Source: Candidatus Gastranaerophilales bacterium (lineage in GTDB: Bacteria > Cyanobacteriota > Vampirovibrionia > Gastranaerophilales > Gastranaerophilaceae). Taken from it: 38,069 bases of DNA. Numbering within the stretch: position 1 is the stretch's first letter; each line of letters starts with the position of its first letter. Below the pieces are notes generated by a model that worked only from the letters and a program-made list of their open reading frames with translations, was not told the DNA's origin and made no database searches. Position numbers and translations under genes: made by a program. Below, piece after piece: positions 1 through 38,069 of this stretch. The stretch covers positions 1 through 38,069 of the forward strand of contig CALUQJ010000010.1 of the NCBI GenBank assembly GCA_944322865.1. The letters run 5' to 3'.

Positions 1-2
1 TT

Positions 3-899
3 TTGTATGAGCAAATCCCCAATGCGCATCTGTCTGAAATAGGCATGAGTTATATACTTATGATTACTCTTAAAACTACCTGCTTAATTATAGGTCCAAT
101 ATTATTTTTGGCATGGTTTGTTGCAATTATGGCGGATTTTATTCAGGTCGGACCGCTCGTTGCGACAGCTCCTCTTATGCCAAAACTCGATAAACTTAAT
201 CCGACAAAATATTTCAAAAACATTATGTCAATCAAAACACTTTTTGAATTGATGAAAAATATTGTTAAAGTTGTACTTTTGGGATATATCGGCTGGAGTG
301 TTTATACAAAACACATTGAAAGCATACTTATGCTGGCGGCTGTTGATAACAATTTTGCTGTAATGATAGAGTTCGGAAAATTAATCACAGATTTTATTTT
401 TCAGGCGTGTATTGCCTTCCTTGTAATTGCCGCCGCGGATTACGGTGTTACAAAATGGAAGTTTTTAAAAGACCAAAAAATGTCTTTTAAAGAAATTAAA
501 GACGAATACAAAAACACAGAAGGTGATCCGAACGTAAAAGCCGCACTTCGCCAACGCCGCATGCAGATGCTGCAAAGAGGCATGATGGACGCAGTCCCTG
601 AAGCTGATTTTGTTGTCACTAATCCGACACATATAGCATGTGCGCTCAAGTATAAAGCTGAAGAAATGGCTTCCCCTATGCTTATTGCTAAAGGTACCGA
701 GTTAATTGCTAAAAAAATTATTAAAATAGCAAATGAACATGCTGTGCCAGTTATTGAAAATCCGCCGGTTGCCCGTGCTTTATTCAAAATGGTTGACCTA
801 AACCAGATGATTCCGCCGGAATTATACAAAGCAGTTGCAGAAATTCTGCTTTTTGTATATAACATGAAAAATCCTACAAATAATGGTATGAGAAAATAA
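3..899 (+). CDS. flhB: Flagellar export gate/switch protein FlhB, 3' part
   Basis: FlhB is the membrane substrate-specificity switch of the flagellar type III export apparatus. The window opens inside the gene: 298 codons remain of a family usually 350-380 long, and the TTG at position 3 is only the first in-frame codon, not a supported start. The visible part shows hydrophobic segments (about residues 20-45, 87-112 and 128-148), a charged linker, and the cytoplasmic domain with the NPTH autocleavage motif at residues 207-210. The C-terminal part ends in the usual PPELYKAVAEIL region. A virulence-type SctU would look similar, but the sigma-28-type factor immediately downstream favours the flagellar member. 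It ends with TAA at 897-899, 26 bases before the sigma factor, so the two genes are probably co-transcribed. Confidence 0.9.
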   Translation: MYEQIPNAHLSEIGMSYILMITLKTTCLIIGPILFLAWFVAIMADFIQVGPLVATAPLMPKLDKLNPTKYFKNIMSIKTLFELMKNIVKVVLLGYIGWSVYTKHIESILMLAAVDNNFAVMIEFGKLITDFIFQACIAFLVIAAADYGVTKWKFLKDQKMSFKEIKDEYKNTEGDPNVKAALRQRRMQMLQRGMMDAVPEADFVVTNPTHIACALKYKAEEMASPMLIAKGTELIAKKIIKIANEHAVPVIENPPVARALFKMVDLNQMIPPELYKAVAEILLFVYNMKNPTNNGMRK

Positions 900-925
900 A
901 ACTTATGTTATTATTATAATTGATC

Positions 926-1579
926 ATGATTATGCAAGATAAAAATAAATTACAAGAATATATAGATATAGTACAAAAAGTTGCGCGTGTTGAATACAGG
1001 CGTATTCCGTCACACATGGTCGATTATGAAGAACTCGTATCAATAGGAATTCTGGCTATACAAGCACTTGTTCAAAACAAATCACCTGAACAATTGGAAA
1101 AATACAATGCCGCATATATTGCTACTGCCGTAAGGTGGGCGATAAGAAACGAATTGAGAATACGTTACAAATGGTATTCACTTAAACATAAACAAGATGA
1201 TGAGGATATTGAAGAAGGAACGGAAGTCGATGAAAAAACAAAAGTTCGTGAGGCTGTTTATGAAACAATTCTTTCCATAGACGGACTTGCTGCTGCCGCA
1301 AGCGATAACGATTCTCCGTTTGATTTTATAAAAGATACGCATGCCATGCCGGATGAAAATGCGGAAATTACAGAGCTCGGGCGCATGATAAGGGAAGCTA
1401 TTACAAAATTACCGCCAAAAGAAAGAACCGTAGTTGAGTACCGTTTTTACCGTAACATGCAGGTAAAAGATATAGCAAAACAAGTCGGGCTTTCTTCTTC
1501 ACGTGTAACGCGTATTGTTCAGGCATCTTTAAATTCTATTAAGGAATATCTTAATTCGCGTGAACAATTTGGTTATTAA
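926..1579 (+). CDS. fliA: Sigma-28 family RNA polymerase sigma factor (FliA/WhiG-like)
   Basis: This is a small sigma-70-family factor of about 217 residues, the size of FliA/SigD. Region 2 is recognisable near the N-terminus (DYEELVSIGILAIQAL, followed by a YIATAVRWAIRNELR helix). Region 4 lies at the C-terminus, with LPPKERTVVEYRFYRN followed by a helix-turn-helix (VKDIAKQVGLSSSRVTRIVQ). Region 3 is short and acidic. The position right after flhB suggests control of late flagellar genes, as known for this family. The start is uncertain: TTG 920, ATG 926 and ATG 932 are in frame and none has a good ribosome binding site; ATG 926 is used here. A WhiG-type or other alternative sigma role is possible, because the assignment rests on the neighbour and general architecture. 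Confidence 0.82.
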   Translation: MIMQDKNKLQEYIDIVQKVARVEYRRIPSHMVDYEELVSIGILAIQALVQNKSPEQLEKYNAAYIATAVRWAIRNELRIRYKWYSLKHKQDDEDIEEGTEVDEKTKVREAVYETILSIDGLAAAASDNDSPFDFIKDTHAMPDENAEITELGRMIREAITKLPPKERTVVEYRFYRNMQVKDIAKQVGLSSSRVTRIVQASLNSIKEYLNSREQFGY

Positions 1580-1582
1580 TGC

Positions 1583-1611
1583 TTGATTTTTAATATTCTT
1601 TTGCGCATAAT
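1583..1611 (+). promoter_or_regulatory. Probable sigma-70 promoter of the kinase-like gene
   Basis: TTGATT (1583-1588) and CATAAT (1606-1611) are separated by 17 bases. They lie in the gap after the sigma factor gene and about 25 bases before ATG 1636, which has its own AGGAG site at 1626-1630. Confidence 0.45.
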
Positions 1612-1635
1612 TATTTGTGTAATTTAGGAGTAATA

Positions 1636-2817
1636 ATGAAAATTAGTGCGGTTAGGAATGTAAATTTTACCAATCAGCAGAGGTCGGTATTGCCTCAAAA
1701 ACAGCCGTCTGATTCGATATCTTCGAAAAATACAACAACGCAGCAGAATATTAATTCTATTTATAAAACAACAGGAGCTGCTATTGCCGGATTGTCTGTT
1801 GTCGGGGCTGGTATTTATTTTATTCACAGAAAAAACTTAAAAACAGCAAGAAAATTATTTCATCAGCTGCCAGATACCCCGCTTGCTAATTCGCTGCCGC
1901 AAAATATCAGAAAAGAACTTTCATACAGTGACAAATATCAAAAATTTCTCAAATTTCTATTCAATCCACCCGAAGAAAATCTGGCAGGTAAAGGCGCAAA
2001 TTCAAAAGTATACAATATTCCTTTTTTAGACAAATATGTATTAAAAGTCTTGAAACCAAAATCATATTACAAACCGCTTGAAGTGCCGTTGAACATATTT
2101 CCCGATGATGTTAATCTCGGTCAGCCGGTGTGGGTGCATCCTGAAAATTACAGGTTAATACTTTTAAAAAAAATATCAGGGGAGCCGCACTCAATAAAAA
2201 ATTGGTCGTCTACAATATGGGATGAAAAAATACGTGATGCTGTTCCGGTGACCAAGGAGCAGGCTCATCAATATTATACGCAGGTAACGAGAATTGCCGG
2301 GATGGAACAGTCTGTCTTTGATGATCTGGCTCTTCAGATAAAAACTCTTGACGATGCTGTAAATATAGAATACGGTGTACCGCATGGATTTAAGACTGAT
2401 TCAATTAATCCAAACAATTTAATGGTAGATTATGAAAAAAACAAATTGAGTGTGATTGATTATTTTACCAAAACCAAACCGCAACATCAGAACAGTTATC
2501 TTGACATGGTTTCTGTGATAACTGATTTTACCTTGTTCCATGAATATTATGATTTACTCGGCGCAAACGAGCAAAAGAAGCTTTTACAGGCTGTTAAACA
2601 AATAGATAAAAAATCTTTTGCTGCGGCTGTAAAAATTGGACTTGATACAGATGAAAATACTTTTATTAATTTTATCAATTATACAAACAAGTATTTTCAT
2701 GTTCCCGGTGTACCTAAACCTGATGGCAACGGAGAATATATCAGGCAATATGGACATTCCGCAGGAAATATGCTGTCACTTTTAAAACACCTGCGTAACC
2801 AACATGAATTTAGTTAA
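1636..2817 (+). CDS. Orphan protein with protein-kinase/APH-like motifs
   Basis: I do not recognise a named family. The ATG at 1636 is chosen because AGGAG lies six bases upstream; the frame is open further back without a better start. The 393-residue product begins MKISAVRN and has one hydrophobic segment at about residues 45-65. It then shows kinase-fold signals in the right order: a glycine-loop-like GKGANSKVY (about 118-126), VLKVLKP with a candidate ATP-binding lysine, and a catalytic-loop-like DSINPNNLMVD (about 255-265), then SVIDYF (about 272-277) where a metal-binding D is expected. The catalytic loop has one extra residue compared with the usual D-x-x-P-x-N spacing, so activity is uncertain. 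The gene has its own promoter and is convergent with the histidine kinase. No Sec signal with a cleavage site is seen. Confidence 0.55.
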   Translation: MKISAVRNVNFTNQQRSVLPQKQPSDSISSKNTTTQQNINSIYKTTGAAIAGLSVVGAGIYFIHRKNLKTARKLFHQLPDTPLANSLPQNIRKELSYSDKYQKFLKFLFNPPEENLAGKGANSKVYNIPFLDKYVLKVLKPKSYYKPLEVPLNIFPDDVNLGQPVWVHPENYRLILLKKISGEPHSIKNWSSTIWDEKIRDAVPVTKEQAHQYYTQVTRIAGMEQSVFDDLALQIKTLDDAVNIEYGVPHGFKTDSINPNNLMVDYEKNKLSVIDYFTKTKPQHQNSYLDMVSVITDFTLFHEYYDLLGANEQKKLLQAVKQIDKKSFAAAVKIGLDTDENTFINFINYTNKYFHVPGVPKPDGNGEYIRQYGHSAGNMLSLLKHLRNQHEFS

Positions 2818-2833
2818 CCAGATAATTTCCTTA

Positions 2834-4000
2834 TTATATTTGCGGAATGCATACACAAAATTCAGTGCCAGCCCCCTTTTTACTATGTACTGTAATCGTG
2901 CCGTCATGCATTTTTACAAATTCTTTTGTTATCGTTAATCCAAGACCGGTTGATAAACTCTTGTTGCTATCAGTGCACTGTTCATATTTTTCAAAGATCC
3001 TTTCCTGATCTTCCGTAGCAATACCTGAGCCGTTATCTTTCACGATAATTTCAGCCATATTCTCTTTTTTGTGTACTTTTATCCATATATTACCGTTGTT
3101 GGGTGTAAATTTCACCGCATTACTCAACAAATTAAATAAAATTTGCTGGATTTTTTGATAATCAGCATTAATTGTAACAGCTTCAACCTCGGTTGCAATG
3201 TCTATTTCTTTTTGAGCAGCAAGTGGTTTGATTACATTGCAGGCTTCAACTACTGCTGTAGAAAGTTCAAAATTACTGCGGTTTAACTTCATTGCTCCTG
3301 CTTCGATTTTTGAAATATCCAGTATTTCATTTATTATGCCTAGCAGGTGAATACCTGAGGTTTGAATATCCTGTATAAATTCTTTTTGTTTTTTATTCAG
3401 TTCGCCCGCCAGTTCTTTGGCAAGCATCTCGGAATAGCATAGGATTGAACTTAAAGGTGTTCTTATTTCATGGCTTATATGTGATAAAAAATTCGTTTTA
3501 ACTTCTTCGGATTGTTTTATTTTTTTGTTCTCTGTGTTAATTTCTAAAATTCCTTCCTGCAAAGCTTTTATCTGCATTGCAAGAATTTTGTTTATTTCTT
3601 TATCTTTAGTTATATTGGCTATTATTGCTGCGCAGCTTTTGAAAACAAGTTTTTCATCTTCGGAAAATTTATCACCTGATATTACCAGTATACCGAAAAC
3701 GGTATTTTTAATTTTCAAAGGTTCGGCAAGATAATTTTCTATACCGAATTTTTCTATAAGAACGGAAAAATCTTTATCAAAAACTCCTTTGAATAGTTTT
3801 TTACTCAGCGATTTTTCTATAAGAATATTTTGTGAAGGGATTTTGCTGTTATATGTATATTCAATTCTGATATCTTCAGGGGTAATAAAAAATATATAGC
3901 CAGAATCAAAACGAATAATTTTTTGCAGCACATCAAATAATTCTTCATGCCTGTTGATATTATAAAATTCAGCAATATGTTCTATTGTATTTTTAAACAA
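2834..4000 (-). CDS. Soluble GAF-domain sensor histidine kinase
   Basis: The 388-residue product has a GAF-like N-terminal sensor (about residues 1-135), a short coiled coil, and a HisKA domain with the H-box SHEIRTPL (phospho-accepting His at about 177). A HATPase_c domain follows, with its N-box (QQILFNLLSNAVKF), G1 (DNGSGI) and G2 (STGLGLT). There are no membrane helices, so it should sense a cytoplasmic signal. No receiver domain is attached and no response regulator is nearby, making it an orphan kinase. The TTG start follows the hpt stop codon directly, with AGAGG eight bases upstream inside hpt, which supports this start and translational coupling. It is the last gene of the minus-strand operon; no terminator hairpin is visible in the 16 bases before the convergent gene. 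Confidence 0.88.
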   Translation of the reverse strand: MFKNTIEHIAEFYNINRHEELFDVLQKIIRFDSGYIFFITPEDIRIEYTYNSKIPSQNILIEKSLSKKLFKGVFDKDFSVLIEKFGIENYLAEPLKIKNTVFGILVISGDKFSEDEKLVFKSCAAIIANITKDKEINKILAMQIKALQEGILEINTENKKIKQSEEVKTNFLSHISHEIRTPLSSILCYSEMLAKELAGELNKKQKEFIQDIQTSGIHLLGIINEILDISKIEAGAMKLNRSNFELSTAVVEACNVIKPLAAQKEIDIATEVEAVTINADYQKIQQILFNLLSNAVKFTPNNGNIWIKVHKKENMAEIIVKDNGSGIATEDQERIFEKYEQCTDSNKSLSTGLGLTITKEFVKMHDGTITVHSKKGAGTEFCVCIPQI

Positions 4001-4537
4001 TTATTTTGCCTCTACATAACCTATATATCTTAAATTTCTGTAATACCCTTCATAATCCAGCCCGTATCCGACAACAAATTTGTCGTCTATATGAAATCCG
4101 TAATAATCAGGTTCTATATCTGTTTTTCTGCATACTTTTTTGTCTAAAAGCGAACAAAATTTTGTGGATTTAGTTTTGAAATTGCAATGCATAAAATCTA
4201 TCAGAAATTTTGCGGTTAAACCGGTGTCTATAATATCTTCTATAATTAAAACATTTTTGTCGTTTAAATCCGGCAGAGAAATATCTACGGCATTAACTTT
4301 TCCGGTAGAGGAAAAAGCAGTACCGTAACTGGAAAGTCGTATAAATTCCATTTTTAACGGCATATCCAATGACTTAACTAAATCAGTCGCAAACATTACC
4401 GCACCTTTAAGTACGCATATTGCATAAACATCTTCGCCCTTATAAAATGCATTTAATTCTTTTGCTATCTCTTTTATTTTGGCTTGAATTTGTTTTTCTG
4501 TAAACAATACTTTTAAATCTTCAACTTTAATATCCAT
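4001..4537 (-). CDS. hpt: Hypoxanthine phosphoribosyltransferase
   Basis: This is a purine salvage enzyme that converts hypoxanthine (and usually guanine) plus PRPP into the nucleotide monophosphate in the cytoplasm. At 178 residues it has the normal bacterial length. The PRPP-binding loop VLIIEDIIDTGLT is clear near residues 95-107, preceded by the YAICVLKGAVMFATDL strand-loop. The C-terminal part carries the usual FVVGYGLDYEGYYRNLRYIG segment. It lies 13 bases after tilS; tilS-hpt adjacency is widespread in bacteria. AAAGGCAGG upstream provides the ribosome binding site. Confidence 0.96.
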   Translation of the reverse strand: MDIKVEDLKVLFTEKQIQAKIKEIAKELNAFYKGEDVYAICVLKGAVMFATDLVKSLDMPLKMEFIRLSSYGTAFSSTGKVNAVDISLPDLNDKNVLIIEDIIDTGLTAKFLIDFMHCNFKTKSTKFCSLLDKKVCRKTDIEPDYYGFHIDDKFVVGYGLDYEGYYRNLRYIGYVEAK

Positions 4538-4550
4538 AAATAACCTGCCT

Positions 4551-5852
4551 TTATTTTTTTATTAACATAAGCATGTGAGTTGGTTTGTTTTCAACCTTAA
4601 TTTTTTCACTTATACCAAGTCCGGCAGCCCAGAGTACCTCCTGACCGGAACATAAAAATACTAAATTATCTTTTTCATATTGCGGTATTTTTTTGTTGTT
4701 CAAATATTTTTTAATTTTTTGCTTTCCTCCTGCTCCAAAAGGATAGATATAATCACCTTCTTGTCTGTGGCGGAAAGTCAGCGGAAATTTTATTTTGCTT
4801 AAATCAACATACGCCATATAAAGTTCATCTGCCGGAAATTTCGTCGGCATCATAGTAAACTGTTCTATTGAAAAAATTCCGTCATCTGTTGGGTAATGCC
4901 CGCAGCAAGGTATTGGGGTTACGGTACAAGACTTTGAAGATTTTTGAATTGTGCATATATGGCTTGCATTTACAAACAGCCAGAGATTTGTTGAAAGTGA
5001 CATTGTGATGCCGGATTTTGCAGAATGGTTTGTGGTTATAAATTCAAGTATTAATTCGATTTTTTCTCTGTCATAATCAATCCCTGTCTGACGCAAAAAT
5101 TTATGGATAATACGTTTTTGAAACGGCGGATTGTATTGTAAAAAATCACCGGTACGAAGGTTATTCAAATCCGGCAGAAGCTCATCCAGCATGGTATTTT
5201 CATCTCGTGCAATTTGAGAAAGAGAATTAAGAGCATTTTTAACATCTCTATTAATATTTTCCATAACCGGTAAAATTTTATGCCTGATAAGGTTTCTGTT
5301 GTATTTTGTATTGTCATTGGAACTGTCATAACAAGGTGACAGATTGTTAAGTTTACAATATTCATCAATTTTTTCTCTGTAGATATCGAGCATTGGACGA
5401 TAAAATATTCCGCGGTGTTCTTTTATACCTTCAAGCCCGTATGTGCCTGAGCCTTTGATTATACGATAAAGTACAGTTTCAGCATTGTCATCAGCATTAT
5501 GTGCCGTGAAAACGCATTGAGCCTTTAATTTTGCGGCAGTTCGTTCTAAAAATTCATATCTTGCCTTGCGCGCGGCTGTTTCTGTTTTTTCCACATCATC
5601 AGAAAGGGTTTCTGAATAAAATTCAATATTGTTATCTTTGCAAAATTTTTCACATAATTTTGCATCAGCAAGGCTTTCTTTTCCGCGCCAATTGTGATTT
5701 AGATGAGCAGCTGCAAGTTTTACGCCGAGTTTATTTAATACATCGAGAAGGCACATTGAATCATACCCGCCAGAAAATGCCACAATAATTTTTTTATTAA
5801 GTAAATTGTGCTCAGCAAGATAAGATTTTATTTTTGCCGTTATATTATCCAT
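4551..5852 (-). CDS. tilS: tRNA(Ile)-lysidine synthetase
   Basis: TilS attaches lysine to C34 of the CAU-anticodon isoleucine tRNA so that it reads AUA; it is essential in most bacteria. The N-terminal PP-loop motif SGGYDS (about residues 28-33) binds ATP. The adjacent LAAAHLNHNWRGKES and VFTAHNADDNAETVLYRIIKGSG segments are typical of the N-type ATP pyrophosphatase core. A TilS C-terminal domain is recognisable by PLTFRHRQEGDYIYPFG and KKYLNNKKIPQYEKD. The length of 433 residues is normal. It sits between the Clp N-repeat gene (3-base gap) and hpt. Confidence 0.95.
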   Translation of the reverse strand: MDNITAKIKSYLAEHNLLNKKIIVAFSGGYDSMCLLDVLNKLGVKLAAAHLNHNWRGKESLADAKLCEKFCKDNNIEFYSETLSDDVEKTETAARKARYEFLERTAAKLKAQCVFTAHNADDNAETVLYRIIKGSGTYGLEGIKEHRGIFYRPMLDIYREKIDEYCKLNNLSPCYDSSNDNTKYNRNLIRHKILPVMENINRDVKNALNSLSQIARDENTMLDELLPDLNNLRTGDFLQYNPPFQKRIIHKFLRQTGIDYDREKIELILEFITTNHSAKSGITMSLSTNLWLFVNASHICTIQKSSKSCTVTPIPCCGHYPTDDGIFSIEQFTMMPTKFPADELYMAYVDLSKIKFPLTFRHRQEGDYIYPFGAGGKQKIKKYLNNKKIPQYEKDNLVFLCSGQEVLWAAGLGISEKIKVENKPTHMLMLIKK

Positions 5853-5855
5853 ATA

Positions 5856-7202
5856 TTAATGATTCCGGAATTTTTTAACGCCTTCTTTTATTTCAACGGC
5901 GTCTACACCGAGTTGTTCAAGAGCTTTCATTGCAAGGCTTGTTGGTTCAGTTGTAAGTGCAAGAAGCATGTGTGCTGATTCAATTTTTGATTTGTTTTCT
6001 TTTTTAGCAAGTTCCCAAGCCGCCTCAAGAACTCTTTTTGCGCGTTTTGTGAAAACAATTTCTTTGTCAAAATATTCGTTGCCGTAACCTATTAAATTTT
6101 CGACTACTCTGCGGGCTTCTTTGATATTAATTTCCAATTCTTTTAATACTTCAGCCCCAACACCTGTTGCCTGACCTATAATGCCGAGTAAAAACATTTC
6201 AGTTCCAACAATATTACGTCCCAAACGTCTTGCCTCTTCTTTTGCAAGTCTTAAAATAGTAAGGGTTTCAGGCATTTGTTTTTCTATAGGTTTTATAATA
6301 CTGTGTGCCAGATCATCATCGTTAATCTTTAATTCTTTGAATATATCATAAGCCACACCGCGTTTTGTTTTCAAAACACCCAGAACAATGTGTTCCGGTA
6401 AAACAACAGATGAGCCTAGTTCTTTAGCTGTTTGCAGTGCTAAATTCATTGTTCTGAAAGCATTCGGCGTAAATATAATCTGGCGTTCTTCATATTCTGA
6501 TTGGCGGGATTGAATATTTGACAGCTTTTCATCAAAAGCTTCTTCGGTAATTCCATATTTTGCTAGGATTTGAGAAAGCTCTGAATTTTTATCTTCAAGT
6601 ATAGAAGATATTATCTGTTCAGTACCGAGAATTTCATAATTAGAGGTAGAAAGTTTTGCAACAGCTCTATGGAAAACTTTTGAGGCTTCTTCGCTGTCAA
6701 AAAGTATATCCGTATCCTGCGATTTGTCCTCAGGTTCTTTGGTTTCATCAATTTCCGGGTGATATAATTTTTTTGTCTTTTTTTGAACGAGTTTTTCCAG
6801 AAGTGCACGGGATTTTTCTATATCAAATCCAAGGTTTTTAAGTATTTTTACGGAGTTTGAATTTTCTTTGTTTATCAACGCCAAAAATAAATGTTCATAT
6901 AGAATTGTCGGATTACCTGATTTATTTGCAAGATCAAGCGTATTTTTCAGCATTTCCTTGTAATCATCGCTAAAAATCAGATTTGTTTGAGAACTTACGC
7001 CAAGGTTTTTCTTTACTTCCCGCTCAATATCATCAGGCGTGATATTGTACGATTTAAATATCATAAGCGAGATGCCTTTTGCCTCTTTGGCAAGCGCAAG
7101 CAAAAGATGTTCCGGCATAATAAACGGTGACTTTAATTCTTTTGCAATTTTTTGTGATTCTATAACAACATTAGTTGCTTTTTCCGTAAACTTTTCAAAC
7201 AA
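5856..7202 (-). CDS. Six-repeat ClpC-type N-domain protein without AAA+ module
   Basis: The 448-residue product consists almost entirely of Clp N-domain repeats, at roughly residues 1-68, 76-141, 168-231, 242-306, 310-372 and 381-446. Each carries a version of the EHLLLAL motif (EHLLLAL, EHLFLAL, EQIISSI, EHIVLGV, EMFLLGI, AHMLLAL). Since a normal Clp N-domain is two repeats, this equals three N-domains in tandem, the first pair being followed by an acidic linker (about 150-170). The first residues MFEKFTEKA match the start of ClpC. There is no Walker A or B motif, no second ATPase ring and no ClpP-docking loop, so it cannot unfold substrates by itself. An adaptor or substrate-docking role is an inference. 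The start is TTG, two bases after the DUF1292 stop, with GGGGAAG at a suitable distance. Confidence 0.88.
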   Translation of the reverse strand: MFEKFTEKATNVVIESQKIAKELKSPFIMPEHLLLALAKEAKGISLMIFKSYNITPDDIEREVKKNLGVSSQTNLIFSDDYKEMLKNTLDLANKSGNPTILYEHLFLALINKENSNSVKILKNLGFDIEKSRALLEKLVQKKTKKLYHPEIDETKEPEDKSQDTDILFDSEEASKVFHRAVAKLSTSNYEILGTEQIISSILEDKNSELSQILAKYGITEEAFDEKLSNIQSRQSEYEERQIIFTPNAFRTMNLALQTAKELGSSVVLPEHIVLGVLKTKRGVAYDIFKELKINDDDLAHSIIKPIEKQMPETLTILRLAKEEARRLGRNIVGTEMFLLGIIGQATGVGAEVLKELEINIKEARRVVENLIGYGNEYFDKEIVFTKRAKRVLEAAWELAKKENKSKIESAHMLLALTTEPTSLAMKALEQLGVDAVEIKEGVKKFRNH

Positions 7203-7204
7203 AA

Positions 7205-7477
7205 CTATTCTTCCCCGTCTTCTTCTAAACTTTCTACATAAGCTGCAACTTTATCAAATTCAGCATCATCATCTATTGTTTCAAACAGATAATCTTCACC
7301 GTCTTTTAATAAGCGCATCAAAACGAGTTCATCATCTTCACCTTCCTGTGCATCAGTCGGCAAAAGCAGAGCATATTCCTTGTTTTCAACTTCAACAATA
7401 TCAAACAATTCAAATTTGATTACATTGCCTTCTTCATCAATAGTTTCAATTAATTGATTTTCTTCAAAATTTTCCAT
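7205..7477 (-). CDS. DUF1292 (YrzB-like) small acidic protein
   Basis: This is a 90-residue, strongly acidic protein matching the DUF1292/YrzB family in size and layout: ITLIDEEG-like opening (here IETIDEEGNVIKFELFDIVEVENKEYALLLP), then an acidic patch and a VLMRLL strand. The function of the family is unknown. As in Firmicutes, it lies directly next to ruvX/yqgF, which supports the assignment. AAAGGAAA precedes the ATG. Its stop lies two bases before the TTG of the Clp N-repeat gene. Confidence 0.88.
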   Translation of the reverse strand: MENFEENQLIETIDEEGNVIKFELFDIVEVENKEYALLLPTDAQEGEDDELVLMRLLKDGEDYLFETIDDDAEFDKVAAYVESLEEDGEE

Positions 7478-7492
7478 TGCATTTTCCTTTCA

Positions 7493-7894
7493 TTATTTTC
7501 TACTAAGATACTGTTCCAGTATAATACGTGCACTTTCAATATCAACCAGACCCTTGTTTTTTCTAAAGTCTGTTTTTTGATTTCTCAGATTTTCTTCTGC
7601 TGCATCAGAGGTTAATCTTTCATCTTCATAAATTATATCATAACCCTGAAGTTTTGATGCAAAATTTTTACAATCTTCTGCTTGTCCTCCTTGAGTTCCG
7701 TCCATATTATAAGGGATGCCGACAACTATTTTTTTAACATTGTTTTCTTTTGCTATTTTCAAAATCTCTTCAACCGCTTTATTTTCCGGTTCCCGATTAA
7801 TACAGGAATGCCCGTTTGCAATGATTAGAAGATAGTCGCTTAACGCAACCCCTATTCTTTTTGTTCCGATATCCAGACTCATGACTTTATACAT
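7493..7894 (-). CDS. ruvX: Putative pre-16S rRNA nuclease / YqgF (RuvX) family
   Basis: The product of about 133 residues belongs to the RNase H-like YqgF family, implicated in 16S rRNA 5'-end maturation. Motifs present are the N-terminal MSLDIGTKRIGVALSD (catalytic Asp), the IVVGIPYNMDGTQGGQA segment and YEDERLTS followed by the C-terminal DIESARIILEQYL. An in-frame ATG exists four codons upstream (7906). The ATG at 7894 is preferred because it overlaps the stop codon of the upstream gene as TAATG and has GGGTGA at good spacing. That overlap implies translational coupling with the 533-residue unknown gene. Confidence 0.93.
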   Translation of the reverse strand: MYKVMSLDIGTKRIGVALSDYLLIIANGHSCINREPENKAVEEILKIAKENNVKKIVVGIPYNMDGTQGGQAEDCKNFASKLQGYDIIYEDERLTSDAAEENLRNQKTDFRKNKGLVDIESARIILEQYLSRK

Positions 7895-9495
7895 TATTTC
7901 ACCCATAAACTTTCTATTTTAGCCACAATCTGCGTTATTTCATCAATGCTGAAATTTTCGGTATCATTGTTATATTGAATGGTAAAATAATATTCATAAA
8001 TGCTTTTGCGCAATATAAATTTAAAGAACATCTGTTTAAAAGTATTACTGTTATAGATATTATATAGTATTTCTGCTTCTTTAGGAGCACCGGTTATAAG
8101 TTTAAGGTAAGAGCAATTCAATATTTTGCGGCTCCAAACTTCTTTTTCTTCCTTATAAAAAATTCTATCAACATTCAGGTCTACAATTTGGTCAAAATCA
8201 ACCTCTGCACCGCTTTTTAGTTGAGTATTTAAGTCTTTTATAAACTCTTCAAATTCATCGCTGTAGTGTGCATCCATAAACCAGTGAACCATAAAATCAG
8301 CATTTAGCGTTGAATTAAATTCATCCATAGTCAATTCATGCTTATCTAACATATTATCAAGAATTGTCTTTATGGGGCGTCTGTCAAATTCAATATCTGC
8401 CAGCAAATTTTTCCAGCAGACATATTCATAAGGCAAACGGCTTTGTTTTGATTTTTGTGCGGTTAATTCTGCGTTATAAAGTAGTGTGCGGAAGTTTTCC
8501 GGTGAAATTTCAAGAGATTTTTCTTCTCTGTAAAATCTATCTATAATTGTATCGCATTCAAACTTAGACAATTCGTTGAAGCCGAAACAATCTTTAATAC
8601 CGCAATATTCATTTAGCACAATTGCAACAAACTGGATTTTATAATTTTCGTTTATCCTTGAAAAAATCATTGCCTGATTCCCCTGTCCGTCCGGATAAGT
8701 CAAATTCAGGCGGTAAGGACGTGAAGTTGACAAAAGTTTTTTGTAGTATTCAAGTGAATTATCTTCACGTATTCCTGCAAGTTTTAGCATGGAAATATTT
8801 TTTTTGATAAGCGGTTTAATCTCATCATTCATTAAATCTATAGATGAACTCAGTGCATGATAAGCAAGCAGGGATTTTGATTCTCCTAATAGTTTAAGTG
8901 CTTCTTTTCCCACCTCACTATCCGGTTGTGACAGAAATACAGGGATTAGAATATTAGCAAGCTCATCTCCTGAATAATCATTATTCAATGAACGCAAGAG
9001 AGTTAGTTTATCATCATCTGAGAGTGCCTGTATAAAATCCAGAAAATCAATCTGAACCTCCGGATTAATTATCGCTTTATCAAGAAGTTTCTGAGTGTCC
9101 CTGTCAACAAGTTCATCAGTATTAAGATATTCTTCGCATTCCTCATAAGACCATTCAGTATCAAGTTCCCGCAGAAAATCAAGCGCAAAAATCTTCATTG
9201 CGCTTGTACTCATATTGTTTTTTATAATTGACCACAGATGATTTATCAAAACTTCGTGTTTTGCATAGCGCATTAATAAAAATTTTACAATACCTACATT
9301 TTCCGGCATTATATTCGGAATTTCTTTAAATAAAAGTTTTGTAATTATATTCTTATCATTTTGCAAATCAAGTGTTCTGTAATGAATTTCGTAACTTGCA
9401 AAATCCTTTACATCATGAAGTTTTGAAATAAGAGAAGTTATTTCAGCCTTGATTTCAAACGGATTAAGTTGTTTAACACTACTGTCGTTAATCAT
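7894..9495 (-). CDS. Unknown 533-residue helical-repeat-like protein
   Basis: I do not recognise this protein. It has no signal peptide or membrane segment and is rich in acidic and leucine residues. The first half reads as successive amphipathic helices in the style of HEAT/ARM repeats (for example DDKLTLLRSLNNDYSGDELANILIPVFLSQPDSEVGKEALKLLGES). The second half is less regular and contains RPYRLNLTYPDGQGNQAMIFSRI, which could be a beta-rich element. It overlaps the zinc-finger gene upstream by ATGA and ruvX downstream by TAATG, so all three are translationally coupled. That tight coupling suggests a shared or stoichiometric role with the ClpX-type zinc finger, but the sequence gives no direct function. 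Confidence 0.6.
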   Translation of the reverse strand: MINDSSVKQLNPFEIKAEITSLISKLHDVKDFASYEIHYRTLDLQNDKNIITKLLFKEIPNIMPENVGIVKFLLMRYAKHEVLINHLWSIIKNNMSTSAMKIFALDFLRELDTEWSYEECEEYLNTDELVDRDTQKLLDKAIINPEVQIDFLDFIQALSDDDKLTLLRSLNNDYSGDELANILIPVFLSQPDSEVGKEALKLLGESKSLLAYHALSSSIDLMNDEIKPLIKKNISMLKLAGIREDNSLEYYKKLLSTSRPYRLNLTYPDGQGNQAMIFSRINENYKIQFVAIVLNEYCGIKDCFGFNELSKFECDTIIDRFYREEKSLEISPENFRTLLYNAELTAQKSKQSRLPYEYVCWKNLLADIEFDRRPIKTILDNMLDKHELTMDEFNSTLNADFMVHWFMDAHYSDEFEEFIKDLNTQLKSGAEVDFDQIVDLNVDRIFYKEEKEVWSRKILNCSYLKLITGAPKEAEILYNIYNSNTFKQMFFKFILRKSIYEYYFTIQYNNDTENFSIDEITQIVAKIESLWVK

Positions 9496-9770
9496 CTTCT
9501 TGCTTTACCCCAAAATGCATCAAGAATTTGCTGTGCTTCTGCTGACGGCATTCTATCATTTAAGATAAGATATTGAACAGCAATCATAGCGCATTCAGAA
9601 CATATATTAACCCCCGGTCCTTTAACCATTTTCAAAACCTGGGTATTCGGACGGTGACAAAAACTGCAATACACAAGATCATCTTCATGGTTTTCTTCGT
9701 GATGAGAATGTTTTTCCTTAACCTCTTTGTGTTTTGCGGCTCCTAATTTAACAACTTTTTCTTCAGACAT
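9492..9770 (-). CDS. Free-standing ClpX-type zinc-finger protein
   Basis: This 92-residue protein carries the ClpX zinc-binding domain without any ClpX ATPase. Cysteines at residues 35, 38, 57 and 60 form CX2CX18CX2C, exactly the ClpX spacing, inside the sequence VYCSFCHRPNTQVLKMVKGPGVNICSEC that follows the ClpX consensus. A His/Lys/Glu-rich tail precedes the finger, and a short helical tail (SAEAQQILDAFWGKARR) follows. In ClpX this domain dimerises and binds substrates and adaptors. Here it could act as a detached adaptor or decoy, or simply as a zinc-binding protein. It is the first gene of the operon, with AAGGAG upstream of its ATG, and overlaps the next gene by four bases. Confidence 0.85.
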   Translation of the reverse strand: MSEEKVVKLGAAKHKEVKEKHSHHEENHEDDLVYCSFCHRPNTQVLKMVKGPGVNICSECAMIAVQYLILNDRMPSAEAQQILDAFWGKARR

Positions 9771-9790
9771 GGATGTACTCCTTTGTTCTA

Positions 9791-9820
9791 ATTGTAACTT
9801 AAATTTATAAAATTTGCCAA
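9791..9820 (-). promoter_or_regulatory. Promoter of the zinc finger-to-histidine kinase operon
   Basis: On the minus strand TTGGCA (9820-9815) and TACAAT (9796-9791) are 18 bases apart. AAGGAG then precedes ATG 9770. The -35 box overlaps the -35 box of the divergent promoter in the palindromic TTGCCAA at 9814-9820. Confidence 0.6.
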
Positions 9821-9842
9821 ATTTTTTAACTTATCTTATAAT
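9814..9842 (+). promoter_or_regulatory. Promoter of the TPR lipoprotein-lgt operon
   Basis: TTGCCA (9814-9819) and TATAAT (9837-9842) are separated by 17 bases, a near-consensus sigma-70 promoter about 40 bases before ATG 9882. Confidence 0.75.
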
Positions 9843-9881
9843 AATAGTTACAAACATAAATAAGATGAGGGTGATGATAGC

Positions 9882-10472
9882 ATGAAAAAATTATTTTTGC
9901 TACTAAGTGTACTTATAATTTCAGTAATTACAACAGCTTGCATTAACAATTTTGCTGTGCAGGAGCTTAACAATAAAGCGCAAGGCTTTATGAATGAGGG
10001 GGATTATCAGAATGCGATTGAACGCTTAAAATCCAGCATTGACCTTGATCCTTCTATATTTGAATCACATTATAATCTTGCTGTTGCCTACACTAAAGCA
10101 GAAGATTACGCAAATGCTATAAAAGTTTATAATGATGCAATAAAGCTTAAACCTGATTTTGCAGATACATATTACTCTCTTGCCGTTTGTGAAGAAAATC
10201 TCGCAAGCGACCTTATAAATACATTTGTCCATATAGATGAAAGCGGTAATATAGTTAAAGCAGCTCAAACAGATGAAAATTCAACGATTCAGGAACAGCA
10301 AGCCTCTGAGCAGGATAAAAATTATGCACTTGAACTTTTAAAAAGCGCAGTAACTCATTATCAAACCTATCTTGAAAAAGCTCCTGATGCTAAAGATATC
10401 GAAACAGTAAATTCCAAAATTGAACTCTTAAACCAAAAAATAGAAGAATATTCCGCTCAGGAGATACAATAA
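9882..10472 (+). CDS. TPR-containing lipoprotein
   Basis: The 196-residue product starts with a lipoprotein signal peptide: MKK, a hydrophobic stretch to residue 17, then the lipobox-like TTAC with lipidation expected on Cys 20. At least two TPR units follow (about residues 28-95; NYAIERLKSSIDLDP-like and ANAIKVYNDAIKLKPDFADTYYSLA). A less regular helical C-terminus contains a third candidate repeat (YALELLKSAVTHYQTYLEKAPDA). TPR lipoproteins usually scaffold envelope assemblies; the partner is not evident. The gene ends at the base before the GTG start of lgt, the enzyme that would lipidate it. GAGGGTGAT precedes the ATG. Confidence 0.85.
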   Translation: MKKLFLLLSVLIISVITTACINNFAVQELNNKAQGFMNEGDYQNAIERLKSSIDLDPSIFESHYNLAVAYTKAEDYANAIKVYNDAIKLKPDFADTYYSLAVCEENLASDLINTFVHIDESGNIVKAAQTDENSTIQEQQASEQDKNYALELLKSAVTHYQTYLEKAPDAKDIETVNSKIELLNQKIEEYSAQEIQ

Positions 10473-11264
10473 GTGTTTCAATCTCCCGGTGATATCGCTT
10501 TTTATATCGGCAGCATGCCGGTCTATTATTACGGTTTAATCCTTGCTATTGCGGCATTTACCGGATTTTATGCCGCTTATAAACTATATGCAGAATTTTT
10601 AAATCCGGATGATGCAGAAAAAATACTGGATATGGCGCCTATACTCATACTCGCTGGAATTTTCGGAGCACGTTTATACTACTGTATTGTTAACTATTCT
10701 TATTATATTATACATCCGCTTGAAGTATTCAACATAAGACAGGGCGGCTTATCTATCCACGGGATGATTTTAGGCGGTATTATTGCATTGTACTTTTGCG
10801 TTAAGCATTATAAAATAGACTTTTTGCGAACACTTGATGTTATGGCATGCGGAACATCTCTTGCGCAAGCCATAGGACGCTGGGGAAATTTCTTTAATTC
10901 AGAAGCCTTTGGCATGCCGACAAATCTGCCCTGGAAATTATATATTCCGATTGCGCATCGTCCGCAAGAATTTATCCGGCATGAATACTTTCATCCGACT
11001 TTTTTGTATGAAAGCATATTGGATTTAGCTATATTCACAATACTGTATTTGATTTTGCGCCGCCATAAAATACAAAAAGGTATTTTGTTCGGTATATATT
11101 TGCTTTTATACTCATTTGTCAGAATAGGAGTTGAATATTTGCGTGTAGACAGTATTTTATACATAAGTGGCATTCCGGTAGCACAATGGGTTTCTATATG
11201 GATTATTATAATTGCACTTTTCTATCTGGGATTTTTATTACGCAATACTGAAAGCAGCAATTGA
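10473..11264 (+). CDS. lgt: Prolipoprotein diacylglyceryl transferase
   Basis: Lgt transfers diacylglycerol from phosphatidylglycerol to the lipobox cysteine of prolipoproteins in the cytoplasmic membrane. The 263-residue product has about seven hydrophobic segments and the family motifs: VYYYGL near residue 17, RQGGLSIHGMILGG (about 89-102), the Lgt signature GRWGNFFNSEAFG (about 135-147) and HPTFLYES. The GTG start directly follows the TAA of the lipoprotein gene, with AGGAGA inside that gene, so the two are coupled. Length and motifs are normal. Confidence 0.97.
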   Translation: MFQSPGDIAFYIGSMPVYYYGLILAIAAFTGFYAAYKLYAEFLNPDDAEKILDMAPILILAGIFGARLYYCIVNYSYYIIHPLEVFNIRQGGLSIHGMILGGIIALYFCVKHYKIDFLRTLDVMACGTSLAQAIGRWGNFFNSEAFGMPTNLPWKLYIPIAHRPQEFIRHEYFHPTFLYESILDLAIFTILYLILRRHKIQKGILFGIYLLLYSFVRIGVEYLRVDSILYISGIPVAQWVSIWIIIIALFYLGFLLRNTESSN

Positions 11265-11295
11265 TTTTTTAAATTGTTTTTTTCATAATATCAAT

Positions 11296-12447
11296 ATGAT
11301 TAGATTTAATAAAAAACACCCCCGAATATGGCTTTCTGGAGCGCATTTTGTAAATGATATTTCAACCGGCATGCTTAATCCTATTATGCCGTTTATCTCT
11401 GCTAAATTAGGCATATCTATGGCAATAGCAACAGTTGTGCTGAGCATTTCTAATATAGCGGCAAATATTTTACAGCCGGTTTTCGGGTATTTTGCTGATA
11501 ATATCCAAAGACGCGCTTTTATTTTTTGGGGACTTGTCATGTCCTCAATCTTTATTCCGTTTGCGCCGATTGCTCCAAATATCAAAATTCTAATGCTCTG
11601 TATTATTCTTGGCAGCATCGGCTCCAGCATTTTTCACCCTCAGGCTCTCGGATTAATTACAAAATTCTCTGGTAACGAAAATGTTTCAACTAAAGTCGGA
11701 ATTTTTATAGCTATGGGCTCGTTAGGATTTTCCTGCGGTCCGATTATTTCAGCTTTCATAACCCAGTATTTAGGACTCGGTAAAATTCCGTTTATATCAA
11801 TTTTAGGGCTAAGCTGGGCTTATCTGATGTTTTTTATGGTTCCTAATGTTGTTGAAATTACCGGTAAAACCGCGCACATAAAATTCAAAACTGCCTTCAA
11901 AAATATTATTGCAAATTCCCGTCTTCGCCTCCTCACTGTAATATCAATATTGAAAACATTAATTACAACGTCATGCTCTATTCTGCTTCCGTTTTTATGG
12001 AAGGATCTCGGGCATACGCCTTCATATATCGGTATCGCACTCTTTTTGTTTATTGCAGCCGGAGCGGTCGGGTCTTTTATCAGCGGAACTGTTGAAAAGA
12101 AATTAGGTTATAAATTTGTACTGTATTTTTCGATGATTTCTACATTACCACTGATGATATTATTTATGATGACATATTCTGCACACCCGATATTATCCAT
12201 GATTATATTCGGATTTATGGGGCTTTTCACAATGATGGCAACTCCGATTATTATGGTTACTGCGCAGGGCGTTATTCCAGAATACAAAAGTATAATAGCA
12301 GGTATTATAAACGGATTTTCCTGGGGAATTGTTGCAATATTTATGTCTATGGCGGGCTTCTGGGCACAGGCACAGGGAATTATGACAGTATTGCTGATTG
12401 TAGCCTGTATTCCGGCTGTTTGCTCTCCTGTCATTAAAAAATTATAG
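11296..12447 (+). CDS. MFS transporter, fosmidomycin-resistance (FSR)-like
   Basis: This is a polytopic membrane protein of about 383 residues with roughly twelve hydrophobic segments, of the major facilitator superfamily. The opening RIWLSGAHFVNDISTGMLNPIMPFI and the segment SIGSSIFHPQALGLI resemble the FSR subfamily, whose characterised member exports fosmidomycin. The natural substrate cannot be read from sequence. The frame is open back to 11212, overlapping lgt, but ATG 11296 is preferred because it removes an unlikely 28-residue extension encoded within lgt. No good ribosome binding site is visible at either position. It is likely co-transcribed with lgt. No terminator is evident downstream. 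Confidence 0.85.
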   Translation: MIRFNKKHPRIWLSGAHFVNDISTGMLNPIMPFISAKLGISMAIATVVLSISNIAANILQPVFGYFADNIQRRAFIFWGLVMSSIFIPFAPIAPNIKILMLCIILGSIGSSIFHPQALGLITKFSGNENVSTKVGIFIAMGSLGFSCGPIISAFITQYLGLGKIPFISILGLSWAYLMFFMVPNVVEITGKTAHIKFKTAFKNIIANSRLRLLTVISILKTLITTSCSILLPFLWKDLGHTPSYIGIALFLFIAAGAVGSFISGTVEKKLGYKFVLYFSMISTLPLMILFMMTYSAHPILSMIIFGFMGLFTMMATPIIMVTAQGVIPEYKSIIAGIINGFSWGIVAIFMSMAGFWAQAQGIMTVLLIVACIPAVCSPVIKKL

Positions 12448-12503
12448 CAAGTGGCACATCTTCAGCACACAGACCACTCTTTCCCCTAAAAGAAATCCAC
12501 CCT

Positions 12504-12779
12504 TTATGCTAGTACAGACAAAGATTTTTGTTCATTTTTTTCGTGCTTTTGAGCCATTTTGTCTTGCAGATAAGCTAATTTGTAGGTTAATTTATTAGTT
12601 AATAAATCAAGAGATAACTTTTTATCCATTTTATTCAGCATAGCCAAATCGTGTTCCCCGCCAAATGTATGAGTGTTATTTGCAGCATTCATCATGTTAT
12701 TTGACGCCTGCATCATACCGAACGCTGAATTATTCATTTGAGTTATTGCGTTAAAACGCGCGATGGAAGAAACTAACAT
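12504..12779 (-). CDS. Orphan 91-residue protein
   Basis: No family is recognised. The N-terminal half is rich in Asn, Met, Ala and Ser (NSAFGMMQASNNMMNAANN, residues 17-35). The C-terminal half is a charged amphipathic helix (KKLSLDLLTNKLTYKLAYLQDKMAQKHEKNEQ) that could form a coiled coil. No signal peptide is present. It is judged real because AGGAG precedes the ATG at good spacing and a sigma-70-like promoter with a 17-base spacer lies just upstream. The layout is reminiscent of small secreted or structural proteins, but that is only an impression. Confidence 0.65.
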   Translation of the reverse strand: MLVSSIARFNAITQMNNSAFGMMQASNNMMNAANNTHTFGGEHDLAMLNKMDKKLSLDLLTNKLTYKLAYLQDKMAQKHEKNEQKSLSVLA

Positions 12780-12811
12780 TCCTAACTCCTACATGTCTAA
12801 CCTACTTAACT

Positions 12812-12840
12812 ATAATAGAACATTTTTTTCTAAAAATCAA
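12812..12840 (-). promoter_or_regulatory. Promoter of the orphan 91-residue gene
   Basis: On the minus strand TTGATT (12840-12835) and TATTAT (12817-12812) are 17 bases apart, about 33 bases before ATG 12779. Confidence 0.55.
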
Positions 12841-12957
12841 TAGTTATGTTAAAAAAATTCAGGATAATTTTAAATTTAGTATTACTATTAGATTGTCTGG
12901 CTATTTGTATAGTTAAGAAATGTAACGAAAAATGTAATAGATGAAATCAGAATGAGA

Positions 12958-12977
12958 GTATATACTTTATATATATA
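12958..12977 (+). promoter_or_regulatory. Shared GTATATAC element, copy 1 (gene-less)
   Basis: The core GTATATACTTTATATATATA, followed by AAGAGAGAGTATAA, is the same element found upstream of the three orphan genes at 27047, 28707 and 29683. Here no start codon follows at the usual distance of 44-47 bases; about 80 bases later comes a terminator hairpin. The upstream CAATTTTTTAAA block seen with copies 3 and 4 is absent. Confidence 0.7.
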
Positions 12978-12984
12978 AAGAGAG

Positions 12985-13087
12985 AGTATAAAAAATATTA
13001 TCCGTTTAAAAAAAAGAGAGAACAAATTCCTACCTTCCTAAAAAACAAGTATTTAAAAAGCCCCTTTATTCAAGGGGCATTTTTTTA
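12985..13087 (+). ncRNA. Candidate small non-coding transcript
   Basis: Between regulatory element copy 1 and the terminator at 13055-13087 lies about 100 bases with no ATG or GTG start behind a ribosome binding site. An element used as a promoter elsewhere in the window, followed by a strong hairpin with a T-run on the same strand, is the layout of a small RNA gene. A decayed fourth member of the orphan family that has lost its coding region would look the same. Either way this is inferred only from layout. Confidence 0.3.
13055..13087. terminator. Bidirectional Rho-independent terminator
   Basis: GCCCCTT (13060-13066) pairs with AAGGGGC (13072-13078) around a five-base loop. It is flanked by an A-run on the left and a T-run on the right, so it can work on both strands. 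It lies 15 bases past the pyk stop codon and would end pyk on the minus strand. Confidence 0.9.
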
Positions 13088-13101
13088 TCTAAAAAGTGTT
13101 T

Positions 13102-14541
13102 TTATCTTGCAGTACCAATCTGATGAATTTTGATAAAATTAGTACCACCAACCATAAGGTTAGGAACAGAACCGGTTACAATTACGAGGTCATCGTAATT
13201 TAGACTTGTTTCGTGAACCAAAAATTCATCCAATTTTTGCAGAGTTGGTCTGTCAATTTTAATTTCTGTGAAATTAAAACTAATTGGCAAAACGCTTCTG
13301 TATAATTTAATAGCGCGCAGTGTGTGTTCATCCGGACAGCATGCCAGTATCGGAACACTAAGACGTGCTTCAGAGAGGAATATTGGTGTGAACCCACTTC
13401 CCGTAAGTGCAACAACAGCTTTTACATTCATTTTCTTAGTCATATCAGCGATAGACATGCCGATAGCCATAGCCTGTGAATTTTTTTCTTCATCAACCAT
13501 TTTGCGCGGAAATTTATTTTTTCTGCAAAAAGTACTGTTTTCGGTTGTAATAGCAATTTTATGCATCATATTAACAGCTTCAACAGGATAAGCGCCCATT
13601 GCGGTTTCGCCGGAGAGCATAATCGCATCTGTTCCGTCAAGAATTGCGTTTGCAACATCGGATGTTTCAGCACGTGTCGGAATTGGATTTTCTGTCATGC
13701 TTTCAAGCATCTGAGTTGCAACGATAACAACTTTACGTTTTTGATTTGCTTTTCTGATTATGTTCTTTTGTACAATCGGAACTTGTTCGGTTGATATTTC
13801 GATACCGAGATCACCTCTTGCGACCATTATGCCGTCAGAGGCTTCGATGATATTATCAATGTTATTAACAGCCTGAGGTTTTTCTATTTTAGAAATAATT
13901 CTTATGTCGCTGTTTTTAGATTTTAATATTTCTCTAAGCTGGATAACATCTTTGGCTTCACGAACAAAAGACAAGCCAAGATAATCGATTTTGTTTTTTA
14001 CTGCAAAATCGACAAAAGTAAGATCTCTTTCAGTAAGAACATTGATACTGCCTGTTGCGCCCGGGATATTTATGCCTTTTCTTTGTTTTAAAATGCCGTC
14101 TGTTAAAACTTTGGCACTTATAATATCACCGTTAACTCCGGTTGCTTCAAATTGCAATTTACCGTCATCAATAAGAAATTTTTCACCTATTTTAATGTCT
14201 TTTGCAATACCTTCATAGTCAACAGGAATGATGCCGTCAACCATTTCAGAGGCATGCCGGAATCTTAAAATTTCGCCTTTTTTAATTTCAATAGAATCTT
14301 TAAGCAGCCCGACGCGTATTTTAGGACCTTGTAGATCCAGCAAAATCGGAATAAGAGTGTGTTCTTCTTTTTCCAGCTCTCTTATACAATCGAGATTTTT
14401 TTGATGAAACTCCTGATCGCCATGTGAAGAGTTTATTCTGAACATGGTAACTCCGGCTTCATACAACTTTTTAATCATTTCTTTACTGCTTGATGCAGGG
14501 CCTAATGTGGCCACTATCTTTGTCATAGTATAACTATCCAT
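13102..14541 (-). CDS. pyk: Pyruvate kinase
   Basis: Pyruvate kinase makes pyruvate and ATP from phosphoenolpyruvate and ADP at the end of glycolysis. The 479-residue length is typical. Motifs are all present: MTKIVATLGPAS at the start, DLQGPKIRVG, the active-site SKIEKPQAV, MVARGDLGIEI, and the TRAETSDVANAILDGTDAIMLSGETA region. A C-terminal allosteric-type domain follows (VVALTGSGFTPIFLSEARLSVPILA). No extra PEP-utiliser domain is attached. AAAGGA precedes the ATG, and the gene has its own terminator, so it is monocistronic. It diverges from the SLH protein gene. Confidence 0.97.
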   Translation of the reverse strand: MDSYTMTKIVATLGPASSSKEMIKKLYEAGVTMFRINSSHGDQEFHQKNLDCIRELEKEEHTLIPILLDLQGPKIRVGLLKDSIEIKKGEILRFRHASEMVDGIIPVDYEGIAKDIKIGEKFLIDDGKLQFEATGVNGDIISAKVLTDGILKQRKGINIPGATGSINVLTERDLTFVDFAVKNKIDYLGLSFVREAKDVIQLREILKSKNSDIRIISKIEKPQAVNNIDNIIEASDGIMVARGDLGIEISTEQVPIVQKNIIRKANQKRKVVIVATQMLESMTENPIPTRAETSDVANAILDGTDAIMLSGETAMGAYPVEAVNMMHKIAITTENSTFCRKNKFPRKMVDEEKNSQAMAIGMSIADMTKKMNVKAVVALTGSGFTPIFLSEARLSVPILACCPDEHTLRAIKLYRSVLPISFNFTEIKIDRPTLQKLDEFLVHETSLNYDDLVIVTGSVPNLMVGGTNFIKIHQIGTAR

Positions 14542-14577
14542 ATTTGTCCTTTCTAACCAGTGTTTTATGATAGGGTG

Positions 14578-14606
14578 TTTACAAATTTCTATTTACATGA
14601 TATATT
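14578..14606 (+). promoter_or_regulatory. Promoter of the SLH protein gene
   Basis: TTTACA (14578-14583) and TATATT (14601-14606) have a 17-base spacer. The ribosome binding site GAGGAAG lies just before ATG 14651. The short leader of about 38 bases and this good promoter fit an abundant envelope protein. Confidence 0.6.
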
Positions 14607-14650
14607 ATACATGAAAAATTTGTTTTACTGGTAATATGAGGAAGTAAAAG

Positions 14651-15931
14651 ATGAGAAAATTTTTAGCAGGAGTTATGACATGTGGTTTGTTAGCCATCAG
14701 CGCTGCTTTGCCGGCATTCGCTGAAGATGTCACAATCTCCGACGTTGCACAGGATTACTGGGCACGCAACGAGATTGTCAGTGTTGTTTCAAACAACGTC
14801 ATGACACTTACAGACGGTAAATTTAATCCTGAAGATACCGTTAAAAGAGCTGATTTTGTCAGCGCATTGTTAATCGTTCTTGGTAACGATAAGATGAACG
14901 TAACCGTTGGTAACAAGTACAGTGACGTAAGATCATCTGATGTTTTCTACAAAGATATTTTACGTTCTGACCAGTTAGGTCTGGTTTACGGTTATCCAAA
15001 CGGTACATTCAAACCAAAACAAGACATGCTTAGATCAGAAGCTCAATCTGTAATGGGTCATATTATTGACAAAGAAGTTACTGATTACTCTATATTGGAA
15101 CAGTATGGTGATTACGTAGATATCCCGGGCTGGGCTAAGTATTCTTATGCAAAAACTTTGACTTATGGTATTTTTGTAAACTATCCTGATGAAAACGAAT
15201 TACGTCCTAACGATGAATTAACAAGAGCAGAAGCTGCTGTTCTTTTAGCAAGACTCAACGAAAAATTAGGCGTTGTACAAAAAAGATTCTTAGGACCAGA
15301 AAAAGTAATTGCTGTTGAACACCTTGATCAATCAAGAAAAGCAACAAATGATGAAGTTAAAGTAACCAATTACAAAAACATTGTAATGGCAGGTAATGCA
15401 TTAAAACTTGCTTTTGATGAAAAATTCTTATCAGAAGATCATCAGGTTGGCGATGTTGTTTATTTTGTAGCACCTGAAGATATTTGTACAGAAGAAGGTA
15501 CACTGGTTGTTCCTGCAAATACTAAATTCTATGCACAAATTACAGACATCAAAGAACCGCAATGGTTTAACAAAAACGCAAGAGTGTATCTGCAATTAAC
15601 ACAAATTATTCTGCCAAACGGCGAAACAGCACCTTTTGTTGCTAAACCGGCAACAAAAGACAATTCATTGCACGAAGGACCTTGGATGACAACCGGTAAA
15701 CTTGTATTATGCACAGTAACCGGCGGTGTCATCGGCGGCGGTATCGGTACAGGTATTGCATTTATTCCTGATCCTGTAAAAGTAGGCACAGGTATTGCTA
15801 TTGGTACACCTGTCGGCGCTGCTGTCGGGTTGATTACAGGACTTGTAACTCCTGGGCTTGAATATCACGCTAAACAAGGTGAAGAAGTTGTTGTAATACT
15901 TTGTGAAGATGCAAATATCAAAAGACAATAG
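14651..15931 (+). CDS. SLH-domain envelope protein with glycine-zipper C-terminus
   Basis: The 426-residue product has a Sec signal peptide (cleavage expected after PAFA, residue 24). Three S-layer homology repeats follow, at about residues 27-70, 88-140 and 150-203 (DYWARNEIVSVVSNNVM, FYKDILRSDQLGLVYGYPNGTFKPKQDMLRSEA, WAKYSYAKTLTYGIFVNYPDENELRPNDELTRAEAAVLLARL). SLH domains bind pyruvylated wall polymers at the cell surface. The middle region is unassigned and probably beta-rich. The C-terminus has a glycine-rich hydrophobic stretch (about 360-410) of the glycine-zipper type, which may insert in a membrane. Codon choice looks more uniform than in neighbouring genes, as expected for strong expression. 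A terminator follows. Confidence 0.92.
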   Translation: MRKFLAGVMTCGLLAISAALPAFAEDVTISDVAQDYWARNEIVSVVSNNVMTLTDGKFNPEDTVKRADFVSALLIVLGNDKMNVTVGNKYSDVRSSDVFYKDILRSDQLGLVYGYPNGTFKPKQDMLRSEAQSVMGHIIDKEVTDYSILEQYGDYVDIPGWAKYSYAKTLTYGIFVNYPDENELRPNDELTRAEAAVLLARLNEKLGVVQKRFLGPEKVIAVEHLDQSRKATNDEVKVTNYKNIVMAGNALKLAFDEKFLSEDHQVGDVVYFVAPEDICTEEGTLVVPANTKFYAQITDIKEPQWFNKNARVYLQLTQIILPNGETAPFVAKPATKDNSLHEGPWMTTGKLVLCTVTGGVIGGGIGTGIAFIPDPVKVGTGIAIGTPVGAAVGLITGLVTPGLEYHAKQGEEVVVILCEDANIKRQ

Positions 15932-15963
15932 TTAATTCTCTTTAAATTGCTTATATGACTGGA

Positions 15964-15990
15964 AAGCGGTTGAAATTTCAGCCGCTTTTT
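15964..15990 (+). terminator. Rho-independent terminator of the SLH gene
   Basis: AAGCGG (15964-15969) and CCGCTT (15982-15987) form the base of a long stem that continues through TGAAA/TTTCA, followed by a T-run. Confidence 0.88.
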
Positions 15991-16156
15991 TCCATTGTTT
16001 AAATTTTCTAAGACTCCGGATAAATTTTAGTTATAAAAGAGGAATACTTTCCGGTAGTGCATCTGCTACTTTAGACTCTCGTTTCTCTTTTTAAAAAGTT
16101 TATAATTAATATGTGCACTTATTCATATGTATAAGTCTTATATAGGAGAAACGATT

Positions 16157-16498
16157 ATGAAAAAAACACTTTTAGCACTTGCGATATTAGGATTTTTTAT
16201 TGTCCCGCAGCAAGAATCACAAGCTTGGGAGTATAACGGTATAAGCAGCCTTAACCCCATGCCGGCGCTTTCTTATCTGAATCCGCTGCCATACTTCGGC
16301 ATTGGGGAAAATAAAACAACTTTTAGTTTAAATCCATTTACAGGATTTAAAAATTGTAAAACCTGTAAGGCAGACCCGTGCGATCCTTGCGTTGCCCCTA
16401 AACAGGCATGTAATGAATGCGCACAGCCGATAAATCCTTGTCCTACTTGCCGTAAGGCATTGGATGAATGCTCCTGCCACCAAAACTATGGCTATTAA
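16157..16498 (+). CDS. Small Cys-rich secreted protein
   Basis: The product of about 113 residues belongs to no family I recognise. ATG 16157 is chosen because GGAGA sits just upstream; the frame extends ten codons further without a better site. A Sec signal peptide covers residues 1-23 (MKKTLLALAILGFFIVPQQESQA). The mature part has a Pro/Asn/Leu-rich segment (SSLNPMPALSYLNPLPYFG) and then ten cysteines within about 44 residues, mostly as CxxC pairs (CKTC, CDPC, CNEC, CPTC, CSCH). That could mean disulfide cross-linking at the surface or metal binding. An inverted repeat lies just after the stop codon. Confidence 0.75.
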   Translation: MKKTLLALAILGFFIVPQQESQAWEYNGISSLNPMPALSYLNPLPYFGIGENKTTFSLNPFTGFKNCKTCKADPCDPCVAPKQACNECAQPINPCPTCRKALDECSCHQNYGY

Positions 16499-16504
16499 TT
16501 TATG

Positions 16505-16532
16505 ATAATCTTTATAAAGATATAAAGATTAT
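16505..16532. repeat. Perfect 11-bp inverted repeat after the Cys-rich gene
   Basis: ATAATCTTTAT (16505-16515) and ATAAAGATTAT (16522-16532) form a perfect stem with a six-base loop starting six bases after the stop codon. No T-run follows, so it is either a weak terminator, an mRNA 3'-end stabiliser or a protein-binding palindrome. Confidence 0.6.
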
Positions 16533-16608
16533 GTAAGGAAATCCCATGTCAGCTAAATTTTATCTTATAATAATAACATAGTTAAGAATAAAGTGAATGG
16601 AGATAATT

Positions 16609-16893
16609 ATGGAATCAGTAAACGACATTCTTTCAAAATTAGAAAACGCAGACAATTCAACAAAAAATGAATTAGAAAATGAATTAGTTAACATCGGTAC
16701 ATCTGTTTTGCCGGAATTGGTAAATAAATTACAGGTAGTCAGAGGTGTAAAGCGCGGTGTGGTTGCTATGACTTTAATTAGAATCGGCGATGCATCAGTT
16801 AAATACCTTAAAAAAGCAGCTGAAGTTAACAAAGATTTTGAATGGGTTGCCGAATACTTGATTAGAGAAATTAAAGGTACTGTTGCCGCTTAA
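16609..16893 (+). CDS. Small HEAT-like repeat protein
   Basis: This is a 94-residue helical protein without signal peptide. ATG 16609 is preferred to ATG 16597 because GGAG lies six bases before it. The sequence reads as two or three short helical pairs (NELENELVNIGTSVLPELVNKLQ, GVVAMTLIRIGDASVKYLKKAA), matching the look of HEAT or PBS-lyase-type repeats: a residue pattern of I-G-x-x-(A/S)-(V/L)-x-x-L. Function is unknown; such short proteins usually bind other proteins. It is followed by its own strong terminator, so it is probably a single-gene transcript. Confidence 0.7.
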   Translation: MESVNDILSKLENADNSTKNELENELVNIGTSVLPELVNKLQVVRGVKRGVVAMTLIRIGDASVKYLKKAAEVNKDFEWVAEYLIREIKGTVAA

Positions 16894-16911
16894 TTTCAAA
16901 AATATAATTTT

Positions 16912-16940
16912 AAAAAGCCGGTTAACAGCCGGCTTTTTTT
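16912..16940 (+). terminator. Rho-independent terminator of the HEAT-like gene
   Basis: AAAAAGCCGG (16912-16921) and CCGGCTTTTT (from 16929) pair around a seven-base loop and run into seven Ts. It lies between the HEAT-like gene and the start of the next coding region. Confidence 0.92.
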
Positions 16941-16957
16941 GTGCAATAATTATTGAC

Positions 16958-18460
16958 ATGGGGAAAAAGAGTATCATATTTTATACAACATTATTACTAT
17001 TATTGCTGGCGTATGCATTAAACGCCTCTTTTCTGGATTTTGATTTATGGGCAAGACTTATAGCCGGCATGGGGGTAATTGACGGCGGACATGTACTAAC
17101 TGAAGATTTTCTGTCTTATACTCCTGTGCACACCTGGTATGACCATGAGTGGGGAGCCGGGGTTATTTTTTACGCCTTTCTTAAACTCTTTGGACATTAC
17201 GGAATACTTTTATTACAGGTAATTTTACCGTTTTTGACCTTCTTTGTCGCAACACGCGTAACAAAAATCAGAACAGGAACTCAGCCGTATAATCTTTTAT
17301 TTTATTTTTTCTGCCTGATGGCTGCTATGAGTAATTTAAATCATCCGGTTAGATGCCACCTTTTTAGCTTTCTGTTTTTTGCTTTGTTTATATACATCCT
17401 TGAAAAAGTCAGACATGGAAAATCGCCAAAGCTGCTTATCTTGCTGCCTTTTTTAACTATTCTCTGGAACAATATCCATGGTGGTGTTGTAGCAGGACTT
17501 GGGCTTATCGGCATGTATATTGCTGGAGAAATATATAACAGAAAGCCGTTCAAGAACTATATTTATGCATTAATCGCTTCATGCGCGGTTTTGGCAATTA
17601 ATCCATGGGGATTTGAGTATATAAAATTTTTACTGACAGCTACAACTATGAATAGACCGTTAATTGTTGAATGGCAAGGCTTGTTCTCTGAGGTTCACAG
17701 ACCTTATCAAATTATTTTTAAAACGTTCTTGTGCGCTGTCGTGGTAATTGAATTGCTTAACTTGAATAAAGCCATTAAAAACTCATCTTTATTACAGCTT
17801 TACCAAAAAGCAGACAAGGTAAAATGGATTGTACTTCTTGTAACAGCGTACCTTTCAATAACGCACATTAAGATGCTTCCGTTTTTCTGTGTGGCTGTTG
17901 CCTGCTACTGCTATGAGGATCTGGCATGGATATTCCAAAAGGTTAATGAAAAAGCGGTTTATATACTGCTAATCGGCATGTCATTATATACAATTGCAGT
18001 TAAACAAATTGAATTGCCGATAAATTTTTCGATTTATCCGGTGGCAGAAGTTGAATTTTTAAAAGTAAATAACATCAAAGGCAATATCCTTGTGGATTTC
18101 GGTATCGGAAGTTTTGCCTCATACAAACTCTATCCTGACTGTAAAATTTATATGGACGGTCGGTATGAAGAAGTTTATCCTGATGAATTGCTGACAATAA
18201 ACGACAGATTTTATGCGACAAAAGGCTCCTGGGACGATGTTTTATATAAATATCCGCCGGATATTATACTGATACAGAATAATCTTCCGGTATATAAATT
18301 AATGCTCAAAAAAGAGGGCTGGCACAGGATTTATGAAGGAAGCGTATTTGCCGTATTTGTAAACGATAAATTGTATACCGGAAACTACAAAATGCCTTCA
18401 TTAGAGCGTGAATACTATAAAAAAACGCTGTTTGACACAGATATAAAATTTACAAGGTAA
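16958..18460 (+). CDS. GT-C-like polytopic membrane protein
   Basis: The product of 500 residues has about ten hydrophobic segments in its first 360 residues and a soluble C-terminal domain. The N-terminal luminal-type loop (FLDFDLWARLIAG, then DFLSYTPVHTWYDHEWGAG) is the pattern seen in GT-C-fold membrane glycosyltransferase-like proteins, where an early Asp and the WxDHEW segment are conserved. The soluble part contains KIYMDGRYEEVYP, also typical of that family. Substrate and lipid donor are unknown. ATG 16958 is used because starting earlier would translate through the terminator hairpin; no ribosome binding site is visible. The patatin gene follows four bases later. Confidence 0.68.
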   Translation: MGKKSIIFYTTLLLLLLAYALNASFLDFDLWARLIAGMGVIDGGHVLTEDFLSYTPVHTWYDHEWGAGVIFYAFLKLFGHYGILLLQVILPFLTFFVATRVTKIRTGTQPYNLLFYFFCLMAAMSNLNHPVRCHLFSFLFFALFIYILEKVRHGKSPKLLILLPFLTILWNNIHGGVVAGLGLIGMYIAGEIYNRKPFKNYIYALIASCAVLAINPWGFEYIKFLLTATTMNRPLIVEWQGLFSEVHRPYQIIFKTFLCAVVVIELLNLNKAIKNSSLLQLYQKADKVKWIVLLVTAYLSITHIKMLPFFCVAVACYCYEDLAWIFQKVNEKAVYILLIGMSLYTIAVKQIELPINFSIYPVAEVEFLKVNNIKGNILVDFGIGSFASYKLYPDCKIYMDGRYEEVYPDELLTINDRFYATKGSWDDVLYKYPPDIILIQNNLPVYKLMLKKEGWHRIYEGSVFAVFVNDKLYTGNYKMPSLEREYYKKTLFDTDIKFTR

Positions 18461-18464
18461 ACTT

Positions 18465-19682
18465 ATGGATAAAAATTGTTTAAAATACGCATGTTTGTTT
18501 GGCGGCGGAGCAATTAGAGGGGCAGCTCATGTCGGAGTTGTAAAGGCACTGGAAGAGCTGAATATTGAGTATGAAACAATAGGCGGCTCATCAGTCGGCT
18601 CAATTGTTGCGGCATTACTTGCGGTGGGGTATACGGCAGTTGAACTGCGCGAGGTATTTTTGCAGGCAAATTTTGAATTATTCAGGGATATCCAATTCAA
18701 CTTAGGTGAAAAATTTGCGATAAGTAAAGGGGAAATATTTCTGGATTGGGTAAGAGAACTTATTGAAAAAAAATATTACGGTGAGGCTTATAATAAGGGC
18801 GCTAATGAACCTGTAAGGTTTTGTGATATCAATAAAAATCTTGTTATAATAACAACTGATTTAACAAATTTTCACTGTAAAGAATTTTCAAAAAAATACA
18901 CGCCTGATTTTGAGATAGCAACAGCCGTCAGAATATCTTCCTGCATGCCGGGATTGATGAAACCTTTTGAATATGACAATAACATTCTTGTAGACGGTGA
19001 TTTGCAAAAATCATGGCCTATGTGGCGGCTTTCTGACAGTTTGGATAACCTTGATGAAAGAATTTTGGAAATAAGACTGGAAGGCGGCTGCGGCGGTAAA
19101 GATATGGGAACTCTTAACTATGTGAACACTGTCTATAGTTGCGTAACTTCTATTGCTACTGAATTTGTAATAGACAGGTATTCTGGCAATGATAAATATG
19201 ATTTTATTGTTTTGAATACAGGTGATATAATTATCATTGATTTTAACCAGTCAAAAGAAAACCGTGAAAAAATGATGGATTCAGGCTATAAAGAAACAAT
19301 CCGGTACTTCAAGGAATATCTGCCTAAGAAAAAGGATCTTTTATTTGAAATTTATGACAGCTTGTATAGTATGTTCGGGCGTATAAACAGTGCTATACTT
19401 TCTAAAAATGTCAAAAAAGCCAAAATGCTTCTAGGTGAGGTATTTATGTATCTAGCGGATCATTCCAAATTTATTGACAAGAATATACAGGATATGATTT
19501 TGGCTTACCGTAACGACTTTCTCGATAACATAAAATATCCCGCATTGTTCGGTATAACAAGACTTAATAACTCAAAAGAAATTCTGGCTCAAACAGAAAA
19601 TATTCTTGCTTTGCTAAAAAATAAAGTTTTAGAGATGAAAGATTATAATTTATTAATCCGCAAGAAAAATATTGACAATTAA
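18465..19682 (+). CDS. Patatin-like phospholipase
   Basis: This is a 405-residue protein with the patatin Ser-Asp dyad: glycine-rich oxyanion loop FGGGAIRGAAH (about residues 12-22), nucleophile elbow GSSVG (Ser about 43), and the Asp in VDGD (about 177, where most members have DGG or DGA). The family hydrolyses acyl chains of phospholipids or other esters. No signal peptide or membrane helix is seen, so it should be cytoplasmic or peripheral. The C-terminal 190 residues are helical and unassigned. It forms a two-gene unit with the GT-C-like gene. The 3' end overlaps the promoter of the following tRNA gene. Confidence 0.9.
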   Translation: MDKNCLKYACLFGGGAIRGAAHVGVVKALEELNIEYETIGGSSVGSIVAALLAVGYTAVELREVFLQANFELFRDIQFNLGEKFAISKGEIFLDWVRELIEKKYYGEAYNKGANEPVRFCDINKNLVIITTDLTNFHCKEFSKKYTPDFEIATAVRISSCMPGLMKPFEYDNNILVDGDLQKSWPMWRLSDSLDNLDERILEIRLEGGCGGKDMGTLNYVNTVYSCVTSIATEFVIDRYSGNDKYDFIVLNTGDIIIIDFNQSKENREKMMDSGYKETIRYFKEYLPKKKDLLFEIYDSLYSMFGRINSAILSKNVKKAKMLLGEVFMYLADHSKFIDKNIQDMILAYRNDFLDNIKYPALFGITRLNNSKEILAQTENILALLKNKVLEMKDYNLLIRKKNIDN

Positions 19683-19700
19683 GTCTGTTTACCGTAACAT
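19672..19700 (+). promoter_or_regulatory. Promoter of tRNA-Leu(UAA)
   Basis: TTGACA (19672-19677) and TAACAT (19695-19700) have a 17-base spacer. The -35 box lies inside the last codons of the patatin gene, and transcription would start about 20 bases before the tRNA. Confidence 0.7.
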
Positions 19701-19727
19701 AAATAATGTCAATTGAAAGATAAATAA

Positions 19728-19814
19728 GCCCTGGTGGCGGAATCGGTAGACGCGTTGGACTTAAAATCCAATTGGGTTAATCACTCAGTGCCAGTTCAAG
19801 TCTGGCCCAGGGCA
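19728..19814 (+). tRNA. tRNA-Leu(UAA)
   Basis: A full class II cloverleaf of 87 bases is visible: acceptor GCCCTGG (19728-19734) with CCAGGGC (19807-19813) and discriminator A. The anticodon stem TTGGA/TCCAA holds the loop CTTAAAA with anticodon TAA at 19762-19764. There is a long variable arm, and the T-arm is GCCAG-TTCAAGT-CTGGC. CCA is not encoded. No intron interrupts the anticodon loop, unlike many cyanobacterial tRNA-Leu(UAA) genes, which carry a group I intron there. Confidence 0.97.
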
Positions 19815-19857
19815 CTCTTAAAAAAAATTTTTAAATATCTTAGAAAAAATTAGAGTT

Positions 19858-19884
19858 GCAGTTTTTTATAAACTGCTTTTTTTT
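19858..19884 (+). terminator. Rho-independent terminator of tRNA-Leu(UAA)
   Basis: GCAGTTT (19858-19864) and AAACTGC (19870-19876) pair and are followed by eight Ts. Confidence 0.88.
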
Positions 19885-19977
19885 GTGGAAAAATTCTAGA
19901 ACGATAAGCTGCGCTGTTACACTTGCATGTAGATATTGCCTGTTCGCCTCTACACCTGTCTGACAAATTTTTAGCTT

Positions 19978-20994
19978 CTAAGCGACTATTTCTGTTATTT
20001 TGTCCCAGTTAAAGTATTTTGTATGCGCAAAGTTTTTTAGCGCAGTTTGATTTTCTGTAAGCAATTGTTCAAATTTATCCTCAAAATCTCCGGTATTATC
20101 AAGTGAAATAACAGGAATGCCGGCTTCAAGAGCCAATTTTTCCACTTTTTGATCGTAATTTATACCAAGAGATTTCACACCATACTTAAGACCTATAACA
20201 AGCGCATGAAACCGCATTGCTATCAGATATTCTAATTTGGATATTGCGTTTATAATTTCCGAATTAGATACATTGTAGAGTATTTTTGCATTTATATCAG
20301 GATTAACCAGCTTTAATTCTTTTATAAATTCTTCGCACACATTATTATCTAAAGCTGCCTGAAACGGCAATATAATAATTTTTTTGTCCGGAAATTTTCT
20401 GGAAGTTATATCTGCAAGTTTTTTTATAAAGTCGCTGTTCATGGTTTTAAAGCTTCTCAATTGTATTCCGACTGCCTGTTCTTTTGCTACAGGTATGTCC
20501 GGCAATGTGAATGCAGGATCGCATACTAGGTCAGATGATATACCGTTTTTTGTAAGCAGAGCATGACTTTTTTCATCACGCACAGATAGATAATCGCATT
20601 TTTTTAGCAGTGTAAATACTATTTTTTGAGCAAAAAGATTATTTATCGGACCAATTCCCTGGGCAAAAATTATTACCTTTTTCTTCAGACAAAGAGCAAT
20701 AAATATAATCAGAGAATAATAAACAAGACTTTTTAGGCTTGTTACATCCTGTAAAAGGCTTCCGCCTCCAGATATCAAAACATCTGAATTTTTTATGGTT
20801 TTGATAACGTTTTTTAAGTCAAAACTTTTTATTGCATTAATGTCATAGTTTTTTCGGCTCCAATCCGGATCTGATGAGAAAACAGTAATCTCTGCATTGA
20901 GTTTTTTTAATTTCTCTGTCAGAATAGATAGAATGAGTTCATCACCGAAATTTTTAAAGCCGTAATAACCGGAAATAACGACTTTTTTAGACAC
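19978..20994 (-). CDS. csaB: Polysaccharide pyruvyltransferase, CsaB-like
   Basis: CsaB-type enzymes add ketal-linked pyruvate to wall polysaccharide, making the ligand for SLH domains. The product of 338 residues shows the family landmarks: VVISGYYGFKNFGDELIL at the N-terminus, ISGGGSLLQD, FAQGIGPI, LSVRDEKS, and the C-terminal AMRFHALVIGLKYGVKSLGINYDQKV. The GTG at 20994 is chosen because GGAGG lies five bases upstream, although the frame is open 13 codons further. It overlaps the end of kdgK by eight bases, so the two are coupled. The SLH protein at 14651 is a plausible beneficiary; the actual polymer substrate is not known from sequence. Confidence 0.87.
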   Translation of the reverse strand: MSKKVVISGYYGFKNFGDELILSILTEKLKKLNAEITVFSSDPDWSRKNYDINAIKSFDLKNVIKTIKNSDVLISGGGSLLQDVTSLKSLVYYSLIIFIALCLKKKVIIFAQGIGPINNLFAQKIVFTLLKKCDYLSVRDEKSHALLTKNGISSDLVCDPAFTLPDIPVAKEQAVGIQLRSFKTMNSDFIKKLADITSRKFPDKKIIILPFQAALDNNVCEEFIKELKLVNPDINAKILYNVSNSEIINAISKLEYLIAMRFHALVIGLKYGVKSLGINYDQKVEKLALEAGIPVISLDNTGDFEDKFEQLLTENQTALKNFAHTKYFNWDKITEIVA

Positions 20995-21934
20995 TACAGC
21001 CTCCGTTATAGATTTTAAAAATATCATCAGCATAAGGTAAGGATTTTATTGCGCCGATTTTGCCGCATTGAAGTCCGGCAACAATAGAACCTATTCTTGC
21101 AGCTTCAACAGGAGAGTAGCCATGGGTTATTGCGTGTAAAAATCCTCCGTTAAAGGCATCGCCAGAGCAAGTTGTATCAATGACGTTTTTAGCAAAAAAT
21201 TCAACGAATTTTATACTGCCATTGGCACCGACAAAATATCCGCATTTTTCGCTTGCCTTTATCACAACAATTGAAACACCCATATCCCAGAGTTTTTTGA
21301 TAATGTTTTCGGCAGAATCCAGTTCCAGAATATTAACAGTATCGTATTTAGCGCTCATAAACAAAATATCAACATCTTCTATGATATTGTTAAAATATTC
21401 ACGCGCCTCCTCTGGAGTTGAAGTTCTGAGAGAGTAATTAGGATCATATGCGGTCTGGATACCGTTTTGCTTAGCAATCCGAAAGGCGTAAGAAACAGCT
21501 TCTCGGGCTGACATTGAAAGTGTTTGCGTTATGCCTGAGGTATAAATCATTTTGGCTGATTTAATATATTCTTCTGAGATATCGTCAATTGAGAGTTTAG
21601 AAGGGGCAATTTTTTTTCTGTAATATTCAAACTCTTTTTCCTGAATAGTAGGTCGCGCGATAAAATAAAGACCATTTTGTTCTTCTGTCAATTTTACCTG
21701 AGAAATATCGAGTCCTTCAGCGTTCCAGCTGTCAAGAAGGTAATCTTTAAACGCGTCATCGCCTACTTTTGTAATAAATCCGACTCTCGAGCCGGCGCGC
21801 AGCGCAGCAATTGCGGTAGCCAAAGCATCGCCGCCATAGTATTTGTGCAGACATTCAGCGCAGCTAAGTTTTAAATCAGTTGATAATTCTATTAAACTTT
21901 CGCCTATTGCAACAATATCAAATTTCTGTTCCAT
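20987..21934 (-). CDS. kdgK: PfkB-family sugar kinase, probable 2-keto-3-deoxygluconate kinase
   Basis: This is a 315-residue ribokinase-fold kinase. The first PfkB region is visible as KYYGGDALATAIAALRAGSRVGFITKVGDDAFKD, and the C-terminal signature as DTTCSGDAFNGGFLHA. The catalytic Asp of GDAF is kept, but the usual GAGD is CSGD. Assignment to 2-keto-3-deoxygluconate kinase rests mainly on the adjacent KDPG aldolase gene, three bases upstream, since PfkB kinases with different sugars look alike; fructokinase or another ketose kinase remains possible. The product KDPG would feed the aldolase. AAAGGA precedes the ATG. Confidence 0.8.
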   Translation of the reverse strand: MEQKFDIVAIGESLIELSTDLKLSCAECLHKYYGGDALATAIAALRAGSRVGFITKVGDDAFKDYLLDSWNAEGLDISQVKLTEEQNGLYFIARPTIQEKEFEYYRKKIAPSKLSIDDISEEYIKSAKMIYTSGITQTLSMSAREAVSYAFRIAKQNGIQTAYDPNYSLRTSTPEEAREYFNNIIEDVDILFMSAKYDTVNILELDSAENIIKKLWDMGVSIVVIKASEKCGYFVGANGSIKFVEFFAKNVIDTTCSGDAFNGGFLHAITHGYSPVEAARIGSIVAGLQCGKIGAIKSLPYADDIFKIYNGGCSV

Positions 21935-21937
21935 ACA

Positions 21938-22546
21938 CTATCCTTTTAATTCTGCAAGAATTTTTTTAGCGCGTGACGTAATTTCTGAGAGTGAATACCC
22001 ATCATAAAAATCTCTTCCGACAGCAACAGTCTGAGCTCCTGCATCAATATAGTTTTTTACTTCGCTAAGTTTTACATTACCGGTTGGCATGACTTTTAAA
22101 AACGGCATTGGTCGCAGTAAATCTTCAATATACATAGCTCCGCCCATTGCTGTGATTGGATATATTTTAACAAGCGGAACACGTGCTTTCCAGGCTGAAT
22201 AAGCTTCATTAGCAGTAGAAGTACCTGCTATGTAAGGTATCATGCGATCTTTAGAAATTTTCACCAGATTCATCTGGAAAATAGGGGAAGATATAATTTT
22301 TGCCCCACAGTTTATGGCTGCTTTTGCCTGCATTGAAGTTATAACGCCGCCCGCACAAACTCCGGCATGCTTTGAAATTTCTTCTATGACATTAAACATG
22401 TCTATATTTTCTATGTTAATTTCTAATATTTTTATACCGCCTTCTATTAATGCAAGTGCTGTGTCTTTTATTTTTGCGGCATCTTTTCCCCTCAAGATTG
22501 GTAAAATCTTTTCGTCTGATAATAGTTCTATTAAGTTTTTATTCAT
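21938..22546 (-). CDS. eda: KDPG/KHG aldolase
   Basis: Eda splits 2-keto-3-deoxy-6-phosphogluconate into pyruvate and glyceraldehyde-3-phosphate. The product of 202 residues has the family length and motifs: ILPILRGKD near the start, GIKILEINIEN with the catalytic Glu, a CAGGVITSMQAKAAINCGAKIISSPIF strand-loop, and the Schiff-base lysine in LVKIYPITAMGG. ATG 22546 is chosen for its AAAGGA site; the longer frame has none. With kdgK it forms the lower part of a hexuronate or Entner-Doudoroff-type route. No edd (6-phosphogluconate dehydratase) is present in this window. Confidence 0.93.
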   Translation of the reverse strand: MNKNLIELLSDEKILPILRGKDAAKIKDTALALIEGGIKILEINIENIDMFNVIEEISKHAGVCAGGVITSMQAKAAINCGAKIISSPIFQMNLVKISKDRMIPYIAGTSTANEAYSAWKARVPLVKIYPITAMGGAMYIEDLLRPMPFLKVMPTGNVKLSEVKNYIDAGAQTVAVGRDFYDGYSLSEITSRAKKILAELKG

Positions 22547-22607
22547 AATTTGTCCTTTTACTGCTGTTATTATATCATAAAATATAGAATAAAGGAAAAA
22601 TCTTAAC

Positions 22608-24569
22608 ATGGCTAATCTGAAATCAAAACTTAAATCAAAAAGTTTTTTTGTGTATTCGACATTAATACATATATTTTTGTCAATTATAATAATTCTGGCA
22701 TCTTACCTATTTTTAGTGCCGAATGTTTACAATTTTATGGTAAAGAATTTTTCGGCAACAGAAACCGGAGATAATAATATTGCGCTGATTGTTATTGACG
22801 ACAAATCGGTTGACAGATACCGCTGGCCATGGAAACGCGAACTTTATGCTGATATTTTTAATTACTTTAATGAATACAGTTCTCCGGCAATTGTTGGTTT
22901 TGATTCTATTCCATCGGCGCCGGATCACGAAAATCCCGAATCTGATTTAAAGTTTTTCGACTCAATGAAAAAAAACGATAAACTCGTTGTGGGATTTGCC
23001 CCTTCAATTGCGCAATACGAAGCGCAGCAGGAAGGATATAATGACAAATTTAAAAAGAAATTTGCAATAAATGTTGTTGATAAACGCAACTACATTCCGC
23101 AGGAAAGCTATCACAGTATATCTTACTATCCTGATGGATATTTTAATTCTGTAAAATATGCTGGTTCTGTAAATAACACTCCGAATATCAACGGTTATCT
23201 TGTACAGGCGGATCAGGTGGTAACGATTCAAGGGACTACTTATCCTTCATTAGCACTTAGAATGTATCTGCTTTTGAATAGTGCTGATACTATAACGATT
23301 AATGATGAAAATATACTTGTAGATAAGACAGGATTAACAATTCCAGGATTTTCAACTTCAAACGGGTTTAAAAACTCAATCCATTTTTACTCACGACATA
23401 AAAATTCTGAGTATTCACACAAACAATACTCTGCTGTCGACATAATAGATTCTTATAAAGCCTTAAAAAATGGAGAAAAACCGGTTATAGATCCCGCGGA
23501 ATTTAACGGCAAATTTGTTCTGATAGGGGCAAACGCAAGGGCAGCAGCGCTCGGGCTAGATGATACGGTTGCAACTCCTATGCTGCAAAAACATCCGGGA
23601 GTTGATATTCAGGCAACAATTCTTGACAATCTGCTAAATGACGAATTTATATCTCTTCCGCCATTTAGCTGCGAATTAGCTTTTATCCTCCTTTTGACAG
23701 TGGCAACATTTGTTTTGATAAGCCGGCTCTCATTTTTCCGTTCGCTCATTATGCTGATAGTTATAGGCGCAGGATATTTTATATTCTGTATTCTTGCATA
23801 TAGGAATAACCTGGCATTTGATGTCATAACCCCGCTTTTAGTACAGTTGATTACAATGATTTTTGCCTACTCTTTCCGTTTTATCCTTGAAGGTAAAAAC
23901 AAAGAGAAAATTAAGCAGGCTATGGGCAAATATCTTTCTCAGGACATTATGAAAAATGTTGTAAAAAACATTGATAACATAACTCTTGGCGGTAAAAGAG
24001 CAAATGTAACAGTTCTTTTTGCCGACATAAGAGGTTTTACAAGTATGAGTGAAAAAATGACTGCTGAAGAAGTTTCAATGATTCTGAACGAATATTTTAG
24101 CGAAATAGAACCAATTATTACAAAATACAACGGTGTAATCAATAAATTTATCGGGGATGCCGTAATGGCAATATTCGGAGAACCTATTCAGGATATTAAC
24201 CACCCGACAAATGCGGTCAAATGCGCTTATGCAATGCTTAAAAAAGTAGAATGGCTGCAAGACAAATGGCTTAATGAAGGCAAACCTAAAATTGAAATCG
24301 GTGTCGGTATTAACACAGGTGATGCATTTGTAGGCAATATAGGCTCTGAAAAACGTCTTGAATACACCGTTATCGGGGATATGGTTAACCTTGCAAGTCG
24401 TATTGAAAGCTACAACAAAGTTTATAAAACAAACTTTTTGATAAGTTCATCCACCTATAACCAGGTAAGTTCTATCGTGGACGTGATCAAAATAAGCGAG
24501 GTTACAATCCGCGGCAAAGCTAAAAAAATGGATATTTATGAAGTATTGAGAGTAAGCAGCAATGATTGA
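22608..24569 (+). CDS. CHASE2-domain class III adenylate/guanylate cyclase
   Basis: The 653-residue membrane protein has an N-terminal membrane helix (about 15-38) and an extracytoplasmic CHASE2 sensor (about 50-340; ALIVIDDKSVDRYRWPWKRELYADIF is characteristic). Three membrane helices follow (about 350-430), then a class III cyclase domain (about 465-640). Both metal-binding Asp residues are present (VLFADIRGFTSMSEKM and FIGDAVMAIFG). The adenine-type Lys (INKFIGD) and the catalytic Asn/Arg in YTVIGDMVNLASRIES fit cAMP production, though cGMP cannot be excluded. This architecture is common in cyanobacteria. The gene overlaps recG by eight bases and diverges from eda. Confidence 0.92.
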   Translation: MANLKSKLKSKSFFVYSTLIHIFLSIIIILASYLFLVPNVYNFMVKNFSATETGDNNIALIVIDDKSVDRYRWPWKRELYADIFNYFNEYSSPAIVGFDSIPSAPDHENPESDLKFFDSMKKNDKLVVGFAPSIAQYEAQQEGYNDKFKKKFAINVVDKRNYIPQESYHSISYYPDGYFNSVKYAGSVNNTPNINGYLVQADQVVTIQGTTYPSLALRMYLLLNSADTITINDENILVDKTGLTIPGFSTSNGFKNSIHFYSRHKNSEYSHKQYSAVDIIDSYKALKNGEKPVIDPAEFNGKFVLIGANARAAALGLDDTVATPMLQKHPGVDIQATILDNLLNDEFISLPPFSCELAFILLLTVATFVLISRLSFFRSLIMLIVIGAGYFIFCILAYRNNLAFDVITPLLVQLITMIFAYSFRFILEGKNKEKIKQAMGKYLSQDIMKNVVKNIDNITLGGKRANVTVLFADIRGFTSMSEKMTAEEVSMILNEYFSEIEPIITKYNGVINKFIGDAVMAIFGEPIQDINHPTNAVKCAYAMLKKVEWLQDKWLNEGKPKIEIGVGINTGDAFVGNIGSEKRLEYTVIGDMVNLASRIESYNKVYKTNFLISSSTYNQVSSIVDVIKISEVTIRGKAKKMDIYEVLRVSSND

Positions 24570-26946
24570 AAATCTCGAACAGCTTAAACGTGCAATAGAT
24601 GTAGAGGTTAAACACCGCTATATAGATATTCACGGAAAAACACAGGCGTTTTCATCATTTATAAAAAATGAAGTTAAAAAATACTATAAATTATCCCAAA
24701 ACAATCCTAAATGGGCAGTACTCATTGAAACCTTTGAACATTACCCGTTTGAAAATGTGGCTGGCCGCCGACGCGCCATCGAACGCCTGCTAAAAGTTAT
24801 CAAATCAGAACTAAATACCGTTGATAATAATGAAAAATCTTCTGCTGACAATTCTGTAAAAAAGCCTGCCGATAAGCTGGATGTAATGTACATAAAAGGT
24901 GTAGGACCCAAAGTTGCATACAAATTAAACAAACTCGGTATTTATACTGCTCAGGATTTAATAACTTATTTTCCGAAAAAACATGTAGACTATTCCTCAC
25001 GCACACTTATAAAAAATCTGCAAGAAGGCGAACAGACTACTGTTTTCGGATACATTAAATCTGTCAGTGTTTTTAATACAAAAAACAATCTTGGAGTTAT
25101 AAGAGTAAAAATCTCAGACGAGAGTGGCAATCTGGAGTTAAGTTTTTTCCAGGCAAAAGCCAATAAATTTATACTAGAACGCACCAAAGCGCAATTTCCT
25201 GTTAATGCCGGCATTATGCTCTCCGGTACAGTAAAAACAGATAATTACACCCACAAACTCACTATGGACAAGCCGGCGTACTCTATTATGACAGGCGAAT
25301 TCCTTGAAAATCAGTCTGCAAATCTCAATCTTGCAAGAATTGTTCCTATCTATACAGTTTGTGAAAACCTTAGTATAAAAGTTCTCCGACGTGCCATTTA
25401 CAACGCAATTCAGCTCTATAAAAATGAAATTATAAATGTATTACCGGAAGAAATACGTAAAAAACACGGATTACTCGACAAAAATATAGCAGTTGAACAG
25501 ATACATTTTCCGGAAAACATGGAATTATTAGAGCAAGCAAGATTTTCGCTTATTTTTGAAGAACTTTTCCTTGTCCAGCTTAAAATGGTGCGAGTACGTG
25601 AACTTTCAGAAAAACATTCCGCTCTTGCTCTACAAGTACATAAAGACGGGCTTGTACAAAACTTTATCAAAAGCCTTCCGTTTGAATTGACCGGCGGTCA
25701 AAAACGAGCAGTTAACGAGATATTAAATGATTTAAATTCTGATAAACCTATGAGTCGTCTGCTGCAAGGCGACGTAGGCAGCGGCAAAACGGTTGTTGCA
25801 ACAATAATGCTTCTGGCAGCTGTTGAAAATAATTATCAGGGGGCAATAATGGCGCCGACAGAAATACTTGCACAACAGCATTACAATAATTTACAGCAAT
25901 GGCTTACTCCGCTTGGATTGAGCGTCGGACTTTTTCTTGGCAGTCAGGGGAAAAAAGTCCGTGAAAAATTCCGGACTGATCTTGTAAATGGTCAGATGAA
26001 CATTGCGGTCGGAACACACGCTCTTATTCAGGAAGGTGTTGAATTTAACAATCTGGGCGCAATTGTCGTTGATGAACAGCATAGATTTGGCGTCAAACAG
26101 CGCAATGTCCTTAAAAAGAAATCCCAAAATCCGCAGATGCTTACAATGACAGCAACGCCCATTCCGCGAACCCTCGCTCTTACTGTTTATGGAGATCTGG
26201 ATTTGACAATTATTGACGAACTTCCAAAAGGACGCTTACCAATAAAAACATCACTTGTTACATCCCATAAAAGCGTTTACCAGCTTATAAAAAAAGAAGT
26301 TGAAGCCGGACGTCAAGCTTATGTTGTCTACCCGCTTATAGAAGAAAGCGAAACACTTTCGGCTAAAGCCGCTACAATTGAAGCAGAAAAACTTCAAAAT
26401 GATGTGTTCCCGCAATTTAGAATAGGACTTTTGCACGGCAAACTTAAAAATGATGAAAAAGAACAGATAATGGCTGATTTTAAAAATCATAAATATGATA
26501 TTCTGGTATCTACAACAGTTGTTGAAGTTGGTGTTGATGTACCGAATGCCACCGTAATGCTTATAGAAAATGCTGAACGTTTCGGGCTTTCGCAGCTGCA
26601 CCAGCTAAGAGGTCGTGTCGGCAGAAATGATATGCAGTCTTATTGCATCTTACATACCTCCTCTCGCTCTCAGGAAACCCGCGCACGTTTAAATATCATG
26701 ACTGAAACCAATGACGGCTTTGTTATTGCTGAAAAAGATTTACAATTAAGAGGTCCCGGAGAATTTCTCGGAACACGCCAGAGCGGTTTGCCGGATTTGC
26801 TCATTTCCGATATCGTGAGAGATGCTAAAATTCTTGAACTCGCGCGTAATGAAGCTATTAATTTTGTCAAAAATAATGACCTTTCAAAATACCCTCTTTT
26901 AGAAAAAGCAACAAGCTTGCAGATGTTCAGCGGGCTTGACATTTAA
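24562..26946 (+). CDS. recG: ATP-dependent DNA helicase RecG, N-terminally extended
   Basis: RecG remodels stalled forks and Holliday junctions. At 794 residues it is about 100 longer than the usual 690. The extra N-terminal part (1-105, lysine-rich, helical) precedes the wedge domain (YIKGVGPKVAYKLNKLGIYTAQDLITYFP and the OB-like segment). The helicase motifs are intact: GDVGSGKT (Walker A), VVDEQHRFG (DEQH box), TATPIPRTLALT, STTVVEVGVDVPNA, and QLRGRVGRN. N-terminal extensions of this kind are found in cyanobacterial RecG. The start ATG lies within the last codons of the cyclase gene, so translation is probably coupled. Confidence 0.96.
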   Translation: MIENLEQLKRAIDVEVKHRYIDIHGKTQAFSSFIKNEVKKYYKLSQNNPKWAVLIETFEHYPFENVAGRRRAIERLLKVIKSELNTVDNNEKSSADNSVKKPADKLDVMYIKGVGPKVAYKLNKLGIYTAQDLITYFPKKHVDYSSRTLIKNLQEGEQTTVFGYIKSVSVFNTKNNLGVIRVKISDESGNLELSFFQAKANKFILERTKAQFPVNAGIMLSGTVKTDNYTHKLTMDKPAYSIMTGEFLENQSANLNLARIVPIYTVCENLSIKVLRRAIYNAIQLYKNEIINVLPEEIRKKHGLLDKNIAVEQIHFPENMELLEQARFSLIFEELFLVQLKMVRVRELSEKHSALALQVHKDGLVQNFIKSLPFELTGGQKRAVNEILNDLNSDKPMSRLLQGDVGSGKTVVATIMLLAAVENNYQGAIMAPTEILAQQHYNNLQQWLTPLGLSVGLFLGSQGKKVREKFRTDLVNGQMNIAVGTHALIQEGVEFNNLGAIVVDEQHRFGVKQRNVLKKKSQNPQMLTMTATPIPRTLALTVYGDLDLTIIDELPKGRLPIKTSLVTSHKSVYQLIKKEVEAGRQAYVVYPLIEESETLSAKAATIEAEKLQNDVFPQFRIGLLHGKLKNDEKEQIMADFKNHKYDILVSTTVVEVGVDVPNATVMLIENAERFGLSQLHQLRGRVGRNDMQSYCILHTSSRSQETRARLNIMTETNDGFVIAEKDLQLRGPGEFLGTRQSGLPDLLISDIVRDAKILELARNEAINFVKNNDLSKYPLLEKATSLQMFSGLDI

Positions 26947-27002
26947 GTGATTTGTAAACAAATATTAAGCAAAAATTTTCACAAAAGGCAATTATTTAAA
27001 AA

Positions 27003-27022
27003 GTATATACTTTATATATGTA
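27003..27022 (+). promoter_or_regulatory. Shared GTATATAC element, copy 2
   Basis: The core GTATATACTTTATATATGTA starts 44 bases before ATG 27047. In this copy AAAGTATATACTTT (27000-27013) is a perfect 14-base palindrome. TTTGTAAACAAATATTAAG about 50 bases upstream recurs before copy 3 (from 28609), which shows that the regulatory region was duplicated together with the gene. Confidence 0.75.
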
Positions 27023-27046
27023 TACAACTAAAGAGAGGTATAAATT

Positions 27047-28570
27047 ATGGTACACATTCCCCCATACTTTAGACGACCTGCGTTTTTACCAACGCGCAAT
27101 AGTTACACAAACATTACCGAGATAAATATCGGTGGCGGCGGACATTCACATCACTGTCACGGCGGCGGCTGGGGCGGCAGCTGGGGTGGCGGCAATATGG
27201 GCGCCTGGTTCGGATTAGGATTATTATCCAGTTTCTTCCAGTCAATCGCAAATAGAGGTAAAGAGAACACAACAACAGTTGTGCAGCAGCCGATTGTTAT
27301 GATACCGCAGCAGCAGTTGTATGGAAACTATAATATCGGTTATAACGCAGGATTATATACACCTGGTACGGGAATGAATAACGGATATAATTACGGTTTC
27401 AATCAAGGACTTTACAACAGCGGCACCATGGGACAATACAGTTCTATGCAGGGACAATACGGTGCACAGCAGGCTGTAATGGCAACCCGCGGCAACGAAT
27501 TAGTTGCAATGGTTAAAGATTTAGGTAATGATTATGGCTTCCAGTTTGGTGAAAACGAAGAAATTCCTAAACTCACAGCAGACGGACAAAAATATACTTA
27601 CAAAAATAAAACTTTTGAGAATGTAACTGATTTAAGAAACTTTATTGAAAAACAGGAGGGATTAACGGGCGCTGACACGTCCACTGACCCCTCAGTAGAA
27701 AGTGAAGAAACTGTTGTTCAGGAAACTCCACTGACAGTTGAGGACGACACTCCGTCTGTTGTAGATACAGACCCGGTCGTACAAGAAGAAACAGTTACGA
27801 CACCACCTGTGGAAACAACACCTACTCCTACAGCTACAGATCCGCTCGGAGATGATAATTCTGAAATTGAAACAATTTCAAGAGAACAATCAGAAAAAAT
27901 GTTTGCTCAACTTGAAGATGTGTTCGGCAAAGTTCCATCCGGAGTTGAACTGAATGCGGACGGCACTTTCAATTACGGCAGATATCAAAATCTCAACATA
28001 AATGCTTTGAAATATGCGGTAACTGCTCAGGAAAATTATGACAAAAATCCTGAAACCCCTGTAAGTTACAATAATTATGTAAATAACGACAACGACAGGA
28101 TTTATGCTGACGGTCAGCTTTCAATAACAAGAAACCAGCTATCAAACGCGGAATCTTACGGAGCATTCTTGGTCAGGAACAATCCTGATACCTACATTGA
28201 ATTAGGTAAAATTTCAGACGCTGATTTTGAAAAAACATTCAAAAATATGCATGAAGATAATGTAAAAGATGCTGAACAGGATATTACCGAAGAAGAATTT
28301 ATGGCATACCATAAAGCGTATGAATTAAATGCCAAAGAAGGCGTAATTAAACGCGACAAAGAAAGACTAAAATATGAAACCGTAGATATAACGGCAGCTG
28401 ATGAAGCTCATTTGAAAAACTTCTTCTATGCAATGTCAAACGGCTCAGGTAATGTCACCAAACAGCAGTATATAGATTTTATGACTGACTTATTCAGTAC
28501 ATATAACGGTCAAATTACAAGAGCTCAATTAGATGATTTCTGTGTAAATTGGCTTAATCAAAACAATTAA
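27047..28570 (+). CDS. Orphan Gly/His/Tyr-rich protein with EF-hand-like C-terminus
   Basis: The 507-residue product has no known family and no Sec signal. Order of parts: a short N-terminal strand motif NITEINI (22-28); a Gly/His/Trp-rich patch (29-50); a hydrophobic segment (about 51-65); and a Tyr/Asn/Gly/Gln-rich region with loosely repeated YN-GLY units (about 90-145). A folded segment (148-205) and a Thr/Pro/Glu/Val linker (206-270) come next. The C-terminal helical domain has degenerate EF-hand-like loops (NDNDRIYADGQLSI at about 347-360, SNGSGNVTKQQY at 464-475, STYNGQITRAQL at 484-495). It is the first of three genes under the shared element and has its own terminator. Function unknown; surface or exported scaffolding is a guess. 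Confidence 0.7.
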   Translation: MVHIPPYFRRPAFLPTRNSYTNITEINIGGGGHSHHCHGGGWGGSWGGGNMGAWFGLGLLSSFFQSIANRGKENTTTVVQQPIVMIPQQQLYGNYNIGYNAGLYTPGTGMNNGYNYGFNQGLYNSGTMGQYSSMQGQYGAQQAVMATRGNELVAMVKDLGNDYGFQFGENEEIPKLTADGQKYTYKNKTFENVTDLRNFIEKQEGLTGADTSTDPSVESEETVVQETPLTVEDDTPSVVDTDPVVQEETVTTPPVETTPTPTATDPLGDDNSEIETISREQSEKMFAQLEDVFGKVPSGVELNADGTFNYGRYQNLNINALKYAVTAQENYDKNPETPVSYNNYVNNDNDRIYADGQLSITRNQLSNAESYGAFLVRNNPDTYIELGKISDADFEKTFKNMHEDNVKDAEQDITEEEFMAYHKAYELNAKEGVIKRDKERLKYETVDITAADEAHLKNFFYAMSNGSGNVTKQQYIDFMTDLFSTYNGQITRAQLDDFCVNWLNQNN

Positions 28571-28581
28571 CAGACTCCTTC

Positions 28582-28606
28582 AAGCCCCTTAAAATGGGGC
28601 TTTTTT
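28582..28606 (+). terminator. Rho-independent terminator of the first orphan-family gene
   Basis: AAGCCCC (28582-28588) pairs with GGGGCTT around the loop TTAAAAT and runs into a T-run to 28606. Confidence 0.9.
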
Positions 28607-28659
28607 ATTTGTAAACAAATATTAAGAACACTAGAGCTAAAAAGTCAATTTTTTAAAGA

Positions 28660-28679
28660 GTATATACTTTATATATATA
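28660..28679 (+). promoter_or_regulatory. Shared GTATATAC element, copy 3
   Basis: The core GTATATACTTTATATATATA starts 47 bases before ATG 28707. It is preceded by TCAATTTTTTAAAGA and followed by AGAGAGTATAA, both of which recur at copy 4. Confidence 0.78.
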
Positions 28680-28706
28680 AGAGAGTATAAAATAAAGGAA
28701 ACAAGT

Positions 28707-29537
28707 ATGACATTGTACAATATGGTCGGTTGTAATACAAGTCGAACACACTCAGGTGGTGTAACCCTGCGGGCAGGTCAGTTCCGCGGTTACAGACCGG
28801 CAGTGAATATTCGCAATACAACTACTATAAACGATACAATAATCATAAATCAGCGGAGCAATCATTGCTGTAATACCCCTACCTATTGTGATGTTCCTCA
28901 AAATAATACATTGGGCTTGTTTGCATTATTCGCAGGAATAAAGTCAATTTTAGACAAATTCCTGCCTAAAAAAGAAGAAACACCTGTTGAACCTGAAGGA
29001 CAAGGCGCTCCGAAAGTTGAACCTGAAGTTAAAAAAGAGGAAACGCCTGTAGTTACAACAGACCCGGTTAAAAAAGAAGAGCCAAAAGATATATATGATG
29101 CCTTTATAACGCCTAAAACAGTTGAAGAAGAAGGCGACTATCACAAAGTTAAACACGGTGAATGCTGGTATGATGTATTAGATGGCATGTATCCGGGTAT
29201 ACCAAGTTCTGACAGAAAAGCAGCAATGCGAGAGTTGAAAAAAGCAAACGGTATGACTGATTTTAATTCTGCTGATATGCCGAGAAAAATGTATCTGCCT
29301 AAAGAAATAAAAGTCGGCAATAATGTTTACGAACTCAATAAGGAGGGAACTGTTACCGGCACAGTTACAGAATTTACAGAAGGCGGCATGTATAATGCTA
29401 ATATTCCGACAACTACATCTACCACATATGACCTTACGGGTACTAAAAATAATGAAAATGTATTTACGCGAACTTATACGGATTTGTCGCAGGCGCAGGC
29501 GGACGAGAAAAAATGGGAAGCTCAAAACGATGCTTAA
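28707..29537 (+). CDS. Orphan protein with LysM-like domain
   Basis: This 276-residue product has no Sec signal. The N-terminal part carries TTTINDTIIIN (38-48), a motif shared with the third gene of the trio. A short Cys-containing stretch and a hydrophobic segment (about 68-86) follow, then a Pro/Glu/Lys/Val-rich linker (88-125). The domain at about 144-200 resembles LysM: an opening HKVKHGECWYDVLDGMYPG, an ELKKANG helix end and a closing PRKMYLPKEI. LysM domains bind peptidoglycan or chitin-type sugars, so contact with the wall is a reasonable inference. The Thr-rich C-terminus is unassigned. GGAAAC precedes the ATG, and a strong terminator follows. Confidence 0.68.
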   Translation: MTLYNMVGCNTSRTHSGGVTLRAGQFRGYRPAVNIRNTTTINDTIIINQRSNHCCNTPTYCDVPQNNTLGLFALFAGIKSILDKFLPKKEETPVEPEGQGAPKVEPEVKKEETPVVTTDPVKKEEPKDIYDAFITPKTVEEEGDYHKVKHGECWYDVLDGMYPGIPSSDRKAAMRELKKANGMTDFNSADMPRKMYLPKEIKVGNNVYELNKEGTVTGTVTEFTEGGMYNANIPTTTSTTYDLTGTKNNENVFTRTYTDLSQAQADEKKWEAQNDA

Positions 29538-29573
29538 AACACCTTCCAAAGTTAAAACGGAAGGTGTTTTTTT
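29536..29573 (+). terminator. Rho-independent terminator of the second orphan-family gene
   Basis: AAAACACCTTCC (29536-29547) and GGAAGGTGTTTT (29559-29570) form a perfect 12-bp stem followed by Ts to 29573. The hairpin begins within the stop codon region. Confidence 0.93.
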
Positions 29574-29636
29574 ATGTCCGGTTTTTTGTTAAGTAATGTA
29601 AAGTTAGTATATACAAAAAAGGCAATTTTTTAAAGA

Positions 29637-29656
29637 GTATATACTTTATATATATA
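29637..29656 (+). promoter_or_regulatory. Shared GTATATAC element, copy 4
   Basis: The core GTATATACTTTATATATATA starts 46 bases before ATG 29683, with GCAATTTTTTAAAGA upstream and AGAGAGTATAA downstream. An additional GTATATAC octamer lies at 29607-29614, exactly 30 bases upstream of the core. Confidence 0.78.
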
Positions 29657-29682
29657 AGAGAGTATAACAAAAGGAGACGACA

Positions 29683-30396
29683 ATGTCCGTAGGCGGCGTT
29701 GGATTTTCACCAACAAAAAACATAAAACCAATGGCATATAACGGAATACGCTCGACCGGCTTCAAGGGAGTTAAGGTCTTTCAGAGTGATACGACTATTA
29801 ACAGGACTGTCGTCATCAACGAGGAAGAGAGCACGCACAAATCAAGTAATAAGGGCAAGAAAATACTCGCCGGTGTACTAGGTGCTCTTGGTATTGTAGG
29901 GCTTGCGGCGGGCATTGCAGCTTTGTTTAAAAAAGATAAAACAGACGATACGCAGCCAACACAGGATACAACGCAACAGCAGCCGCCGGCAGAAACAACT
30001 CCACAGAAAACTTTATTTGGCGGTATGTTGGAAACTGTTATGGTTAATGGAGATGCCTCATTGGCAAAAGCTAAAGGAAATGAGATTAAAGAAGACCCGT
30101 TCTACTTTGATGAAAAAGGTAATAAATTAACTGTAGAAGATACGGCGAAAAAACTCCAATCTGTCTATAGCGGTATTGTAAAAGATATAAAAATCGAACA
30201 ACAGTCAGACGGAACGTATAAGGCAACAATTATTATACCTGATACTCTGAAGCATAACGGTGCAACCGCATCGACTGAATTAAGCGGAATAAAAACACCT
30301 GAGGATCTGGACGATCTTGTAACCAAGGCAATGCAAAATCTGTATGCCGGCGGAAGCAATAACCCGTTTGCGTCCAAACCAACTGAGGAAACTTAA
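29683..30396 (+). CDS. Orphan membrane-anchored protein of the three-gene family
   Basis: The 237-residue product is of no known family. The N-terminal 50 residues contain DTTINRTVVIN (36-46), matching the strand motif of the preceding gene. A basic stretch leads into a Gly/Ala-rich membrane helix (61-82). A Thr/Gln/Pro/Asp-rich linker (85-108) and a small alpha/beta C-terminal domain (about 110-222) follow. The order strand motif, hydrophobic segment, low-complexity linker, C-terminal domain is the same in all three neighbours, although the C-terminal domains are unrelated to the eye. AAAGGAGA precedes the ATG. No hairpin terminator is visible before rpiB. Confidence 0.68.
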   Translation: MSVGGVGFSPTKNIKPMAYNGIRSTGFKGVKVFQSDTTINRTVVINEEESTHKSSNKGKKILAGVLGALGIVGLAAGIAALFKKDKTDDTQPTQDTTQQQPPAETTPQKTLFGGMLETVMVNGDASLAKAKGNEIKEDPFYFDEKGNKLTVEDTAKKLQSVYSGIVKDIKIEQQSDGTYKATIIIPDTLKHNGATASTELSGIKTPEDLDDLVTKAMQNLYAGGSNNPFASKPTEET

Positions 30397-30425
30397 TTTA
30401 TTTTGTATCGGATTTTTAACAAACA

Positions 30426-30454
30426 TTGCAACTTTGCTAAAAAAGAGTTATAAT
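30426..30454 (+). promoter_or_regulatory. Promoter of rpiB
   Basis: TTGCAA (30426-30431) and TATAAT (30449-30454) have a 17-base spacer, ending 32 bases before ATG 30487. Confidence 0.75.
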
Positions 30455-30486
30455 ATAAATGTCATTAGTTTAATGAGGATGTTTAT

Positions 30487-30921
30487 ATGGAAGATTTAAA
30501 GGTTGCAGTCGGCTCTGACCATGGCGGTTTCAGATATAAAGAGCAGATTATTGAGTATTTAAAATCTCGTAATATACCGTATGTTGATGTTGGAACACAC
30601 ACACCGGAAGCTTGTGATTATCCGATTATTGCGAGAAAAGTTGCTGAACTTGTTATCTCAGGACAGGCAAACAGAGGTATTCTGGTTTGCGGTACAGGTA
30701 TAGGTATGTCAATTGCCGCAAACAAAGTTAAAGGTATAAGAGCAGCGTTATGCGGTGATACATATTCAGCAAGAGTATCAAGAGCGCATAACAATGCAAA
30801 CATTCTCTGTCTTGGCGAACGTGTTATAGGTGAACATTTAGCACTGGATATTGTTGATATTTGGCTTAAAACAGGCTTTGAAGGCGGACGTCACAAACGC
30901 AGAGTTGATATTATTGAATAA
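30487..30921 (+). CDS. rpiB: Ribose-5-phosphate isomerase B
   Basis: RpiB interconverts ribose-5-phosphate and ribulose-5-phosphate in the pentose phosphate pathway. The 144-residue length is typical. Motifs: VAVGSDHGGFRYKE at the N-terminus, YVDVGTHTPEACDYPIIA, the active-site ILVCGTGIGMSIAANKVKGIRAALC with the catalytic Cys, and SRAHNNANILCLGERVIG. A hairpin with a T-run separates it from rsfS, probably giving partial termination. GAGGA precedes the ATG. Confidence 0.96.
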   Translation: MEDLKVAVGSDHGGFRYKEQIIEYLKSRNIPYVDVGTHTPEACDYPIIARKVAELVISGQANRGILVCGTGIGMSIAANKVKGIRAALCGDTYSARVSRAHNNANILCLGERVIGEHLALDIVDIWLKTGFEGGRHKRRVDIIE

Positions 30922-30928
30922 TGCAAAT

Positions 30929-30953
30929 GCTCCTCTTTTAGAGGGGCTTTTTT
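30929..30953 (+). terminator. Hairpin terminator between rpiB and rsfS
   Basis: GCTCCTC (30929-30935) pairs with GAGGGGC (30941-30947, one G-U pair) and is followed by six Ts. rsfS starts only 17 bases later without a clear promoter, so read-through or attenuation is likely. Confidence 0.8.
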
Positions 30954-30969
30954 AACGGAAGGAAGATAT

Positions 30970-31365
30970 ATGACAGAAGAACTAACTTCAAAAAAACTTG
31001 CCTGTATTATTGCCGGCATGCTGGATGACAAATTAGGCAAAGAAATTACTATACTTAACATAAGTAATGTTTCATCACTTGCTGATTATTTTGTAATTGT
31101 AACAGGGGATTCCACCCCGCAGGTTAAGGCGCTTATGGAACATGTAAAAGACAGGGTTAAGACTTTATTTTCGCGGCATCCTGCAAGAATGGAAAATGAT
31201 GCAAAAAACCGCTGGAATTTACTGGATTACGGTGATGTTGTTGTTCATATTCTCCACAGGGATGAACGCGCTACTTATGCTATTGAAAAATTCTGGAGCA
31301 ATGCATTTAGTATTCCCGAAACTGAATGGCGCGAAATATCCAAAGAATACACACAATACAGTTAA
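30970..31365 (+). CDS. rsfS: Ribosomal silencing factor RsfS
   Basis: RsfS (DUF143/Iojap) binds ribosomal protein uL14 and blocks subunit joining in starved cells. The 131-residue product matches the family in length and sequence: ITILNISNVSSLADYFVIVTGDSTPQVKAL, the WNLLDYGDVVVHILHRDERATYAIEKFW signature, and a short tail. GGAAGGA precedes the ATG. It lies in the rpiB unit; the usual nadD neighbour is not present. Confidence 0.95.
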   Translation: MTEELTSKKLACIIAGMLDDKLGKEITILNISNVSSLADYFVIVTGDSTPQVKALMEHVKDRVKTLFSRHPARMENDAKNRWNLLDYGDVVVHILHRDERATYAIEKFWSNAFSIPETEWREISKEYTQYS

Positions 31366-31386
31366 TGTTACAAATATGAAAAAAAG

Positions 31387-31414
31387 TTGCAATAAATAAA
31401 CTATGCGATACAAT
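31387..31414 (+). promoter_or_regulatory. Probable promoter of the TPR/Tic20-like pair
   Basis: TTGCAA (31387-31392) and TACAAT (31409-31414) have a 16-base spacer. Two direct ATTACGT repeats (31418-31424 and 31425-31431) lie at the expected transcription start and could be an operator. Confidence 0.5.
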
Positions 31415-31454
31415 AATATTACGTATTACGTGTTGCATTAAATAAGGAAAATTT

Positions 31455-32519
31455 ATGAATAGAGCAGAGTTAGATAAGAAGATAGAAGAAGCAATTATAG
31501 CTATGGCAAAAGATCCGCAAAACGCGGACAATTACCATAGACTGTCTGAATTGTACATTCAGATTGAGGATTACGACAAAGTTATTTCAGTTCTGGAAAG
31601 TCTTTTGACAATTCATCCGAATGATGTTCAGGGACTTATCGGAATGGGAACAATGTGGTTTTATGAAAAAGATTTTCGTAAATCTCTTTCTTATTACAAC
31701 CGCGCTCTGGAAATTAATCCTAAAAACTATCTTATCTATTACAACATGGGTAATGTTTTTGCTGAATGGAAAAATTTCGATAAAGCTCTGTTCTATTACA
31801 ACCGTGCAATAGATCTCAATTCTACAAATCCGGAAATTTATAATGCAATAGCATTGCTTTATCAAGATTATGAAGAGTATGTTGAATCAAAAGCATATTA
31901 CGAAAAAGCGCTTTCGCTTGATTCTGATAACATTACGGCACTTGTTGATATGGGTAATGTTTGCTTTAAAATATTTGATTACAAAACAGCCCTTGATTTG
32001 TATAAAAGAGTATTTTTGCTTAATCCGGACAATAAAATTGTTGCTATATGTATCGGAAATACATTAACACTTATGCGGGAACGCGAACAGGCTTACAGTT
32101 ATTTTGAAAAAGCACTGACTATGGAAGGTGACAATTACAAGGCTTATATATGCTATGCAATTTCTCTTTCTGAATTTGGTGAATATGAAATGGCTGTTGA
32201 GATGTATAAACGTGCAATTAACATAATGCCTAAAGAAACTAACGCACAGATTTTACTCGCAAACCTCTATACAAACTTTAACAGAATTGATCTTGCGATG
32301 GATTTGTATAGAGATTGCTTACAGTTAAAACCAAACAGTGCAGAAACCTATATGTTACTCGGTAATGCGCACTATTTGCAAGGAGAAATAGAACAAGCAG
32401 TTGCGGCATACAGGGCAGCAATCAATATTGAACCTGAAAATGACGAGTACAAACTTATTTATCTGCAAATTGTTGATGAATATATAGACAAAAAGCGTAA
32501 TGGAGAAGTAGCAGCATAA
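31455..32519 (+). CDS. TPR-repeat protein
   Basis: The 354-residue product is built of about nine to ten consecutive tetratricopeptide repeats, from around residue 20 to 345 (for example SLSYYNRALEINPKNYLIYYNMGNVFAEW, ALFYYNRAIDLNSTNPEIYNAIALLY, AVAAYRAAINIEPENDEYKLIYLQIV). No signal peptide or membrane segment is seen, so it should be a cytoplasmic protein-protein interaction scaffold. Its stop codon overlaps the start of the next gene as TAATG, suggesting that it acts with that membrane protein. AAGGAAAA precedes the ATG. Confidence 0.9.
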   Translation: MNRAELDKKIEEAIIAMAKDPQNADNYHRLSELYIQIEDYDKVISVLESLLTIHPNDVQGLIGMGTMWFYEKDFRKSLSYYNRALEINPKNYLIYYNMGNVFAEWKNFDKALFYYNRAIDLNSTNPEIYNAIALLYQDYEEYVESKAYYEKALSLDSDNITALVDMGNVCFKIFDYKTALDLYKRVFLLNPDNKIVAICIGNTLTLMREREQAYSYFEKALTMEGDNYKAYICYAISLSEFGEYEMAVEMYKRAINIMPKETNAQILLANLYTNFNRIDLAMDLYRDCLQLKPNSAETYMLLGNAHYLQGEIEQAVAAYRAAINIEPENDEYKLIYLQIVDEYIDKKRNGEVAA

Positions 32520-32923
32520 TGGACGACAATAAAATCTATTTAATAGAAAGAATTGTAGCAGGTCTGTCTTACCCCACATATGGACTTGTCGGTTTTGTAT
32601 GGTTGATTTTGGGACTGTTTACAAACGCTAAATTACGCTCTTTTATGCAATACCATATATTCCAGTCTATTTTTCTTTCAATTGCCATTTACCTTTTGGG
32701 AATGCTGTTAGAATTTATTTTGAATATGTTGAGTTTAATCCCGGTTGTTAATATTATTGTTTTGAATATAGTTATGTTTTTCAATTCACCGGTATTATTC
32801 GGACTTTCTATAATACAGGTAATAATAACTGCATTGTTGTTATATTGCGGAATTACGGCATTTTTAGGAATAAGAACTTATATTCCTTTTGTATCGGAAA
32901 TAATCGACCGTAATGTAAGATAG
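32519..32923 (+). CDS. Small polytopic membrane protein, possibly Tic20-like
   Basis: The 134-residue protein has four hydrophobic segments (about 8-33, 47-72, 74-93, 97-117). The opening ERIVAGLSYPTYGLVGF, the central RSFMQYHIFQSIFLSIAIY and the ending YIPFVSEIIDRNVR resemble Tic20/Ycf60-type proteins of cyanobacteria and plastids; the DUF4870-type family has a similar build, so the assignment is tentative. Tic20 is a channel component of the plastid import translocon, and its bacterial role is unsettled. The start overlaps the stop of the TPR gene by one base. Confidence 0.55.
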   Translation: MDDNKIYLIERIVAGLSYPTYGLVGFVWLILGLFTNAKLRSFMQYHIFQSIFLSIAIYLLGMLLEFILNMLSLIPVVNIIVLNIVMFFNSPVLFGLSIIQVIITALLLYCGITAFLGIRTYIPFVSEIIDRNVR

Positions 32924-32927
32924 TTTT

Positions 32928-32968
32928 AAAAAATCCGCAGCCGCAGCAGATATTGCTACCTGCCGCGG
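32928..32968 (-). terminator. Terminator of the phosphodiester glycosidase gene
   Basis: On the minus strand a GC-rich imperfect stem (CCGC with GCGG, then GCAG with CTGC, 32968-32935) is followed by six Ts (32933-32928). It begins 13 bases after the stop codon at 32981. Confidence 0.75.
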
Positions 32969-32980
32969 CAAACTTGTATA

Positions 32981-34246
32981 TCAGGCTTCACCTGTGCGAG
33001 AAAGGACAATCGCATTGGAAAGCGGTATTCCTCCTTTAACCTGTGGTTTGTTAACTACACTACCGTTAACATACATAACGGTTGAGCCGCCGCCATCAAG
33101 GTTAATAGCACCGATACAGCCTGCTGACTTCATAAACCCTGCTAATTCCATTAATGTCATACCGATAGAGCTTCCTTCACGTCCGTCAACTGCAACCAGT
33201 ACAAGATTATTTTCTGAAGTGTAACCAATCGCACTACGTGGATTTCTACCGCCAACAGAGCCGAGTTTTTGCGCAGTCATGTCTACAAAGACTTCGCCAT
33301 CTTTTACTAAATAAGGTCCCCCGCTTATTATGTGGCGGACATTTTTCCATTCCGGAGTTGTTGCGATGTTAACTTTAACAGACTTGCTGCCCCAAAATTT
33401 ACTGAGCTGAGCTTTGGGACCGACTATAACATAACCTTCCTCTGGTATGACAAGCGGATTTGCGGAGGCGGCAATTATATTCCCGTCCTTGTCTATTGAA
33501 AGCTGAGTACCATATTTAGGAGAAGCAGGAGAGGTTTTGCCCCAGTCTGTTGTGTATGCAATGACATGCGTTGAAAGCATACGCGGCTGATTAATGTTGT
33601 CTATTTTTACAACTGCATTTTTATTTTTTATAGTTGCATTCATCTGAACACGTGCAACATCAAATCCGTCATCAAAAATTCCAAGCGCGACTCTGTCATA
33701 CACAGGACCTGTATAAAGTTTTTCATCAATCATTAATGTTCCGAGCGGAACACCTGTTTGCGGCTTAAAATAGGTGCCGTTTAAAGCAACTATGGCATTG
33801 TTGTTTTTCGCAATAGTAGAGATTGACCTTCTGCTTTTAAGGCTAACTGAATTAGAAAGCACCGGTTTAATCAGTGTATTTTGAGTAAGCGCAAAATTTA
33901 TTTCCACAACATTAATTCTGACCGGTCTGCCTAAATAGTATTTTGTAAGTTTAATATGCTTAACACCCTCTGCGACATCATAGATAACCCCTGACGGATA
34001 CTTTTTCTTGATATTTTCATCAAACTCCTGTTTTTTTAGTTCAGGCGAAAACTCTTTGAAGATTTTTTCCTTAACTGTTTGAGTATCCAAATCCAGCGGC
34101 GGGGTTGATTTTTTAGCAATAAAATTGTCGCTGGCATAGATAGAAACTCCGGAGAGTGAACATAGCATAGCCAGTATCGTTACCCCGGTAATAATTCCGA
34201 TAAGTCGATATTCCTCATATCTTGGCACAGAAAACATAGTATCCAT
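32981..34246 (-). CDS. Phosphodiester glycosidase family (NAGPA/DUF2233) protein
   Basis: The 421-residue product has one N-terminal membrane helix (about 15-38) with a charged cytoplasmic stub, so most of it lies outside the membrane. The C-terminal half is a NAGPA/DUF2233 domain: VALNGTYF, ISGGPYLVKDG, NPRSAIGYTSENNLVLVAVDGR, and the diagnostic ELAGFMKSAGCIGAINLDGGGSTVMYVNG. Related enzymes remove N-acetylglucosamine from phosphodiesters; in bacteria exopolysaccharide or teichoic-acid-type substrates are suspected. AGGTGA precedes the ATG. A leader of about 200 bases with strong secondary structure lies upstream. Confidence 0.9.
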   Translation of the reverse strand: MDTMFSVPRYEEYRLIGIITGVTILAMLCSLSGVSIYASDNFIAKKSTPPLDLDTQTVKEKIFKEFSPELKKQEFDENIKKKYPSGVIYDVAEGVKHIKLTKYYLGRPVRINVVEINFALTQNTLIKPVLSNSVSLKSRRSISTIAKNNNAIVALNGTYFKPQTGVPLGTLMIDEKLYTGPVYDRVALGIFDDGFDVARVQMNATIKNKNAVVKIDNINQPRMLSTHVIAYTTDWGKTSPASPKYGTQLSIDKDGNIIAASANPLVIPEEGYVIVGPKAQLSKFWGSKSVKVNIATTPEWKNVRHIISGGPYLVKDGEVFVDMTAQKLGSVGGRNPRSAIGYTSENNLVLVAVDGREGSSIGMTLMELAGFMKSAGCIGAINLDGGGSTVMYVNGSVVNKPQVKGGIPLSNAIVLSRTGEA

Positions 34247-34453
34247 AACGTCACCTATAGATTTAAAAAAGTAACCGGATACCTTTTTGATTAAAGAGTG
34301 GTGTGGGGAATAACACTCGTCAAGGGGTGTACACCAAAACTGATATTCACTTTTTTCGGGCGTTTGTGGAGAAGTTAATACCGCTTTCAGGCATTTGTTT
34401 TATGGTCATCAATAGAGTTCACCTGCCTCCGGGGTATACGCCCCTCTACTACA
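34247..34453 (-). ncRNA. Candidate structured leader or small RNA upstream of the glycosidase gene
   Basis: A sigma-70-like promoter (34482-34454) points into about 200 bases of minus-strand sequence with no credible ORF. Bases around 34449-34433 can pair with those at about 34336-34320 over 17 positions with few mismatches, closing a long arm. Local hairpins GGGGCGTATACCCC (34444-34431) and GGTGTACACC (34335-34326) compete with it. A GAGTG/CACTC hairpin follows, then a weak stem with T-run at 34287-34265 about 20 bases before the ATG. I compared it by eye with common riboswitches and with 6S, SRP and tmRNA motifs and found no convincing match. Confidence 0.4.
34265..34287 (-). terminator. 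Weak terminator-like hairpin in the glycosidase leader
   Basis: On the minus strand AAAAAGGTA pairs with TACTTTTTT around TCCGGT, and the 3' arm is itself a T-run. It may end the leader RNA or act as an attenuator. Confidence 0.4.
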
Positions 34454-34482
34454 ATTATAGCACAAAATATAAAAAAGCACAA
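34454..34482 (-). promoter_or_regulatory. Promoter of the structured leader / glycosidase gene
   Basis: On the minus strand TTGTGC (34482-34477) and TATAAT (34459-34454) have a 17-base spacer, about 210 bases before ATG 34246. Confidence 0.65.
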
Positions 34483-34560
34483 CCCCTTCCGGAAAAAGGG
34501 TTACAAAACTAAATAGAGGCATTTTTACACTTATTTTAGAAAAACAAACCTTTGTACAAT

Positions 34561-34629
34561 TTGTCAGACTGGCAATGATTGACTAAAATAGTCATAATAT
34601 TTTACAAAATCCTGTTTTTTGTGCATAAT
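34561..34629 (+). promoter_or_regulatory. Two possible promoters of the Ski2-like helicase gene
   Basis: TTGTCA (34561-34566) with TAAAAT (34584-34589), and TTTACA (34601-34606) with CATAAT (34624-34629), both have 17-base spacers. The second lies nearer the ATG at 34662, which has AGGG seven bases upstream. Confidence 0.45.
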
Positions 34630-34661
34630 ATAAGTGGATATAGTCTGGTAAGGGTATTGAA

Positions 34662-36950
34662 ATGTTTGAATTTCCATTTGAATTAGATGAATTTCAAAAG
34701 CAGGCGTGCGAATATATAAATGAAGGAAAAAGCGTTGTTGTCTGTGCTCCTACAGGAGCTGGAAAAACTGTTATAGCTCAACACGCAATTCATAAAGCAC
34801 TTGAAGCAGGTACACGAATTTTTTATACAACACCATTAAAGGCTTTGTCCAATCAAAAATATTATGATTTTAGTGAAAAATACGGGCATGAAAATGTCGG
34901 GCTCTTGACCGGTGACACCTCTATTAATCGTGATGCTCAAATCGTTATTATGACAACGGAAGTTTTCAGAAACATGCTTTACGGCACGAATTTTGGGGCT
35001 GTTGCAGATAATTTAAAAAATGTCCGTTATGTCGTGCTTGATGAAGTTCATTATATGAATGACGAGCAACGCGGTACGGTTTGGGAAGAAAGTATTATAT
35101 ATTGTCCGACAAACGTACAGATAATAGCACTTTCTGCAACTGTTGCAAATGCAGATGAACTCACTGCCTGGATTAATACAGTACATTCAAGAACTGAACT
35201 TGTAAATACTGATTTTAGACCTGTACCTTTAAAATTCTACTATTTTGACAGTTCGCAGCCTGATAAACTTCTTCCGCTTTTTACGCCTTCAGGTCAGCTT
35301 AACAAAAAAATTAATCCCGAAAAACGTACACCTTATAAAAGCCGCAAAAAACAGCGTTCATACGAAAGAGATGTAATATCAAATCTTGCCAAAAATGATA
35401 TGCTTCCGGCTATATACTTTACATTCTCACGTAAAAAGTGTGATGAACAGATGGAAAAATGCGCTGAAACCTTAAATCTGGTAACTCGAGCAGAGCAGGC
35501 TCAGATACAGCAGTTTATTGATGAATACATTGCTGAAAATCCACATCTGTACGGTAATAAACATATTGACTATCTTCTTTGCGGGGTAGCCTCACACCAT
35601 GCCGGACTTCTTCCCGGCTGGAAAAACCTTGTAGAAAAATTATTTCAAAAAGGTCTAATAAAAGTTGTTTTTGCAACAGAAACGCTTGCTGCCGGAATAA
35701 ATATGCCTGCACGCTCTACTGTTATAAGTGCTACAAGTAAACGCACTGATAACGGTCACAGAATGCTTACAGCGAATGAATTTTTGCAAATGTCAGGACG
35801 TGCCGGCAGGCGCGGAATGGATGAGGTAGGATATGTTACAATCGTAGGTACCCAGTACCAAACACCGGAAGAAGTTGCAGAACTCGTATTAAGTCCTGCA
35901 AATCCGCTCGAAAGCCGTTTTTCACCAACATATTCAATGGTATTGAATTTACTTCAGCGATTTAGCCTTGAAGAAGCAAAAGAATTAATCCTGAAAAGTT
36001 TCGGATACTATTCTTCTGCGCCGCGTTTAAAACCACTGTTAAAACAGGCTGAAATGTATAACGCAGAACTGAAAGAACGCGAGTTTCTCTGTCCGTATAA
36101 ACTCCCGGTTGAAGATTTTTATGAATATAACCAAATCAGAAATATTTACGTACAGAACAGACAAACTTACAAAAAAATCCTCAAACAAGAAAGGGCTAAA
36201 AACAGACCTATATCTCAGGAGGTCATTGATTTTAATCGTGAGAATAAAGCAATGCTTGCAAGAATGCATGATATTTATTGCGATATGTGTAAATATTACA
36301 AAAAGCACTCAAAAAGTATTGAAGTTGTCGCTCGGATTGAGCAAAAGCAGCATAAACTTAATAAAGAAATAGACCGTCAGCGTGATATATTCTGGAATAA
36401 ATTCTTAGCGCGCCGTGCAGTGCTGTCGGAATTTGGATATCTGGAAAATGATTACCCGACAGAAAAAGGAGTTACAACGGCTCAGATAAGATCTGAAAAC
36501 GAATTATTTTTGGCAGAAATCATATATTCGCATGTATTAGAAAATCTTACACCTGCGCAGCTTGCGGCAGTGATTTGCGCGACAACAACAGAAGAATTGC
36601 GGATTGATTTACCTTATATGCCGGTATCAGAACCAGTAAGAAAAACTTTGAATTTACTCAAAAATATTCGTCGCAGAGTAGAAAAAGTTCAGAGTAAATA
36701 TGAAGTAGAAGCGCCGATGTATATAAACGCCTATTTTTCATCAATGATAGAATTGTGGGCAGAGGGAGCGGAATGGGAAACAGTCACGGAAAATATTGAT
36801 ATGGGCGAAGGCGATGTAGTGCGCTCCTTTAAGCGTGTTGTTGATGTCCTGAGGCAGTTTACAACAATTGCGAATGTTCCGGAAGCACTTGTATTTACGG
36901 CGCGTGAAGCAATTGATAAAATCCAGCGTGAACCCGTTAATGTTGATTAA
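34662..36950 (+). CDS. Ski2/Mtr4-like DEVH-box RNA helicase
   Basis: The 762-residue protein is a superfamily 2 helicase of the Ski2-like type. Motifs in order: Q-like FELDEFQKQAC, Walker A APTGAGKT (about 30-37), TTPLKALSNQK, DEVHYM (motif II), SATVAN (motif III), GVASHHAGLLPGWK, FATETLAAGINMPARS (motif V) and QMSGRAGRRGMD (motif VI). A basic coiled-coil insertion and a DSHCT-type C-terminal domain (LLKNIRRRVEKVQSKYEV and INAYFSSMIELWAEGAEWETV, up to DVLRQFTTIANV) complete it. Ski2-like proteins of this layout occur in cyanobacteria and plastids (ISE2-like), where RNA processing roles are proposed. It ends overlapping the convergent small gene by four bases. Confidence 0.93.
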   Translation: MFEFPFELDEFQKQACEYINEGKSVVVCAPTGAGKTVIAQHAIHKALEAGTRIFYTTPLKALSNQKYYDFSEKYGHENVGLLTGDTSINRDAQIVIMTTEVFRNMLYGTNFGAVADNLKNVRYVVLDEVHYMNDEQRGTVWEESIIYCPTNVQIIALSATVANADELTAWINTVHSRTELVNTDFRPVPLKFYYFDSSQPDKLLPLFTPSGQLNKKINPEKRTPYKSRKKQRSYERDVISNLAKNDMLPAIYFTFSRKKCDEQMEKCAETLNLVTRAEQAQIQQFIDEYIAENPHLYGNKHIDYLLCGVASHHAGLLPGWKNLVEKLFQKGLIKVVFATETLAAGINMPARSTVISATSKRTDNGHRMLTANEFLQMSGRAGRRGMDEVGYVTIVGTQYQTPEEVAELVLSPANPLESRFSPTYSMVLNLLQRFSLEEAKELILKSFGYYSSAPRLKPLLKQAEMYNAELKEREFLCPYKLPVEDFYEYNQIRNIYVQNRQTYKKILKQERAKNRPISQEVIDFNRENKAMLARMHDIYCDMCKYYKKHSKSIEVVARIEQKQHKLNKEIDRQRDIFWNKFLARRAVLSEFGYLENDYPTEKGVTTAQIRSENELFLAEIIYSHVLENLTPAQLAAVICATTTEELRIDLPYMPVSEPVRKTLNLLKNIRRRVEKVQSKYEVEAPMYINAYFSSMIELWAEGAEWETVTENIDMGEGDVVRSFKRVVDVLRQFTTIANVPEALVFTAREAIDKIQREPVNVD

Positions 36951-37240
36951 TTAGCTTTAAAGTCGTGTGAATGAGCGGTCTTAATTGCGGTGTAGGAACC
37001 AGCAATGAGAGCAAGTAGACTGTTAACAAATAACGAATTTTTTGTTGGAGAATTTTTGAAAACAACGCATTTTCTGCAAACCATATCAAGTGCAACACCA
37101 AACCCGAGCCATACCCCGGCTGTTTTTAAACCTTCTTTGAATGGCGATGGGTGATAAGAATGAGTCTGTGCCTGTGGCAGTTCCTGTTGTTTATTCTGTC
37201 TGCAATATGTGTCGTAAGATGATATTCTCTGTATTTTCAT
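36947..37240 (-). CDS. Orphan 97-residue membrane protein
   Basis: This small protein starts MKIQRISSYD and carries two hydrophobic segments (about 38-55 and 70-88) separated by a basic, Cys-containing loop. No family is recognised. It overlaps the helicase stop codon by four bases in convergent orientation. No ribosome binding site is seen before the ATG; the leader there is AT-rich. The MKI opening with polar residues, no Sec cleavage site and a short hydrophobic stretch resembles the kinase-like protein at 1636. It is kept as a gene because the composition is protein-like; confidence is moderate. Confidence 0.55.
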   Translation of the reverse strand: MKIQRISSYDTYCRQNKQQELPQAQTHSYHPSPFKEGLKTAGVWLGFGVALDMVCRKCVVFKNSPTKNSLFVNSLLALIAGSYTAIKTAHSHDFKAN

Positions 37241-37532
37241 GGGGAATTTATATTTTGTTTAGTATATCTGTTGAAACTATTACTTTTAAAATTATAAAGT
37301 TAAATTTAGTATAACCATATTATTACGATTAGTTTCCAATAAGTATTATAGCATTCTTATTATTTATTTCAAGCATTAATAATATAAACACCTAAATAAA
37401 ATACATTTAAATTAATTCTTGATCTGAATATACATTATTATGAAAATATTCATATTGTAGAAACTCCAATAAACGATTTAGAAGCTGGTATTTTACAAAA
37501 ATTGTTTTGAGCACTAATGTCTATTTATATTA
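37241..37532. other. AT-rich intergenic stretch without a clear gene
   Basis: Nothing convincing is seen here. TATGAA and TTCATA (37439-37454) form a small inverted repeat around a four-base loop. From 37400 to 37510 one plus-strand frame is open for 36 codons and reads protein-like (ending ETPINDLEAGILQKLF), but has no start codon or ribosome binding site; it may be a gene remnant. Confidence 0.4.
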
Positions 37533-37558
37533 AAAAAGACCTCTTAAGAGGTCTTTTT
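37533..37558 (-). terminator. Rho-independent terminator of tRNA-Leu(CAA)
   Basis: A 26-base perfect palindrome centred on CTCTTAAGAG with A- and T-run flanks begins two bases past the tRNA 3' end on the minus strand. Being symmetrical, it could also work on the other strand. Confidence 0.9.
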
Positions 37559-37560
37559 AA

Positions 37561-37646
37561 TGCCGAAAGCCGGAGTCGAACCGGCACGTGGGGTGAACCA
37601 CACCAGATTTTGAGTCTGGCACGTCTACCAATTTCATCACTTCGGC
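37561..37646 (-). tRNA. tRNA-Leu(CAA)
   Basis: A class II cloverleaf of 86 bases lies on the minus strand: acceptor GCCGAAG with TTTCGGC plus discriminator A, D-arm with AATTGGTAGA, anticodon stem CAGA/TCTG around CTCAAAA with anticodon CAA, a long variable arm (TGTGGTTCACCCCAC), and T-arm GCCGG-TTCGACT-CCGGC. CCA is not encoded. It is the second leucine tRNA in the window. Confidence 0.96.
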
Positions 37647-37823
37647 ATGAAATTGCTGTCCGTATTTTTATATTACCAGAAACATTTCAAATTTCAAATA
37701 TATTTTATAAAAATTTATATATTCAACTAATTTTTCTACTTCATCTAGCCGAATCGGACTTACCTGTCTATCTGTTTTACTGATTGTTAAAAGCAAATAA
37801 AATATCTGTTAAAAGAGGGTGAT

Positions 37824-38069
37824 ATGCATAAATATATTCTTTTAATTTTTGTATTTAATTTTTTACTTCATCCGGTTTGCGCAATGACAGTGTCAGGTAA
37901 TGTGGAAAAAAACGGGACTTTCAACTCTAATCGAATTATTGATTCAGACACTAATTTTCCAGTTCCAGATGTAAAAATAGAACTTCCTAAGCAAAATTAC
38001 ACAACGTTTACTGATAATCAAGGCGCATTTGCACTTAATACAGATATAGACGATAATACCATTATGTCT
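37824..38069 (+). CDS. Secreted protein, 5' part, carboxypeptidase-regulatory-like fold
   Basis: An open frame of 82 codons starts at ATG 37824 behind GAGGGTGAT and runs off the window end, so the product is incomplete. It begins with a Sec signal peptide (MHKYILLIFVFNFLLHPVCA, cleavage expected near residue 20). The next 60 residues read like a carboxypeptidase regulatory-like (CarboxypepD_reg) domain: MTVSGNVEKN, then VPDVKIELPKQNYTTFTDNQGAFAL, with the typical change from a G-x-V strand to T-D-x-x-G-x-F. What the full protein does cannot be told from this part. Confidence 0.75.
   Translation, partial: MHKYILLIFVFNFLLHPVCAMTVSGNVEKNGTFNSNRIIDSDTNFPVPDVKIELPKQNYTTFTDNQGAFALNTDIDDNTIMS

Follow-up and report, generated by a model that had tools for sequence, protein, structure and literature searches.

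What does a protein built of Clp N-domains, with no ATPase attached, do in a bacterium whose ClpC carries an intact N-domain of its own? The question is raised by a gene of Candidatus Gastranaerophilales, an order of gut-dwelling relatives of the cyanobacteria, that lies in a stretch of 38,069 nucleotides, the whole of which we call the window. The protein and its parts are as follows.

5856 to 7202, minus strand: ATPase-free protein of 448 amino acids with a TTG start; six Clp_N repeats, corresponding to three ClpC-type N-domains
6780 to 7202, minus strand: domain 1, residues 1-141, repeats 1 and 2 (6999-7157, 6786-6935); Clp_N matches and a fold match to the Hsp104/ClpB N-domain
6708 to 6779, minus strand: acidic linker joining domain 1 to domain 2 (residues 142-165), modeled at low confidence and containing an invariant H148-P149-E150
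6285 to 6707, minus strand: domain 2, residues 166-306, repeats 3 and 4 (6522-6641, 6297-6440); Clp_N matches and a fold match to the ClpC N-domain
5865 to 6284, minus strand: domain 3, residues 307-446, repeats 5 and 6 (6087-6245, 5862-6014); Clp_N matches and a fold match to the ClpC N-domain

A sequence-only reading of this locus had counted six tandem Clp_N repeats, and profile searches bear out that count. Six Clp_N stretches were recognized in the 448-amino-acid open reading frame (Pfam PF02861; E = 2.5e-59; score 197.7 bits, cut-off 20.7), and a six-frame profile search of the same genome returned six separate above-cut-off matches within it (25.1 to 45.0 bits) at the repeat coordinates given above. 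Genome-wide, the only other Clp_N matches were four: two in ClpC (contig 86, 850-amino-acid frame) and two in ClpB (contig 24, 881-amino-acid frame). Among aligned relatives TTG is the commonest start codon (81/114), followed by ATG (27) and GTG (6).

The motor, by comparison, is missing. No Pfam AAA family matched the 448-amino-acid protein, the AAA+ modules of the Clp/Hsp100 ATPases (ClpA, ClpB, and ClpC) are absent from it and from 52 scanned orthologues, and full-length Clp ATPase models score far under their cut-offs on it (ClpB, 91.7 versus 1232 bits). All 52 orthologues matched Clp_N, none matched the AAA ATPase core model, and a single one gave a weak match to a Cdc6-lid model. A broken Clp ATPase can be ruled out: the gene is conserved, with a dN/dS of about 0.03-0.04. 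The last repeat also matched the histone-fold family PF00808 (26.7 bits, cut-off 21.4), as did 10 of the 52 relatives and one Clp_N protein of another order; we judged this to be a cross-match of short helices.

We predicted the structure of the protein with AlphaFold2. The whole-protein model (71 aligned sequences) has a mean pLDDT of 83.4 and a pTM of 0.53, so that the individual domains are well formed in the model while their relative placement is uncertain. Confidence is low in the linker, the least conserved stretch of the protein, where pLDDT falls below 50 at residues 142-146 and 153-162; domain 3, by comparison, directly abuts domain 2 with no linker between them. When the predicted domains were compared with solved structures (VIA-align), domain 3 matched the Bacillus subtilis ClpC N-domain with Z 23.4 and an rmsd of 1.3 over 136 residues, and domain 1 matched Hsp104/ClpB N-domains with Z of about 17-19 (16.9 to 18.7). 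Domain 2, which was poorly tested in the whole-model run, was folded alone (48 sequences; pLDDT 80.7, pTM 0.79) and matched the Staphylococcus aureus ClpC N-domain with Z 18.7 and an rmsd of 2.1 over 128 residues. Because the fold matches hold domain by domain, all three repeat pairs are predicted to form an N-domain. Together with the lack of any AAA match, this upholds the earlier proposal of three N-domains in one ATPase-free protein.

ClpC, ClpB, ClpX, and ClpP are encoded by separate genes of this genome, and ClpP was found in 21 of 21 genomes searched. Each of the three domains is nearer in sequence to the organism's ClpC than to its ClpB: identity to the ClpC N-domain is 35%, 25%, and 44% for domains 1, 2, and 3, respectively, versus 20%, 15%, and 18% to ClpB. 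Domain 3 is also the most conserved of the three.

The gene is a near-constant feature of its order. A full-length match was present in 54 of 59 relatives, the window's own genome included; the full-length gene was missing from G007, G041, G048, and G054 and from G058, the sole genome of another order. Four of the 58 genomes of the order in this set thus lack it, which indicates that the gene can be lost. G007 encodes a single-domain protein of 143 amino acids (L082:2113-2544, minus strand) that matches domain 1 and has lost the other two domains. In a wider draw from the class, the full-length gene was found in 97 of 98 Candidatus Gastranaerophilales genomes (all except G229) and in none of the 96 drawn from other orders, whose best matches covered only the last domain, as expected for ClpC; a draw from the phylum gave 85/85 genomes of the order and 0/109 others. 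The genome splits of both draws (98/96 and 85/109) were counted by hand.

In a tree of 89 domain rows, for which 17 of 96 non-redundant orthologues contributed three domains each, domains 1, 2, and 3 formed one clade each across the order (support 98/93, 100/97, and 100/100, respectively), and ClpC N-domains formed a separate single clade (98/84). One clade per domain across the order implies that three distinct domains predate its radiation and that the triple architecture is ancestral; the topology also argues that there was no later exchange of domains with ClpC. Domain 3 grouped with ClpC and with most single- and multidomain ATPase-free proteins of other orders, and the tree leaves the order of the deeper splits undecided. 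Comparison with five genomes of the same genus gives a whole-gene dN/dS between 0.033 and 0.044, with dS saturated; all three domains are under strong purifying selection.

ATPase-free N-domains have precedents. Mycobacterial ClpC2, as described in the accessible part of PMC10030653, resembles the three-domain protein in being ATPase-free with a ClpC-type N-domain, through which it binds ClpC1 ligands and sequesters a ClpC1-directed peptide. ClpC2 has a single N-domain, which follows a nonhomologous helical region that dimerizes and binds a promoter, whereas the protein studied here has Clp_N repeats all the way from residue 1 to its C terminus. Plant ClpT1 and ClpT2 are likewise ATPase-free Clp N-domain proteins that act with Clp machinery, and ClpT1 binds Hsp100 chaperones and alters the ATPase of ClpD (PMC4243950, from the portion available); unlike our protein, they carry one N-domain, reside in the plastid, and are attached to the ClpPR core. 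The expectation of a new use of the domain does not hold in that form; ATPase-free Clp N-domain proteins are known, and what is new here is the order-specific form with three N-domains. We found no paper on an ATPase-free protein with three Clp N-domains, or on Clp_N proteins of Gastranaerophilales, in the literature searched, with subscription journals mostly outside that search.

Other Vampirovibrionia-type genomes (G058 and L165) also encode proteins with several Clp_N repeats and no AAA module, of 829, 434, 311, 306, and 149 amino acids. These differ from the three-domain protein in length and repeat number, and most of their domains fall outside the clades of domains 1, 2, and 3; in the tree, the 829-amino-acid protein and ClpB sit on long branches, and their positions are unsure. 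The class shows a wider tendency toward ATPase-free Clp_N proteins, of which the three-domain protein is one product.

The 829-amino-acid protein of G058 (L199:14802-17291, minus strand) has five Pfam Clp_N stretches and, with a repeat model built for this analysis, nine matches; its 434-amino-acid neighbor in the list (L199:12154-13458, minus strand) has four Pfam stretches and five matches with the repeat model. The same genome fuses a Clp_N domain to a Ser/Thr protein kinase (PF00069, E = 2.2e-48) with no AAA module (L200:1403-2848, minus strand). At L165:10-2337 (plus strand), three genes in a row encode ATPase-free Clp_N proteins of 4, 4, and 2 repeats, and a 913-amino-acid ClpC at L164:1712-4453 (plus strand) has an extra, near-identical repeat unit in its N-terminal region, which is either real or an assembly effect.

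The ClpC2 and ClpT1 precedents of N-domains without a motor count toward the reading that we prefer, to which we give a probability of roughly 45%: a putative soluble, trivalent ClpC-type receptor that is ATPase-free and acts in trans, with the direction of its action, delivery or restraint, undecided. The plant proteins also suggest a different role, that of an accessory subunit which would attach to ClpC or to the ClpP core and adjust access or assembly there instead of binding clients. Our domains match the ATPase-free N-domains of ClpT1 and ClpT2 at Z 17-20, ClpP is present in every genome searched for it, and ClpT1 interacts with ClpC2 and ClpD in the accessible text of PMC4243950. We nevertheless regard such a subunit as unlikely, given one N-domain in ClpT versus three here, an ancestry that the lineage shares with plastids at the phylum level only, and the lack of a full-length homolog in the 109 phylum genomes outside the order.

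If the protein is a trivalent receptor, its binding sites should matter, and the ClpC N-domain provides the template for them. In the available part of PMC12583610, this domain is described as having two phospho-arginine (pArg) pockets (T7, E32, and E106, with R9 and R122 nearby) and a hydrophobic groove with K85, a residue contacted by known peptides; adaptors, pArg, substrates, and cyclic peptides all work via these N-domain sites. The cyclomarin contacts on the ClpC N-domain are F2, F80, and E89, according to the part of PMC10030653 that is accessible.

Compared with ClpC, the three-domain protein keeps the fold, the closest sequences, the groove, and part of the pocket residues, and it differs in having three N-domains per chain and neither AAA modules nor an M-domain. 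The sequence-only reading had asked about retention of binding residues, and the answer varies by domain. Neither of the outcomes that would have gone against that reading, a count of just two to four repeats or the disappearance of every pocket residue, was observed. Glutamates at the positions equivalent to E32 and E106 are kept in domain 1 (91 and 87 of 96 sequences, respectively) and domain 2 (90 and 89); in domain 3 the E32 site is invariant (96) whereas the E106 site is a glutamate in only 43, and the window's own protein has A410 there. Domain 1 keeps T7 and F80 in 96/96. F80 is kept in 88/96 in domain 2, where the K85 site is mostly F. Domain 3 has F or Y at the F80 site in 89/96, K85 in 93/96, E89 in 83/96, and K or R at the R122 site in 76/96, with M310 and E312 replacing the T7- and R9-type residues of the first pocket. 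K85 equivalents are K or R in 91/96 (domain 1) and 95/96 (domain 3) sequences.

To these we added positions 13, 17, 21, 88, 92, and 96, a tentative assignment based in part on structure titles. We compared the conservation of ten groove and seven pocket positions, several of which are provisional, with that of random positions of the same residue class, and the excess was mildly significant: groove conservation was raised in domains 1 and 3 (P = 0.037 and 0.020, respectively) but not in the second domain (P = 0.74), and pArg-pocket conservation gave P = 0.007, 0.07, and 0.15 for domains 1, 3, and 2, respectively (all values nominal, six tests). The conserved groove and pocket positions may serve the fold instead. 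The specific idea of phospho-arginine recognition found no support: the organism's own ClpC keeps the pocket glutamates too, and a McsB-type kinase domain (PF00217) was found in 0/29 genomes but likewise in 0/14 control genomes (B. subtilis was among the controls of the ClpP search). ClpS was not found in any of 29 genomes, with matches in 5 of 14 controls.

Conserved grooves in domains 1 and 3 would also suit a protective sponge that soaks up peptide antibiotics or toxins which would otherwise hit the ClpC N-domain. The basic residues at the peptide-contacted K85 positions fit this reading, and capacity would rise with three domains. We know of no producer of a ClpC-directed peptide in this niche, and presence in 97/98 genomes and a housekeeping-type gene cluster (below) suit a core role better. 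ClpC2 does act in this way with one N-domain, but it has a nonhomologous N-terminal dimerizing part and represses its own promoter (PMC10030653, accessible part), whereas the three-domain protein begins directly with an N-domain. Altogether we find a sponge quite unlikely.

The residues of domain 3 raise another alternative, in which this domain stands in for the N-domain of ClpC itself when ClpC is at rest, thereby activating or locking ClpC. K85- and R122-type residues anchor the N-domain in the resting state of S. aureus ClpC (PMC12583610, in the part available), and domain 3, which is closest to ClpC and the best conserved of the three, largely keeps both. The R9 position, however, is E312 in domain 3, the resting state is known from S. 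aureus ClpC and not from the ClpC of this organism, and common ancestry alone accounts for part of the likeness; we consider a regulator of ClpC assembly decidedly unlikely.

The gene neighborhood gives a further view of the three-domain protein. The genes around it, all on the same strand, are listed below.

9492 to 9770, minus strand: standalone ClpX-type C4 zinc finger of 92 amino acids, first in the cluster (PF06689, E = 9.2e-13)
7894 to 9495, minus strand: 533-amino-acid protein with no Pfam or NCBIfam match, an order-wide neighbor of the zinc finger
7493 to 7906, minus strand: ruvX (yqgF) (PF03652, E = 4e-36; TIGR00250)
7205 to 7477, minus strand: DUF1292 gene, 2 bases upstream of the three-domain gene (PF06949, E = 5.2e-14)
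4551 to 5852, minus strand: tilS, 3 bases downstream of the three-domain gene (TIGR02432, E = 5.4e-54)
4001 to 4537, minus strand: hpt, hypoxanthine phosphoribosyltransferase (TIGR01203, E = 5.6e-56)
2834 to 4000, minus strand: histidine kinase with GAF-HisKA-HATPase architecture (PF00512, PF02518)

The best solved relative of the zinc finger is the Escherichia coli ClpX zinc domain (1ovx, E = 2.7e-07). A zinc-finger match was present in 59/59 genomes, mostly as both kinds, a free protein beside ClpX, and the free form is order-wide. DUF1292 lies directly upstream of the full-length gene in 26 of the 54 loci that carry it (the window and L029-L081), and in 23 of these 26 the free zinc finger lies within the fetched stretch; of the remaining three, two are cut off by the end of a contig, and in the third (L048) the only match close by is ClpX itself. 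In the other 28 loci the three-domain gene lies elsewhere, with no common neighbor. When 20 genomes of this latter kind were sampled, the zinc finger, the 533-amino-acid gene, and ruvX were together in all 20, accompanied by DUF1292 in 19, the last case being a contig end. Since the cluster stays together where the three-domain gene lies apart, the cluster is old, and the three-domain gene joined it in one branch. Operon linkage as proof of a function shared with the zinc finger is weakened by this finding, because the linkage is a later event in one branch. PADLOC gave no anti-phage defense match for the three-domain protein, the zinc finger, or the 533-amino-acid protein. Elsewhere in the window, a gene at 22608-24569 (plus strand) combines a CHASE2 domain with an adenylate/guanylate cyclase domain, and a 525-amino-acid open reading frame with no Pfam match (16883-18460, plus strand) adjoins a patatin-like protein (18465-19682).

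No Clp ATPase or ClpP gene lies beside the three-domain gene. This context, which has no link to any Clp ATPase gene, and the diverged groove of domain 2 could point to a structural leftover, a general helical-repeat scaffold derived from ClpC and cut off from proteolysis. Against such a scaffold, groove positions are conserved in two domains and constraint is strong over the whole gene, and we hold it to be highly improbable.

Returning to the trivalent receptor, we propose that the hydrophobic grooves of domains 1 and 3 would bind the ligand class of the ClpC N-domain, namely, unfolded segments or ClpC adaptors, and that domain 1 may also use its pArg1-type pocket for ligand binding. Three sites per chain would permit multivalent binding. 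Clients might then be either handed to ClpCP or held back, and the three-domain protein would determine how many ligands gain access to the ClpC ring and its six N-domains. For a scaffold or a partner-specific contact, domain 2 would be the best candidate, because its groove has diverged while the domain stays constrained. In this way the three-domain protein probably helps decide which proteins reach the ClpC machine.

A broader version of this idea takes in the zinc finger. The N-domain chain and the free zinc domain share a gene cluster in one branch of the order, and the receptor domains of both Clp unfoldases might have been detached from their motors and kept free, such that three N-domains and a ClpX-type zinc domain would together act as a layer of receptors, distributing clients to either ClpCP or ClpXP. 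We think this extension unlikely.

As far as record titles tell, the lineage is uncultured, and we found no study of its proteolysis in the literature searched. The sharing of adaptors and clients among Clp proteases is usually studied with ring-borne N-domains, for which a conserved ClpC-type receptor that is free of the ring and has three sites would be an obvious rival or supplier. If our reading is correct, more proteins than ClpC itself could potentially be bound by ClpC-directed peptides and targeted-degradation molecules, and the receptor layer of a Clp protease can evolve apart from its motor.

Follow-up and report, generated by a model that had tools for sequence, protein, structure and literature searches.

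The question raised by this locus is what a sequence block repeated in front of three neighboring orphan genes does, and how far its use extends beyond them. The window, i.e., the whole stretch of 38,069 nucleotides that was analyzed, belongs to Candidatus Gastranaerophilales, a cyanobacterial relative without photosynthesis.

The shared block and its copies

An earlier note on this DNA had described GTATATACTTTATATAT 44–47 bases before three ATGs. Exact copies were found at 27003, 28660 and 29637, with the ATGs 44, 47 and 46 nt further on (27047, 28707 and 29683, respectively). When up to three mismatches are allowed, 0.48 occurrences of GTATATACTTTATATAT per window are expected by chance. 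The flanking blocks that had also been taken as shared, CAATTTTTTAAAG and GAGAGTATAA, are present as described at genes 2 and 3, but gene 1 carries variant forms (CAATTATTTAAAA and AAAGAGAGGTATAA). The block TTTGTAAACAAATATTAAG, reported before the first two genes, is exact at both, and variants of it lie upstream of gene 3 (29586) and at 12910, each 48–51 nt 5′ of the GTATATACTTTATATAT core. The window holds a fourth exact copy of GTATATACTTTATATAT, at 12958, and three more occur elsewhere in the genome (C16:665, C17:15050 and C36:767). At six of these seven exact sites a start codon follows 44–51 nt downstream, and the remaining one is located in front of a conserved, terminator-ended RNA. 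The motif is thus not scattered at random with respect to gene starts, and the observation made on the three genes is confirmed as real and as part of something larger than first described.

A bipartite promoter

The shared block is bipartite, an 18-bp direct-repeat box being followed ~33–36 nt later, at rigid spacing, by GCAATT-N11-AWATACTTTATATA. Searched by itself across the order, the core pattern returned 492 sites, spread over 59 genomes, versus 2 for a reversed control. Across 96 sites of the genus the -35/-10 geometry is fixed, with a rigid spacer of 17 nt, and the base frequencies give the same consensus. In the window, the core pattern locates promoter cores on the + strand at 26988–27024 (gene 1; GCAATT ... 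TACTTTATATATGTATA), 28645–28681 (gene 2; TCAATT-N11-GTATATACTTTATATATATAAG type), 29622–29658 (gene 3) and 12943–12979 (a small RNA; -35 variant GAAATC). The transcription start is predicted to lie ~7 nt 3′ of TTTATA. The FliA, sigma-54 and sigma-70 consensus sequences were considered for the core and rejected for lack of a match; in the case of sigma-70, both hexamers differ from TTGACA-N17-TATAAT over the 96 genus sites, and a sigma-70 scan misses the + strand cores. Roughly 15–25 transcripts per genome are assigned to this promoter in the family. They fall into two classes, mostly small orphan proteins (including those of genes 1–3) and ORF-less, terminator-ended RNAs. The targets are kept in six genomes of the genus, in which the order of the three genes is unchanged.

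The box was recovered de novo by an EM procedure run with no seed on 73 sites of other genera that had been picked by the core only. It occupies 59 of them, with a log-likelihood of 384 against 70–88 in shuffles, mostly 33–36 nt upstream of the core. The reverse complement (TTGTTACATTTCTTAACA) of its consensus, TGTTAAGAAATGTAACAA, fits the cyanobacterial HLR1 consensus, KTTACAWW-N2-KTTACAWW (PMC13421787, PMC9241938), with A or T tolerated at one half-site position. All seven core-only sites of the genome under study possess the box, with 10–12 of 12 positions matching. The HLR1-like boxes of the window lie on the + strand at 26952–26968 for gene 1 (TTGTAAACAAATATTAA, located with the motif that the EM run gave for the other genera), 28609–28625 for gene 2, 29586–29602 for gene 3 and 12910–12926 for the small RNA. 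HLR1-like boxes were also seen away from the core, and the promoter at C31:19710, of ordinary appearance, has an HLR1-type box.

Homologs of RpaA, RpaB and NblS have been noted in this group, with their role unknown (Di Rienzi et al. 2013, PMC3787301). The genome analyzed here encodes an RpaB ortholog on C25 (NF045944 equivalog, 363 bits vs. a cut-off of 330). The box would span about -71 to -54 relative to the inferred start, a little further upstream than -66 to -45, the position at which RpaB activation has been reported in cyanobacteria. Our preferred reading, to which we assign a probability of about two in three, is that the block is the bipartite promoter of a Gastranaerophilales-wide regulon, with RpaB at the box, a non-housekeeping sigma factor at the core, and both proteins and small RNAs as output. 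The HLR1-type direct repeat, centered near -62, would be occupied by a response regulator of the OmpR family, with the RpaB ortholog as the likeliest candidate, and from this position the regulator would activate an RNA polymerase whose sigma factor is not the housekeeping one and recognizes GCAATT-N11-AWATACTTTATATA.

It is a real possibility, if not a probable one, that no alternative sigma factor takes part and that the core is read by the housekeeping sigma factor aided by the box-bound regulator. The spacer of 17 nt is of normal sigma-70 length, and an HLR1-type box accompanies the ordinary-looking promoter at C31:19710 (TTGACA-17-TATTAT). However, the -10 region, TACTTTATATA, is unlike TATAAT and far more conserved, GCAATT stands in place of TTGACA, and both core elements are kept over the order. 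The identity of the box reader raises a separate alternative, in which the promoter class is the same but the regulator is another one of the OmpR/PhoB type, either RpaA-like or a paralog encoded on C53, C61 or C22. Regulators throughout the OmpR family typically use direct repeats with a period of 10 bp, and with these three paralogs the genome has four such regulators. Nonetheless, only the C25 protein exceeds the RpaB equivalog cut-off and the motif fit is specific to the HLR1 consensus; a reader other than RpaB appears unlikely.

Predicted small RNAs

The window includes a predicted small RNA with no ORF at 12978–13086 (+), which was absent from the earlier account. It is kept in six of six genus genomes, and its 5′ end was inferred from the promoter. 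It contains the block ATCCGTTTAAA (12999–13011, +), an anti-Shine-Dalgarno block, ATTCCTACCTTCCTAAA (13026–13042, +), and, at its 3′ end, a terminator (13058–13086, +), to which stable folding is limited. Among the ORF-less sites of other genera, a terminator was found in 25 of 31 (1.2 expected) compared with 1 of 41 coding sites, and at least two CU motifs in 14 of 31 (2.45 expected) compared with none of the 41 coding sites. The CU-rich repeats of the ORF-less RNAs, (C)CUUCC(C)/UUCCU, are complementary to the Shine-Dalgarno sequence and lie in a mostly unstructured stretch. By means of these unpaired segments, the RNAs would probably repress other mRNAs. Rfam gave no family above the gathering score for these RNAs; the window yielded only tRNAs, and elsewhere there were sub-threshold chance matches.

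The a–d pair of small RNAs of the genome showed ~24 nt of pairing when the terminators were removed (z -5.0, 0 of 1000 shuffles), and pairing between the full RNAs including terminators was not significant (z -1.5 to -1.8). The candidate pairing segments of the RNA at 12978–13086 and the C44 small RNA are TCCGTTTAAA/TTTAAACGGA and CCTACCTTCC. We advance only tentatively a more specific proposal, in which RpaB, used by cyanobacteria for redox and light regulation, governs orphan small proteins together with anti-Shine-Dalgarno small RNAs in multiple copies throughout this non-photosynthetic gut order, by way of a dedicated sigma factor with a new promoter specificity, and the C44 small RNA may act as a sponge or antagonist of the RNA at 12978–13086.

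The sigma factor beside flhB and the export apparatus

A candidate reader of the core is the FliA/WhiG-like sigma factor encoded at 920–1579 (+), directly 3′ of flhB; the genome has about ten sigma genes. flhB adjoins this gene in 28 of 30 genomes. Genomes G003 and G048 do not have an flhB-linked sigma factor, yet they have 13 and 25 core sites, respectively. Its candidacy as sole reader is contradicted by these two genomes and, therefore, this sigma factor is not clearly the one that reads the core. These bacteria are without flagella and no flagellin was found in the genus, although FlhB is retained along with a FliE-FliF-x-FliH-FlhA operon. The export operon (C74) was considered as a member of the regulon and rejected, since the promoter is absent from its upstream region. 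An N-terminal F[KR]G was also rejected as a genome-wide export signal, its enrichment being weak (3–4% vs. 1–2%).

The retention of this apparatus, the adjacency of the sigma gene to flhB and the small helical nature of several targets would agree with a regulon that consists mainly of substrates of the flagellar-type export apparatus and is driven by the FliA-like sigma factor. Such a regulon is, however, rather improbable. The promoter is missing from the export operon itself and present in G003 and G048, the 96 genus sites give GCAATT-N11-AWATACTTTATATA and not the FliA consensus TAAA-N15-GCCGATAA, and no export signal emerged.

The three genes and their proteins

Gene 1 (27047–28570, +) encodes an orphan protein of 507 aa that has an ortholog in six of six genus genomes and consists of a Gly/His/Cys-rich N-terminus, a hydrophobic stretch, an acidic linker and a helical C-terminal part. 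An AlphaFold model of this protein had a mean pLDDT of 42 and was set aside. The other orphans are of 276 aa (gene 2, 28707–29537, +) and 237 aa (gene 3, 29683–30396, +), the latter with an invariant N-terminal YNGxRSTGFKGV block. Intrinsic terminators follow gene 1 (28582–28606, +; z -2.3) and gene 2 (29540–29573, +; 12-bp stem, 11-nt loop and T-run; z -4.6), and none was detected after gene 3, in agreement with the proposal that every gene but the last has its own. The proposal of separate transcripts forming a regulon under a common non-canonical element stands as well, the element being real and conserved. The suggestion of duplication with a shared layout was borne out in part. The N-terminal ~70 residues of the gene 2 and 3 products are homologous (hhalign 91%, E 9e-7), but gene 1 shows a weak relationship at most (25%, E 8e-4 in one comparison and no match in another), and sequence comparison points to a homologous N-terminus in genes 2 and 3 only. 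The three proteins have in common a short N-terminal segment that is closed by a hydrophobic stretch plus a linker rich in acidic residues and proline.

For the three proteins, nothing informative came from Rfam, from Pfam or PDB sequence searches, or from searches of plasmids and phages, and the Pfam and PDB sequence results held no pointer to export for the trio, the predicted LysM-like fold in gene 2 aside. This beta-alpha-alpha-beta fold is tentatively predicted for residues ~141–209 (closest to 4uz2 at Z 4.6, with an rmsd of 1.7 across 47 residues); several LysM entries appeared in the structure comparison with middling Z values. The LysM sequence profile of Pfam matched none of the six gene 2 orthologs, and Foldseek returned nothing for gene 2 at E ≤ 0.001.

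The earlier note had seen in the trio a small, dedicated surface or export-related system, for which the synteny of the genes in six of six genus genomes and the predicted LysM-like fold would speak. However, the element is common to many unlinked genes and to RNAs, and an exclusive three-gene version is contradicted genome-wide by the ~15–25 transcripts per genome, small RNAs included, that this promoter drives. Within a regulon that spans the order, the trio makes up only a small part; the dedicated system is therefore unsupported, and we consider it very improbable. That the block is a locally duplicated or mobile repeat devoid of any regulatory function, as the several near-identical copies clustered in the window might suggest, is hardly credible, conservation being confined to promoter elements at fixed spacing in divergent contexts across the order.

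Implications and comparison with known systems

A regulon with RpaB at the box and a non-housekeeping sigma factor at the core would have as its co-ordinated output many small lineage-specific proteins, including those of the three genes, plus a set of CU-rich small RNAs. What the light-response regulator RpaB does in a non-photosynthetic lineage has been an open question since 2013; this reading offers an answer that can be tested, and bears on the evolution of a photosynthesis control circuit from an older one. The analysis also provides a promoter signature for an undescribed regulon of gut bacteria that are common and uncultured, candidate small RNA families that are the first for the order, as far as could be found, and a guilt-by-association list covering dozens of conserved orphan small proteins.

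The regulon resembles the cyanobacterial NblS-RpaB/HLR1 regulon in its RpaB ortholog, in a direct repeat of 10-bp period fitting HLR1, and in a box upstream of the -35, from where it may activate. Unlike in that regulon, photosynthesis genes are absent, the box goes together with a -35/-10 core that is distinct and rigid, and the promoter serves orphan small proteins and CU-rich small RNAs outside any Rfam family searched. The RpaB regulon of Synechocystis includes the trans-acting small RNA PsrR1 (PMC13421787); predicted CU-rich small RNAs are likewise among the targets here. The alpha-r14/NfeR1 small RNAs carry anti-Shine-Dalgarno repeats, CCUCCUCCC (PMC10746234), and they share with the RNAs described here their short length, repeated C/U-rich motifs complementary to the ribosome-binding site and a terminator at the end. 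In contrast, the motif in Gastranaerophilales is (C)CUUCC(C)/UUCCU, sequence and host are unrelated, the promoter is of another class, and in place of three hairpins, each with CCUCCUCCC, only the terminator folds stably. Promoters of the sigma-28 (FliA) class have the consensus TAAA-N15-GCCGATAA, which is absent here; the rigid spacing is alike, and in this lineage a FliA-like sigma gene lies beside flhB. In the Vibrio LuxO/sigma-54/Qrr system, a response regulator and an alternative sigma factor lead to redundant small RNAs. Unlike in that system, there is no sigma-54 promoter, the proposed regulator is of the OmpR and not the NtrC type, and many small proteins are co-regulated, but the two are alike in placing a box for the regulator ahead of a core that is not of the sigma-70 type, and in having several terminator-ended small RNAs.

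A bipartite promoter shared across the order

The stretch is contig C10 of a 1.80 Mb genome that is 99.6% complete, and every relative of gene 2 found at 57-84% identity is annotated as a Candidatus Gastranaerophilales MAG. These bacteria, sisters of the photosynthetic cyanobacteria, do not themselves photosynthesize. Three shared promoters precede gene 1 (27047..28570), gene 2 (28707..29537) and gene 3 (29683..30396), all on the forward strand, as an earlier note had described; at three or fewer mismatches, 0.48 matches per window are expected by chance. A fourth exact copy of GTATATAC is located at 12958 and three more were found elsewhere in the genome, and all seven exact sites carry an upstream box 48-51 nt 5′ of GTATATAC. 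A profile built from these seven sites identified more members in the same genome, with gradually falling scores, and, across the six genus genomes, about 20 sites in each one at E ≤ 0.1.

Ungapped comparison of 96 genus sites gave the core consensus G-C/A-A-A-T-T, N11, A-W-A-T-A-C-T-T-T-A-T-A-T-A, usually followed by T/A-A-T-A, with a fixed spacing of 17 nt from GCAATT to TTTATA. The box occurs in either orientation, and its distance 5′ of the core was 31-36 nt at 84 of 89 genus sites. Because the profile that retrieved these sites already included the box, an independent test was carried out with a core-only pattern, MAATT-N11-AWATACTTTATA, and its reversed version as the control. In 59 genomes the pattern produced 492 matches and the control two; the outgroup of the class had none. 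Unseeded expectation maximization (EM) on 73 core-only sites from other genera regained the same 18-bp box in 59 of them, with a log-likelihood of 384 versus 70-88 in shuffles. Simple scoring agreed, as 34 sites matched the box at 11-12 of 12 positions when 1.4 were expected. The regulon with a non-canonical element proposed in the earlier note is real; the three-gene system envisaged there was too narrow, the trio being three members of an order-wide regulon of which the searched open-access literature gave no description.

Protein targets and the export apparatus

The genus targets comprise conserved orphan proteins, most of them 55-240 amino acids long, together with a lytic-transglycosylase-like protein and the trio, whose gene order is constant. 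None of the three trio proteins had a Pfam match. The N-termini of genes 2 and 3 are homologous (hhalign 91%, E 9e-7), and the relation of gene 1 to them is doubtful. The C-terminal part of gene 2 has a confident predicted fold whose LysM-like arrangement is suggestive only.

Recurrent N-termini were also observed. Several proteins of 350-420 amino acids open with MGMAASQAR(L/Y/F)L (L080:13428-14633, L084:2782-4056, L084:6405-7448), with no clear Pfam match among those tested. A locus on contig C36 (L081:12754-15245) is an array of paralogous small proteins, at least three adjacent, starting with MNPFKINQ(N/S)LTFNI. Many proteins have a start resembling MKISAINxxxxxxxFTG/FKG (window 1615 and 36947; loci L118 and L083), and F[KRTSQNH]G was only modestly enriched close to N-termini.

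The genus has no flagellin and keeps an export apparatus of flagellar type, FliE-FliF-x-FliH-FlhA plus FlhB, joined in most relatives examined by a second protein limited to the C-terminal domain of FlhA (loci covering these genes: window 3-1579; L117 on contig C74; L118 on contig C5). A non-flagellar use of this apparatus is possible, as is a putative link of the regulon to export; the export operon of this genome lacks the bipartite promoter.

Predicted small RNA targets

Several promoter sites have no ORF and in the genus precede conserved, predicted terminator-ended transcripts. The transcript predicted in the window (about 12978-13086, forward strand) is conserved in all six genus genomes, with blocks ATCCGTTTAAA and ATTCCTACCTTCCTAAA. 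Outside the genus, a terminator lies within 170 nt at 25 of 31 ORF-less sites (1.2 expected) and at one of 41 coding sites, and repeated CTTCC/CCTACC motifs occur at 14 of the 31 (2.45 expected) and at none of the 41. No Rfam family matched the predicted sRNAs. Given the complementarity of their CU-rich stretches to Shine-Dalgarno sequences, they would likely act by translational repression.

A second sRNA of this genome (C44:13111, about 58 nt), unlinked to the window sRNA, has the same promoter class. Their complementarity extends across about 24 nt, interrupted by a single mismatch and a single bulge, and they may form a sponge pair; the pairing has a z of -5.0 without terminators and only -1.8 with them. 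The AAGAGAG leader block pointed out in the earlier note likewise has a complement in the CUCUCUU segment of the second sRNA. Elsewhere, a CU-rich sRNA occurs in two tandem near-identical copies, each with its own bipartite promoter (L213 and L219, genomes G029 and G034), and, in a single family within the order, RNAs of another family follow this core and carry AATTTGGTAATGTGCTAACGATGG ahead of their terminator (L246, L255 and L259, genome G024).

Candidate sigma factor and regulator

The core matches neither the sigma-70 nor the sigma-28 consensus. About ten sigma genes are present in the genome. One, FliA/WhiG-like, adjoins flhB in the window, a neighbourhood that 28 of the 30 genomes examined share. 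Yet genomes G003 and G048 have the promoters without the flhB-linked sigma; therefore, a paralog (C12:11003) or a different sigma factor is no less likely to read the core. In genome G013 (C10:29361-30020) the flhB-linked sigma matched as two separate same-strand pieces, as if frameshifted.

The box, TGTTAAGAAATGTAACAA, reads TTGTTACATTTCTTAACA on the opposite strand and fits HLR1, the RpaB recognition consensus KTTACAWW-N2-KTTACAWW (PMC13421787; PMC9241938). A 96-amino-acid protein (C31:19710) has an HLR1-like box 5′ of a promoter of ordinary type, TTGACA-17-TATTAT, an example suggesting that the box acts at housekeeping promoters too. Homologs of RpaA, RpaB and NblS were noted earlier in this group, with unknown role (PMC3787301; PMC5877343). 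One of the four OmpR-type regulators of this genome passes the RpaB equivalog cut-off (363 bits versus 330), and, judging from these sequence matches, we infer that this RpaB ortholog would bind the box.
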